In this document: positions 1-46,965 of the stretch, piece after piece | Position numbering within the stretch: position 1 is the first letter of the stretch | How the letters are laid out: each line of letters starts with the position of its first letter | Assembly: GCA_003221515.1 (NCBI GenBank) | Contig: QHSI01000108.1 | Location: 1-46,965 of the forward strand | Source of the DNA: Candidatus Rokuibacteriota bacterium | GTDB taxonomy: Bacteria; Methylomirabilota; Methylomirabilia; Rokubacteriales; CSP1-6 | Length of the DNA stretch: 46,965 nt | Direction: 5' to 3' | Notes under the pieces: model-generated | Database searches by the model: none | What the model was told of the DNA's origin: nothing | What the model saw: the letters and a program-made list of their open reading frames with translations, nothing else | Program-made: the position numbers and the translations under genes

Positions 1-596
<596 letters not shown>

Positions 597-884
597 TTAC
601 TCGAGAATGGCGAGAACATCTTCCTCGCGCAGGATGAGGTATTCCTTGTCGTCGATCTTGACCTCGGAGCCGGAGTACTTCCCGAAGAGGATCTTGTCCC
701 CGGCCTTCACGTCGAGGGGGATCTTCTTGCCCTCGTCGGTGACCTTCCCGTTGCCCACGGCGATCACCTTCGCCTCTTGCGGCTTCTCCTTGGCCGTGTC
801 GGGAATGATGATCCCGCCCCGTTTGACCTCCTGCTCCTCGAGCCGCTCGACGAGGATGCGGTCATGCAGCGGACGAATCTTCAT
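597..884 (-). CDS. groS: Co-chaperonin GroES (10 kDa)
   Basis: A 95-residue protein of normal family length, starting [19 protein letters not shown]. GroES is the seven-membered lid of the GroEL folding chamber in the cytoplasm. The mobile loop region ([16 protein letters not shown], residues about 21-36) and the C-terminal beta-strand region ending DVLAILE are intact. It is the first gene of the groES-groEL operon, preceded by a strong AGGAGG-type ribosome binding site (minus strand, about 892-898). About 85 bases upstream sits a perfect CIRCE operator, so heat-shock control by the HrcA repressor is expected. hrcA itself is not in the window. Confidence 0.98.
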
Positions 885-969
885 GGTGTGTCTGCCTCCT
901 CCGTGCTTTGTTGATGTTGAGCCGGACCTTCCTTAGCGATGGGCTTGGCCATCCGAGCCCCGCGAGGGT

Positions 970-996
970 TTAGCACTCAACAATTGCGAGTGCTAA
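970..996. promoter_or_regulatory. CIRCE operator (HrcA binding site)
   Basis: A perfect inverted repeat TTAGCACTC - nine bases - GAGTGCTAA matches the CIRCE consensus without mismatch. In established systems HrcA binds this site and represses groESL and dnaK operons until heat shock. It lies between the groES start and the divergently transcribed dehydrogenase gene, and overlaps the -10 end of the predicted groES promoter. Confidence 0.97.
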
Positions 997-1024
997 TATA
1001 CCCGCGGCCCCGCGCTACGATCAA
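995..1024 (-). promoter_or_regulatory. Predicted sigma-70-type promoter of groES-groEL
   Basis: On the minus strand TTGATC (1024-1019) and TATATT (1000-995) are separated by 18 bases. The predicted transcript would start inside the CIRCE repeat, which is the usual geometry for HrcA repression and leaves the operator in the 5' leader. Confidence 0.7.
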
Positions 1025-1048
1025 GGGCGAAATTCCGGAAAGGCGTTC

Positions 1049-2008
1049 ATGCCGAAAAGCGTCCTCGTGTCGAACGTGTTACCCGGAGAAGCGCTCGCGC
1101 TGATCCCTCGAGACGTCGCCGTCGACTACCACGACAGCCTGGAAGCGCTGTCCCGGCCCGATCTCATCGCGCGCCTCAGGGGCAAGGACGGTCTCATCTG
1201 CCACATCCTCAGCGCGATCGACGACGAGGTCCTGGCCGCGACGCCGACCCTGAAGGTCGTCGCCAACGTCGCGGTCGGCTACAACAACATCGACGTCGCG
1301 GCCGCCCGGCGCCGTGGTGTGGTGGTCACCAACACGCCCGACGTGCTCACGGAAACGACCGCGGACTTCGCCTGGGCGCTGCTCATGACGAGCGCGCGGC
1401 GCGTACTGGAGGCCGATCGATTCGTCCGCGCGGGCCAGTGGCAGCGCTGGCGGTGGGATCTCCTCTGGGGCGCCGACGTCCACGGCAAGACTCTCGGCGT
1501 CGTCGGCTTCGGGCGAATCGGGCGCGCGGTGGCACGGCGGGCGATCGGCTTCAACATGCGGGTCCTCTATCAGGACGCGGTGCGGGCCGACGCCGCTGTC
1601 GAGCGCGAGCTCCACGCGACCCGCGCCGACCTCGAGGAGCTGTTGCGGGAGTCCGACTTCGTGAGCCTCCATACGCCACTGCTGCCGGAGACGCGACACC
1701 TCATGAACGCCCGCACGCTTCGGCTGATGAAGAAGTCGGCGATCCTGGTCAACGCCTCGCGAGGCCCGGTCGTCGACGAGGCGGCGCTGGTCCAGGCCCT
1801 CCAGGAACGCTGGATCGCCGGGGCCGGGCTCGACGTATTCGAGGACGAGCCCAAGGTGAATCCGGGATTGATCCCGCTTGCCAACGTGGTCCTGGCGCCG
1901 CACATCGCGAGCGCGTCGTCCGACACGCGCGTCGCCATGGCCATGCTCGCCGTCCGCAACTGTCTGGCCGTGCTCGACGGCAAGCCGCCGCTCACGCCGG
2001 TGCCCTGA
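1049..2008 (+). CDS. D-2-hydroxyacid dehydrogenase (glyoxylate/hydroxypyruvate reductase type)
   Basis: This 319-residue protein belongs to the NAD(P)-dependent D-isomer 2-hydroxyacid dehydrogenase family, whose cytoplasmic members interconvert 2-keto acids such as glyoxylate or hydroxypyruvate with D-hydroxy acids. The Rossmann dinucleotide motif GFGRIG is at residues 153-158. The catalytic triad is recognisable as Arg238 (NASRGP), Glu267 (FEDEP) and His285 (APHIAS). Length is typical of the glyoxylate reductase/D-glycerate dehydrogenase branch, but substrate cannot be fixed from sequence alone. The ATG is preceded by GGAAAGG about 9 bases upstream. It is divergent from groES and convergent with the membrane-protein gene at 2078. 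A TACGAT box at 1016-1021 could be its -10. Confidence 0.9.
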   Translation: MPKSVLVSNVLPGEALALIPRDVAVDYHDSLEALSRPDLIARLRGKDGLICHILSAIDDEVLAATPTLKVVANVAVGYNNIDVAAARRRGVVVTNTPDVLTETTADFAWALLMTSARRVLEADRFVRAGQWQRWRWDLLWGADVHGKTLGVVGFGRIGRAVARRAIGFNMRVLYQDAVRADAAVERELHATRADLEELLRESDFVSLHTPLLPETRHLMNARTLRLMKKSAILVNASRGPVVDEAALVQALQERWIAGAGLDVFEDEPKVNPGLIPLANVVLAPHIASASSDTRVAMAMLAVRNCLAVLDGKPPLTPVP

Positions 2009-2077
2009 CGGAGGCCTTGAGACCCCGTCGATGGCGCTCGTCCGGGGTCCGCCCGGAGGCGCACGTTCTCCACGTCG

Positions 2078-2572
2078 TCACGTTCCCGGCGGCGTGATTC
2101 CGCGCCCGGCGGCATCGCGCGCCATCGCGCGCGCACGCTCCTCCCACGTCTGGAGGCGCGGGAAATACAGGACGAACCCTATCAGGGCGAGCGCCGTGAA
2201 AACGTAGAAGTCGCTCGCGCGACCAGCGACCATGAACAACACGAATCCGTAGATCACGACCGATTCGCAAAGAGCGAGGCTCACGACGGCAGCGGTGTGA
2301 AGACGCCTGACCGGCGGGAGCGCCGCGTTCGCGAGGATCGTCCGCTGGAGGAAGCGGACGAGCCCGAGAGTCGCGAGCGCGACCGCGGCGAGGATCCAGC
2401 GCACAAGGTCGTGCGGCACGCCGGGAGCGAAGCCTGCGAACGGCGCGTTCGCCCGCTGGATCTGGCTCACGACGACGGCATAGAGACCGAGGCTCACGAT
2501 CATCGCGCCGCCGATCACCTGCGCCGTCCGGCACGCCTTCCCGAGCTCGTCCCGCGCCGGAGGAACGGCCAT
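2078..2572 (-). CDS. Small integral membrane protein of unknown function
   Basis: A 164-residue protein with four hydrophobic segments, at about residues 18-36, 54-75, 92-115 and 118-134, and a basic C-terminal tail. No catalytic motif is recognised. The ATG (MAVPPARDELGK) starts five bases past the stop codon of the MrfB-like nuclease gene, so translation is probably coupled to the repair pair upstream. The longer open frame upstream of this ATG overlaps that nuclease gene and is unlikely to be used. Whether it takes part in DNA repair is unknown; only the gene order suggests it. It is convergent with the dehydrogenase gene, 70 bases apart. Confidence 0.7.
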   Translation of the reverse strand: MAVPPARDELGKACRTAQVIGGAMIVSLGLYAVVVSQIQRANAPFAGFAPGVPHDLVRWILAAVALATLGLVRFLQRTILANAALPPVRRLHTAAVVSLALCESVVIYGFVLFMVAGRASDFYVFTALALIGFVLYFPRLQTWEERARAMARDAAGRGITPPGT

Positions 2573-2577
2573 CGGTG

Positions 2578-3780
2578 TCAGCCCCGGGCCAGCAGGCGCC
2601 GGTCCAGGCGGGCGCGGCGGTAGGAGAACGCCTCCCGCACGCGTGAGGGCACGCCGGCATCTTCGGCGAGGCCCAGCGCGTCGTCGACGATCGCGCGCGC
2701 CGTGGCGAAATCGCGCCGGCGATGCTCGTGGAACTTGGCCAGCTCCTCCCACGGGCGCGGGTCGAACACCGCGTGGCGCGCGGCCGCCTCCCACAGGGCG
2801 CGCGCGGTGTCCCACCGGGCGCGGCGCTTCTCCCACCACGCCAGGCGCATGCGCACCACCTGGGCCGGCTCGCCGGCGAGCCCCGCGCCGAGGGCTGCGT
2901 GGTAGCACTCGAGCGAGCGCTCGAGATCGACCGGCTCCCAGAGCCGGCCGAGACCGGCCAGCTCCGCGGCGCCCAGCTCCGCCGGAGCGGCAAGCGCGCC
3001 GCCGAACCAGCCGAGCAGTCCCACCAGCGTGAGGATGTCGTCGCGGTTGTGCGCGAGCACGCGGGCCAGCGGCGCGGCCCGACGCGAGCGCAGAAAATCG
3101 AAGTAGAGCGCCGGGATCAGGCTGCCGGCGACGTCGTCCTCACGCTCCACCCCGATCACTTCGCGCTCCAGCGTCGCCAATCGACAATCGGCGAAGCTCG
3201 CCGTCCACATCCGCCGCGACGGCCGCAGGAGATCCAGATGGGGTAGGTCGGCCGGCCAGCGCCGGCGCGCCAGGATGAAGCGCGTCTCGAGCAGTGGCAG
3301 GTCGAAGGCCGTTCCGTTGAAGGTCACGACGCCGTTCGCCCGCTCGATGAGCGGCCATAGCGCCGCCAGCAGCGCTGGCTCGTCGTCGAAATCGCGCATG
3401 AAGTGCTGGGTCAGGACCAGGCGGTCGTCCTCGAGCCATGCGGCCCCCACCAGAAACGCGTAGGTGCCGGTACCGCCGGCGAGGCCGGTCGTCTCCGCGT
3501 CGAGGAACAGGAGCTGCCGCACGTCCTCGAGGGGCGCCTCCAGCCGCGCCAGCAGGCTGAGGAGATTCAGCGGCGCACTGAGAGCGCCCGCGAGCGGTTG
3601 GTGGCCGTGCCGGTGCGAGAGCGGAAACTCGCGTCGCACCACCACGAGCTGCCCCTCACCGGTGTCGATCAGCTCGCCGCCGAGCACCTCCTCGACCGGC
3701 GCCGGGGCGGCACGCGGGAGCCGGCGCGTCTCGATGCGCCGGATGACGCGGCGGAGATCGTCAAGCGTCTGGTGAGCCAC
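2578..3780 (-). CDS. MrfB/YprB-like RNase H-fold exonuclease with TPR tail
   Basis: A 400-residue protein. Residues about 88-250 form an RNase H-like DEDD exonuclease fold, with the first acidic motif at FLDAETTGL (Asp94, Glu96), a central FNGTAFDLPLLETRF block, and a later HNRDDILTLVGLL block that carries the last acidic residues. Residues about 280-400 are alpha-helical repeats resembling TPRs. Bacillus subtilis YprB (MrfB) has this architecture and works with the helicase YprA (MrfA) in an excision pathway for mitomycin C damage. The gene here starts six bases after the stop of the YprA-like helicase, so the two form an operon as in Bacillus. The helicase pairing makes the assignment firm at family level; activity is inferred. 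Confidence 0.85.
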   Translation of the reverse strand: MAHQTLDDLRRVIRRIETRRLPRAAPAPVEEVLGGELIDTGEGQLVVVRREFPLSHRHGHQPLAGALSAPLNLLSLLARLEAPLEDVRQLLFLDAETTGLAGGTGTYAFLVGAAWLEDDRLVLTQHFMRDFDDEPALLAALWPLIERANGVVTFNGTAFDLPLLETRFILARRRWPADLPHLDLLRPSRRMWTASFADCRLATLEREVIGVEREDDVAGSLIPALYFDFLRSRRAAPLARVLAHNRDDILTLVGLLGWFGGALAAPAELGAAELAGLGRLWEPVDLERSLECYHAALGAGLAGEPAQVVRMRLAWWEKRRARWDTARALWEAAARHAVFDPRPWEELAKFHEHRRRDFATARAIVDDALGLAEDAGVPSRVREAFSYRRARLDRRLLARG

Positions 3781-3786
3781 GGGATC

Positions 3787-6132
3787 TCAGTCGGTGAGGG
3801 CGCGCAGCAGCGCTCGCGCCGTCGCCTTGGCCCGGCGCCCGACCTCGTTGACGGGGCCGACGCACGAGGGACAGCCGACTTGGCAAGCGCACGATTCGAG
3901 GGTGTCGAGCCCGCGACGCAGCAGGTCGGGCAGGATCTCGAAGACGTGCTCGGCGAGGCCGATGCCGCCGGCGTGGGAGTCGTAGAGATAGATCGTGGGG
4001 TTGAAGTGCTCTGCCTCCATCAGCCGCCGCTTGGCCGAATCGCGCGTCGCCGCGACGCCACTGGTCACGGGCGTCGTGTCGCCGAGCCAGGAGCCGAGGT
4101 CGCGGATGTCGCACAGGAGGAAGATCGGCGCCAGGTGGTGGAGCAGGTAGGTCACCGCGCGCAGGCCGTCGATCAGCTCCTCGCGCGAAGGGCCGACCCG
4201 CGCCAGCACCTCGGGCGTGACGGTGATCCAGGCGGCCGTGGTCTGCTTCTCCTGTTGCGGGAGCTCGACCTCGCCCGAGCCCACGTTCTCGAGCGTGCCC
4301 ATCTTGATCTTCTTGAACCCGACCACTTTCTCGGCGACCAGCACCTCGCCCTGCTCGGCCAGATACGCGGGCTGCGAGGCCTCGGTCAGGCGCTGGACGA
4401 TCCAGACGCCCTTGGCGCTGATCGCGTCGGTGAAGTAGTCCACCGCAACGCGCTTGACGTAGGCGACCTTCTCCTCGTCCTCGCGGAAGTGGAGCTCCTG
4501 CACCTCGAACGGCTCGCTCTCGACCAGATAGATCGCCTTGGGATAGATCGTGGCGAACGCGCTCCCCCAGTCGACCTCGGCGATGATCGAGCGCCGCTTC
4601 GTTTGCTTCTCGTCGCGCGCCGTGGTGTCGATGACGACGAAGTTGTCGGTGGTGACGGTGCGCAGCGACGTGTGGTCGGCCGGATAGGTCTCGGCCGACC
4701 AGTGCCAGTTGCGCCCGGTGTGGTGCAATACGCCCTCGTCCTCGAGCGCGGCCAGGAAGCGCCGCACGTCGAGGTCACCGAACCGCTCGCTGTCGCCGAC
4801 CGGCAGCTCGAACGCGGCGCACTTGAGATGGCTGACCAGGATGAACGGGTTGTCCGGGTTCACCCGCGCGTGCTCGGGTGGGGTGCCGAAGAGGTACTCG
4901 GGATGGGTGATCATGAACTGGTCGAGCGGCGCGCTCGTCGCCACGAAGACGGCCGCCGACGAGCCGCTGCGGCGACCGGCGCGGCCGGCCTGCTGCCAGA
5001 GCGACGCGATGGCGCCCGGATAGCCCGCCAGCACCGCGACGTCGAGATGGCCGATGTCGACGCCGAGCTCGAGGGCATTGGTGGAGACGACGCCGAGCAC
5101 TTCGCCCTCGCGCAACCCCTTCTCGACCGCCCGGCGGCGCGTCGGCAAATAGCCGCCGCGATACCCGCGCACGATGCCGCTGTCGCCGGTCTTGTCGGCG
5201 ACGCCGCCCTTGATCGCCGTCAACAAGACCTCGGTCGCGAGCCGGCTCTGGGCGAAGACGATCGTCGCGATCTTCTGGCGGAGAAAGCGGATCGCGAGCT
5301 TCGCCGCTTCGCCCAGATAGGGCGCGCGGATTCCGAGCTCGGGATTGACCACCGGCGGGTTGTAACAGACGAAGATCTTGTCGCCCGTCGGGGCGCCGCT
5401 CTCCGTGATCTCCTCGACCTGCTCCCCGGTGAGCCGCCGGGCCAGCTCCCCCGGGTTCGCGATCGTCGCCGAGGCCATGATGAACTGCGGCGCCGAGCCG
5501 TAGTGCCGGCAGATACGCCGCAGGCGCCGCAGCACGTTGGCCAGGTGGGACCCGAAGACACCCCGGTACGCGTGGAGCTCGTCGATCACGACGTAGCGAA
5601 GGTTCTGGAAGAGCGTGGCCCACTTCGTGTGGTGCGGCAGGATCCCGGAGTGGAGCATGTCGGGATTCGTGAGGACGAGGTTCGCGCGGGCGCGAACGGC
5701 GCGCCGCGCGTCCTGGGGCGTGTCGCCATCGTAGGTGAACATGCGCATCTCGGGGAGCTGCCGGGCGAGCTCCTCAAGCTCGGCCAGCTGATCCTGCGCG
5801 AGCGCCTTCGTCGGGAACAGGTACAGCACGCGCGCGTCGGGCTGGTGCACGAGGGCCTGCAGGGCGGGCAAGTTGTAGCAGAGGGTCTTGCCCGAGGCGG
5901 TCGGGGTCACGATCACGACGTGCTGGCCCTTCTGGATCAGCTCCCACGCGCGCGCCTGGTGCGAGTAGAGCTCCTCGATCCCCCGGGCGCGGAGCGCCTC
6001 ACCGATGCGTGGATCGAGCGAGCCGGGAAACGGGACGAGCACGGGGGAACGGGGGGGGAAATGACGCGTCGCCGTGATGCACGGTCCCGTCGACGGCGAG
6101 GTGAGCAGATCGTCGAGGATCCCACCGAGCAT
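3787..6132 (-). CDS. MrfA/YprA-like DEAD/DEAH-box helicase with C-terminal DUF1998 cysteine cluster
   Basis: A 781-residue superfamily 2 helicase. Walker A is TPTASGKT (residues 76-83) and the DExH motif is DELH (184-187). SATIANP is motif III, and the second RecA domain holds STNALELGVDIGHLD and QQAGRAGRR (motif VI). The C terminus has a DUF1998 domain ending in four cysteines (Cys748, 750, 754, 757), the likely metal site described for MrfA. In Bacillus subtilis MrfA and MrfB repair mitomycin C lesions independently of UvrABC. This gene heads the minus-strand group helicase - nuclease - membrane protein. The start MLGGILDDLL is the first ATG of the frame. The upstream neighbour on the same strand is the predicted selenoprotein, which ends 42 bases before this start. 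Confidence 0.9.
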   Translation of the reverse strand: MLGGILDDLLTSPSTGPCITATRHFPPRSPVLVPFPGSLDPRIGEALRARGIEELYSHQARAWELIQKGQHVVIVTPTASGKTLCYNLPALQALVHQPDARVLYLFPTKALAQDQLAELEELARQLPEMRMFTYDGDTPQDARRAVRARANLVLTNPDMLHSGILPHHTKWATLFQNLRYVVIDELHAYRGVFGSHLANVLRRLRRICRHYGSAPQFIMASATIANPGELARRLTGEQVEEITESGAPTGDKIFVCYNPPVVNPELGIRAPYLGEAAKLAIRFLRQKIATIVFAQSRLATEVLLTAIKGGVADKTGDSGIVRGYRGGYLPTRRRAVEKGLREGEVLGVVSTNALELGVDIGHLDVAVLAGYPGAIASLWQQAGRAGRRSGSSAAVFVATSAPLDQFMITHPEYLFGTPPEHARVNPDNPFILVSHLKCAAFELPVGDSERFGDLDVRRFLAALEDEGVLHHTGRNWHWSAETYPADHTSLRTVTTDNFVVIDTTARDEKQTKRRSIIAEVDWGSAFATIYPKAIYLVESEPFEVQELHFREDEEKVAYVKRVAVDYFTDAISAKGVWIVQRLTEASQPAYLAEQGEVLVAEKVVGFKKIKMGTLENVGSGEVELPQQEKQTTAAWITVTPEVLARVGPSREELIDGLRAVTYLLHHLAPIFLLCDIRDLGSWLGDTTPVTSGVAATRDSAKRRLMEAEHFNPTIYLYDSHAGGIGLAEHVFEILPDLLRRGLDTLESCACQVGCPSCVGPVNEVGRRAKATARALLRALTD

Positions 6133-6174
6133 CGCGGACCGACTCTAGCACGCTCTGCGGAAGCCGAGCGCGTT

Positions 6175-6522
6175 CTACTTCAGAATCTGTTCGTAGGCCT
6201 CCTCGTTGAACCCGACCAGGAGGGTGCGCCCGACCCGAAGGGTGGGCGCCCGGAGACCGCCGGTCGGGCCCAGCAGGAGCGCCAGCAGCTCACCCTTCCC
6301 GGGCCGCGACGTCTTGAGGTCGACGTGGACCGCCTTCTTGCCCTTGGCGACGTAGATCTCGTCGACACCGCGGGCCACGGCCAGCGCCGCCTCGCCGACG
6401 ATCGGGGATTTCCGCGTGTCGACCTGCTCGGCGACACCAATCCTCTTTCGCGCAAGGAACTCTTGCGCGCGCGCGCAGGAGGTTCAGCCCTTCCGGTGAT
6501 AGCTCCAGTCGACTCGCGCCAT
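6175..6522 (-). CDS. ArsC/Spx-like thioredoxin-fold selenoprotein (in-frame TGA read as Sec13)
   Basis: Two abutting pieces in one frame make a complete 115-residue protein if the TGA at 6486-6484 is decoded as selenocysteine. The order is MARVDWSYHRKG, Sec13, then TSC and a full ArsC/Spx-like domain. The active site becomes U13-T-S-C16, replacing the usual redox CxxC. The cis-proline strand is RAPTLRVG (Pro93), followed by LLVGFNEEAYEQIL, typical of this fold. Without recoding, the remainder would start at an internal GTG and lose the redox site. A hairpin directly follows the TGA (see 6442-6483). Reductase or redox-regulator activity is inferred; arsenate need not be the substrate. An alternative in-frame start at 6540 would add six residues. 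No clear ribosome binding site is seen. Confidence 0.82.
6442..6483 (-). promoter_or_regulatory. Predicted bacterial SECIS hairpin after the Sec codon
   Basis: Immediately 3' of the TGA the mRNA can fold into an 8-bp perfect upper stem, CGCGCAAG with CUUGCGCG (6469-6462 and 6456-6449), closing the five-base loop AGUUC. A lower CCUC/GAGG stem lies at 6482-6479 and 6445-6442. The loop begins 23 bases after the TGA and has G as its second base, in line with the published description of bacterial SECIS elements as a short-range stem-loop with an early loop guanosine. It would recruit SelB with Sec-tRNA; selB and selC are not in this window. Confidence 0.75.
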
Positions 6523-6548
6523 GGCCCATATCTGTATCATGATCGGGG

Positions 6549-7172
6549 ATGCGACCGACCTTCTGGGTTCCACCCGTCCTGTGGATGGCACTGATCCTGT
6601 GGTTCTCGTCCGACACGGGGAGCGCGGCGCACACCGGGCCCTGGCTGTTGCCGATCCTCCGGGCGCTCGCGCCGTGGGCAACGCCGGCCCAGCTCGACAC
6701 GATCCACGCGCTCACTCGCAAGGGCGGCCACGTCACCGAGTACGCGATCCTGGCCGCGCTCTGGCTCCGCGCGCTTGTCGGCGGCCGCGCCGTGCGGCCG
6801 GCGGCCACAGCCTGGATCGCATTCGCGCTCAGCCTCGGGTGGGCGATCCTCGACGAGACTTACCAGTCGTTCTTCCCGAGCCGGACGGCGAGCGCCACCG
6901 ATGTGGCGATCGACGGCACGGGCGCCCTGCTGGCGGTCGTCGTCGGGCATCTGGGCTGGCGCCAGGTCGCGGAGCGCGCGACCGTCTTCCTGCTGTGGGT
7001 GACGGCCCTCGGCGGCGGCGCGGCGCTCGCGCTGAATGCGCTCAGCGGTGTGCCGTCGTCGCGTGCCCTCTGGCTGACCATGCCGCTGGCGGCGTTCGGT
7101 CTGCTGGGACGGCGTCTCTGGTGGGCCCGGCGACACGACTCCAGCGAGGAAGGCCCGACGGCGCCTCGCTGA
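6549..7172 (+). CDS. VanZ-family integral membrane protein
   Basis: A 207-residue membrane protein with the VanZ-like pattern. An N-terminal helix WVPPVLWMALILWFSS is followed by the conserved block TRKGGHVTEYAILAALWLRAL (K/R, H, EY), a helix with AWIAFALSLGWAILDETYQSF, and the RTASATDVAIDGTGALLA segment, where family members share DE..Q and D...N/D..G. Later hydrophobic segments run to about residue 196. VanZ proteins confer low-level teicoplanin resistance in enterococci, but most homologues have no defined role. The start lies only 26 bases from the selenoprotein ATG on the other strand. A TATCAT box ends eight bases before the ATG, and no ribosome binding site is visible. Confidence 0.85.
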   Translation: MRPTFWVPPVLWMALILWFSSDTGSAAHTGPWLLPILRALAPWATPAQLDTIHALTRKGGHVTEYAILAALWLRALVGGRAVRPAATAWIAFALSLGWAILDETYQSFFPSRTASATDVAIDGTGALLAVVVGHLGWRQVAERATVFLLWVTALGGGAALALNALSGVPSSRALWLTMPLAAFGLLGRRLWWARRHDSSEEGPTAPR

Positions 7173-7181
7173 ACGCGCAGC

Positions 7182-8090
7182 TCAGACGTTGAGGCGCGGG
7201 TCGAGCGTGTCGCGCAATCCGTCGCCGAAGAGATTGATGCCGAGCACGGTCACGAGGATCGCGAGACCAGGGAACGTGGCGAGCCACCACGCGGTCGAGA
7301 TGTAGACGCGGCCGTCCGCGAGCATCCCTCCCCACGTCGGCGTCGGTGGCTGGACGCCGAGCCCCAGGAACGAGAGCGCCGACTCGATCACGATGACGCG
7401 CGCCATGTCGAGCGTCGCGACCACGAGCCACGGCGTGAACGCGTTCGGCAGGATGTGCCGCAACAGGATCCGAACGTCGCGGCTGCCGAGCGCCCGGGCG
7501 GCTTGCACGAACTCGCGCTCGCGCAGCGACAGCACGGCGCCACGCACCACCCGCGCGTAGACGACCCAGCTCGACACCCCGATCACCACGATGATCACGG
7601 GCAAGCTCGGGCCCAGCACGCCGATCACGGCGATCGCCAGCAGGATGAACGGGAACGCCAGCTGAATGTCGGCGAGGCGCATGCACACGTCGTCGACTCG
7701 GCCGCCACAATACCCCGAGAGGAGCCCCACGAGCATGCCGAGCACGCCGGAGATCGCCACCGCGGCGAACCCGACCATCAGCGCGGGCCGAGCGCCATAG
7801 ATGATCCGCGCGAGGATGTCGCGGCCGAGATGGTCGGTGCCGAGCGGGTGGAGGCGGCCCGAAGCGTCGGGTGACCCGGGCGGCTTCAGCCGGTTCGTGA
7901 TCTCTTGCTCGGTCGGATCGTAGGCTGAGAGCCAGGGCGCTCCGAGCGCCGCGATCGCGACCCACGCCACGACCACCAAACCGAAGAGCGCTGTCCGCCT
8001 CCGGGCGAGGCGCCGCGCGAACAGGAGCCACTCGCGATGCGCCGGGCTGCGATCGGCGGCGAGGTCCAGAGTGCGTGCGCTGATGCTCAT
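7182..8090 (-). CDS. ABC transporter permease, dipeptide/oligopeptide type (DppC/OppC-like)
   Basis: A 302-residue inner-membrane permease. It has a cytoplasmic N terminus, a first membrane helix (TALFGLVVVAWVAIAALGAP), an OppC N-terminal region with HPLGTDHLGRDILARI, and five further helices. The EAA loop is seen as REREFVQAARALGSRDVRILLRHILPNAFTP. It closely matches the DppC/OppC/NikC branch that pairs with a DppB-type permease, which is encoded just upstream on the same strand. The 121-base gap between the two permease genes holds a dispersed repeat. No ATPase or binding protein adjoins the pair; a family 5 binding protein occurs about 24 kb away at 32347. The substrate is probably a peptide or similar small molecule. 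Confidence 0.92.
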   Translation of the reverse strand: MSISARTLDLAADRSPAHREWLLFARRLARRRTALFGLVVVAWVAIAALGAPWLSAYDPTEQEITNRLKPPGSPDASGRLHPLGTDHLGRDILARIIYGARPALMVGFAAVAISGVLGMLVGLLSGYCGGRVDDVCMRLADIQLAFPFILLAIAVIGVLGPSLPVIIVVIGVSSWVVYARVVRGAVLSLREREFVQAARALGSRDVRILLRHILPNAFTPWLVVATLDMARVIVIESALSFLGLGVQPPTPTWGGMLADGRVYISTAWWLATFPGLAILVTVLGINLFGDGLRDTLDPRLNV

Positions 8091-8104
8091 TCTAGCGGGG
8101 TCCG

Positions 8105-8146
8105 TGAGGCCGGCTTGGACCGAGGGTGGCCTGAGATAGATGCGCG
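8105..8146. repeat. Dispersed intergenic repeat, copy A
   Basis: Positions 8110-8134 are a 25-base exact match to 24758-24782, and similarity continues a few bases on either side, with a two-base difference in length and single substitutions. Copy A lies between the two permease genes of a transport operon. It has no open frame of its own and does not look like a terminator. Confidence 0.8.
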
Positions 8147-8211
8147 CCGGCTCCGCACGCCGGTCTCCCGCGTGGTGGCCGGCGAGCCCGGCTTGAGGAA
8201 AGGTGAGGCGC

Positions 8212-9129
8212 TCATTGCAGGCGGATCCGGGGGTCCAGATAGGTGTAGAGGACGTCGACGACCAGGTTGACGAGCACGAACGTGGACGAGAGCAGGAAGA
8301 CTGCGGCTTGCACCACCGGGTAGTCGCGGTTGTAGATCGCCTGCACCGACAGGCGCCCGACCCCCGGCCAGGCGAAGATCGTCTCGGTGATCACCGAACC
8401 GCCCAGCAGTGTCCCCAGCTCGATCCCGACGATCGTCACGATCGGGATCGCCGCGTTCTTGAGCGCGTGCTTCCACACCACCGGAGGGTCGCTCACGCCC
8501 TTGGCGCGCGCGGTGCGGATGTAGTCCTGCCCCAGCACCTCCAGCATGCCCGAGCGCGTGAGGCGCGTGATGCGCGCGGTCGTGAAGAGCCCGAGGGTGA
8601 TCGCCGGCAGGATCAGGTGCTCCAGCGTGCCCCGCCCGGACGAGGGCAGGAGATTGAACTGCACCGAGAAGACGAGGATCAGCATGATCCCGAGCCAGAA
8701 GGTCGGCATCGACTGCCCGAGCAGCGCGACGACTGTCGAGACGTAGTCGAGCGCGCTGTTGGGCCGCACGGCCGAGACGATGCCCGCGGGGATCGCCAGG
8801 CAGAGCGCCACGACCAGCGCGGCGCCGGAGAGCTCGAAGGTCGCCGGCATACGTTCGATGACCAGGTCGAACGCGGGCTCGCCGTGGCGCACGGACTGCC
8901 CGAAGTTGCCGCGGAGCGCGCCGGCGAGGAAGCGACCGTACTGCACGATGAACGGATCGTTGAACCCCATCGCCTCGCGGAACTTCTGCACGTCCTCTGC
9001 CGAGGCGTCCGGCGGCAAGAGGATGAGCGCCGGATCGCCGGTGAGATAGAGGATGAAGAAGACGATGAAGGAGACGCCTAGCAGGACGAGCAGCGACTGG
9101 CCCAGCCGGCGCGCCAGGTAGATCCTCAT
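8212..9129 (-). CDS. ABC transporter permease, dipeptide/oligopeptide type (DppB/OppB-like)
   Basis: A 305-residue inner-membrane permease starting MRIYLARRLGQSLLVLLGVS. It has the DppB/OppB pattern: an N-terminal helix, a long periplasmic segment (FREAMGFNDPFIVQYGRFLAGALRGNFGQS), five further helices, and an EAA loop EVLGQDYIRTARAKGVSDPPVVWKHALKNA. It ends with the family tail VVDVLYTYLDPRIRLQ. The ATG overlaps the TGA stop of the rRNA methyltransferase gene (ATGA), which fixes the start and implies coupled translation. A longer frame to 9264 would run through that gene and is rejected. It works with the DppC-like subunit at 7182. Confidence 0.94.
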   Translation of the reverse strand: MRIYLARRLGQSLLVLLGVSFIVFFILYLTGDPALILLPPDASAEDVQKFREAMGFNDPFIVQYGRFLAGALRGNFGQSVRHGEPAFDLVIERMPATFELSGAALVVALCLAIPAGIVSAVRPNSALDYVSTVVALLGQSMPTFWLGIMLILVFSVQFNLLPSSGRGTLEHLILPAITLGLFTTARITRLTRSGMLEVLGQDYIRTARAKGVSDPPVVWKHALKNAAIPIVTIVGIELGTLLGGSVITETIFAWPGVGRLSVQAIYNRDYPVVQAAVFLLSSTFVLVNLVVDVLYTYLDPRIRLQ

Positions 9130-10496
9130 CGGGCCCGTCGCAGACGGGCCACCGCCTCGATGTGTGGCGTTTGCGGGAACATGTCGACGGGCTCGACCCA
9201 CTCGAGCTGATACCCCTGACGGACCAGGTCGCCGACGTCGCGCGCCAGCGTCGAGGGGTTGCACGAGACATACACGAGCCGCGCCGGCGCAAGGGTGGCC
9301 AGCGCGTGCAGGGCCTTGGGATGGAAGCCGGCGCGCGGCGGATCCGCGACGACGACGTCGGGCCGCACGCCGTCACGCATCAGCGTGGGCAGGACGTGGC
9401 GGACTTCGCCCGGTAGAAACGTACAGTTCTCGATCCCGTTCGCCCGCGCGTTCCGGACGGCGTCGACGATGGCCGCCGCGGAGACTTCGACGCCGTACAC
9501 CCAGCGGCTGCGGCGCGCGAGCAGAAGGCTGATCGCTCCGGTCCCGGAATAGAGATCCATCACCGTCTCGTGTCCGTCGAGCTCGCAGGCCGCCTCGACC
9601 ACCGCGAAGAGGCGCTCGGCCTGAACGGTGTTGGTCTGGAAGAACGAGTTCGCCGACACCTGGAACGTGAGCCCGCCGAGTGATTCGCGGATGTGATCAC
9701 GTCCGAGCAACAGATGCTCCTCGGTGCCCACCGCGACGGCCGCCTTCTTGGCGTTGACGTTCAGAACCACGCTTGCCACGGAGGGGACGCGCGTCCGCAG
9801 CCCTTCGGCGACGGGGGTCAGCGCCTCCACGTCTGGCGTGGCGGCCACGATGTTGACCATGGCTTCGGCGGTGCGTCGCCCTTCGCGCACGGTCGCGAAG
9901 CGCAGCAGTCCCTCGCCGGAATCCTGGTCGTAGACCGGCAGCCTCCGGGCGCCCGCTTGCACGCGCAGCTCGTCGAGCAGGCCGTTCATCGTCTCCGACT
10001 GCAGGAGGCATCGCTCGATGTCCAGGACCACGTCGTAGCGATCCGCCTGGTGGAGTCCGATCGCCGGTGTGTCACCGTTGCCGCGCACGATCGTGAACTC
10101 CATCTTGTTCCGGTAGCCATACACATCGGGCGCGGCGAGGATCGGCCGAAGCTCGAAGGGCCCGAGCCCGCCGATGCGCGTGAGACAGTCGCGCACTTGC
10201 TTTTCTTTGAACGCCAGTTGCGCGGGATAGGAGAGGTGCTGAAGCCGGCAGCCACCGCAGCGGCCGAAGTAGGGGCACGGGGCGTCGATCCGGTCCGGCG
10301 AGGGGCTCACGAACGACTCGATCACCGCGCGTCCGAAGCGGGAACGGGCCTCGACGACCTTCACCCGTACGCGGTCCCCTGACACCGCGCCGCGCACGAA
10401 GAGGACGTAGCCCTCGACCCGCCCGACGCCTTCACCGCCGAAGGCGAGGTCATCGATCGTCAATTCGAGCGACTCGCCGCGCCTCGGCTTTGCCAT
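9126..10496 (-). CDS. Class I SAM-dependent 23S rRNA (uracil-C5) methyltransferase, RlmD/RumA family
   Basis: A 456-residue enzyme. An N-terminal TRAM domain (residues about 1-60, DLAFGGEGVGRVEGYVLFV) is followed by an iron-sulfur cysteine cluster (Cys74, Cys80, Cys83, with a further Cys in DIERCLLQS) and a C-terminal Rossmann methyltransferase. The SAM motif is DLYSGTGAISLLLARR and the nucleophile motif is VSCNPSTLARD. Family members make 5-methyluridine in 23S rRNA (U1939 or U747) or in tRNA; the exact site cannot be told here. It is the first gene of a coupled group leading into the DppB/DppC permeases, an odd functional mixture. It starts 63 bases from the divergent lipoprotein gene. Confidence 0.92.
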   Translation of the reverse strand: MAKPRRGESLELTIDDLAFGGEGVGRVEGYVLFVRGAVSGDRVRVKVVEARSRFGRAVIESFVSPSPDRIDAPCPYFGRCGGCRLQHLSYPAQLAFKEKQVRDCLTRIGGLGPFELRPILAAPDVYGYRNKMEFTIVRGNGDTPAIGLHQADRYDVVLDIERCLLQSETMNGLLDELRVQAGARRLPVYDQDSGEGLLRFATVREGRRTAEAMVNIVAATPDVEALTPVAEGLRTRVPSVASVVLNVNAKKAAVAVGTEEHLLLGRDHIRESLGGLTFQVSANSFFQTNTVQAERLFAVVEAACELDGHETVMDLYSGTGAISLLLARRSRWVYGVEVSAAAIVDAVRNARANGIENCTFLPGEVRHVLPTLMRDGVRPDVVVADPPRAGFHPKALHALATLAPARLVYVSCNPSTLARDVGDLVRQGYQLEWVEPVDMFPQTPHIEAVARLRRAR

Positions 10497-10548
10497 AATT
10501 CACGCCACTATAGCAGGGTTTTCCGGCGACTCTCGCTGCCCGCGGATG

Positions 10549-10554
10549 TATGAT
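10549..10554 (+). promoter_or_regulatory. Predicted -10 box (TATGAT) of a possibly leaderless transcript
   Basis: TATGAT ends five bases before the ATG at 10560. A transcription start 6-7 bases after the box would fall at or next to that start codon, and no ribosome binding site is present. No convincing -35 is seen. rnpB supports the geometry: there TATACT lies seven bases before the mature RNA end. Confidence 0.5.
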
Positions 10555-10559
10555 ACGAA

Positions 10560-12740
10560 ATGATGGTACGCGCAGCAGCGCCGCGCTCCGTCGCGGACCT
10601 CCTGGTGAGCGCAGTCCCTGACCTCCGAGACCGGTTGCTGGAGCACCGCATCCGTCGGGCCTGGCCGGCCGTGGTTGGTGGCGACGCGGCGCGGCGCGCC
10701 CAGCCCCGCAGCTTCGTGGACGGCTGCCTCACCGTGGTCGTCGACAACTCACCGTGGCTCCACGAGCTCACGCTTCGAAGCGACGAGCTGACCCGCCGCC
10801 TGGCTGAGCGGTTCGGGGCGGTTCGCTCCCTCCGATTCGTCTCGGGCAAGGTCGAGGCCGAGCCGACGTCCGGCCGCGCGGGCGTTCGGCTGCCCGCGCC
10901 GCTCGACGCGCAGGCCCAGCGCGAGATCGACGCGGCGGCGGCCGTCATCCCCGATCCAGAAGCCGCGGCGGCCGCCCGACGCTTGATGACGAAGGCCTGG
11001 CGGCGGCTCCCGGCCATCCTCGTCGCCGCGGTGCTCGCGGGCTGCGCCTCCGGCGGCGCCGCGCGAGGCCCCATGGACGACGAGATGCCGCGGCTCGCGG
11101 CGCTCGGTCCCGACCCCCGCGCCGACGCTTACTACGCCTACACCCAGGCCCAGATGCATGTTCAAGCCGGTCGGTTCAAGGACGCGATCCCCTTCATGCA
11201 GAAGGCGCTGGAGCGCGATCCGAACTCGGCCGCTCTCTGGACCCAGTTCGCCCAGATCCTCATGCGTGTGGACAGCGTGGACGAGGCGGTGACGGCCGCG
11301 CGACGGGCCGTCGAGCTGGCGCCGGATCAGTCGGTCGCGCACCTGACGCTCGCCGAGCTCTTCCGCGTCAAGGGCAAGATCTCCGAGGCCGAGAGCGAGC
11401 TGGAGAAGGCGATCGCGCTCAACCCGACGGCGGAGGAGCCCTACCTGACGCTCGCGCGGATCCACGTCGAGCAGAAGGCGTTCGACCGCGCCCGGGCCGT
11501 GCTCCTGCGCCTGGCCGAGAAGCAGCCGCGTCTCGCGCAGGCGCAGTTCCTCCTGGGCCGCCTGGCGATCGAGACTGAGTCCTGGGACGAGGCGATCGGC
11601 CGCCTCACCAGCGCGGTCGACCTCGATCCCGATCACGACGCCGCCTGGCAGGCGCTCGGCCACGTCTACGAGCGGCGCAACAAGGGCGACGAGGCGGTCG
11701 AGACCTATCGGCGGGCCGCCAAGGCGAATCCCGACAACCCGGCGCATGCGGAGCGGCTCGGCGATCTGCTGATCCGCCTCGGCCGACTGCCGGAAGCTCA
11801 GACCGAGATCGAGGCGCTGGCCGAGACCACGCCGCGCGACCCGCGCGTGTGGATGAAGCTTGGATTCGTGTACTACGAGCAGAAGATGTGGGATCGCGCC
11901 AGCGACGCGTTCCACCGCGTCGTGATGCTGGAGCCGTCAAACCTGCGCGCCCGCTACTTCCTGGCGACCAGCTACATGGACGGCGGCCGCGACGCGGAGG
12001 CGAAGTCGGAGCTCGAGCGGATCCTGCGCGCGGACCCCCGGTCCATCGACGCGCGCGTCCAGCTCGGGTTCCTCTACGGACGCGCCAAGCGCTTCGACGA
12101 GGCGATCGCCATCCTGCGCGACGCCGTCAACATGGAGCCCAAGCGGCCCGAGCTGTTCCTCTACCTCGGGACCGCGTACTACCGCGCCAAGCAGTACGAT
12201 CGGTCAGTCGAGACGCTCCAGGAGGGCCTCACCCTCGACGACAAGCAGAAGGACCTCCACTTCCAGCTGGGCGTGGTTTACGAGAAGCAATCCCGCTTCG
12301 ATGACGCGGTCGGCGCTTTCCGGCGCGTGATCTCAATCGATCCCAAGCACGCCGAGGCCTACAACTACGTCGGCTACATGTACGCCGAGCGCGGTCAGAA
12401 CCTGGAGGAAGCGATCCAGCTGATCCGCAAGGCCCTCGACCTCGAGCCCGACAACGGCTACTTCATCGACAGCCTCGGCTGGGCGTACTACCAGCAGGGG
12501 AAGTACCCCGAGGCTCTGAGCGAGCTCAAGCGGGCCGTCGCGCGCACCAAAGAGCCGGATCCCGTGATCTACGAGCACCTGGGTGACGCGTTCGTGAAGA
12601 ACGGGCTCGACGACGATGCGCTCGCCGCGTGGGAGAAGGCTCTGCAGCTCGATCCGGCCGCCGACGGGGTCAAAAAGAAGGTGGACGACCTCAAGGACCG
12701 CCAGCGCCGGGTCAAGGGTGGCCCCAAAGCCTCGCAGTAG
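10560..12740 (+). CDS. DUF721 (DciA-like) domain joined in frame to a TPR-repeat lipoprotein
   Basis: One open frame of 726 codons carries two unlike parts. Residues about 10-140 are a DUF721/DciA-like domain (RRAWPAVVGGDAARRA, VVDNSPWLHELTLRS); in many bacteria DciA helps load the replicative helicase. At residue 143 (ATG at 10986) begins a classic lipoprotein signal: MTKAWRR, a hydrophobic stretch and the lipobox LAGC. About fourteen TPR units then run to the end, including AYNYVGYMYAERG and SLGWAYYQQGKYPEAL. A cytoplasmic domain ahead of an export signal makes little sense as one protein. A lost stop codon, or two overlapping products with initiation at 10986, is more likely. The TPR lipoprotein (584 residues) precedes a LolB-like gene, suggesting an outer-membrane role. 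Confidence 0.85.
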   Translation: MMVRAAAPRSVADLLVSAVPDLRDRLLEHRIRRAWPAVVGGDAARRAQPRSFVDGCLTVVVDNSPWLHELTLRSDELTRRLAERFGAVRSLRFVSGKVEAEPTSGRAGVRLPAPLDAQAQREIDAAAAVIPDPEAAAAARRLMTKAWRRLPAILVAAVLAGCASGGAARGPMDDEMPRLAALGPDPRADAYYAYTQAQMHVQAGRFKDAIPFMQKALERDPNSAALWTQFAQILMRVDSVDEAVTAARRAVELAPDQSVAHLTLAELFRVKGKISEAESELEKAIALNPTAEEPYLTLARIHVEQKAFDRARAVLLRLAEKQPRLAQAQFLLGRLAIETESWDEAIGRLTSAVDLDPDHDAAWQALGHVYERRNKGDEAVETYRRAAKANPDNPAHAERLGDLLIRLGRLPEAQTEIEALAETTPRDPRVWMKLGFVYYEQKMWDRASDAFHRVVMLEPSNLRARYFLATSYMDGGRDAEAKSELERILRADPRSIDARVQLGFLYGRAKRFDEAIAILRDAVNMEPKRPELFLYLGTAYYRAKQYDRSVETLQEGLTLDDKQKDLHFQLGVVYEKQSRFDDAVGAFRRVISIDPKHAEAYNYVGYMYAERGQNLEEAIQLIRKALDLEPDNGYFIDSLGWAYYQQGKYPEALSELKRAVARTKEPDPVIYEHLGDAFVKNGLDDDALAAWEKALQLDPAADGVKKKVDDLKDRQRRVKGGPKASQ

Positions 12741-13479
12741 CTCCCGCATTGCTCTGGTGCTGCTTCTGGTCGCGGGCTGTGCGACCGTGCCGTCGCGGGA
12801 GCCCATCGGAGAGGACGCCCAGCGCGCGCTGACCCGGTTGGCCGAACGCTCCAGCGAGTTCACCGACCTCCGCACCCTGGCGGACATAGATCTAAAGCAG
12901 GGTGAGGAACGTCAACACCTCCGCGGCGTCCTCCTCGTGAAGGCCCCCGCCTCCGTCCGCTTCGAGGCGCTCTCGCCGCTCGGTCAGCCGTTGCTGCTCG
13001 TGACGGTTCACGACGGCCGCCTGACCGCGTACGACGCCGGGAAGAACGAGGCGTCGACCGGCCCGGCCAACGCCGAGACGATCGCGAAGGCGCTCGGGCT
13101 TCCGCTCGAGCCCGGCGATCTCGTCGCGGTCCTCGCCGGCCGGGCGGTGCCTCCCAACGACTTGCGGCGCGCCGAGCTGGTACCGGCCGACAACGCCGGG
13201 CCGTCACTGCGCCTCGTGGGAGCCCGCGCCCGGGAGCGCGTGTGGCTGGACCTCGAGACCGGCTCGGTCCGGCAGCTCGAGATCTCCGGGAAGTTCGACG
13301 TTCTGATCAAGTACCGGCGCGCAGCGACCGGCGCACTCGCCGGGTTCGACCTAGACGCGGCACGGTCGTACGTCACCGGGTCGATCGCCTACCAGAACCC
13401 CGTCGAGAACGGGGGAATCGACCAGGAGCGATTCGAGCTGACGATCCCGAAAGGGGCGAAAATACAGACCATCCGTTGA
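12718..13479 (+). CDS. LolB-like outer-membrane lipoprotein (DUF4292 type)
   Basis: A 253-residue lipoprotein starting at a GTG that overlaps the end of the TPR gene by 23 bases. The signal is VAPKPRSSSRIALVLLLVAGC with lipobox LVAGC. The body is a beta-rich, LolB/LppX-like fold (LADIDLKQGEERQHLRGVLL, FEALSPLGQPLLLVTV), consistent with a lipid- or lipoprotein-binding factor at the outer membrane. Its place directly before ispE matches lolB in Proteobacteria, which supports a role in lipoprotein localisation; sequence similarity alone would not prove it. An earlier in-frame start at 12616 lies wholly inside the TPR gene and is less likely. The gene ends 15 bases before ispE. Confidence 0.82.
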   Translation: MAPKPRSSSRIALVLLLVAGCATVPSREPIGEDAQRALTRLAERSSEFTDLRTLADIDLKQGEERQHLRGVLLVKAPASVRFEALSPLGQPLLLVTVHDGRLTAYDAGKNEASTGPANAETIAKALGLPLEPGDLVAVLAGRAVPPNDLRRAELVPADNAGPSLRLVGARARERVWLDLETGSVRQLEISGKFDVLIKYRRAATGALAGFDLDAARSYVTGSIAYQNPVENGGIDQERFELTIPKGAKIQTIR

Positions 13480-13494
13480 AAGGCCCTCGGCCGC

Positions 13495-14403
13495 GTGCTA
13501 TCGTGCGATGTCTTGTCGAAGCAGTCGGGGAGGCCGCGTCGCCTTGAGCTCAACGCAGCGGCGAAGGTCAATCTTGCGTTGGAGGTTCTCGGGCGGCGGG
13601 ACGATGGCTACCACGAAATCGCCACCGTCATGCAGACCGTGGATCTCTCGGATCGGCTGGTGCTCGAGGATGCCGACGTCGTCGAGCTCCGAACCACCGC
13701 TCCCGATGTTCCGACCGACGGAACGAACCTGGCGCTCAGAGCGGCGCTCGCGTTGCGGGACGTGGCCGGGTCGAGCCGCGGGGTGCGGATCACGCTCGAG
13801 AAGCGGATCCCGGTCGCGGCCGGGCTCGGCGGCGGCTCGACGGACGCCGCGGCGGTGCTGGTCGGGCTGAGTCGGTTGTGGGGCCTTCGGTGGCCGATGG
13901 CGCGGCTCGCGGAGGTCGGCGTCACCCTGGGGATGGACGTGCCGTTCTTCCTGCACGGGGGCGCCGCGCTGGGCACGGGACGAGGCGAGCGCCTGGAGGC
14001 ATTGGCCGGCTGCGCGCTCGGGCTCGTGCTGGTGAACCCGGGAGTGGGCGCGAGCACCGCGGAGATCTACGGCGGCGTCGTGCCCGCGATGTATTCTGAC
14101 GGCGGCCGGGCGCGGCGGATGGCGGCGGCGCTCAGGAGCCGGCAGCCCGGGCGGGTGGCCGCGAATCTGGGCAACACGCTCGAGCGCGTCGCGGCGCCGC
14201 GACACCGTGAAGTGGAGCAGATGGAGGCGGCGCTGCTGGCGGCGGGCGCGCTGGGCGCGTCGATGTCGGGCAGCGGGCTCACGGTGGTGGGCGTGGCGCG
14301 CTCCTACGATCACGCGCGGCAGATTCGGGCGCGCGTGACGCGCGCGCGTTGGGGGTGCTGGGCGGTCCGGGCCTTGCGCGGGCCGGCGATACGGGTGCGA
14401 TAG
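13495..14403 (+). CDS. ispE: 4-diphosphocytidyl-2-C-methyl-D-erythritol kinase (IspE)
   Basis: This GHMP-family kinase phosphorylates the 2-hydroxyl of CDP-methylerythritol in the MEP isoprenoid pathway. The open frame gives 302 residues from a GTG at 13495; a TTG at 13513 is an alternative. Family motifs are AAAKVNLALEVLGRRDDGYHE (motif 1), the ATP-binding glycine-rich loop PVAAGLGGGSTDAAAVL, and ASMSGSGLTVVG near the C terminus (motif 3). It sits between the LolB-like gene and tRNA-Gln/prs, the order known from Proteobacteria. It implies that the organism makes isoprenoids by the non-mevalonate route. Confidence 0.95.
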   Translation: MLSCDVLSKQSGRPRRLELNAAAKVNLALEVLGRRDDGYHEIATVMQTVDLSDRLVLEDADVVELRTTAPDVPTDGTNLALRAALALRDVAGSSRGVRITLEKRIPVAAGLGGGSTDAAAVLVGLSRLWGLRWPMARLAEVGVTLGMDVPFFLHGGAALGTGRGERLEALAGCALGLVLVNPGVGASTAEIYGGVVPAMYSDGGRARRMAAALRSRQPGRVAANLGNTLERVAAPRHREVEQMEAALLAAGALGASMSGSGLTVVGVARSYDHARQIRARVTRARWGCWAVRALRGPAIRVR

Positions 14404-14451
14404 CAGCAACGGTGGCGCACACGGGGGATCCGGAGGTGAGCTTGAACACGA

Positions 14452-14527
14452 TGGGGCGTGGCCAAGTGGCTAAGGCGCGGGACTTTGGATCCCGTATTCG
14501 GAGGTTCGAATCCTCCCGCCCCAACCA
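14452..14527 (+). tRNA. tRNA-Gln (anticodon TTG), CCA encoded
   Basis: A complete cloverleaf can be drawn. The acceptor stem TGGGGCG pairs with CGCCCCA, the D arm follows, the anticodon stem has the loop CTTTGGA (anticodon TTG), and the T arm contains GGTTCGAATCC. A discriminator A and a genome-encoded CCA end the gene. It stands between ispE and prs, as in several Proteobacteria. Confidence 0.96.
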
Positions 14528-14545
14528 GCCTTGAACGAGGCGCAG

Positions 14546-15484
14546 ATGGCTTACGAGCTGAAGCTGTTCTCGGGCAACGCGAATCGCGCTCTCGCTGAAG
14601 AGATCGCGCAGTACCTGCGTGTGCCCGTGTCCGACGCGGAAGTCACGCGCTTCTCGGACGGCGAGATCTACGTGCAGGTCAACGAGAACGTGCGCGGCGC
14701 CGACGTGTTCCTGGTTCAGCCGACGTGCCCGCCGGTGAACGACACGCTGATGGAGCTCCTGATCATGGTCGACGCGATGCGGCGCGCGTCGGCGCGCCGC
14801 ATCACGGCCGTGCTCCCCTACTACGGCTACGCGCGCCAGGACCGCAAGGTGCAGCCGCGGGTCCCGATCTCGGCCAAGCTCGTGGCCGACCTGCTGGAGG
14901 CGGCGGGCATCGACCGCTTGCTGGCGCTCGATCTGCATGCCGGCCAGATCCAGGGGTTTTTCAGCGTCCCGGTCGATCACCTGTTCGCGGCGCCAGTCAT
15001 CATCGACTACCTGGGCAAGAAGGATCTCCGCGATCCGGTCATCGTCTCGCCCGACGCGGGCGGCGTGGAGCGGGCGCGCGCGATCGCCAAGCGACTGAAC
15101 GCCAGCCTGGCCATCATCGACAAGCGACGCGAGGGCCCGGGTTCGGCGATGGCGATGCACCTGATCGGTGACGTGCGGGGCAAGGACGCCGTCGTCATCG
15201 ACGACATGATCGACACCGCCGGCACCCTGATCCAGGCCGTGACCGCGCTCGAGCGCGAGGGCGCGCGTCGGATCCTCGCCTGCGGCGTCCACGCCGTGCT
15301 GTCGGGCCCGGCGGTGGAGCGGATCGGCACGTCGCCGCTCGAGGAGATCGTGGTGACCAACTCGGTGCCGGTCTCCCGCGAGAAGCGCGCCGCGCGGGTC
15401 ACCGTGCTGAGCGTGGCGCCCCTGCTAGGCGAGGCGATCCGCCGTATTCACGACGAAGAATCGGTTTCGACGCTGTTCGTGTGA
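14546..15484 (+). CDS. prs: Ribose-phosphate pyrophosphokinase (PRPP synthetase)
   Basis: A 312-residue enzyme making 5-phosphoribosyl-1-pyrophosphate from ribose-5-phosphate and ATP, the precursor for nucleotides, histidine and tryptophan. The ATG at 14546 ([20 protein letters not shown]) is preceded by GAGG; an upstream TTG at 14531 would add five residues. The ATP-site and flexible-loop regions [20 protein letters not shown], the RPPK signature around [11 protein letters not shown], and the PRPP-binding loop [12 protein letters not shown] are intact. Length is exactly that of bacterial class I enzymes. It is followed by rplY and pth. Confidence 0.97.
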
Positions 15485-15511
15485 GTCGAGCGCGTCTGGA
15501 GGGAGCTGACG

Positions 15512-16231
15512 ATGGCGACGGCAGAGCTGACGATCAAGCGGCGCGAGGGCACGGGCAAGGAAATCGCCAAGCGGCTGCGCCGCGCGGGCGCCGTGCCGGC
15601 GATCCTCTACGGCGGGACGAAAACCGAGACGGTCTCGCTGGATCCGAAGGCGGTCCTCCGGATGATCCACGGTCACGAGGGGACGACCCAGCTGCTCACC
15701 CTCAAGTTCGAGGGTGAAACCGGCAACGGCGCCAGGCTCGCGATCATCCGTGAGCTGCAGTTCGATCCGGTCAGCGATGCGCTGCTCCACGTGGACCTGC
15801 AGGAAGTCTCCGCCGACCGCGCGATCACGGTGCGCGTGGCGGTGCGTCCGGTTGGCGAGGCGGCGGGCGTGCGCGACCAGAAGGGCATCTTGAACCTCGT
15901 GCTCCACGAGCTCGAGGTGTCGTGTCTGCCGACCGCGATCCCGCAGCGGATCGACGCCGACGTCAGCGCGCTCATGATCGGCAACGTCCTGACCGTGCGC
16001 GAGCTCGTCGCACCCGCGGGCGTGAGGATCCTGAACGACCCGGGCCAGGCGGTCGCGACGGTTGCCCCGCCGATGGCCGAGGAAGCGCCGGTGGTCGCCG
16101 CGACTGCGACGACGGCGGTCGCCGAGCCGGAGGTGCTCACCGAGCGGAAGCCGAAGGAAGGCGAGGAAGCCCCGGCGGCCGACGACAAGCGGCCGAAGCG
16201 ACCCGAGAGAGCCGAGAAGACGGAGAAGTAG
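15512..16231 (+). CDS. rplY: 50S ribosomal protein bL25, long CTC form
   Basis: A 239-residue bL25/general stress protein CTC. The N-terminal 5S-rRNA-binding domain (residues about 1-95, starting MATAELTIKRREGTGKEIAK with AVPAILYGG) is followed by the CTC beta domain. The tail, residues about 185-239, is long and low in complexity, with alternating acidic and basic runs (LTERKPKEGEEAPAADDKRP). Such tails are common in CTC forms and vary between lineages. GGAGG precedes the ATG. It lies between prs and pth, the conserved order. Confidence 0.95.
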   Translation: MATAELTIKRREGTGKEIAKRLRRAGAVPAILYGGTKTETVSLDPKAVLRMIHGHEGTTQLLTLKFEGETGNGARLAIIRELQFDPVSDALLHVDLQEVSADRAITVRVAVRPVGEAAGVRDQKGILNLVLHELEVSCLPTAIPQRIDADVSALMIGNVLTVRELVAPAGVRILNDPGQAVATVAPPMAEEAPVVAATATTAVAEPEVLTERKPKEGEEAPAADDKRPKRPERAEKTEK

Positions 16232-16246
16232 CCGAGCGGAAAACGC

Positions 16247-16777
16247 GTGGCCGGCCGCCAGGTAGTCGTCGGGCTTGGGAACCCCGGGCCCGAGTATCGG
16301 GATACCCGGCACAACGTCGGCCAGCGCGTCCTCGACTCCCTCGCCCGCACGCTCGGCAAGCCCTGGCGGCGTGACGGCGCCGCAGTGCTGGCGCGGGGCC
16401 AGTGGCGAGGTGAGCCGCTGTGTCTCATCAAGCCGCAGGCGTTCATGAACGCCTGCGGTCCGGTCGTCGCCAAGGCGCTCCGCCGGGTGGAGGCGGGGCC
16501 CGCCGAGCTGATCCTCGTCTACGACGACATCGACCTGCCGTTGGGGACCGTGCGCATCCGGATGAAGGGCAGCCACGGGGGCCACAACGGCGTGCGCTCC
16601 GTCATCGAAGCGCTCGGCACCCAGGAGATCCGCCGCGTCAAAGTAGGGGTCGGGCGTCCCGACAGCAAGGACGACGTCCCCGACCACGTGCTCGCGCCAT
16701 TCGAGCGCGACGAGCTTCCGGCAGTGGACGCCGCCGTCGCAGAAGCCGCGGAGCGCGTCCTCAGCCTCGTTGCGTAG
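16247..16777 (+). CDS. pth: Peptidyl-tRNA hydrolase
   Basis: A 176-residue enzyme that frees tRNA from dropped peptidyl-tRNA. It starts with GTG (VAGRQVVVGLGNPGPEYRDT). The catalytic region has Asn in GLGNPG, His in RHNVGQ, the Asp in YDDIDLPLG and the loop KGSHGGHNGVRSVIEALG, all as in the family. It closes the ispE-tRNA-prs-rplY-pth group. Two hairpins with a shared core follow in the gap before the convergent antiporter gene. Confidence 0.95.
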   Translation: MAGRQVVVGLGNPGPEYRDTRHNVGQRVLDSLARTLGKPWRRDGAAVLARGQWRGEPLCLIKPQAFMNACGPVVAKALRRVEAGPAELILVYDDIDLPLGTVRIRMKGSHGGHNGVRSVIEALGTQEIRRVKVGVGRPDSKDDVPDHVLAPFERDELPAVDAAVAEAAERVLSLVA

Positions 16778-16815
16778 CCAAGACGTTCGATTGTTGTTGA
16801 GCCACGGGGGCATGG

Positions 16816-16834
16816 GTGGCCCGTCGAGGCCCAC
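16816..16834. terminator. Hairpin 1 downstream of pth
   Basis: GTGGCC and GGCCCAC pair around a short loop. The core GGCCCGTCGAGGCCC (16818-16832) recurs exactly at 16907-16921. There is no T-run, so intrinsic termination is uncertain; it may act on either strand between convergent genes. Confidence 0.45.
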
Positions 16835-16901
16835 GGGACGCCGAGCAACATCGAGGAGCGCCACGGCTACCCGCCGGGGCGCTTCCGAGCGTTGGGGGGC
16901 T

Positions 16902-16923
16902 TGGGGGGCCCGTCGAGGCCCCC
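16902..16923. terminator. Hairpin 2 downstream of the NhaD-like gene
   Basis: TGGGGGGCC and GGCCCCCA pair around CGTCGA, giving a stable stem two bases before the antiporter stop codon. It shares a 15-base core with hairpin 1. On the + strand it is followed by AAAA, not T's, so a terminator role for pth is unproven. Confidence 0.5.
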
Positions 16924-16924
16924 A

Positions 16925-18166
16925 TCAAAAGAACACCAGGGTAACCAGCGCGAACAGCGGGAGCAGAATCGCCCCGCTGTAAACCATATAGCCGCCGAAG
17001 CTCGGCATCTTCACCCCCTGCTCCTCGGCGATCGACTTCACCATGAAGTTGGGCGCGTTGCCGATGTAGCTGTTGGCCCCCATCGACACCGACCCCACGC
17101 TGATCGCCGCCAGAATCACGTGCGGAACATCGACCACCTCGCGGGCCAGGCCGAGACCCTGCGCCAGTGCCAGGAAGGTCAGATAGGTCGGCGCGTTGTC
17201 GAGAAACGACGAGAGCATCCCCGAGGCCCAGAAGAACTGCCAGGGCGCGTACACGCCCAGCTCTCCGCCCCGAAGGCGCAGGAGCTCGAGCGCCGGGATC
17301 ATCGTGAGGAAGATCCCGAAGAAGACCACCGCGACCTCCACGATCGGATGGAACGTGAAGCCGTTGGCCTCGCGGATCGCACGCGGAGTCATCCACAGGG
17401 AGACCAGCGCCAGCGTCGCGATGAGGAACTCGCGCCATGGCTCGTGCAGGAGCGCGACCGCTAGGACGACGAGCCCAAGCCAGACGACGTTGATCGCGCC
17501 CTGCAGGCGCAGCGGCTCGACTCGCAGGTGATCCTGCCGCAGCGCGGTCGGTGGCTCATTCTCGTACTGGTGCGTATCCCAGACGAAGTACAGCGTCAGC
17601 AACAGGGCGACCTGGAACGCCCAGTGCGGCCAGAGCCGGAAGGTCCACGTGAACGGCACGCCCTGCAGATACCCCAGGAACAGCGGAGGATCACCGAGTG
17701 GCGTCAGCATCCCGCCGATGTTGGACACGAGGAAGATGAAGAAGACCACGGTATGTCTGACCCGGGTCCGCTCTCGGTTCGTCTGGAGCAGCGGGCGGAT
17801 CAGGAGCATCGAGGCGCCGGTGGTGCCGACGAACGAGGCCAGGAGCGATCCCAGCGCGAGGAACGCGGTGTTGACGACCGGCGTCGCGGGGAGATCGCCC
17901 CTCAGTAAGATTCCGCCCGAGATCACGTAGAGCCCGCCGAGCAGGATGATGAAGGAGACGTATTCTTCGGCCATGGTCCCGAGCGCCCCCGGCCGCCTGG
18001 CCAGGTACAGGGCGAGGACCGGCAGGCCCAGCACGGCCGAGACGATCAGCTTGTTCCGGTTCGCCTCCCACCAGTGCGGGAGCCAGAGGGGGCACAGGGC
18101 GATCGCCAGGAGCATGGCGACGAACGGGATGACGGTGTAGATCGGAGGCGCGAGCGCAGTGGTCAA
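16925..18166 (-). CDS. Sodium:proton antiporter, NhaD/ion-transporter superfamily
   Basis: A 413-residue inner-membrane protein with about twelve hydrophobic segments. It contains the ion-transporter signatures TTGASMLLIRPLL, FIFLVSNIGGMLTPLGDPPLFLG and FLDNAPTYLTFLALAQ, plus SVSMGANSYIGNAPNFMVKS, as in NhaD-type Na+/H+ antiporters. The two symmetrical re-entrant motifs (SNIGG.LTPLGDPP and ANSYIGNAPNF) support ion coupling. The citrate/arsenite permease relatives share the fold, so the ion is inferred. It is inverted between two housekeeping clusters and divergent from rpsU, with a shared AT-rich promoter region of about 105 bases. Confidence 0.85.
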   Translation of the reverse strand: MTTALAPPIYTVIPFVAMLLAIALCPLWLPHWWEANRNKLIVSAVLGLPVLALYLARRPGALGTMAEEYVSFIILLGGLYVISGGILLRGDLPATPVVNTAFLALGSLLASFVGTTGASMLLIRPLLQTNRERTRVRHTVVFFIFLVSNIGGMLTPLGDPPLFLGYLQGVPFTWTFRLWPHWAFQVALLLTLYFVWDTHQYENEPPTALRQDHLRVEPLRLQGAINVVWLGLVVLAVALLHEPWREFLIATLALVSLWMTPRAIREANGFTFHPIVEVAVVFFGIFLTMIPALELLRLRGGELGVYAPWQFFWASGMLSSFLDNAPTYLTFLALAQGLGLAREVVDVPHVILAAISVGSVSMGANSYIGNAPNFMVKSIAEEQGVKMPSFGGYMVYSGAILLPLFALVTLVFF

Positions 18167-18197
18167 GGCGCATAGTCTAGCAAGGAGGGGCGCTTCG

Positions 18198-18228
18198 TTG
18201 CCCGAGGGTGGGTCGCGTGGTATATATT
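18198..18228 (+). promoter_or_regulatory. Predicted promoter of rpsU-mutS2-dnaG-rpoD
   Basis: TTGCCC (18198-18203) and TATATT (18223-18228) are 19 bases apart. They lie in a local AT-rich stretch about 45 bases before the rpsU GTG, which itself has a GGAGGGG binding site. The overlapping TATATA could serve the divergent antiporter gene. Confidence 0.5.
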
Positions 18229-18271
18229 GTTGTTTATCCAGAGTGTGGCCTCATCCGGAGGGGGGAGCAGC

Positions 18272-18466
18272 GTGACCAAGGTCATCGTCGAGCCCGACGA
18301 GTCCTTCGAGAGCGCCCTCAAGCGCTTCAAAAAACAATGCGAGAAAGCCGGGCTCTTGTCGGAGTTCAAGAAGCGTCAGCACTACGAGAAGCCCAGCGTT
18401 CGGCGGAAGCGGAAAGCCCTCGCCGCCCGCAAGAAGGCCAAGCGGCGCGAACGGATGTCCGATTAG
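18272..18466 (+). CDS. rpsU: 30S ribosomal protein bS21
   Basis: A 64-residue basic protein. The start is a GTG at 18272 ([19 protein letters not shown]) chosen over an upstream in-frame codon, because it follows GGAGGGGGG by six bases and fits the family N terminus. The C terminus is strongly basic ([19 protein letters not shown]). bS21 binds the 3' end region of 16S rRNA and aids initiation. It opens the macromolecular-synthesis cluster with dnaG and rpoD, here with mutS2 inserted after it. Confidence 0.96.
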
Positions 18467-18519
18467 CCGCGGCACTCCTGGATGCACGCCGACACTCCCG
18501 TGATCCGGGGCGGGAGCGA

Positions 18520-20922
18520 ATGAGCCGAAGGGTGGAGGCAGGCCGAACCTGGGAGCCGGGCACCGAATGGAACGCGGTGCGGGCGCTCCTGGCTCATGAA
18601 GCAGTGACCGAGATGGGTCGCGAACGAGCGACGACGGCGGAACCCCTGACGGACCTCGCGGGGGTTCTGGCGGCGATCGACCTGACCCGCCAGGCGCGGG
18701 TCGCCCTCTCGACCGTCGGATCACTCCCTCTCGAAGGCTTCGCCGACATTCGCCCCGTGCTCACCCGCTGTCGCGCCGACGGCAGCGTCCTGGACGGTCT
18801 CGAATTGGTTCAGATCATCCCTGCGCTCGATGCGAGCCCGAAGCTTCACGCCTACGGCAAGGCTGTCCGCGAGACGAGCCCCGACGTGAGCGCGATCACC
18901 GATGCGCTACCACGCGTCAATGAGCTCGCCGATCGGCTTCGCCGCGCGCTCGACGCCGACGGTGGTGTGGCCGACGACGCGAGCCCGACGCTCAAGCGCC
19001 TGCGCCGGGAGATTCGTGAGCGTCGCCGGCGGCTCTCGGTCGAGCTGGAGCGCGCCTTCCAAGGTAGCGAAGCCGATCGGCTCTTCACCGACCGATACGT
19101 GACGCTCCGCCACGGCCGGTACGTCCTGCCAGTGCGCGCCGAGGCGCGTGGTCGAGTGCGCGGCATCGTCCATGACCGCTCGCAGAGCGGCCAGACCCTC
19201 TTCATCGAGCCCGAGCACGTCGTCGACGCCAACAACGATCTCGTGCAGGCCACCCGCGAGGAGGAGCACGAGACCGGGCGGATCCTCGGCGAGCTGACGG
19301 ACGCGGTGCGGGCACGCCTCGACGACATCCAGGCCCTGCTGAACGCGGTGGGGGAGCTCGACTGGGCCTTCGCGCGCGCTCAGGCCGCCGAGCGCATGAG
19401 CGCCACGGCGCCCCTGATCGACACCGCCCACACCGTCGCGATCCGCGGCGCGCGCCATCCGCTCCTGCTCGCCCAGAGCTGGGAGGATCCGACCAGGCCG
19501 ATCGTGCCCGTCGACCTCGAGCTCGGCCCCGATCGCCCGCTGCTCGTCATCACCGGCCCCAACGCAGGCGGTAAGACGATCGCGCTCAAGACCCTCGCGG
19601 TTCTGGCCCTGATGGCGCAGGTGGGTTGCCACCTCCCTGCAGACGAGGGCTCGCGGCTACCCGTGTTCGACGACGTCTTCGCGATCATCGGCGACGACCA
19701 GTCGGTCGCCGAGAACCTCTCGACCTTCTCGGCCTTCGTCAAGCAGGTCCGCGAGATCCTCGACGCGGCCGACGAGCGCTCGCTGGTGCTCCTGGACGAG
19801 CTCGGCGCCGGGACGGATCCGGACGAGGGCGCGGCGCTCGCGCAGGCGATCCTCGAGGAGCTGGCCGGCCGTGGTGCGCTCGTGATCGCGACGACCCACC
19901 TCGAGCCGCTCAAGGCGTTCGCGTCCACCCATCCGCGCGCGCGTAACGCCTCGGTCGAGTTCGACACCGCGACGCTGGCGCCGACCTTCCGGCTGCGCTA
20001 CGACCAGCCCGGCCAGAGCTACGCGCTGACGATCGCCGCGCGCCTCGGCCTCGACGCCCAGCTGATCGCGCGGGCGACGGCGCACCGCTCCGAGCACGCC
20101 GTCCGGCTCACCGACCTGCTGTCGACGCTCGACGCCCACGCCCGCTCGGACGCCGAGCGCACGCGCGAGATCGAGCGCGTTCGGGCCGAGACCGCCGCAC
20201 AGCTCGCGAAAGCCTCGGAGACGGCGACCGCGGCCGAGCACCGGGCTCAGGCGATCGTCGCGCGGGCTCGCGCCGAGGCCTCCGCGCTCGTCGCCGACAT
20301 CCGGCGCGCGCTCGCGACGGAGTGGGACAAGCTCAAGCGCACCGAGCGCTCGCGCCGATCGCTCGAAGAGAGTCGCCGCCGCGTGCGTGATGCCTCGTCG
20401 AGCATCGAGACCGTGGCCCCGCACGTCCCGGTGGAGATGCCGGCCACCCTCGTGCCCGGCGCGACCGTCGCCGCCGAGCACCTCGGCATCCGCGGCGAGC
20501 TCGTCGCGATCGCGGGCGGGTCCGCCACCGTCCGCTCGGGCTCGGTCACGGTCCGCGTGCCCCTCCAGGCCCTCCGCCCGGCCGGCGCAACCGGGCGAGG
20601 GGGAGTCGGGGTGGGGTCCGGGGCGAGTGGGGTTCCGAAGCCCCGCGACCCCACCCCGACTCCCCTTCGCCCGGTCGCGCCGGAGATTCTCCTTCTTGGC
20701 AAGACGACCGACGAGGCGCGCGACGCGGTCGAGCGATATCTGGACGCCGCGTTCCTGGCGGGGCTCTCCAGCGTGCGATTGGTTCACGGCAAGGGCACCG
20801 GCGCGCTGCGCAAGGCGGTGCGCGACCTCCTCGGCGGTCATCCGTTGGTCGACTCCTTCCGCGAGGGCGAGCCCTCCGAGGGCGGCGGCGGCGCCACCGT
20901 GGCCGCGTTGAAGGTCGGGTGA
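18520..20922 (+). CDS. mutS2: Endonuclease MutS2 with Smr domain
   Basis: An 800-residue MutS2. Core and clamp helices occupy residues about 1-300. The ATPase has Walker A GPNAGGKT (346-353) and Walker B LVLLDELGAGTDPDEGAAL (about 420-437), followed by long coiled coils, a KOW-like beta domain (PGATVAAEHLGIRGELVAIAG), and a C-terminal Smr nuclease domain with VRLVHGKGTGALRKAV. MutS2 limits homologous recombination and, in Bacillus, also rescues collided ribosomes. The ATG at 18520 gives the normal length; a longer frame would overlap rpsU. Residues about 688-721 are a Gly- then Pro-rich linker encoded by an inverted repeat (20582-20683). Its stop overlaps the dnaG ATG. Confidence 0.94.
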   Translation: MSRRVEAGRTWEPGTEWNAVRALLAHEAVTEMGRERATTAEPLTDLAGVLAAIDLTRQARVALSTVGSLPLEGFADIRPVLTRCRADGSVLDGLELVQIIPALDASPKLHAYGKAVRETSPDVSAITDALPRVNELADRLRRALDADGGVADDASPTLKRLRREIRERRRRLSVELERAFQGSEADRLFTDRYVTLRHGRYVLPVRAEARGRVRGIVHDRSQSGQTLFIEPEHVVDANNDLVQATREEEHETGRILGELTDAVRARLDDIQALLNAVGELDWAFARAQAAERMSATAPLIDTAHTVAIRGARHPLLLAQSWEDPTRPIVPVDLELGPDRPLLVITGPNAGGKTIALKTLAVLALMAQVGCHLPADEGSRLPVFDDVFAIIGDDQSVAENLSTFSAFVKQVREILDAADERSLVLLDELGAGTDPDEGAALAQAILEELAGRGALVIATTHLEPLKAFASTHPRARNASVEFDTATLAPTFRLRYDQPGQSYALTIAARLGLDAQLIARATAHRSEHAVRLTDLLSTLDAHARSDAERTREIERVRAETAAQLAKASETATAAEHRAQAIVARARAEASALVADIRRALATEWDKLKRTERSRRSLEESRRRVRDASSSIETVAPHVPVEMPATLVPGATVAAEHLGIRGELVAIAGGSATVRSGSVTVRVPLQALRPAGATGRGGVGVGSGASGVPKPRDPTPTPLRPVAPEILLLGKTTDEARDAVERYLDAAFLAGLSSVRLVHGKGTGALRKAVRDLLGGHPLVDSFREGEPSEGGGGATVAALKVG
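20582..20683. repeat. Long inverted repeat inside the mutS2 coding frame
   Basis: Arms of 42 and 43 bases (20582-20623 and 20641-20683) are reverse complements apart from about three differences, around a 17-base spacer. The arms hold GGGGAGTCGGGGTGGGGTC and its complement. The insert keeps the frame, adding about 34 residues (VGVGSGASGV, then PTPTPLRPV) between the KOW-like and Smr domains. Confidence 0.9.
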
Positions 20923-22789
20923 TGGCGCAATACGCTCAGGCGCTGCTCGACGACGTCCGTAACGCCGTGGACATCGTCGACCTCGTCGGCCGGTTCGTGA
21001 ACCTCCGCAAGGCCGGCGTCAACTGGAAGGGTCTCTGCCCCTTCCACGGGGAGAAGACCCCTTCGTTCATGGTCAACCCGAAAAAGGGGATCTTCCATTG
21101 CTTCGGCTGCGGAGTGGGCGGCGACGTCTTCGGCTTTCTCATGCGCCAGGACCGTCTCTCGTTCCCCGAGGCCGTCCGCTCGCTCGCCAAGACCGCGGGG
21201 ATCGCGCTGCCGGAGGAAGGCGTCCGGAGTGGTGATTCCGGCCGCGAGGAACTCATCCGGATCGTCGATCTCGCCTGGCGCTTCTACGACGACACACTCT
21301 GGAGGACGGCGGGAGACCGCGCGCGCGCCTATCTCGAGCAGCGCGGCATCGACGCCGACGTCGCGAAGCGCTTCGGCCTCGGCTATGCCCCGGAGGGCTG
21401 GGACGGGCTCCTCACCTTCATGCGCTCGCAGAAGGTCACGGACGACGCGCTGGTCACCGCGGGGCTCGCGGTTCAGCGCGAGAACCGTAGCGGCGTCTAC
21501 GACCGCTTCCGAGGACGGCTGCTGTTCCCGATCCGCGATCTCCAGGGCCGGGTCGTGGCCTTCGGCGGGCGTGGATTCGGGGACGAGCAGCCGAAATACC
21601 TCAACTCGCCGGAGACCCCGCTCTACACCAAAGGCAATCTGCTCTACGCCGCCGACATCGCCCGACCCACGATCCAGACGAAGAACCGCGCGCTCCTCGT
21701 CGAGGGCTACGTCGACTGTCTGATGGCCCACCAGCATGGGTTCACCGAGACGGTGGCGGCGCTGGGCACCTCGTTCACGGCGGCTCAGCTCGCCCTGCTG
21801 CGCCGCTACTGCGACGAGGTCGTCACCTTCTTCGACGCCGACGCGGCTGGCCAGAAGGCGGCGGAGCGCGCCGAGGAGCTGCTCGAGCCCACCAGCGGCG
21901 GCATGGCGTGGGCCGTGAACCGCTCCGGATCGTTCGAGGGTGGTGGCACCTTCCGAGTGAAGGTCGCCCTGCTCCCAGCCGGCCACGACCCCGACACCTT
22001 CTTGCGTGAGTCGGGCGCCCCGGCGTTCGCGGAGCGGATCGGCGCCGCGCGGAGCCTGCTCGCCTACGCGCTCGATCGCGCCGTCGTCGATCCCGACGGC
22101 GCCACCGGCGCCCGCGCCCGGACGACCGCGTTCGCGCGCGTGGCGGTGATGCTGGCGAAGGTCGCCGACGCGCAGGAGGCCGCGGCGCTCTCCCGCGAGG
22201 CGGCGGCCAAGCTCGGGGTGGACGCGACTCAGCTCTGGATCGAGGCGCAGCGGCTTCAGTCCTCGCTGCGGACGCCACCCGCGCGGCCGCAGACGGCGCC
22301 GGCGCCGTCGTCCACGCCGCCGGTCGAGCGCGATCTGGTCACGCTGCTACTGCGCTCCGTCGAGGCGCGCGCCGGCTTGTTGGCGATCCTCGACGAGACC
22401 GACGACCTCGGCCACCCGCCGCTCCGCTCGATCGTGGCCGCGCTCAAGCGCCGGCCCGACGCTCCCGCGGAAAGCCTGATGACCGATCTCGAGACCGACG
22501 AGGCGCGCTCGGTCCTCTCCTCGCTGCTCGTGGAAGATCGCGAGAGCCTTGACGTTCAGGTTAGCATCGAACAGTTCCAGCGACGGCTCGAGCGCAGCCA
22601 GCGGTTGCGGCGTGCGCGAGAGGTGAGCCAGACCATAGCCGAGACTCAGGCGAAGACGGGGGTCGCGGCGCCCATGCACACGGAGCTACGAACGCTGCAC
22701 GAGGAAAGCGCCGTCGTGTACGGGATCACGGGTGGTGTCGCCCAGTCGTTAGAACATGGGACTCCGGGGTCCCCAAGGAGCTCAGACGA

Positions 22790-22793
<4 letters not shown>
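20922..22793 (+). CDS. dnaG: DNA primase DnaG
   Basis: A 623-residue primase that makes RNA primers for replication. The N-terminal CHC2 zinc finger uses Cys39, His42, Cys60 and Cys63 ([27 protein letters not shown]). The catalytic TOPRIM domain shows [26 protein letters not shown] and the [15 protein letters not shown] acidic pair. The C-terminal helicase-binding region is present. A stretch after the TOPRIM acidic motif (about residues 326-345, [18 protein letters not shown]) appears longer than in Escherichia coli. The ATG overlaps the mutS2 stop (TGATG), and the stop overlaps the rpoD start (ATGA), so translation of all three is coupled. Confidence 0.96.
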
Positions 22794-24643
<1,850 letters not shown>

Positions 24644-24662
24644 TTGCGTATGATGACCCCGC

Positions 24663-24737
24663 GGGCCCATAGCTCAATGGCAGAGCAGCCGGCTCATAAC
24701 CGGTTAGGTCTTGGTTCGAGTCCAGGTGGGCCCACCA
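24663..24737 (+). tRNA. tRNA with CAT anticodon (elongator Met, or Ile2), CCA encoded
   Basis: A 75-base cloverleaf. Acceptor GGGCCCA pairs with TGGGCCC, the D arm is GCTC-AATGGCA-GAGC, the anticodon loop is CTCATAA, and the T arm is CTTGG-TTCGAGT-CCAGG, followed by A and CCA. The first pair is a normal G-C, so it is not the usual initiator. Methionine elongator and lysidine-modified Ile2 cannot be told apart safely here. Confidence 0.95.
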
Positions 24738-24752
24738 TTGGAGCGATGGCCT

Positions 24753-24792
24753 TGAGACCGGCTTGGACCGAGGGTGGCCTGATAGAGGCGCG
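24753..24792. repeat. Dispersed intergenic repeat, copy B
   Basis: Contains the 25-base sequence (24758-24782) identical to 8110-8134 and runs into a short tandem repeat. It lies 15 bases after the tRNA gene. No gene is supported between 24738 and 24888. Confidence 0.8.
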
Positions 24793-24855
24793 TGTGGCTC
24801 CGATCTGCGGGCAACCCGAGCGTTCGGCGCGGGTGGCTCCGATCTGCGGACAACC
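24787..24855. repeat. Two-copy tandem repeat, 30-base unit, 39-base period
   Basis: Positions 24787-24816 and 24826-24855 match at 28 of 30 bases, centred on GGCTCCGATCTGCGG. The period is a multiple of three, but there is no credible gene here. It directly follows repeat copy B and may belong to the same element. Confidence 0.85.
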
Positions 24856-24888
24856 GACGGCGCTGTTTAGCATAAAATCGGAGGTGGC

Positions 24889-25602
24889 GTGGACGCTCAG
24901 CTCCTGACGCTGGTAGATTTGCAGGCCTTCGATGCGCGCATCGCCGCGCTCGAGGCCGAAGCCGCCCGCCTGCCGAAACAGATCGACGCCATCCACGCCG
25001 CCCTCGTCCAAGCCAAGAAGTCGCTCGACGCGCTCCGGACCAAGGCCGACACGACCCGCAAGGATCTCCGGAGCCGGGAGAAGGACCTGGAGGTCACGAC
25101 CGCCAAGCGCGCCAAGGCCGACGCGCGCCTGTGGGAAGTGAAGAACAACGTCGAGTACTCGGCGGTGCTCGCCGAGATCGAGGCGATCAAGCAAGAAAAG
25201 GCGCAGGGCGAGGAAGAGATCCTCGGCCTCATGGAGCTGCAAGAGCGTCTCGCCGGGGAGATCCGCGAGGGCGAGTCCCGCTTCCGGGCCGAGGAGCAGC
25301 GCGCCCAGCAGGACGAGGTCGTCGTGAAGAAGAAGCTGGAGGCGGTCGAGACCGAGCTGGCCGTCGTGCGCGCCGAGCGCGACTCGCGCGCGCGCGAGCT
25401 GCCCCGCCCCTTGCTCACCGATTACGAAAGGATCTTGAAGGCCCGGGCCGGCGTCGCGGTGGCCCGCGTGACCAACACCGCCATTTGCGGCGGTTGCCGC
25501 GTGTCGATCCGCCCCCAGGCGATCCAGGAGCTGAAAGCCGCTACGACCCTGATGCTCTGCGAGAGCTGCGGCCGGTATCTCTACTGGCAGGAATCCGCCT
25601 GA
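24889..25602 (+). CDS. Coiled-coil protein with C-terminal C4 zinc ribbon (DUF164/CT398 type)
   Basis: A 237-residue protein from a GTG start (VDAQLLTLVDLQAFDARIA) preceded by GGAGG. Residues about 1-175 are an antiparallel coiled coil rich in Glu, Lys, Arg and Ala. The C terminus carries a zinc ribbon with CGGC (ICGGCRVSI) and CESCGRYLYW, two CxxC pairs. The Chlamydia homologue CT398 interacts with sigma-54 and secretion proteins, but the general role is unknown. The C-terminal motif VARVTNTAICGGCRVSIRPQ is typical of the family. It is coupled to rnhA, whose likely start overlaps its stop codon. Confidence 0.88.
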   Translation: MDAQLLTLVDLQAFDARIAALEAEAARLPKQIDAIHAALVQAKKSLDALRTKADTTRKDLRSREKDLEVTTAKRAKADARLWEVKNNVEYSAVLAEIEAIKQEKAQGEEEILGLMELQERLAGEIREGESRFRAEEQRAQQDEVVVKKKLEAVETELAVVRAERDSRARELPRPLLTDYERILKARAGVAVARVTNTAICGGCRVSIRPQAIQELKAATTLMLCESCGRYLYWQESA

Positions 25603-26096
25603 CGGCCCGACGGGCCGGCGCGCCACCGCCCGCCTCCCCGTCCGAGATCGTCCTCTACACCGACGGCGCGTGCTCCGGGAACCCCGGCCCCGGGGGCTGG
25701 GCCGCGATCATCATCGACGGCGGTCAGGAGCGCACCGTCTCCGGCGCAGACCCACGGACCACCAACCAGCGCATGGAGCTTCTGGCGGCCATCGAGGGCC
25801 TCGCGGCGATACCATCGGGTAAGCGCGTGCTCCTGCACTCGGACAGCGCCTACATCGTGAACTGCTTCCGTGAGCGCTGGTGGGAGCGCTGGCAGAAGAA
25901 CGGCTGGAAGAACGCCCAGAAGAAGCCGGTCGCCAATCGCGACCTCTGGGAACGACTGCTCGCCGAGGCGCAGCGCCACGACGTCGTCTGGTGCAAGGTG
26001 GCCGGCCATGCCGGCGACCCGCTGAACGAGCGCGTCGACGCCCTGGCCCGCGGCGCGATCGCCACGCTCGGCGCGCAGCTTGGCCGGGACGCGTAG
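25599..26096 (+). CDS. rnhA: Ribonuclease HI
   Basis: RNase HI cuts the RNA strand of RNA-DNA hybrids. From a CTG at 25599 it is 165 residues. The four catalytic positions are clear: Asp22 (YTDGACSGNPGPGGWA), Glu60 (QRMELLAAIEGL), Asp82 (HSDSAYIV) and Asp147 (GDPLNERVDALA), with the loop His137 (AGHAGD). The basic handle region (WWERWQKNGWKNAQKKPV) is kept. No ATG, GTG or TTG lies in frame between the preceding stop and the first conserved strand. The CTG overlaps the zinc-ribbon stop as CTGA and is the best candidate start. Confidence 0.9.
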   Translation: MTARRAGAPPPASPSEIVLYTDGACSGNPGPGGWAAIIIDGGQERTVSGADPRTTNQRMELLAAIEGLAAIPSGKRVLLHSDSAYIVNCFRERWWERWQKNGWKNAQKKPVANRDLWERLLAEAQRHDVVWCKVAGHAGDPLNERVDALARGAIATLGAQLGRDA

Positions 26097-27153
26097 ATCC
26101 CTCGCGATCGCGGCCGCGGCCCTTGGCCTGGTGGTGGTGGCCCTCGTCGTCCGCTTCGGCTCGGCCGCGACCTTCTCGCTGGTGCTGGCCCTCCCCGCCG
26201 CCCGGCGCGTGACCGCGCCCTTCGTCCAGGCGACTAAAGCCGAACGGACGGCGATTCCCTTCGGCGCGAGCACAGTCGCCGCCGACCTCTATCGCCCGGC
26301 GCACCCGCGTGGCGCGATCCTGCTCGTGCACGGCCTCTCGCCGGCGGGTCGTCGCCAGCCGGATCTGGCGCGACTGGCCGAGCTCCTCGCGCGCCACGGT
26401 CAGCTGGCCCTCGTCCCTCAGTTCGAGGGGCTGGCCGCGTTCAGGCTCGACGGCACCGAGGTCGCGGCCGTGGTCGCGGCGCTGGACCACGCGGCGCGGC
26501 TCGCGAGTCCCGTTGCGATCGCCGGCTTCAGCTTCGGCGCCGGGCCGGCCCTCCTGGCGGCCGCCGAGCGGCCTCGCATTCGTCTGGCCGGGAGCTTCGG
26601 CGGCTACGCCGACCTGCGCTCGGTCATCGCGTTCGTCACGACGAGCGCCGCCCCGGAGCCCTACAATCGCTGGAAGCTCCTTCAGCTCCTCGCTGGATTC
26701 GCCGAGAACCCCGTCGACCGCTCTCGACTCGACGCCATCGCGCAGGTGAAGCTCGCCGACCCGTCGGCGGACACGACACAGATGGAGGCTATGCTCGGCG
26801 CGGACGCGCGATTGGTGCTGGCGCTCGTCTACAACCGACGCCCGGACGCGCTCGACGGCCTCCTCGCGCGGCTGTCGCCCGGCGCCCGCGCCGCCCTCGA
26901 CCGGCTCTCGCCGTTGCCCGCGATGGCCCGCCTGCGGGGCCGCGTGCTGATCGCCCACGGCCGAGCAGACATCTCCATCCCGTACACGGAGAGCGTGCGG
27001 CTCGCCGAGGGGGCTCGGACCCGCGCCGTCATCTTGAGCACGTTCCATCACACCGGCCCGCTCTCCCCGCTGGAGCTCGTGCGCGCTGGCGTGCCGGACG
27101 CGTGGAAGCTGCTCGGGCTGGCCGATGCCCTGCTGAGCGACGGGAGCCTCTGA
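26080..27153 (+). CDS. Alpha/beta hydrolase, membrane-anchored or exported
   Basis: A 357-residue protein from a TTG that overlaps the rnhA end by 17 bases. An N-terminal hydrophobic segment (RRSLAIAAAALGLVVVALVV) suggests a membrane anchor. The hydrolase core has the oxyanion-loop motif LLVHGLSPAGRR, the nucleophile elbow GFSFGAG, the acid within HGRADISIPY, and a histidine in FHHTGPLSP. This is the dienelactone hydrolase/esterase-like layout; the substrate is unknown. It is the last gene before rnpB. Confidence 0.8.
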   Translation: MAGTRRSLAIAAAALGLVVVALVVRFGSAATFSLVLALPAARRVTAPFVQATKAERTAIPFGASTVAADLYRPAHPRGAILLVHGLSPAGRRQPDLARLAELLARHGQLALVPQFEGLAAFRLDGTEVAAVVAALDHAARLASPVAIAGFSFGAGPALLAAAERPRIRLAGSFGGYADLRSVIAFVTTSAAPEPYNRWKLLQLLAGFAENPVDRSRLDAIAQVKLADPSADTTQMEAMLGADARLVLALVYNRRPDALDGLLARLSPGARAALDRLSPLPAMARLRGRVLIAHGRADISIPYTESVRLAEGARTRAVILSTFHHTGPLSPLELVRAGVPDAWKLLGLADALLSDGSL

Positions 27154-27164
27154 CTCCCCTAGGC

Positions 27165-27170
27165 TATACT
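27165..27170 (+). promoter_or_regulatory. Predicted -10 box (TATACT) of rnpB
   Basis: TATACT ends seven bases before the predicted 5' end of RNase P RNA, the spacing expected for a -10 element. No strong -35 is seen at 17 bases upstream. It calibrates the other TAnnnT boxes found close to start codons in this window. Confidence 0.7.
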
Positions 27171-27177
27171 GTCGGGT

Positions 27178-27572
27178 GCGCCAGAGAAGGCTGGACGGTC
27201 GCCGGCCGTGGCAACGCGGCGGGAGGAAAGTCCGGGCTCCGCAGGGCAGGGTGCTGGGTAACGCCCAGGGGGGGTAACCCCACGGACCAGTGCCACAGAA
27301 AAGAGACCGCCGTCTCGTCGAGCCTGCGAGGGTGGCGAGGCGGTAAGGGTGAAACGGTGAGGTAAGAGCTCACCAGCGGCGCGGGTGACCGCACCGGCTA
27401 GGTAAACCCCACCCGGAGCAAGACCAAATAGGGGAGCAATGGCGTGGCCCGCGCCGCTCCCGGGTTAGGTCGCTGGAGACGCCGGGCAACCGGCGCCCTA
27501 GAGAAATGACCGTCGCCCCGGCGGGAAACCGACGGGGAGACAGAACCCGGCTTACGGGCCTTCTCTGGCGCG
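27178..27572 (+). ncRNA. rnpB: RNase P RNA, bacterial class A
   Basis: The catalytic RNA that removes 5' leaders from pre-tRNA. Helix P1 pairs GCGCCAGAGAAGGC at the start with GCCTTCTCTGGCGC at the end. The conserved core blocks GAGGAAAGTCCGGGC (CR I) near 27230, AGGGTGAAACGGTG and AGAGCTCACCAG in the specificity domain, and AGAACCCGGCTTACGG (CR V) before the 3' end are all present in order. A T-run (CTTTTTGTTCT) follows at once and serves as terminator. The length of about 395 bases is typical of class A. A recombinase remnant starts 15 bases beyond it on the opposite strand. Confidence 0.97.
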
Positions 27573-27586
27573 CTTTTTGTTCTCCA

Positions 27587-27937
27587 TCACTTGGGCACCA
27601 CCAAGTTGTCCACACTGGGGGGTGGCCTAGAATCCGGGCCGGTAATCCGTAGCCGCCTGATCGCTTTCACGAGCTCCGGATTCGCGACCTGCGTGTAGAT
27701 CTCCGTCGTCTCGAGCCTCGCGTGCCCGAGGAGTGCCTGGATGTAGCGAATGTCCGTCCCCTGCCGGAGGAGGTCCGTCGCGAACAAGTGTTGGAACCGA
27801 TGCGGCACGCACTCGGGGACCTTGCGCCGCCGTCCCCAGCGCGCCGTGCGCCGCTCGACGGCCTTCCGCTGCCAGGGGGAAACTTCGACCAGGGCCCTTG
27901 ACCGAGAATGCGCCGACCCTCCGTAACGGCCGAGCAC
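27587..27937 (-). pseudogene. C-terminal remnant of a tyrosine recombinase (integrase)
   Basis: A 116-codon fragment bounded upstream by an immediate stop codon (TAG, 27940-27938). It keeps the C-terminal half of the catalytic domain: PHRFQHLFATDLLRQGTDIR, the LLGHARLETTEIY block with the LGH histidine, and the nucleophile tyrosine in EIYTQV. The second catalytic arginine, expected in HxLRH, reads Gln (HRFQH), and the N-terminal DNA-binding and first-arginine regions are absent. The remnant is therefore probably inactive. It abuts the 3' end of rnpB on the opposite strand, as integrases of elements inserted at RNA-gene ends often do. Confidence 0.8.
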
Positions 27938-28186
27938 CTATTGTCCTCTCACGCCACGGTTGCGCATATTCCGGAAAGGTAACGCCTTATGGAATGCGCG
28001 CGCGCGTTGACGAGGTAGACGGGTTATGGGAACTTACACGGACATTGCTGCTTAGCTGGGAGGGAGCTGCGAGAACGCGTTGGGAACAATAGTAATCGTC
28101 TCGCCTCCGGCTCTCTTCTCTTTGTCGTGTCGTCAATGAGCGTCGGAGAAAACGCCTGACTTCGTGAAACGCGCTATGCTGATTCT
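27938..28186. other. Intergenic stretch, locally AT-richer, no gene recognised
   Basis: About 250 bases between the recombinase remnant and the coiled-coil gene. Base composition is noticeably less GC-rich than the surroundings. CTATTGT (27938-27944) and ACAATAG (28086-28092) form a 7-base inverted pair. No coding signal was found on either strand. TATGCT at 28175-28180 may be the -10 of the next gene. Confidence 0.5.
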
Positions 28187-28720
28187 ATGAATCTCTTCAT
28201 CGTCTCCCGTCAGCACCACGATCTTTACGAGTACCTGTGTGAGCGTCTATCCGGAAACGCATGCGTCCGCGTTACCGTCGATCGTCGATCGGGAGAGCGC
28301 CGGCACCGGGCGACGCCGGCCGCCGCGGAACGCCGCCGAATGGAACGACGGATCCGTCCGGAAATCGACGAACAACTGAGGATCCACTCCCACGCGATCG
28401 TGACGGTCCCTTCGGAAAGGCCGCCAGCCGAGCCCCTCACGCCGCTGCGCGATACGCTCCGCTGGGTCGATACGGTCCAGCATCACGTAACTGCCGTCCG
28501 CTCGGTGCTTTACGAGCACGAGCGGTTGCAGCGGGAGAGCGACGCGCTCAAGCAGGAGAACGAGCGTCTGCGGGCCGAATCGGACCGCGCTCGGAAGGAG
28601 CTCGAGCATATCGATGCCCAGCTCGCCCGCGCGATCTCGATCGCGAATGACCTTTTCGCCAGGATTCACCACGGGCCCGCACCTCACGACGCGGAGGGAT
28701 CGCGTCCCGCCGCTTCCTGA
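28187..28720 (+). CDS. Uncharacterised protein with DRR-GERR motif region and coiled coil
   Basis: A 177-residue cytoplasmic protein. The N terminus (MNLFIVSRQHHDLYEYL) looks like a small alpha/beta domain. It is followed by a charged block VTVDRRSGERRHRATPAAAERRRMERRIRPEID, in which an RRxxxRR pattern repeats twice, and then residues about 85-160 form a coiled coil (RESDALKQENERLRAESDRA). No enzyme motif is seen. The start is the first ATG; a TATGCT box ends six bases before it and there is no ribosome binding site, so the mRNA may be leaderless. Codon use is like the neighbours. Function unknown. Confidence 0.75.
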   Translation: MNLFIVSRQHHDLYEYLCERLSGNACVRVTVDRRSGERRHRATPAAAERRRMERRIRPEIDEQLRIHSHAIVTVPSERPPAEPLTPLRDTLRWVDTVQHHVTAVRSVLYEHERLQRESDALKQENERLRAESDRARKELEHIDAQLARAISIANDLFARIHHGPAPHDAEGSRPAAS

Positions 28721-28817
28721 GCCATTCTCGGAAGTTGCCCCTCACTCGCACTGCACCCGCGACTGGCTCGTACTCGAAGCCGCGTCAGTCTCTTCGAGCC
28801 CACCGTCACAGGTCGAT

Positions 28818-29927
28818 TCAGCTCGCTCGGAAGTCCTGAGGCCGCCCGAGGCCGCGGCGTCGAAGGGTCAGCGCGAGATGCGGGCCGTCGTAGAACCCGA
28901 AGCGTCGAGCGACGGTGCTGACCTTGTCGCGGGTCTCGCGGAGCATGGAGATCGCCGCCTGGACGCGCACCCGAACCAGATACTCCATCGGCGGCAGGCC
29001 CATCTCTTCGCGGAAGACGTGCGCGAAGTGGTCGGCGGAGAGCCCCGTACCCGCGCTCAGGTGCGCCACGCGCACCGTGTGATCGGCGTAGCGGGCCACC
29101 GCGCGCTCCACGGCTTTGCTCGAGGCAGCGCTGAGCGGTTTCATCAGTGCGCCCTCCGGATCCGGAGGCAGCAGCGTCGCGATCTCTCGAAACAGCCTCG
29201 CGAAGTCCACGGGCTCCGGGATGACGAGCGCGGAAGGGCCAACGGCCGGCTGCAGGAGCGGGCCGATACGATCAGCCGATCCGATGACGATCATCGGGCC
29301 CTCGGGAAACATCGTCTGGAGGCTCTGCAGGCCCAGCACACGCTCCAGCGAGGCGGACCTGAGGTCCACGATGACGAGATCCGGCGTCATCGTGCCCAGC
29401 ATCTCGACGGCCTTGCCGATTCGCGCCGCCACGTCCACGCGGCACCGCGGCTGCAGCGCCACCGCCAGCGCGGCGCGCAGACCCGGATCCGATCCGACGA
29501 CCAGTACGCGGCGCGCGACCAGGGTCGGTTGCGGGATTGCGACCGCCGGGTCACCGTGGGCGGCCAGGAGCTGCCGCACGACGAGCTCCATCACCTCGGG
29601 CTCGGTGGGCTTCACGAAATAGTCGGCGGCGCCCAGCCGGATCGCTCGGAGCGCGCTCTGTGACGTATCGATGACGGAGCTGACGACCACGATCAGGCTC
29701 CGCTTCAGCCTGAAGGCCTGCTCCAGCACTTCCATGCCGTGGAGGCCGGGCATCCGGAGATCCAGCACCATCACATCGATGGTCTTGCCCCGGACGATCT
29801 CCAGCGCCTCCTCGCCGCCGTAGGCGCGCACGTGCTCGTAGTCACGCTCGAACGCCAGCGTGTACACCTCGTGGAGCCCACGATTGTCATCGACCGTGAG
29901 GACGACGGGCCGCCGTGTTCCCGGCAC
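28818..29927 (-). CDS. Response regulator with two receiver-like domains and an AraC-type DNA-binding domain
   Basis: A 369-residue regulator. Residues about 7-120 are a receiver domain with acidic pocket TVDDN, phospho-acceptor Asp56 (VMVLDLRMPG) and Lys106 (FVKPTEP). Residues about 138-250 look like a second receiver (RRVLVVGSDPGLRAAL, LVIVDLRS with Asp188) that lacks the acidic pair and the conserved lysine, so it is probably degenerate. Residues about 275-369 are an AraC-family double helix-turn-helix (AHLSAGTGLSADHFAHVFREEMGLPPMEYL). The partner kinase is unknown. It is divergent from the enolase-superfamily gene and could regulate it. Confidence 0.85.
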   Translation of the reverse strand: MPGTRRPVVLTVDDNRGLHEVYTLAFERDYEHVRAYGGEEALEIVRGKTIDVMVLDLRMPGLHGMEVLEQAFRLKRSLIVVVSSVIDTSQSALRAIRLGAADYFVKPTEPEVMELVVRQLLAAHGDPAVAIPQPTLVARRVLVVGSDPGLRAALAVALQPRCRVDVAARIGKAVEMLGTMTPDLVIVDLRSASLERVLGLQSLQTMFPEGPMIVIGSADRIGPLLQPAVGPSALVIPEPVDFARLFREIATLLPPDPEGALMKPLSAASSKAVERAVARYADHTVRVAHLSAGTGLSADHFAHVFREEMGLPPMEYLVRVRVQAAISMLRETRDKVSTVARRFGFYDGPHLALTLRRRGLGRPQDFRAS

Positions 29928-30041
29928 GTCTGGACCCTAAGCCGGTGTGCGCCGGGCGTCAAGGCGACGCGAGTCACCAGCACGCGAGTCGCGCCGGTCT
30001 GGACGTGCCCGCGGGCGAGCGCTATGCTCAGCCCCCAGACC

Positions 30042-31145
30042 ATGCGTATCGCCGCGATCGATCCCCTCGTCGTCCACGTTCCGCTCCGCGCGCCGGTTCA
30101 GGGCGTCCACGGCGAGACGACGGTTCAGCAGAGCGTCCTCGTCCGTGTGACGGAGGCCGACGGGCTCGAGGGCTGGGGCGACGTCGACCCCACCCCCGGA
30201 TACTCCCTCGCATCGGCGGTCGAGATCCGCGACGACGTCAGCCGGCTCGTGCCCACGCTGCTCGGAGAGGACGCGCTGAATGTCCACAGGGCGCTGGCCG
30301 CGATGGACGCTGCGCTGGACGGCGCCTTCGAGGCCAAGGCGGCGCTGGAGATGGCGCTATGGGATCTCAAGGGCCGCGCCCTCGGCGTACCGGTGCACTC
30401 GCTGCTGGGTGGCCGGGTGAAGGATGCGATCACGCTGAACGCGTGGATCGGCGCGGTGGCGCCGGAGCGGGCGGCGCGCGAGGCGACCGAGTGGCTCCGC
30501 CGCGGCTTCCGCACCGCGAAGATCAAGGTCGCCGGCGCGACCGACGAGGGCGTCGCGCGCGTCGCGGCGGTCCGTGAGGCCGTCGGCGATCGCATGGCGC
30601 TGCGGGTCGACTTCAACGAGAGCCTGGCGCTCGATCAGGCCGTGCCCTTCATCCGCCGGCTGGAGCCGTTCGGGCTCACGCTCGTCGAGCAGCCCGTTCC
30701 GCGCAACGACATCCCCGGTCTCGCCGCGATCCGCCGCGGGATTGCCATTCCACTCATGGCCGACGAGAGCGTGACGGGACCGGCCTCGCTGATCGAGATC
30801 ATCCGTCGCGAAGCCGCCGATCTCGTGAAGGTGAAGGCGATGAAGCAGGGCGGCCTCGCGCGCACGCACGCGATGATCGAGTGCGCGGCGGCGGCTGGCC
30901 TGCGCGTCGTCATCGGCCACGGCTTCGGCCTGACGCTCTCGACGCTCGCCGAGGCGGCGCTGGCCGCGGCGCACGCGGCGGTCATCGACGGCTGCGAGGC
31001 GGTGGGCCCCCTCAAGATGGCGGGTGATGTCGTCACCGAGCCGCTGAAGCTGGACGCGGGCGTGATCGAGCTCACCGACGCGCCGGGCCTCGGAGCGACG
31101 GTGGATCCCGACGCGATCAAGCGCTACCAGCCCGCGGGCGCCTAA
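30042..31145 (+). CDS. Enolase-superfamily enzyme, muconate-lactonizing (MLE) subgroup
   Basis: A 367-residue protein with the N-terminal capping domain and TIM barrel of the mandelate racemase/muconate cycloisomerase family. Catalytic lysines lie in KIKVAG, the metal ligands are Asp in DFNES, Glu in VEQPVP and Asp/Glu in ADESV, and the second catalytic lysine is in KVKAMKQGG, all as in the MLE subgroup. Substrate could be muconate, N-acyl amino acids (as in o-succinylbenzoate synthase relatives) or dipeptides. The ATG at 30042 is preferred because the long upstream frame overlaps the divergent regulator. It ends two bases before the esterase gene, so the two form an operon. Confidence 0.88.
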   Translation: MRIAAIDPLVVHVPLRAPVQGVHGETTVQQSVLVRVTEADGLEGWGDVDPTPGYSLASAVEIRDDVSRLVPTLLGEDALNVHRALAAMDAALDGAFEAKAALEMALWDLKGRALGVPVHSLLGGRVKDAITLNAWIGAVAPERAAREATEWLRRGFRTAKIKVAGATDEGVARVAAVREAVGDRMALRVDFNESLALDQAVPFIRRLEPFGLTLVEQPVPRNDIPGLAAIRRGIAIPLMADESVTGPASLIEIIRREAADLVKVKAMKQGGLARTHAMIECAAAAGLRVVIGHGFGLTLSTLAEAALAAAHAAVIDGCEAVGPLKMAGDVVTEPLKLDAGVIELTDAPGLGATVDPDAIKRYQPAGA

Positions 31146-31147
31146 TC

Positions 31148-32053
31148 ATGTCCATCCAGGTCGTTCGCGCACACCTCGCCAAGCACCCGGCGCCTGCTGC
31201 TCTCGACGCCCAGCGGGATCAGTACGACAAGGCGGAACGCTTCTTCAAGGTACCGTCCGATGTCGCGGTCGAGCCCTTGAATGTCGGCACGCTCACCGCC
31301 GAGTGGTTGCGGCCGGCCGGGGCGCGTCCCGACGTGACCGTGCTCTACCTTCACGGCGGCGGTTACGCGATCGGCTCCGTCAAATCACACCGTCATCTCG
31401 CTGCCGCGATCGCCAAGGCTTCGGGCGCGCGCGCACTCCTGATCGACTACCGGCGCGCGCCCGAGAACCCGTTCCCGGCGGCCGTCGAGGACGCCGTCGC
31501 CGGCTATCGCTGGCTGCTCGAGCAGGGTCAGACTCCGGGACGGATCGTCGTCGCCGGCGACTCGGCGGGCGGTGGACTCACGGTGGCGACGCTGCTGGCG
31601 CTGCGCGACGCCGGGGCGACCCTGCCGGCGGCCGGTGTGTGCATCTCACCGTGGGTCGACCTCGCGTGCAGTGGGCAGAGCTACCAGACGAAGGCCGCGA
31701 GCGATCCGATCGTCACGCGCGATGGTGTCGGGCGCATGGCGTCGTGGTATCTCGCGGGCGCCGATCCGCGGACGCCGCTCGCCTCGCCGCTCTACGCGGA
31801 CCTCCACGGTCTACCTGCGCTGCTGATTCACGTGGGCGGCGACGAAGTGCTGCTCGACGACGCCCGGCAGCTCGCCGCGCGGGCGCGCGCCGCCGGCGTC
31901 GAGGCGACGCTCGACGTCTGGCCCGAGATGATCCACGTCTGGCACTGGTTCCTCGGGATGCTCGACGAAGCTCAGCGCGCCGTGGACGGCATCGGAGAAT
32001 TCGTCCGCAGCGCGACGTCCCTCATGACAGCGCCAACGCGCGGATCCGCGTAG
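31148..32053 (+). CDS. Alpha/beta hydrolase, hormone-sensitive-lipase (family IV) esterase
   Basis: A 301-residue esterase. The oxyanion motif HGGGYAIGS, the nucleophile elbow GDSAGGG, the acid in HVGGDEVLLDD and the histidine in MIHVWHWF make up the HSL-family triad. It has no signal peptide, so it is cytoplasmic, and it probably hydrolyses short-chain acyl esters or lactones. It starts two bases after the enolase-superfamily gene, suggesting a shared catabolic step. Its last 82 bases overlap the 3' end of a gene on the other strand. Confidence 0.9.
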   Translation: MSIQVVRAHLAKHPAPAALDAQRDQYDKAERFFKVPSDVAVEPLNVGTLTAEWLRPAGARPDVTVLYLHGGGYAIGSVKSHRHLAAAIAKASGARALLIDYRRAPENPFPAAVEDAVAGYRWLLEQGQTPGRIVVAGDSAGGGLTVATLLALRDAGATLPAAGVCISPWVDLACSGQSYQTKAASDPIVTRDGVGRMASWYLAGADPRTPLASPLYADLHGLPALLIHVGGDEVLLDDARQLAARARAAGVEATLDVWPEMIHVWHWFLGMLDEAQRAVDGIGEFVRSATSLMTAPTRGSA

Positions 32054-32271
32054 ACCCCGAACGCGTCCGCCAGCGTCCCCCGAACCCCGCCCCGCGCTTC
32101 GATCGCGTAGGGAATCGCCATGTCGCCGGGGTCCGAGGCGCCCTCGAAGCGGTGGTACTCCGCGATCGCGAGTCCGCTCGCCGGAAAGGTCTTGCCGCTC
32201 TCCTCGGCGCGAAGCCCGCCGTCCACCGCCGTGAAGTGCTCGGTGAACCCCTGACGCGCCAGATCGTCCAT
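31972..32271 (-). CDS. Small protein of a family often labelled phosphoribosylpyrophosphate synthetase
   Basis: A 99-residue protein, MDDLARQGFTEHFTAVDGGL, with the blocks YHRFEGASDPGDMAIPYAIE and GVRGTLADAFGVYAD. From memory this pattern recurs in short database proteins named PRPP synthetase, but no PRPP-binding loop is present, so that name is not supported. Function unknown. It overlaps the esterase gene tail to tail by 82 bases. It follows the peptide-type binding protein on the same strand, 75 bases downstream. The ATG is the only good start near the conserved region. Confidence 0.62.
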   Translation of the reverse strand: MDDLARQGFTEHFTAVDGGLRAEESGKTFPASGLAIAEYHRFEGASDPGDMAIPYAIEARGGVRGTLADAFGVYADPRVGAVMRDVALRTNSPMPSTAR

Positions 32272-32346
32272 GACGCCGACGCGAGCAAGCGCAAAATCCT
32301 CTGGGACAACTGCGCTCGGCCCTATGGGATTGCGTAGCCGGCGCTT

Positions 32347-33930
32347 TTACTTCTTCTTCAACCTGACCTCCTCGAGCGGCGCCGACCACGGATACGGATT
32401 GATCATCAGCAGCGCGGGCTCCTCCACCCGCGGCCCGATCCCGCTGGGCCAGAGGAACTCGAAGATCGGCGCGAACCTCGCGCGGTCGTGCAGCGTCTGC
32501 TGGATCTGGAACAGCATGGCCTCGCGCTTCTTGCGGTCGGTCTCGAGGGCCTGTTGCTTGTAGAGCGCGTCGATGTCGGGATAGCCGCCGTACGCATAGG
32601 TGCCGTCGCTCGGGACGATCTCCGACATCCGCGTGGCGGCGTTGCCGTAGAGCCCGCTGCCGCACACGCACACGCCCTTCAGCTTCTTGGCCGCCCACGC
32701 CGCGAAGAACGCGGCGCGCTCCATGGGCCGCATCCGGAACTTGATCCCGATGGCCCCGAGGTAGTTCATCACCGCTTCACCCCTCGAATAGAACGGGGGC
32801 GTGACATGGAGCTCGCCGCCGTCGAAGCCGTTGGGATAGCCGGCCTCGGCCATCAGCTGCTTCGCCTTCACCGGGTCGTAGGGATACGGCTCGATGGGCA
32901 AGGCGAACTCGAAGGTGCGGGGGATGATGCTCCCGGTGGCCTTCGAGGCGCCGAGCGTTTCCATCTCGCTGATCGCCCGCCGATCGATTGCGTGGTTGGC
33001 GGCCAGACGCACGCGCTTGTCGGCCCACGGCGACTTGGGATCCCACATGTCGAGGAAGTCGATCGCGGCGATGCCGATGCCGCCGGAGAAGGCCAGGCGT
33101 AACGAGGGATCCTTCTGGAGCTCCAGCGCCTGCGGGGCGTCAAGCATGTAGGCGATGTCGACCTCTCCCCGCTTGAGCATGGCGGCTCGCGTGGTGGGCT
33201 CGGGGACGACCTTGAACACGAGCCGCTTGACCGAGGGCACTTTGCGCCAGTACTGCTCATTGGCTTCCATCACCAGCTCGACTCCGGGTGTGTGGCTCAC
33301 GAAGCGATAGGGCCCGAGCCCGATCGGGTGCTTCTTGAACCCGTCGTCGCCGACCTTCTCGACGTACTTCCTGGGCACGATCCAGCCCGCACCGGTCGTC
33401 AGCGTGCCGTAGAACGCCATGAAATCCGGGAACGGTTCGTTGAGATGGAACCGCACGCGGGAGGGATCGACGACCGTGATCTCGCGCACCTTCTCCTTGA
33501 GGATCTTGGTGCCCTTGGTGCGATGGAAGCTGAACTTCACGTCCTCGGCGGTGAAGGGATCGCCATTATGGAACTTGAGCCCTTCGCGCAGCTTGAACTC
33601 GTACGTGCGCTGATCGGGGCTCACCGTCCACGACTCGGCCAGGCTCGGCGTCATGAGGTTGCCGGGCATGGGCTTCACCAGCGCGTCGTGCATGGCGTAG
33701 AGCACCCAGAACGGCGTGATCTGGCCCATGACCTCGGCCGGATCGAACCATTGGGGCGCCAGCGTCACGTAGATCGCCCAGCGCATCTCGCCCTCCGGCT
33801 TAGTCTGGGCGGCCTCCGCCCGAGGCGGGGCGGCCGATCTTGGCTGGGCCGCCGCTTCTTCGAAGGGCGCGCACGCAAGCGACAGGGACAGCAGGCCGAC
33901 GGCCACCGGGACGAACCGTGCAGGGCTCAT
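32347..33930 (-). CDS. ABC transporter substrate-binding protein, family 5 (peptide/nickel type)
   Basis: A 527-residue secreted binding protein. The signal peptide is MSPARFVPVAVGLLSLSLAC..., with Cys20 a possible lipid-anchor site, though the lipobox is not ideal. The SBP family 5 signature is visible: LTPSLAESWTVSPDQRTYEFKLREGLKFHNGDPFTAEDVKFSF. The ligand-contact region DKRVRLAANHAIDRRAI and the typical C-terminal lobe follow. It captures peptides or other small molecules for a DppBC-type permease. No permease adjoins it; the nearest pair is about 23 kb away (7182-9129). It is transcribed divergently from the secreted Tyr/Pro-rich protein gene. Confidence 0.92.
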   Translation of the reverse strand: MSPARFVPVAVGLLSLSLACAPFEEAAAQPRSAAPPRAEAAQTKPEGEMRWAIYVTLAPQWFDPAEVMGQITPFWVLYAMHDALVKPMPGNLMTPSLAESWTVSPDQRTYEFKLREGLKFHNGDPFTAEDVKFSFHRTKGTKILKEKVREITVVDPSRVRFHLNEPFPDFMAFYGTLTTGAGWIVPRKYVEKVGDDGFKKHPIGLGPYRFVSHTPGVELVMEANEQYWRKVPSVKRLVFKVVPEPTTRAAMLKRGEVDIAYMLDAPQALELQKDPSLRLAFSGGIGIAAIDFLDMWDPKSPWADKRVRLAANHAIDRRAISEMETLGASKATGSIIPRTFEFALPIEPYPYDPVKAKQLMAEAGYPNGFDGGELHVTPPFYSRGEAVMNYLGAIGIKFRMRPMERAAFFAAWAAKKLKGVCVCGSGLYGNAATRMSEIVPSDGTYAYGGYPDIDALYKQQALETDRKKREAMLFQIQQTLHDRARFAPIFEFLWPSGIGPRVEEPALLMINPYPWSAPLEEVRLKKK

Positions 33931-34043
33931 GGTTTCCCTCCACGCTGAGGGACACGGTCAGGTCGGTGCGCGGACGATAGCGCTCCCGACCGTTTCCGTC
34001 AATGGAGGTAAATCATCCTGACGGATCGCTCGTCTAAGTCCAC

Positions 34044-34349
34044 ATGAGACGCTCGGTGATCGTCCCTATCCTGGCGACGGCGCTGCTGCTTTTCACGGTC
34101 GTCCCAAGCCATGCGTGGCACCATCGGGGCTGGTGGGGCCCGCCCTACCCGTACTGGTACTACCGCCCGTACTACTACGTTTACGCTCCGCCGCCGGCCG
34201 TCGTCGTCGAACAGCCGTCGGTCTACATTCAGCAAGACCCGCCTCCCCCGCAGGCTTACTGGTATTACTGCTCGAGCTCTCAAGCGTATTACCCCAACGT
34301 GCAGACGTGTCCCGAGGCGTGGATCAAGGTTCCCCCCAGGTCGCCCTAG
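34044..34349 (+). CDS. Small secreted Tyr/Pro/Trp-rich protein
   Basis: A 101-residue protein with a clear signal peptide (MRRSVIVPILATALLLFTVV, cleavage after SHA). The mature part is low in complexity and aromatic: GWWGPPYPYWYYRPYYYVYAPPP. It ends in a small block with two cysteines, YWYYCSSSQAYYPNVQTCPEAW, that recurs in many short secreted proteins of Proteobacteria-like genomes and could form a disulfide. Role unknown; probably periplasmic or envelope-associated. It precedes a glycine-zipper lipoprotein gene by 34 bases and is probably transcribed with it. Confidence 0.78.
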   Translation: MRRSVIVPILATALLLFTVVPSHAWHHRGWWGPPYPYWYYRPYYYVYAPPPAVVVEQPSVYIQQDPPPPQAYWYYCSSSQAYYPNVQTCPEAWIKVPPRSP

Positions 34350-34383
34350 GTCTGGCGACACAACGAAAGGATCAGGTGAGCTC

Positions 34384-34950
34384 ATGGCGCGCAGCGCATC
34401 GATCGTGTCTGTCGCGGCGGGGCTGCTGATGACCGCGTGCGCGACGGTGCCGACCGGGCCGAGCGTGATGGTGCTTCCCGCGAACGGAAAGTCGTTCGAG
34501 CAGTTCCAAGCCGACGACGCCGTGTGCCGTCAGTGGTCGCTCCAGCAGGTCGGCGTGACGACGAAGCAGGCGTTGGTCGGAAACACGGTCGGCGGCGCCG
34601 CCATCGGGACCGCGGTCGGAGCTGCTGCCGGAGCGGCGATCGGCGCCGCCGCCGGAAGCCCCGCCACCGGGGCGGCGGTGGGCGCTGGCGCCGGGTTGCT
34701 CGGCGGCACGGCCATCGGCGCGAGCGCGGGCAGCAGCGGGCAGGACACGGTGCAGCGCCGCTACGACATGACGTACATGCAGTGCATGTACGCGAAGGGC
34801 AACCAGATCCCGGTCTCGAGGGGGTCGCTGCCGACGACCTACACGTCGCCACCCGCGGCAAGCGCTCCGCCACCGCCGCCCCCCGGCATCAACGTGCCGC
34901 CGCCGCCGGCTGGAACTCCGCCGCCACCGCCAGCGGGGCCCGCTCGCTGA
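34384..34950 (+). CDS. Glycine-zipper lipoprotein with proline-rich tail
   Basis: A 188-residue predicted lipoprotein: signal MARSASIVSVAAGLLMTAC, lipobox MTAC. Residues about 66-130 are a glycine-zipper stretch (GGAAIGTAVGAAAGAAIGAA), as in the Rick_17kDa/YmgG group, thought to pack membrane helices in the outer membrane. The C terminus is proline-rich with PPPPPP runs. A middle block DTVQRRYDMTYMQCMYAKGNQIP is typical of this lipoprotein class. Function unknown, probably envelope structure or stress. The ATG at 34384 follows an AAAGG ribosome binding site. It is convergent with the monooxygenase operon. Confidence 0.82.
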   Translation: MARSASIVSVAAGLLMTACATVPTGPSVMVLPANGKSFEQFQADDAVCRQWSLQQVGVTTKQALVGNTVGGAAIGTAVGAAAGAAIGAAAGSPATGAAVGAGAGLLGGTAIGASAGSSGQDTVQRRYDMTYMQCMYAKGNQIPVSRGSLPTTYTSPPAASAPPPPPPGINVPPPPAGTPPPPPAGPAR

Positions 34951-34964
34951 CGGCGAGCGCCCCG

Positions 34965-36110
34965 CTATTTGAAGGCGGGCATCACCTCTCGCGCGAAGCG
35001 AGCGAGATTCTCCTTCATGATCTTCTTCGGCGTTCCCAGGGGACACGAGACCATCACGTGCTCGAGCCCGGGATAGCGCCGCTCCACGTCCTTCAGGTAC
35101 GTGATGAACTCCTCGGCCGGACCGCAGAGCCAGGTACGGTTCTGCACGCCGTTCTCGATCGTGGCGGCGGTCGGTGACTGCGGCTGGCGGGCTGCCACCG
35201 CCTTCACGTGTTCCTCGCTGTAGCGCAGCATCCCCAGCGGACCCATGAACTTGGCGTGTTCCTCGAAGTAGGGCCGCGCCTTGCGGACGGCCAGCTCCTG
35301 GGTGTCGTCGATGCTCATGCGGAACCCGAGGATCAGATCCTCGCCGAGCTGTAGCTCCCGACCGGCGCCGCGGGCGACCGTCTGGTAGTCGTGGAACCAT
35401 CGATCCACGAACTGCTCGGCGGTGGCCGAGACGACGCCCTTGATGCCGTGCTTCACCATGAAGTCGAGGCCACGGGCGCTGCCGCTCACGATCGGCTGCC
35501 AGATCTCCACGGGAAGGCGACGAGGCCGCGGGACCAGCGTGATCTCCTTCAGCGTGTAGCCGCGGTACGGCACCGCCGGCGGAATCGTGTAGTACTTCCC
35601 GGAATGCGAGAAGGACACCTGATTGAACGATTTTAAGATTATCTCGAGCTGTTCCTCGAAGAGCTCGCGGTTGGCCTCGGCGTCGAGCATGGGGTTGCCG
35701 AAGCTTTCCACCTCGCGGGTGTGATAGCCGCGGCCGATGCCGAAGATCAAGCGGCCGCGGGTCAGGATGTCGGCGGTGGCGTAGTCCTCGGCCAGCCGGA
35801 TCGGGTGCCAGGTCGGAATGATGTTGAATCCGCAGCCGATCTTGAGCCGCTTCGTGTGGTTGGCGATGTGGACGGCCAGCAGCGGAATGTTCGGGATGCA
35901 CTCGTACCCTTCGTGCTGGAAGTGATGCTCGGCCAGCCAGAGGGCCTCGTACCCGAGCTCGTCCATGGTCTGTGCGAGCTCGAGCGTAGTGTCGAACGCC
36001 TCGATGACACGCTCGTTCGAGTAGCGACGGTCGTCGGCCGGCGTACCCGCGTGGCCGCAGTTCTCGAGCTCGATGTGTCCAATGTAGAGGGTCGAAAATC
36101 TCTTGATCAT
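34965..36110 (-). CDS. LLM-class flavin-dependent oxidoreductase (luciferase-like monooxygenase)
   Basis: A 381-residue TIM-barrel flavoprotein of the bacterial luciferase-like family. Conserved parts are MDELGYEALWLAEHHFQHEG (residues about 51-71), the barrel strand LKIGCGFNIIPTWHPIRLAED, and GRLIFGIGRGYHTREVESFG, which usually binds reduced FMN or F420. The ATG overlaps the stop of the FAD reductase gene (ATGA), fixing the start and coupling translation. It is third in the order Rieske ferredoxin - FAD reductase - monooxygenase. Substrate unknown. Confidence 0.92.
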   Translation of the reverse strand: MIKRFSTLYIGHIELENCGHAGTPADDRRYSNERVIEAFDTTLELAQTMDELGYEALWLAEHHFQHEGYECIPNIPLLAVHIANHTKRLKIGCGFNIIPTWHPIRLAEDYATADILTRGRLIFGIGRGYHTREVESFGNPMLDAEANRELFEEQLEIILKSFNQVSFSHSGKYYTIPPAVPYRGYTLKEITLVPRPRRLPVEIWQPIVSGSARGLDFMVKHGIKGVVSATAEQFVDRWFHDYQTVARGAGRELQLGEDLILGFRMSIDDTQELAVRKARPYFEEHAKFMGPLGMLRYSEEHVKAVAARQPQSPTAATIENGVQNRTWLCGPAEEFITYLKDVERRYPGLEHVMVSCPLGTPKKIMKENLARFAREVMPAFK

Positions 36111-37345
36111 GCGGGCCTCTCCGACGGGGCGAGCGTTCGCAGGTCGACGTTCGGATCGGCCAGGCGCGCGGGGTCGATCGCCACCCGCGCCTTGATGATC
36201 GGCAGCGTCCGCCGCAGATCGCGCCCCTGATTGACTGCGACGACCGACTCGACGCGGCCCTCGGCCATATAGAACGCGAGGAACTTGCGCTCCGCCAGGC
36301 TGCCGCGGACGACGACCGCGTCCCACGCCGCGTGAAATCCGGCGTACTGAATGTTCGCATCGTACTGATCGGACCAGAACCAGTGCACCTCGTCGTACGG
36401 CTGACCGCGGCCGAGCATGCTGCGCGCGGCCGCCGCGCCCTGCTTGATACCGTTCTGCCAGTGCTCGACGCGCATCTGCCGGCCGCACACGGGATGATAG
36501 TGATTGGCGACGTCGCCCGCCGCAAACACGCCGGGCACGTTGGTGCGGCAGTGATCGTCGACCACGATGCCGTTGTCGACGCTGACGCCGGTGCCGGCCA
36601 CCAGCTCGGTGACGGGCTCGATGCCGAGGCCGAAGACCGCCAGCGCGCACTCGATGCGACGTCCGTCCCGGGTGACGACGCGCTCGACGCGTCCCTTCCC
36701 CTCGAACGCGGCGACTGCGTCGCCCAGGATCAGCGTGACACCGTGATCGCGATGGAGCCCTTCGACGACCAGGCCGATGTCTTCGCCGAGCGCGCGATAG
36801 AGCGGCGTCTTGAACGGCTCGATCGCGGTGACCTCGAGCCCGCACTGGCGCATCGACGCCGCGACCTCGGCGCCGATGAAGCCCATGCCCACCACGACCG
36901 CGCGGCCGCCCCGGACGATCGCGTCCCGAATACGGTCGGCGTCGGCGACGGTGCGCAAGTCATAGACACCGGGCAGATCGAGCCCCGGGATCGGGAAGCG
37001 CCGGTTCCGTCCGCCGGTGGCGATGAGCACGTTGTCGAACTCGAGGCGGTCCCCGCCGTCGAGCTGCAGCGCCCGCTTCTCGACGTCGACCCGTACGACC
37101 GTGGTCCCGAGCCGGGTCTCGATCTGGCGCTCGCGGTAGAACTCCGGCGGCCGCAGCAGCGTCTTTTCGAACGGCATCCCGCCGCGCAGATAGTTCTTCG
37201 AGAGCGGCGGGCGATCGTACGGCAGCTGCGGCTCGGCGCCCACCAGCACCACCCGCCCGTCGAAGCCCTCCTCGCGCAGCGTGGCCGCCGCCGACTGGCC
37301 GGTGAGGCTCGCGCCGACGATCGCGATCGTCGAGGCCGAGGCCAT
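36107..37345 (-). CDS. FAD-dependent ferredoxin reductase (Rieske-type oxygenase reductase family)
   Basis: A 412-residue NAD(P)H:ferredoxin reductase of the BphA4/putidaredoxin reductase family. The N-terminal FAD motif is IAIVGASLTGQSAA, PYDRPPLSKNYL is characteristic of the family, the NAD-binding motif is VVVGMGFIGAEVAASM, and FAAGDVANHYHP precedes the C-terminal dimer domain. It would pass electrons from NAD(P)H to the Rieske ferredoxin encoded just before it. The ATG shares bases with the ferredoxin stop (TGATG). It ends with the ATGA overlap to the monooxygenase gene. Confidence 0.93.
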   Translation of the reverse strand: MASASTIAIVGASLTGQSAAATLREEGFDGRVVLVGAEPQLPYDRPPLSKNYLRGGMPFEKTLLRPPEFYRERQIETRLGTTVVRVDVEKRALQLDGGDRLEFDNVLIATGGRNRRFPIPGLDLPGVYDLRTVADADRIRDAIVRGGRAVVVGMGFIGAEVAASMRQCGLEVTAIEPFKTPLYRALGEDIGLVVEGLHRDHGVTLILGDAVAAFEGKGRVERVVTRDGRRIECALAVFGLGIEPVTELVAGTGVSVDNGIVVDDHCRTNVPGVFAAGDVANHYHPVCGRQMRVEHWQNGIKQGAAAARSMLGRGQPYDEVHWFWSDQYDANIQYAGFHAAWDAVVVRGSLAERKFLAFYMAEGRVESVVAVNQGRDLRRTLPIIKARVAIDPARLADPNVDLRTLAPSERPA

Positions 37346-37653
37346 CAGAACTCCACTTGCAGGTCGTTCCCCTGGACCCGCACGGGATAGACCTTGAGCG
37401 GCACGGTCGCCGGCGCCACGAGCACCGCGCCGTTGCGGACGTCGAACTCCGCGAAGTGGCAGGGGCACACCACCGCCGTGCGCACGAGCTCGCCGTCCGC
37501 GAGCGAGCAGTCTTCGTGGGTGCACGTGTCGTCGAACGCGTGAAAGGTGCCCTCGACGTTCGCCACCGCGATCGGGAAGTTGTCGATTTCGACCTTGATC
37601 ATCTGCCCGGGCTGGATGCTGTCCGCCTTCGCCACCGTCACGAATCGGGCCAT
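37345..37653 (-). CDS. Rieske [2Fe-2S] ferredoxin
   Basis: A 102-residue stand-alone Rieske ferredoxin. Ligands are Cys44 and His46 (CTHEDC) and Cys63 and His66 (CPCHF). The strands ending in KVYPVRVQGNDLQVEF are typical of NirD/BphF-like ferredoxins that shuttle electrons to oxygenases. First gene of the coupled operon with the FAD reductase and the luciferase-like monooxygenase. A purine-rich stretch (AAAGGA on the minus strand, about 37664) precedes the ATG. No Rieske oxygenase alpha subunit occurs in the window. Confidence 0.95.
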   Translation of the reverse strand: MARFVTVAKADSIQPGQMIKVEIDNFPIAVANVEGTFHAFDDTCTHEDCSLADGELVRTAVVCPCHFAEFDVRNGAVLVAPATVPLKVYPVRVQGNDLQVEF

Positions 37654-37841
37654 TGTCCGTGTCCTTTCAGTGTCGCGCTAGTCGCCGCCGGCGCGGCTCC
37701 GTGGGGTGCGGCCGTGCGCTCGCCGGGCGACGATAGACAACGCCGCGGGCCCGGTTTTGTCAAGCGCGGGAGGCGCCCGGCAGCCCCCGTGACCGCGCTC
37801 GCGACGGCGCGCGCCGAATGACGCCGGAGTCCTGAACAAGA

Positions 37842-37880
37842 GCGGGGCCCGGCGTGTCACGCGATGCGCCGGGCCCCCGC
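37842..37880 (-). terminator. Strong hairpin downstream of the deacetylase gene
   Basis: GCGGGGCCCGGCG (37842-37854) pairs with CGCCGGGCCCCCGC (37867-37880) around a 12-base loop. It is about 37 bases past the deacetylase stop and upstream of the Rieske operon. No T-run follows, so it may be a terminator or a transcript-end stabiliser. Confidence 0.5.
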
Positions 37881-37916
37881 GCGACCTGATCTGCTGGCTC
37901 GCCTGCCGTTCCCCTG

Positions 37917-38771
37917 TCAGGGCTTCGCACGCGGTCGACGACGCGCGGGCGCCGGCGCCGACCGTCCGTGCTCGTCGTGCCAGCGGGCCACCTCCTCGCA
38001 CGTCGTAAACCAGACGCCGCGCTGGCGACGCATGTAGACCACCAGCTCCTCGATCAACGCCACGCGGGAGGCGCGGCCGCTGACGAACGGATGGCACGTG
38101 AGCACGAAGCAGCCGTTCTCCCGGTGCATGCCGAGGAATTCCTTGCTCCACATCTGGAGGACTCGGCCGGGGTCGGCGATCGCGTTCGTCGACCCGTAGA
38201 CGTGACGGAAGAGCGGCGCGTCGTCCATGATCCACTGGACGGGGACCTCGGTCAGCGGCCCGTCGGCGGTCGGCACGTCGTAGGGCACGTCGTTCCCCAT
38301 CAGCGAGCTGTCGTACCGGAACCCGTGAGCTTTCAGGAGCGCCGGGGTCCACACGTTCACGTCCCAGGACGGCGACCGATAGCCCGCGGGCTTCACGCCG
38401 AGCTGATCCGCGAGAATCCGGAGCTGCTCCACCATCACCGCCTTTTCTTGCGGCTCGTCCAGCGAGCTCACGGCCTCGTGGACGTTGCCGTGAGCGCCGA
38501 TCTCGTGCCCCGCGTCGCGGATACGCTTGCACTGCGGCAGATGGTGGACGACGGTCCACCCGGGGATGAAGAAGCTCGCCCGCAGTCGGAGTCGGTCGAG
38601 CATTCGCAAGATGCGATCCACGCCGACGCGGGGGCCGAAGCGGCGCTCCTCGAGGTCGGCGAGGCTCCGCTTGGCCTTCTCGGGCTCGCGGAAGAGGAAG
38701 CCCGACTCGGCGTCGAAGTCGAAGGACAGCACCGCGGCGGATTGTTTTTCGTCAGGCCACACGTAGCGCAT
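37917..38771 (-). CDS. Polysaccharide deacetylase-family (NodB-fold) hydrolase
   Basis: A 284-residue protein. The metal-site motif is SFDFDAE (usual form TFDDxx), the HxxxH-like HGNVHE motif binds zinc in relatives, and YRSPSWDVNVWTPALL carries the catalytic-arginine region. TCHPFVSGR holds the late histidine. In this branch, which includes PuuE-like allantoinases and peptidoglycan or sugar deacetylases, the enzyme removes acetyl or amide groups. There is no signal peptide, so peptidoglycan is an unlikely substrate. The start MRYVWPDEKQSAAVL is the best ATG; an upstream GTG would add 12 residues. Confidence 0.88.
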   Translation of the reverse strand: MRYVWPDEKQSAAVLSFDFDAESGFLFREPEKAKRSLADLEERRFGPRVGVDRILRMLDRLRLRASFFIPGWTVVHHLPQCKRIRDAGHEIGAHGNVHEAVSSLDEPQEKAVMVEQLRILADQLGVKPAGYRSPSWDVNVWTPALLKAHGFRYDSSLMGNDVPYDVPTADGPLTEVPVQWIMDDAPLFRHVYGSTNAIADPGRVLQMWSKEFLGMHRENGCFVLTCHPFVSGRASRVALIEELVVYMRRQRGVWFTTCEEVARWHDEHGRSAPAPARRRPRAKP

Positions 38772-38958
38772 CGCTGGGATCCTCACTTTTCGGGGGAGCG
38801 GGCGCAACGTATCGTCCGCATCGCCATCGTGTCAAGCCGGTTACGCGTCTTGCCGGCCTCCACGCTTTGTCCATCCGCAAGCGGAGTCAGCGGCGAACGA
38901 TTGGGAGGGGCTGCGCCAGCGGGCCCGAAGCGAGGGCTTCTGGACGCGGTAGGGCGTT

Positions 38959-39198
38959 CTACCTGACTTTCGGGATGACTTTCTCGGCGAACAGGCGCAT
39001 CGAGCGGATGACCTTGTCGTGGGCCAGGCCGCCGCGTGAGAAGGCGCCCATGAAGTGCGAGAAGTGGTGGTCGGCCAGCCATACGACGTCGAAGCCGAGC
39101 TCGCCGGCCAACCGGCACTCGGTCACGGCGTTCTGGGACACCTGGGCGTGGGTCTGTCAGTCACGAATCGACAGGAGATTCTGTGTGGAGAATTTCAT
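38959..39198 (-). pseudogene. Remnant of a luciferase-like monooxygenase: internal deletion plus nonsense codon
   Basis: A 79-codon stretch joins the two ends of an LLM gene. It opens MKFSTQNLLSIRD, hits an in-frame TGA at 39159-39157, then continues QTHAQVSQNAVTECRLAGELGF and WLADHHFSHFM. It jumps at once to a C-terminal LLM block, DKVIRSMRLFAEKVIPKVR, with the roughly 270-residue barrel missing. The same two blocks frame the intact LLM gene at 34965. The TGA sits where a tryptophan is usual (RDW), so it is a TGG to TGA change and not a redox selenocysteine site. The gene is dead. Confidence 0.85.
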
Positions 39199-39230
39199 GG
39201 GAGCCGATTATCGGCGAACGGCGCTCGATG

Positions 39231-41417
39231 TCAACCGGCGAGGGTGGTACGGCGGCGGTCCCGCGCGCCTCGCAGCACGGCGGCGACCTTGCGCGCGATG
39301 TCGTCGGGCGTGACGGGCTTCTGGAGCAGGACGTTCTCGGGCAGCGGCGGCTCGGCGTAGCCCGACATGAACAGCACCTGGGTCTCCGGCCGCGTGGCCT
39401 GCAGCCGAGCCGCGAGGTCGCGGCCGTCCATGCCCGGCATGATCACGTCGGTGAGCAGGAGATCGATCGAGTCGGTGTGGGATTGGCTCAGCGCCAGGGC
39501 CTCGGCGCCGTCGCGCGCGACCAGCACCCGGTAGCCGAGCCTGCGCAGGACCTCGTGCACCAGTCTGCGCACGGCGTCCTCGTCCTCCACGAGCAGGATC
39601 GTCTGGTCGCCGCGAGGAACCGGACGTGGCCCGTCGGCATCGCGCGGCGCCTCCAACGGCGACTCGGTCCGCGCCAGATAGACCCTGAACGCCGTGCCCC
39701 GTCCCGGCGCGCTCTCGACGGTGATGTAGCCTCCATGCTGCTTGACGATCCCGAACACCGTGGACAGCCCGAGGCCGAATCCTTGCTCGGGCGCCTTGGT
39801 CGTGACGAAGGGCTCGAAGACCCGTTGGCGCGTCTCCTCGTCCATCCCGATGCCGGTGTCGCGCGCCTCGAGCAGCACGTGCGGTCCGCGCGTGGCGGCC
39901 GGGTGGGCGGCCACGAACGCCGCGTCGAGCTCGACGTTGCGCGTCTCGATCGTCAGGCGGCCGCCCTTCGGCATCGCGTCTCGCGCGTTGACGGCGAAGT
40001 TCACGATGACCTGCTCGAGCTGGCCGGGATCCGCCTTGATGAGGCCGAGGCTCGGGTCGAGCGTGACGACCAGCTCGATGTTCTCGCCGATCAGACGCCC
40101 GAGCATGTCGCTGATGCCGGTGACGGTGCCGTTGAGGTCGAGCGTCTGGTGGGTCATCGTCTGGTTGCGGCTGAACGCGAGGAGCTGACGCGTCAGGTTC
40201 GCGGCGCGCTGCGCGGTGATCTCGATCTGCTCGAGGTCCTGGTACACGGGGTCCTCGGGCTTGTGGCGCGCGAGCAGGAGCTGGCAGCGACCGAGGACCA
40301 CCGTGAGCACATTGTTGAAGTCGTGCGCGACGCCGCCGGCGAGGCGCCCGATCGCCTCGATCTTCTGCATCTGGCGCATCTCGCTCTCGCGCTGGCGCAG
40401 GACCTCCTCCGAGCGCTTGCGCTCCGTGACGTCGCGGCCCACGCCGCTGAGCCCGCTCACCAGGCCGTGCTCGTCGATCAGCGCGGCACCGGTCCACTGG
40501 TAAGCGGTCAGCGTGCCGTCGGCGCCGCGGAGGCGGCTCTCGAGCTCGAACGCCTGATCTCCGAGACCCGAGGCCAGCGCCGCGCTCATCGCGCCGCGAT
40601 CGTCCTCAGCGAGGAGGTCGACCAGCGGCTTGCCCCGGAGCTCCCGCGCGCGCAGGCCGGTCGCGTCCTCGAGTCTCCGGTTCCACAGGCTCAGGCGGCC
40701 GCCACGGTCCAGGACGAAGATGACGTCGGGGATGGCCTCGACGAACCGCTCGAGCTCCTGCGAGGTGGCGCGTAGCCGACGGCGGCTCTCGCGGAGCGCT
40801 CGGGCCAGGACGGCGATGAGCAGGCCGGCGATGTTGAGGATGATCAAGTTGAACGCCGCGACCATGCTGGGGTTCGAGAGCTCGGGCGCCGGCATGGCGA
40901 GGATGCCGCTCTGCTGCAGCGCGACGATCGCCGCGTAGCTGGCCGTGGCCGCGGCCGTCGCCACCAGGCAGGCCGAGCTCGAGAACGTGATCCCCGCGTA
41001 GATCGTCACGATCAAGTAGATGCCGAGATACTGCGCGGCGCCCAGCCCGCCGGCCAGGTAGAGCCCGACGGTGATGAGCACGACATCGACGAGCATCCTG
41101 GTGTAAGCCTGGGTTCGATAGGCATGTCCGCCGCGGGCCGTGAGGTAGTAGAGCCCGTTGAGCAGGAACGAGAAGAGCGCGATCAGCGAGACGAGGCGGC
41201 CGACGCCGTCGAAGTCGAGGCGGAAGACGATCTGGAACGCGATGATGAAGATCGAGACACCACCGCGGATCGCCAGCTCTTGCCGGAGGCTATGCCGGCA
41301 GCGACGTTGGCGAGCGCCGGCGTCGTCGTGACGACGCTCGAGCGACGCCCGGACATATCTCGCCACACTGGTGACGGTGCGCACCGCGCTTCCCCGACGC
41401 AAGGCGGGTGCCACCAT
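39231..41417 (-). CDS. Hybrid sensor histidine kinase (membrane, PAS, HisKA, HATPase, REC)
   Basis: A 728-residue kinase. Residues about 52-210 hold six membrane segments. A PAS domain follows (FVEAIPDVIFVLDRGGRLSLWNRR, residues about 225-335). The phospho-acceptor helix has GGVAHDFNNVLTVVLG, and the HATPase shows VNFAVNARDAMPKGG (N box), EARDTGIGMDEE (G1) and GFGLGLSTVFGIV (G2). A C-terminal receiver (LLVEDEDAVRRLV, LLLTDVIMPGMDG) ends with LQKPVTPDDI. This is the architecture of hybrid kinases that sense through the membrane or PAS domain. No output regulator adjoins it. The ATG at 41417 is 110 bases from a divergent gene. Confidence 0.92.
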   Translation of the reverse strand: MVAPALRRGSAVRTVTSVARYVRASLERRHDDAGARQRRCRHSLRQELAIRGGVSIFIIAFQIVFRLDFDGVGRLVSLIALFSFLLNGLYYLTARGGHAYRTQAYTRMLVDVVLITVGLYLAGGLGAAQYLGIYLIVTIYAGITFSSSACLVATAAATASYAAIVALQQSGILAMPAPELSNPSMVAAFNLIILNIAGLLIAVLARALRESRRRLRATSQELERFVEAIPDVIFVLDRGGRLSLWNRRLEDATGLRARELRGKPLVDLLAEDDRGAMSAALASGLGDQAFELESRLRGADGTLTAYQWTGAALIDEHGLVSGLSGVGRDVTERKRSEEVLRQRESEMRQMQKIEAIGRLAGGVAHDFNNVLTVVLGRCQLLLARHKPEDPVYQDLEQIEITAQRAANLTRQLLAFSRNQTMTHQTLDLNGTVTGISDMLGRLIGENIELVVTLDPSLGLIKADPGQLEQVIVNFAVNARDAMPKGGRLTIETRNVELDAAFVAAHPAATRGPHVLLEARDTGIGMDEETRQRVFEPFVTTKAPEQGFGLGLSTVFGIVKQHGGYITVESAPGRGTAFRVYLARTESPLEAPRDADGPRPVPRGDQTILLVEDEDAVRRLVHEVLRRLGYRVLVARDGAEALALSQSHTDSIDLLLTDVIMPGMDGRDLAARLQATRPETQVLFMSGYAEPPLPENVLLQKPVTPDDIARKVAAVLRGARDRRRTTLAG

Positions 41418-41488
41418 TCGGGCCCAGCCAAATCAGCTACATAGACAACGTGGCGAGAAGTGGCGCTGTAAAGAAAGGGCTTACCGCG

Positions 41489-41519
41489 TTGAGAAATCAA
41501 CCGAGCGTGCGCGTATACT
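41489..41519 (+). promoter_or_regulatory. Predicted promoter of the NMT1-like gene
   Basis: TTGAGA (41489-41494) and TATACT (41514-41519) are 19 bases apart. The -10 ends eight bases before the GTG at 41528, so the mRNA would start at or one or two bases from the start codon. Confidence 0.55.
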
Positions 41520-41527
41520 CCCCGGCC

Positions 41528-42448
41528 GTGGAGACCCCGCACCGGCTACGAGTCGTCGAGGCATTCCGCTCGATTTTCTACGCGCCGCCGTTCGTCGCGA
41601 TCCACGGCGGTCACTTCGCCGCCGAGGGTCTGGACGTCACGATGACGACCGCGCCGCGGAGCGCCGCCACGGTCGACGCCTTGCTCGGCGGCCAAGCGGA
41701 TCTCGCCCTCTCCGGCCTCATGCGAAGCTTCGATCTCGCCGACCGCGGTGCGACTCGCCTCGTCCACTTCGCCGCGGTGAACGATCGGAACGGGTTCTTC
41801 CTGCTCGGCCGTGAGCCGCGATCGCGCTTCAGCTGGTCGGATCTCGTCGGCCGAACGGTCATCTCGTTTGGCGGCGCCCCGACGCCGTGGCTCTGCATGC
41901 AGGCCGTGCTGCGGCGGCACGGCGTCGATCCGGCGCGGGTCACGTTCGTGCGAGATCTATCGGGGCCCGACGCGGTCGTCGCCTTCCGCGCGCGGAAGGC
42001 GGCGTTCATCGAGCTCGGACCGCCGGCGGTCGATCAGCTCATCGACGACGGCACCGGCTACCTGCTGGCCTCGATGGGGGACGCGACCGGCGCGGTGCCG
42101 TTCAGCTCGCTCATGACGACGCCGGAGATCCTCGAACGCGAGCGCGAGGTGCTCGTCAGGTTCGTTCGCGGACTCTATCGGGCGCAGCGCTGGATGGCGG
42201 CGAGCGGGCCGTCCGCGATCGCCGCCGTTCTCGCGCCCGCGTTCCCCGACGTGGATCCCGGGATCCTCGCGCGGGCGGTGGCGCGCTATTTCCGGCAATC
42301 CACCTGGGCGACGGACCCGGTGTTGACGCGGACCGGATTCGACGCGCTGCAGTCGATTCTGCTGGCCGCCGGCTTCATCAAGCGCTCCCACCGCTTCGAA
42401 GATCTGGTCGACACCGACATCGCCCGGCAGGCCGTACAGACTATCTAG
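41528..42448 (+). CDS. NMT1/THI5-like ligand-binding protein lacking a signal peptide
   Basis: A 306-residue periplasmic-binding-fold protein of the NMT1/SsuA-like (family 9) type. It has FRSIFYAPPFVAIHGGHFAAEGLDVTM near the N terminus, then ALLGGQADLALSGLMRSFDL and AAVNDRNGFFLLG; relatives bind pyrimidines, sulfonates or nitrate. From the GTG at 41528 (VETPHRLRVV) the fold begins at once, with no export signal. A longer frame to 41408 also shows no signal peptide. It may be a cytoplasmic binding or enzymatic relative, or act by an unusual route. The gene overlaps the convergent SDR gene by four bases. Confidence 0.8.
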   Translation: METPHRLRVVEAFRSIFYAPPFVAIHGGHFAAEGLDVTMTTAPRSAATVDALLGGQADLALSGLMRSFDLADRGATRLVHFAAVNDRNGFFLLGREPRSRFSWSDLVGRTVISFGGAPTPWLCMQAVLRRHGVDPARVTFVRDLSGPDAVVAFRARKAAFIELGPPAVDQLIDDGTGYLLASMGDATGAVPFSSLMTTPEILEREREVLVRFVRGLYRAQRWMAASGPSAIAAVLAPAFPDVDPGILARAVARYFRQSTWATDPVLTRTGFDALQSILLAAGFIKRSHRFEDLVDTDIARQAVQTI

Positions 42449-43215
42449 CCTCTACTTCCTCCGTTGACGTCGATGGTGACGCCGGTAACGAAGTCGGCGT
42501 CGCTGGACGCGAGGAAGCAGATGACGCGCGCCTGATCCACCGGCTCCGCCACGCGGCCCAGCGGCACCTGCGCCGCCTGGCGTGCGCGCTCTTCCGGGGA
42601 CATCGCGTCCCAGCGCGGGCGCAGCCGTGGGCTGAGCGTGAGGCTGGGGGCGATCGCGTTCACGGTGATGCCGTACGCGCCGAGCTCGAGCGAGAGCTTC
42701 CGGGTGAACGCGATGATCCCGCCCTTGGCGGTGGCGTAGGCGCTGCTGCTCGTCGCGCTCAGGCCGCGGCCCGCGATCGACGAGAGGTTGACGATCTTCC
42801 CACCGCGCTGACGCTTCATCACGGGCACGACCGCGTTGGTGAAGAGGAAGGTGCCGGTGAGGTTGAAGTTCAGCAGCTTCTGCCAGTCCTCGAGCGTCAG
42901 CTCGTCCACGGTGGCGCCCGGCTTCGCGATGATCGTGCTGCCGCCGACGGCGTTCACCAGGATGTCGATCCGGCCGTGCTCCTCGACGACCCGTCGCACC
43001 ACGCCCGCCACCTGCGAGGCATCGAGGGCATCGGCCACGACGGCGTGCGCGGTTCCGCCGGCAACCCGGATCGCCCCCACCACCTGATCGAGGCTCTCCT
43101 TGTCGAGGTCGACGGCGATCACGGTCCCGCCTTCACGACCGATGATCTCCGCGGTCGCCCGGCCGATGCCGCGCCCCCCCGCGGTGATGAGCGCGGTCCG
43201 TCCCTGGAATCTCAT
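42445..43215 (-). CDS. Short-chain dehydrogenase/reductase (SDR), classical type
   Basis: A 256-residue NAD(P)-dependent oxidoreductase. The cofactor motif is TAGGRGIG (usual TGxxxGIG, with Ala for Gly at the second place), ILVNAVGG marks the NAG motif, and the catalytic set is Ser in NLSSIAG and Tyr/Lys in SAYATAKGG. DFVTGVTIDVNGG ends the substrate region. The start MRFQGRTALIT follows GGAGCG. Related enzymes act on alcohols, ketoacyl groups or cyclic diols. It is next to the amidohydrolase gene, divergent, with 108 bases between. Confidence 0.92.
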   Translation of the reverse strand: MRFQGRTALITAGGRGIGRATAEIIGREGGTVIAVDLDKESLDQVVGAIRVAGGTAHAVVADALDASQVAGVVRRVVEEHGRIDILVNAVGGSTIIAKPGATVDELTLEDWQKLLNFNLTGTFLFTNAVVPVMKRQRGGKIVNLSSIAGRGLSATSSSAYATAKGGIIAFTRKLSLELGAYGITVNAIAPSLTLSPRLRPRWDAMSPEERARQAAQVPLGRVAEPVDQARVICFLASSDADFVTGVTIDVNGGSRG

Positions 43216-43323
43216 GGTTCGCTCCTTCCGCACGCACCGTAGAGCCCGCGACCGACATCGTCAAGCCGGTCTACTTGCCGGTCTACTTGCCCTGAGGTGG
43301 TCGCTGCTGTTAGGCTCGCCGCC

Positions 43324-44523
43324 ATGCGATACGAAATGATCTCCGCGGACTGCCATCTCGATCTGTGCTGGCTTCCTCCTGACCTCTTCACGTCGAACGC
43401 CGCCTCCGCGCTCAAGGAGCGGATGCCGTATGTGACGGACGGGCCGCGGGGCCCGGCGTGGGTGACGAAGAAGGGCGCCGCGCTCGGCCTGGCGTGCGGT
43501 ATGGGGTCGGCCGGCCGGGAATACATTCCCGGAAAGATCCACCGCTCGGACCGGATGGCCTCCACCGGGCTCTACGACGACGGCAAGCGCGGCATTCGTC
43601 GTATTAGCGATCCGGAGCTACGCCTGAAGGATCAGGACCGCGACGGCGTTCAGGCCGAGGTGCTCTACGGTGTCCTCGGCACGACCGGGCGCATGAGCGA
43701 TCCCGAGGCCGCGGTCGAGGTGCTGAGGATCTACAACGAATGGCTGGCTGATTTCTGCTCGACGCATCCCGACCGCTACGCCGGCCTCGCGTCGATTCCG
43801 AACCACCCGCTCGAGGCGGCGGTCGAAGAGGTCGAGCGCGTCGCCAAGCGCGGCGCCCTGCGCGGCTTGGACATCGCGAACTCCTCGGACCTCACGCCGC
43901 TCTGGGATCCGTACTGGAATCCGCTCTGGGACGCGATCGACCGCTGCGGGCTGCCGCTGCACTTCCACACCGTCGGCGGCTACGTCCCCGACCACATCCG
44001 CAAGATCATGATGATCGGCTCCGATCCCACGCGCGCGGCCGCACCCGACGCCCCCAAGATCGATCTGGCGGTGGCCCGGTCGGCGTTCGCCACGAACATC
44101 ACCCAGTTCCAGATCAACATGGCGAACATCCTCACGTCGATGATCTTCTCGGGCGTCCTCGAGCGCCATCCCCGCATGAAGCTCGTGCTCGGCGAGTCCG
44201 GCATCGGCTGGATCCCCTACGTCCTCTGGCGCATGGACGCGGAGTGGGAGGACCAGTTCAAGGACCTCGCGCTCACGATGCCGCCGAGCGAGTACTGGAA
44301 GCGGCAGTGCTGGGCGACGTATCAAACCGACCCGATCGGGATCAAGCTCATCGACGAGCTAGGCGTGGGCAAGGTGATGTGGGGCTCCGACTTCCCGCAT
44401 CCCGACGGTGTGTGGCCAGATTCCCGCGACTACATCCAGCGCGAGCTGGGCCACGTCGCCCCCGACGTGCGCCGCAAGATCGTCTGCGAGAACGCCGGCA
44501 AGCTCTACGGATTCATCCAGTAG
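43324..44523 (+). CDS. Amidohydrolase family 2 (ACMSD-like) metal-dependent hydrolase
   Basis: A 399-residue TIM-barrel protein of the amidohydrolase-related family 2. The N terminus has ISADCHLD, the metal-loop position, with a Cys-His in place of the canonical His-x-His. Later blocks include LPLHFHTVGG, LVLGESGIGWIPYVLWRMD and MWGSDFPHPDGVWPDS, the last holding the catalytic Asp/His region. Family members decarboxylate or hydrolyse aromatic and related acids, so a catabolic role is likely. A TAGGCT box ends seven bases before the ATG, and no ribosome binding site is seen, so it is a leaderless candidate. Confidence 0.88.
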   Translation: MRYEMISADCHLDLCWLPPDLFTSNAASALKERMPYVTDGPRGPAWVTKKGAALGLACGMGSAGREYIPGKIHRSDRMASTGLYDDGKRGIRRISDPELRLKDQDRDGVQAEVLYGVLGTTGRMSDPEAAVEVLRIYNEWLADFCSTHPDRYAGLASIPNHPLEAAVEEVERVAKRGALRGLDIANSSDLTPLWDPYWNPLWDAIDRCGLPLHFHTVGGYVPDHIRKIMMIGSDPTRAAAPDAPKIDLAVARSAFATNITQFQINMANILTSMIFSGVLERHPRMKLVLGESGIGWIPYVLWRMDAEWEDQFKDLALTMPPSEYWKRQCWATYQTDPIGIKLIDELGVGKVMWGSDFPHPDGVWPDSRDYIQRELGHVAPDVRRKIVCENAGKLYGFIQ

Positions 44524-44565
44524 GGCGAGGCGGGCGGAAGACCGCCGCGACGACTGCGCCGCGTC

Positions 44566-44997
44566 TTACGCGCGACTGAGGGCCGTCGGGCGACGCCCGG
44601 AGGACAGCGCGAGCGCGACGATGTGGTCGACCTGCACGAAGTCGAAGGGCTTCGGGATGAACGCGAACACTCCCTGATTCAGCACCTCGGCGGCCACCTT
44701 GCTGTCGCGGCTCGCCGTGATCACCAGCACGGGCATCGTCAGATTGATCGCACGGAGCTGCTTCAGGACCTGGAGCCCATCCATCATCGGCATCCGCATG
44801 TCGAGGAGCACCAGATCAGGCGACGAGCGGAGCGCCAGCATGACTCCCTCCGCGCCGTTCGCCGCGCTCTCCACCACGTAGTTGTAGCCGTGGTTGAACG
44901 TCTTGAAGAACTCCGACAGCACCTGTCGGATCGTCTCCTCGTCGTCAACGATCAGCACACGTATCTTCGGCTTGCTCGTAGGCGCCATGGGCGGCAT
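44566..44997 (-). CDS. Single-domain response regulator (receiver only)
   Basis: A 143-residue protein that is a receiver domain: acidic pair VDDEE, phospho-acceptor Asp66 (LVLLDMRMPM), Thr in VITAS and Lys116 (FIPKPFD). No output domain follows. It would be phosphorylated by a separate kinase and act through protein contact, as CheY-like regulators do. The start MPPMAP at 44997 or MAPTSK at 44988 is possible; the former fits a complete N-terminal strand with more leader. It lies 172 bases downstream of the CoA transferase on the same strand. The gap (45001-45169) holds no gene I can see. Confidence 0.9.
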   Translation of the reverse strand: MPPMAPTSKPKIRVLIVDDEETIRQVLSEFFKTFNHGYNYVVESAANGAEGVMLALRSSPDLVLLDMRMPMMDGLQVLKQLRAINLTMPVLVITASRDSKVAAEVLNQGVFAFIPKPFDFVQVDHIVALALSSGRRPTALSRA

Positions 44998-45169
44998 GTG
45001 CGCATACACGCAAGCGAAATGCCACAGAAGCCGGGTCGGAATTGATGATTTTTTCCGGGCCGTTACGCAGCGCGCCGAGGCCTCATCGGCGGGAATTTGT
45101 GACAGGCTGCTTGCCAATGAGGCCCACGCCCGTTTCCGGAAGTACGACGCCCACTCAGCCGCGAGCGCG

Positions 45170-46366
45170 TCAGATCACGCGTTTTTGCTGAAGCGCCTTG
45201 AGCTCGTCGGCGCTGCAGCCGAGCCACGCGCCCAGCACGTCGGCGTTGTGCTCGCCGAGCAGGGGCGCGCGCTTCACCTCCGTCGGCGAGTCGGAGAGCC
45301 TCACGGGGTTGCCGAGCATCGGGTACTTGCCGCGCTGCGGGTGCTCGAGCTCGACGATCATGCCGCGCTCGACCAGCGACGGGTCGCAGAGAACTTCGCC
45401 GGAGTCGAGGACGGCGCCGCACGGGATACCAGCATCCCCCAGGATCTCCATCGCCTCGTGCTTGGTCCGCTTCTCGGTCCACGCCTCGACGAGCGCGTCG
45501 AGCTCGTCGTTGCGCGCGGTCCGCCCCAGGCGATCGGCGAGCGTCGGATCGTCGCCGAGCTCGGGCCGCCCGAGGATCTTCGAGAACGTCTTCCACATCT
45601 CGAGCGTGGCGCAGTGAATGAACACGTAGTCGTTCGGGCCGAACGGCCGGCAGCGGTACATGTTCGACGGCGAAGCGCCGGGCGAGCGGTTCCCGCGGCG
45701 CATCACCGGCTTTCCGGTCTGGTACTGGTCACGGAAATGGATCCGGACTAGATTGACCACCGCATCCTGCTGAGCGACCTCGACGCGCTGGCCGACGCCC
45801 GTCGTCTGGCGCTGGACGATCGCGGCCAGGATGCCGATGGCGAGGTGCAGCCCGGCGCCCGTGTCTCCGAGCCCGGCCTCGACGCGAACGGGCGGCCCGT
45901 CGGCCGCGCCGGTGACGCTCATCGCGCCGCCCATCGCCTGCGCGATCATCTCGAAGCTCTTGTAGTGAGCGTAGGGGCCGCTGCTGCCGAAGCCCTTGAC
46001 GGACGCCGCGATGATCCGGGGATTCATACGGCGGAGATTCTCGTAGCCGAATCCGAGCCGCTCCATCGAGCCGGGACCGAAGTTCTCGATGAGGACGTCG
46101 GCGCGCTCGACCATCCGCGTCAGCAGCGCGCGTCCCTCGGGCGCCTTGAGATCGAGCGTGACGCCCTTCTTGTTGCCGTTCAGCAGCAGGAAGAACCAGG
46201 CGTCGATGTCCGGCCGCTCCGACAGCGCGCGGCGTCCCGCCTCGCCGCCCGGCGGCTCGATCTTGATGACGGTCGCGCCGAGCCATCCGAGCATCTGGGC
46301 ACAGCTCGGCCCCGCTTCATACGCCGTGAGGTCGAGCACCACGATCCCTTCGAGCGCTCTGGCCAT
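45170..46366 (-). CDS. CaiB/BaiF (class III) CoA transferase
   Basis: A 398-residue class III CoA transferase. MARALEGIVVLDLTAYEAGPSC is the N terminus; GATVIKIEPPGG, ERADVLIENFGPGSMERLG with the family Asp nearby, and GDTGAGLHLAIGILAAI are the CoA-binding regions. These enzymes exchange CoA between carboxylates (carnitine, formate/oxalate, succinate and others). Adjacent upstream on the same strand is a thiamine-diphosphate enzyme, and such pairing occurs in oxalate catabolism. The visible part of that enzyme does not clearly match oxalyl-CoA decarboxylase. A purine-rich GGAGGAG ribosome binding site precedes the ATG. Confidence 0.92.
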   Translation of the reverse strand: MARALEGIVVLDLTAYEAGPSCAQMLGWLGATVIKIEPPGGEAGRRALSERPDIDAWFFLLLNGNKKGVTLDLKAPEGRALLTRMVERADVLIENFGPGSMERLGFGYENLRRMNPRIIAASVKGFGSSGPYAHYKSFEMIAQAMGGAMSVTGAADGPPVRVEAGLGDTGAGLHLAIGILAAIVQRQTTGVGQRVEVAQQDAVVNLVRIHFRDQYQTGKPVMRRGNRSPGASPSNMYRCRPFGPNDYVFIHCATLEMWKTFSKILGRPELGDDPTLADRLGRTARNDELDALVEAWTEKRTKHEAMEILGDAGIPCGAVLDSGEVLCDPSLVERGMIVELEHPQRGKYPMLGNPVRLSDSPTEVKRAPLLGEHNADVLGAWLGCSADELKALQQKRVI

Positions 46367-46380
46367 GTCTCCTCCGTTTG

Positions 46381-46404
46381 GAGAAGGGGGCTCTGCCCCC
46401 TCTC
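46381..46404 (-). terminator. GC-rich hairpin between the TPP-enzyme and CoA-transferase genes
   Basis: GAGAAGGGGGC pairs with GCCCCCTCTC around TCT, with one bulged base. It lies 56 bases past the TPP-enzyme stop and 15 bases before the CoA-transferase start. Either partial termination or an RNA end signal is possible. Confidence 0.5.
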
Positions 46405-46459
46405 GACTCCCCTGCGAACCCGCGGATCGCTCTCAACTCCCTTGCGGCGCTCCCCGCTG

Positions 46460-46965
46460 CTAGGTGGAGTAGGCCGAGAAGCGAATCGTCTGGGCCCGAG
46501 CCCGGTAGTCGGTCTTCACGTTGACCACCGCCGGCTTGCCGGACGCCCAGGCCCGCTCGAGCGCCGGGCGGATCTCCGCGGGCTTCTCGACGTACTCGCC
46601 GTGCGCGCCGAAGTCCTGGGCCACCTTGTCGTAGCGCGTGTAGCCGAGGTTGCGCCCGGGTTTGTCCTGCTTCGGGTCGGCCGTCCAGCCGCCGTTGAGG
46701 CTGATCACCACCAGGACCGGGATGTTGTGGCGGACGGCCGTGTCGATCTCCATCCCGTTGATCCCGTACGACCCATCGCCGTGCAGCACGACCACCTGCG
46801 TGTTGGGCCGCGCGACCTTCGCGCCGATGCCGAACGGCAGGCCGACGCCCATGCAGCCGAACACGCCGGAGTTCAGCCGGTGTCCCGGCACGTAGGTCGG
46901 GATCGACTGGCGCCCGTAGTTCAGGATCTCCTGGCCGTCGACGACGAGGATCGCGTCGCGTTGCA
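46460..46965 (-). CDS. Thiamine-diphosphate-dependent enzyme, C-terminal part (acetolactate synthase-like)
   Basis: The visible 168 residues are the C-terminal pyrophosphate domain. The ThDP motif begins HGDGSYGINGMEIDTAVRH (GDGS.. to the Asn region), with NGGWTADPKQ in the metal/substrate loop, and it ends GKPAVVNVKTDYRARAQ. The family includes acetolactate synthase, oxalyl-CoA decarboxylase and benzoylformate decarboxylase. The loop with ADPKQDKPGRNLGYTRYD does not point to one of these. The N-terminal domains lie beyond the right edge. It is transcribed toward the CoA transferase. Confidence 0.85.
   Translation of the reverse strand, partial: QRDAILVVDGQEILNYGRQSIPTYVPGHRLNSGVFGCMGVGLPFGIGAKVARPNTQVVVLHGDGSYGINGMEIDTAVRHNIPVLVVISLNGGWTADPKQDKPGRNLGYTRYDKVAQDFGAHGEYVEKPAEIRPALERAWASGKPAVVNVKTDYRARAQTIRFSAYST

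Follow-up and report, generated by a model that had tools for sequence, protein, structure and literature searches.

Comparative sequence evidence for an ArsC/Spx-fold selenoprotein gene in a Rokubacteria genome

Gene organization and predicted product

The window analyzed in this study is a stretch of 46,965 nucleotides from the genome of a soil bacterium of the Rokubacteria, which is available as a draft assembly of 5.1 Mb in 191 contigs. When positions 6522-6175 of the minus strand are read with TGA as selenocysteine (Sec), a single unbroken protein of 115 amino acids is obtained, followed by a TAG stop codon (product sequence beginning MARVDWSYHRKGUTSCARAQEFLARK...LRAPTLRVGRTLLVGFNEEAYEQILK). 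The TGA falls on the redox position of the motif U13-T-S-C16. This reading confirms the complete 115-residue protein with U-T-S-C that a first-pass annotation of this DNA had proposed. Without readthrough, the list of open reading frames contains just a 67-amino-acid remnant (6175-6378), which starts from a downstream GTG and is missing the active site, as that annotation had expected of a standard gene caller. Default gene calling thus cuts a gene that is confirmed here, at the sequence level, as Sec-decoded down to a piece without its active site. The features of the locus are compiled in Table 1.

Table 1. Features at the selenoprotein locus and its neighborhood (positions refer to the window)
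Feature	Position	Strand	Evidence
Predicted selenoprotein gene, ArsC/Spx-fold (seleno)protein, NF041106 family	6175..6522	-	NF041106 137.6 bits; Pfam ArsC 26.1 bits; AlphaFold2 mean pLDDT 93.1
In-frame UGA read as selenocysteine, Sec13	6484..6486	-	Same-site TGA in 35/35 over-cut-off Methylomirabilota genomes; Cys in seven Planctomycete homologues
Cys16 of UTSC, the predicted resolving residue	6475..6477	-	Invariant in 39/39 aligned homologues
SECIS hairpin, 8-bp stem 6469-6462 / 6456-6449, apical loop AGUUC 6461-6457	6449..6469	-	Folding; conserved and covarying in 37 sequences
MrfA-type helicase gene, beginning 42 bp past the stop of the selenoprotein gene (context only)	3787..6132	-	Pfam DEAD and MrfA Zn-binding domain; tblastn in 14 loci
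MrfB-like exonuclease gene of the RNase H fold, following in the same orientation (context only)	2578..3780	-	PF13482

The product is matched over its full length by the NCBIfam model NF041106 (ArsC_rel_Se_1, 'ArsC family (seleno)protein'; cut-off 85 bits), and the UxxC position that holds Sec or Cys in this family carries Sec. The threshold of Pfam ArsC (PF03960; 24 bits) is just exceeded.

Selenocysteine machinery of the genome

All four genes selA, selB, selC, and selD were found in the source genome, the first three of which had been named beforehand as a check on the selenoprotein assignment. The tRNA-Sec gene selC (69.8 bits) has the anticodon UCA and is followed on the same contig by selA (567 bits), which overlaps the adjacent selB (359 bits). 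The selD gene (345 bits; locus L067 on G000 C150) itself has an in-frame TGA in the motif CAGU, then a strong hairpin, and judging from these features it is itself Sec-encoding, a second predicted selenoprotein of this genome.

SECIS hairpin downstream of the TGA

A hairpin with a folding energy of -13.8 kcal/mol lies 3′ of the TGA, as anticipated. The eight pairs and the five-base loop of the first-pass annotation were correct, whereas its distance of 23 bases after the TGA fits the start of the loop (22 nt; 6461-6457) and not that of the stem (14 nt; 6469). Bacterial SECIS elements have been defined by a loop of 3-9 nt, a stem of 4-16 bp, a G at loop position 1 or 2, a spacing of 16-37 nt, and a minimum free energy ≤ -7.5 (PMC13188914). 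With its loop of 5, stem of 8, loop sequence AGUUC, spacing of 22, and the energy given above, the hairpin passes all four published criteria, as do those of 32 of 33 homologues. Since 33% of random codon positions in the GC-rich window also satisfy these rules (2.0% if a stem of at least 8 bp is demanded), the hairpin taken alone is weak evidence, and its strength was rejected as a stand-alone argument. Nine other TGA-split open reading frames of the window combine a UxxC-type motif with a SECIS-like fold; none reaches a stem of 8 bp, and they were set aside because on visual inspection they resemble low-complexity shadow frames.

The comparison of homologues is more informative. At two synonymous sites of the stem, rare codons are retained, namely the Leu codon CTT (3.4% of Leu) in 32/33 and the Gln codon CAA (15% of Gln) in 30/33 homologues, a fixation explained by the stem forcing the codon choice. 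Among 37 sequences, the loop-closing pair is A-U in 19, G-C in 15, and unpaired in three, thereby tying an E/G change at codon 21 to the wobble base of codon 22 (Fisher p 1e-6, relatedness ignored). In Polyangium, an inner stem pair is changed on both sides from A-U to G-C. For the helix as a whole, three of five measures (percent paired, double-change cells, and covariation score) were reached by none of 500 shuffles, again with relatedness ignored, while pairs with two-sided change (123/500) and further pair types (500/500) did not exceed the shuffles. Sliding the partner strand lowered every helix measure except further pair types. The window gene differs from most relatives in having A-C, and so no pair, at the loop closure, which results in the 5-nt loop. 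Where the rules alone prove little, the fixed rare codons, the covarying loop closure, and the two-sided change in Polyangium argue for a SECIS element and, together with the conservation of the TGA, are decisive. For a SECIS that lies within GC-rich coding sequence, comparative support of such clarity, from rare codons at synonymous sites and a loop closure that covaries, is unusual.

Distribution of Sec and Cys forms

Conservation was surveyed in 119 genomes comprising that of the window and its relatives, and family members were counted above the NF041106 cut-off. They occur in 35 of the 119 genomes, all of them Methylomirabilota, and each copy has exactly one stop, a TGA at the Sec position, never another stop codon. 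This conservation decides in favor of the earlier proposal of a selenoprotein with an in-frame TGA at its catalytic position. Protein identity is 42-92% on both sides of the codon. TGA was likewise present in all 48 over-cut-off matches of a Myxococcota sample and in 55 of 65 matches of a Planctomycete sample, the other ten being stop-free; in the seven of these that were read, the aligned codon is TGC or TGT, so that the Cys homologues sought as a check do exist. The TGA also occurs in isolate genomes of Polyangium, which argues against an assembly error.

The TGA forms are associated with selB, which was detected in 53 of 54 TGA-carrying versus 2 of 9 Cys-only Planctomycete genomes (Fisher p 5e-7, relatedness ignored) and in all nine further TGA-carrying genomes checked. 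Of the 35 carriers in Methylomirabilota, three gave no full selB (G051, G091, and G033, which has a fragment at the end of a contig), and neither did one Planctomycete TGA carrier (G635), plausibly because these draft genomes are incomplete.

In a tree of 107 rows, which is based on few columns, has several long branches and is rooted for drawing only, the Sec/Cys labels need five changes. Within its NF041106 part, seven Cys forms, all from Planctomycetes, are scattered among Sec forms, which suggests that Cys was derived from Sec at least in part, for a sample taken with a model that is built around the Sec family and may miss more distant Cys relatives. Sec is thus the majority state across three phyla and the Cys forms sit in genomes mostly without selB, which makes the family well suited for asking what a redox protein of the ArsC fold gains from selenium.

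As a separate observation, one family gene copy (L089, on G003 C502) is frame-disrupted and retains both the TGA and the hairpin.

Further TGA-bearing ArsC-type groups

In Methylomirabilota relatives, a second group of loci (L071-L081, L083-L085, and L088) is marked by the motif UP(T/A/G/S)C, whose U is an in-frame TGA, and by SECIS-type hairpins of its own, such as GCGAGGGAGUUUCUCUCGC. It forms its own clade in the 107-row tree (94/86). The two members scanned (L072 and L077) are below every NCBIfam cut-off (57.6 and 50.9 versus 85 for NF041106), and the group may therefore represent an unnamed selenoprotein subfamily. A third group (L082, L086, and L087) consists of ArsC/Spx-like proteins with a TGA in U-TSC, an LLRRPL motif, and a SECIS-like hairpin in each; L082 passes TIGR01617 (89.8 versus 75.05). 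From Myxococcota, three FYGR(A/I)UTGC proteins with TGA (L116, L117, and L118) were found below the NF041106 cut-off, with an 8-bp hairpin around a GUU loop.

Discussion

With the recoded gene, the SECIS element, the full sel machinery, the Cys/Sec exchange, and the fold each documented at the sequence level, we consider it very likely that the locus is a functional bacterial selenoprotein gene, whose UGA is decoded via SelB and the hairpin and whose product is a single-domain selenol/thiol oxidoreductase of the ArsC/Spx fold. None of the findings that the first-pass annotation had listed as speaking against a selenoprotein, such as a source genome lacking selB and selC, came up, and all of its proposed checks that could be run turned out positive. 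In the proposed mechanism, SelB with Sec-tRNA(Sec) would bind the hairpin just 3′ of the UGA and Sec would be inserted at residue 13. Sec13 would then act as the nucleophile on an oxidized substrate (a disulfide, a peroxide or similar), Cys16 would resolve the adduct as a selenenylsulfide (Se-S), and a thioredoxin- or glutaredoxin-type system would presumably reduce the latter. The oxidoreductase function itself is inferred.

The AlphaFold2 model, calculated with 39 homologues, has a pTM of 0.87 in addition to the high pLDDT. Its nearest solved protein is Spx, both by sequence (1z3e, E 5.9e-8) and by fold (6gho, Spx-YjbH; best Foldseek hit against the PDB with E 1.5e-3 and TM 0.57), although the fold scores are weak (TM 0.50-0.57, E > 0.001) and gave little guidance beyond naming Spx as nearest. 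The window protein might accordingly be an Spx-like redox regulator that binds the RNA polymerase alpha-CTD, with UxxC as the selenium counterpart of the CxxC switch. The motif position is common to both, with C10-T-S-C13 of Spx aligning to U13-T-S-C16, and most of the aligned rows have K or R at residue 60, which matches R60 of Spx. A true Spx role is nevertheless unlikely, because the scores stay below the cut-off of every Spx model (20.6 versus 123 and 20.1 versus 152) and Ala occupies the place of R92 in 39 of 39 homologues. In Spx, this Arg stands beside cis-Pro93 and is involved in the redox-dependent change (PMC2801614). Furthermore, the column near the RNA polymerase contact G52 is variable without a conserved equivalent, and Spx is best known from low-GC Gram-positives (PMC3831629).

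A selenium-dependent arsenate reductase would agree with membership in the ArsC fold family (Pfam PF03960) and with the name 'arsenate reductase-like' used in reviews (PMC9312934, PMC13188914), but we regard it as quite unlikely. The model TIGR00014 (arsC) was not among the matches up to E=1, and no ars gene was present among the neighbors examined. The Arg preceding the cis-Pro, which we take to be R94 in R773 ArsC, is absent, the residue before the cis-Pro being Ala in all 39 homologues as aligned through Spx. This Ala and the unmatched models thus disfavor both roles, so that the 'ArsC/Spx-like' of the earlier description holds for kinship in sequence and fold, with neither function supported.

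The neighborhood offers another candidate role. Within the UxSC subclade, mrfA starts about 44-46 bp past the end of the selenoprotein coding region at 14 loci, that of the window among them, and the neighboring genes have the MrfA Zn-binding and RNase H domains. The selenoprotein could therefore serve the downstream DNA-repair pair MrfA/MrfB as a redox partner, for instance one that senses or reduces a redox-active agent damaging to DNA. The linkage was, however, not found in the other Methylomirabilota subclade or at the loci examined from Myxococcota, Planctomycetes, and Acidobacteria. Being confined to one subclade, it may be just a local operon and is not conclusive as a guide to function, and we hold such a partnership to be very unlikely. 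A more far-reaching proposal would unite the ArsC-type selenoproteins of Methylomirabilota and Myxococcota in a superfamily with Sec as the ancestral state, Cys arising after loss of selB, at least one clade above no curated cut-off (UPTC), and the UxSC-subclade gene as a selenium-dependent partner of MrfAB; taken jointly, these assumptions are improbable.

Apart from decoding as Sec, two readings of the codon itself have to be weighed. Readthrough of UGA independent of selenium, via a suppressor tRNA or a reassigned code, would suit a frame that stays open whichever amino acid TGA encodes, but it is extremely unlikely: UGA is a normal stop that ends six of the eight clear genes of the window, so that the code is not reassigned globally; stop-free homologues have Cys at the aligned position, the downstream hairpin covaries, and the TGA forms track selB. 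That the gene is a decaying pseudogene, its TGA being an ordinary stop or a sequencing error, would be conceivable for a window from a draft assembly and with a relative (G003) that does have a frame-disrupted copy. This reading has practically no probability left and is, on the sequences compared, already refuted by recurrence of the TGA across phyla (all over-cut-off relatives and three other phyla, isolate genomes included) between conserved flanks.

Comparison with known selenoproteins

The Sec-decoded gene does not belong to a new family, since NF041106 matches it and ArsC-like UxxC selenoproteins are in published lists, as the first-pass annotation had suspected. From NF041106, with the same UxxC motif and length, it shows no difference of substance; it is another member, from Rokubacteria, and the picture of known selenoprotein kinds is unchanged. 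A 2026 review lists this family as 'Arsenate reductase-like protein', a UxxC selenoprotein, and reports a Methylomirabilota metagenome-assembled genome predicted to have 63 selenoproteins (PMC13188914). An ArsC-like UxxC selenoprotein is also listed in a further review (PMC9312934), and the Global Ocean Sampling survey described Arsenate reductase 2 (cd03032), a UxxC selenoprotein (PMC2398784) with the ArsC fold and UxxC motif of the window gene. Glutaredoxin-linked ArsC (TIGR00014) shares the Pfam ArsC fold family, the window protein being without its basic residue next to the cis-Pro. Spx of B. subtilis (1z3e; 6gho with YjbH) has the same fold, in which the window gene has Sec in place of Cys10 and Ala in place of R92. 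If cd03032 is taken to be the Spx-like branch, the third TGA-bearing group of the relatives, with its LLRRPL motif, appears to resemble it more than the window gene does.
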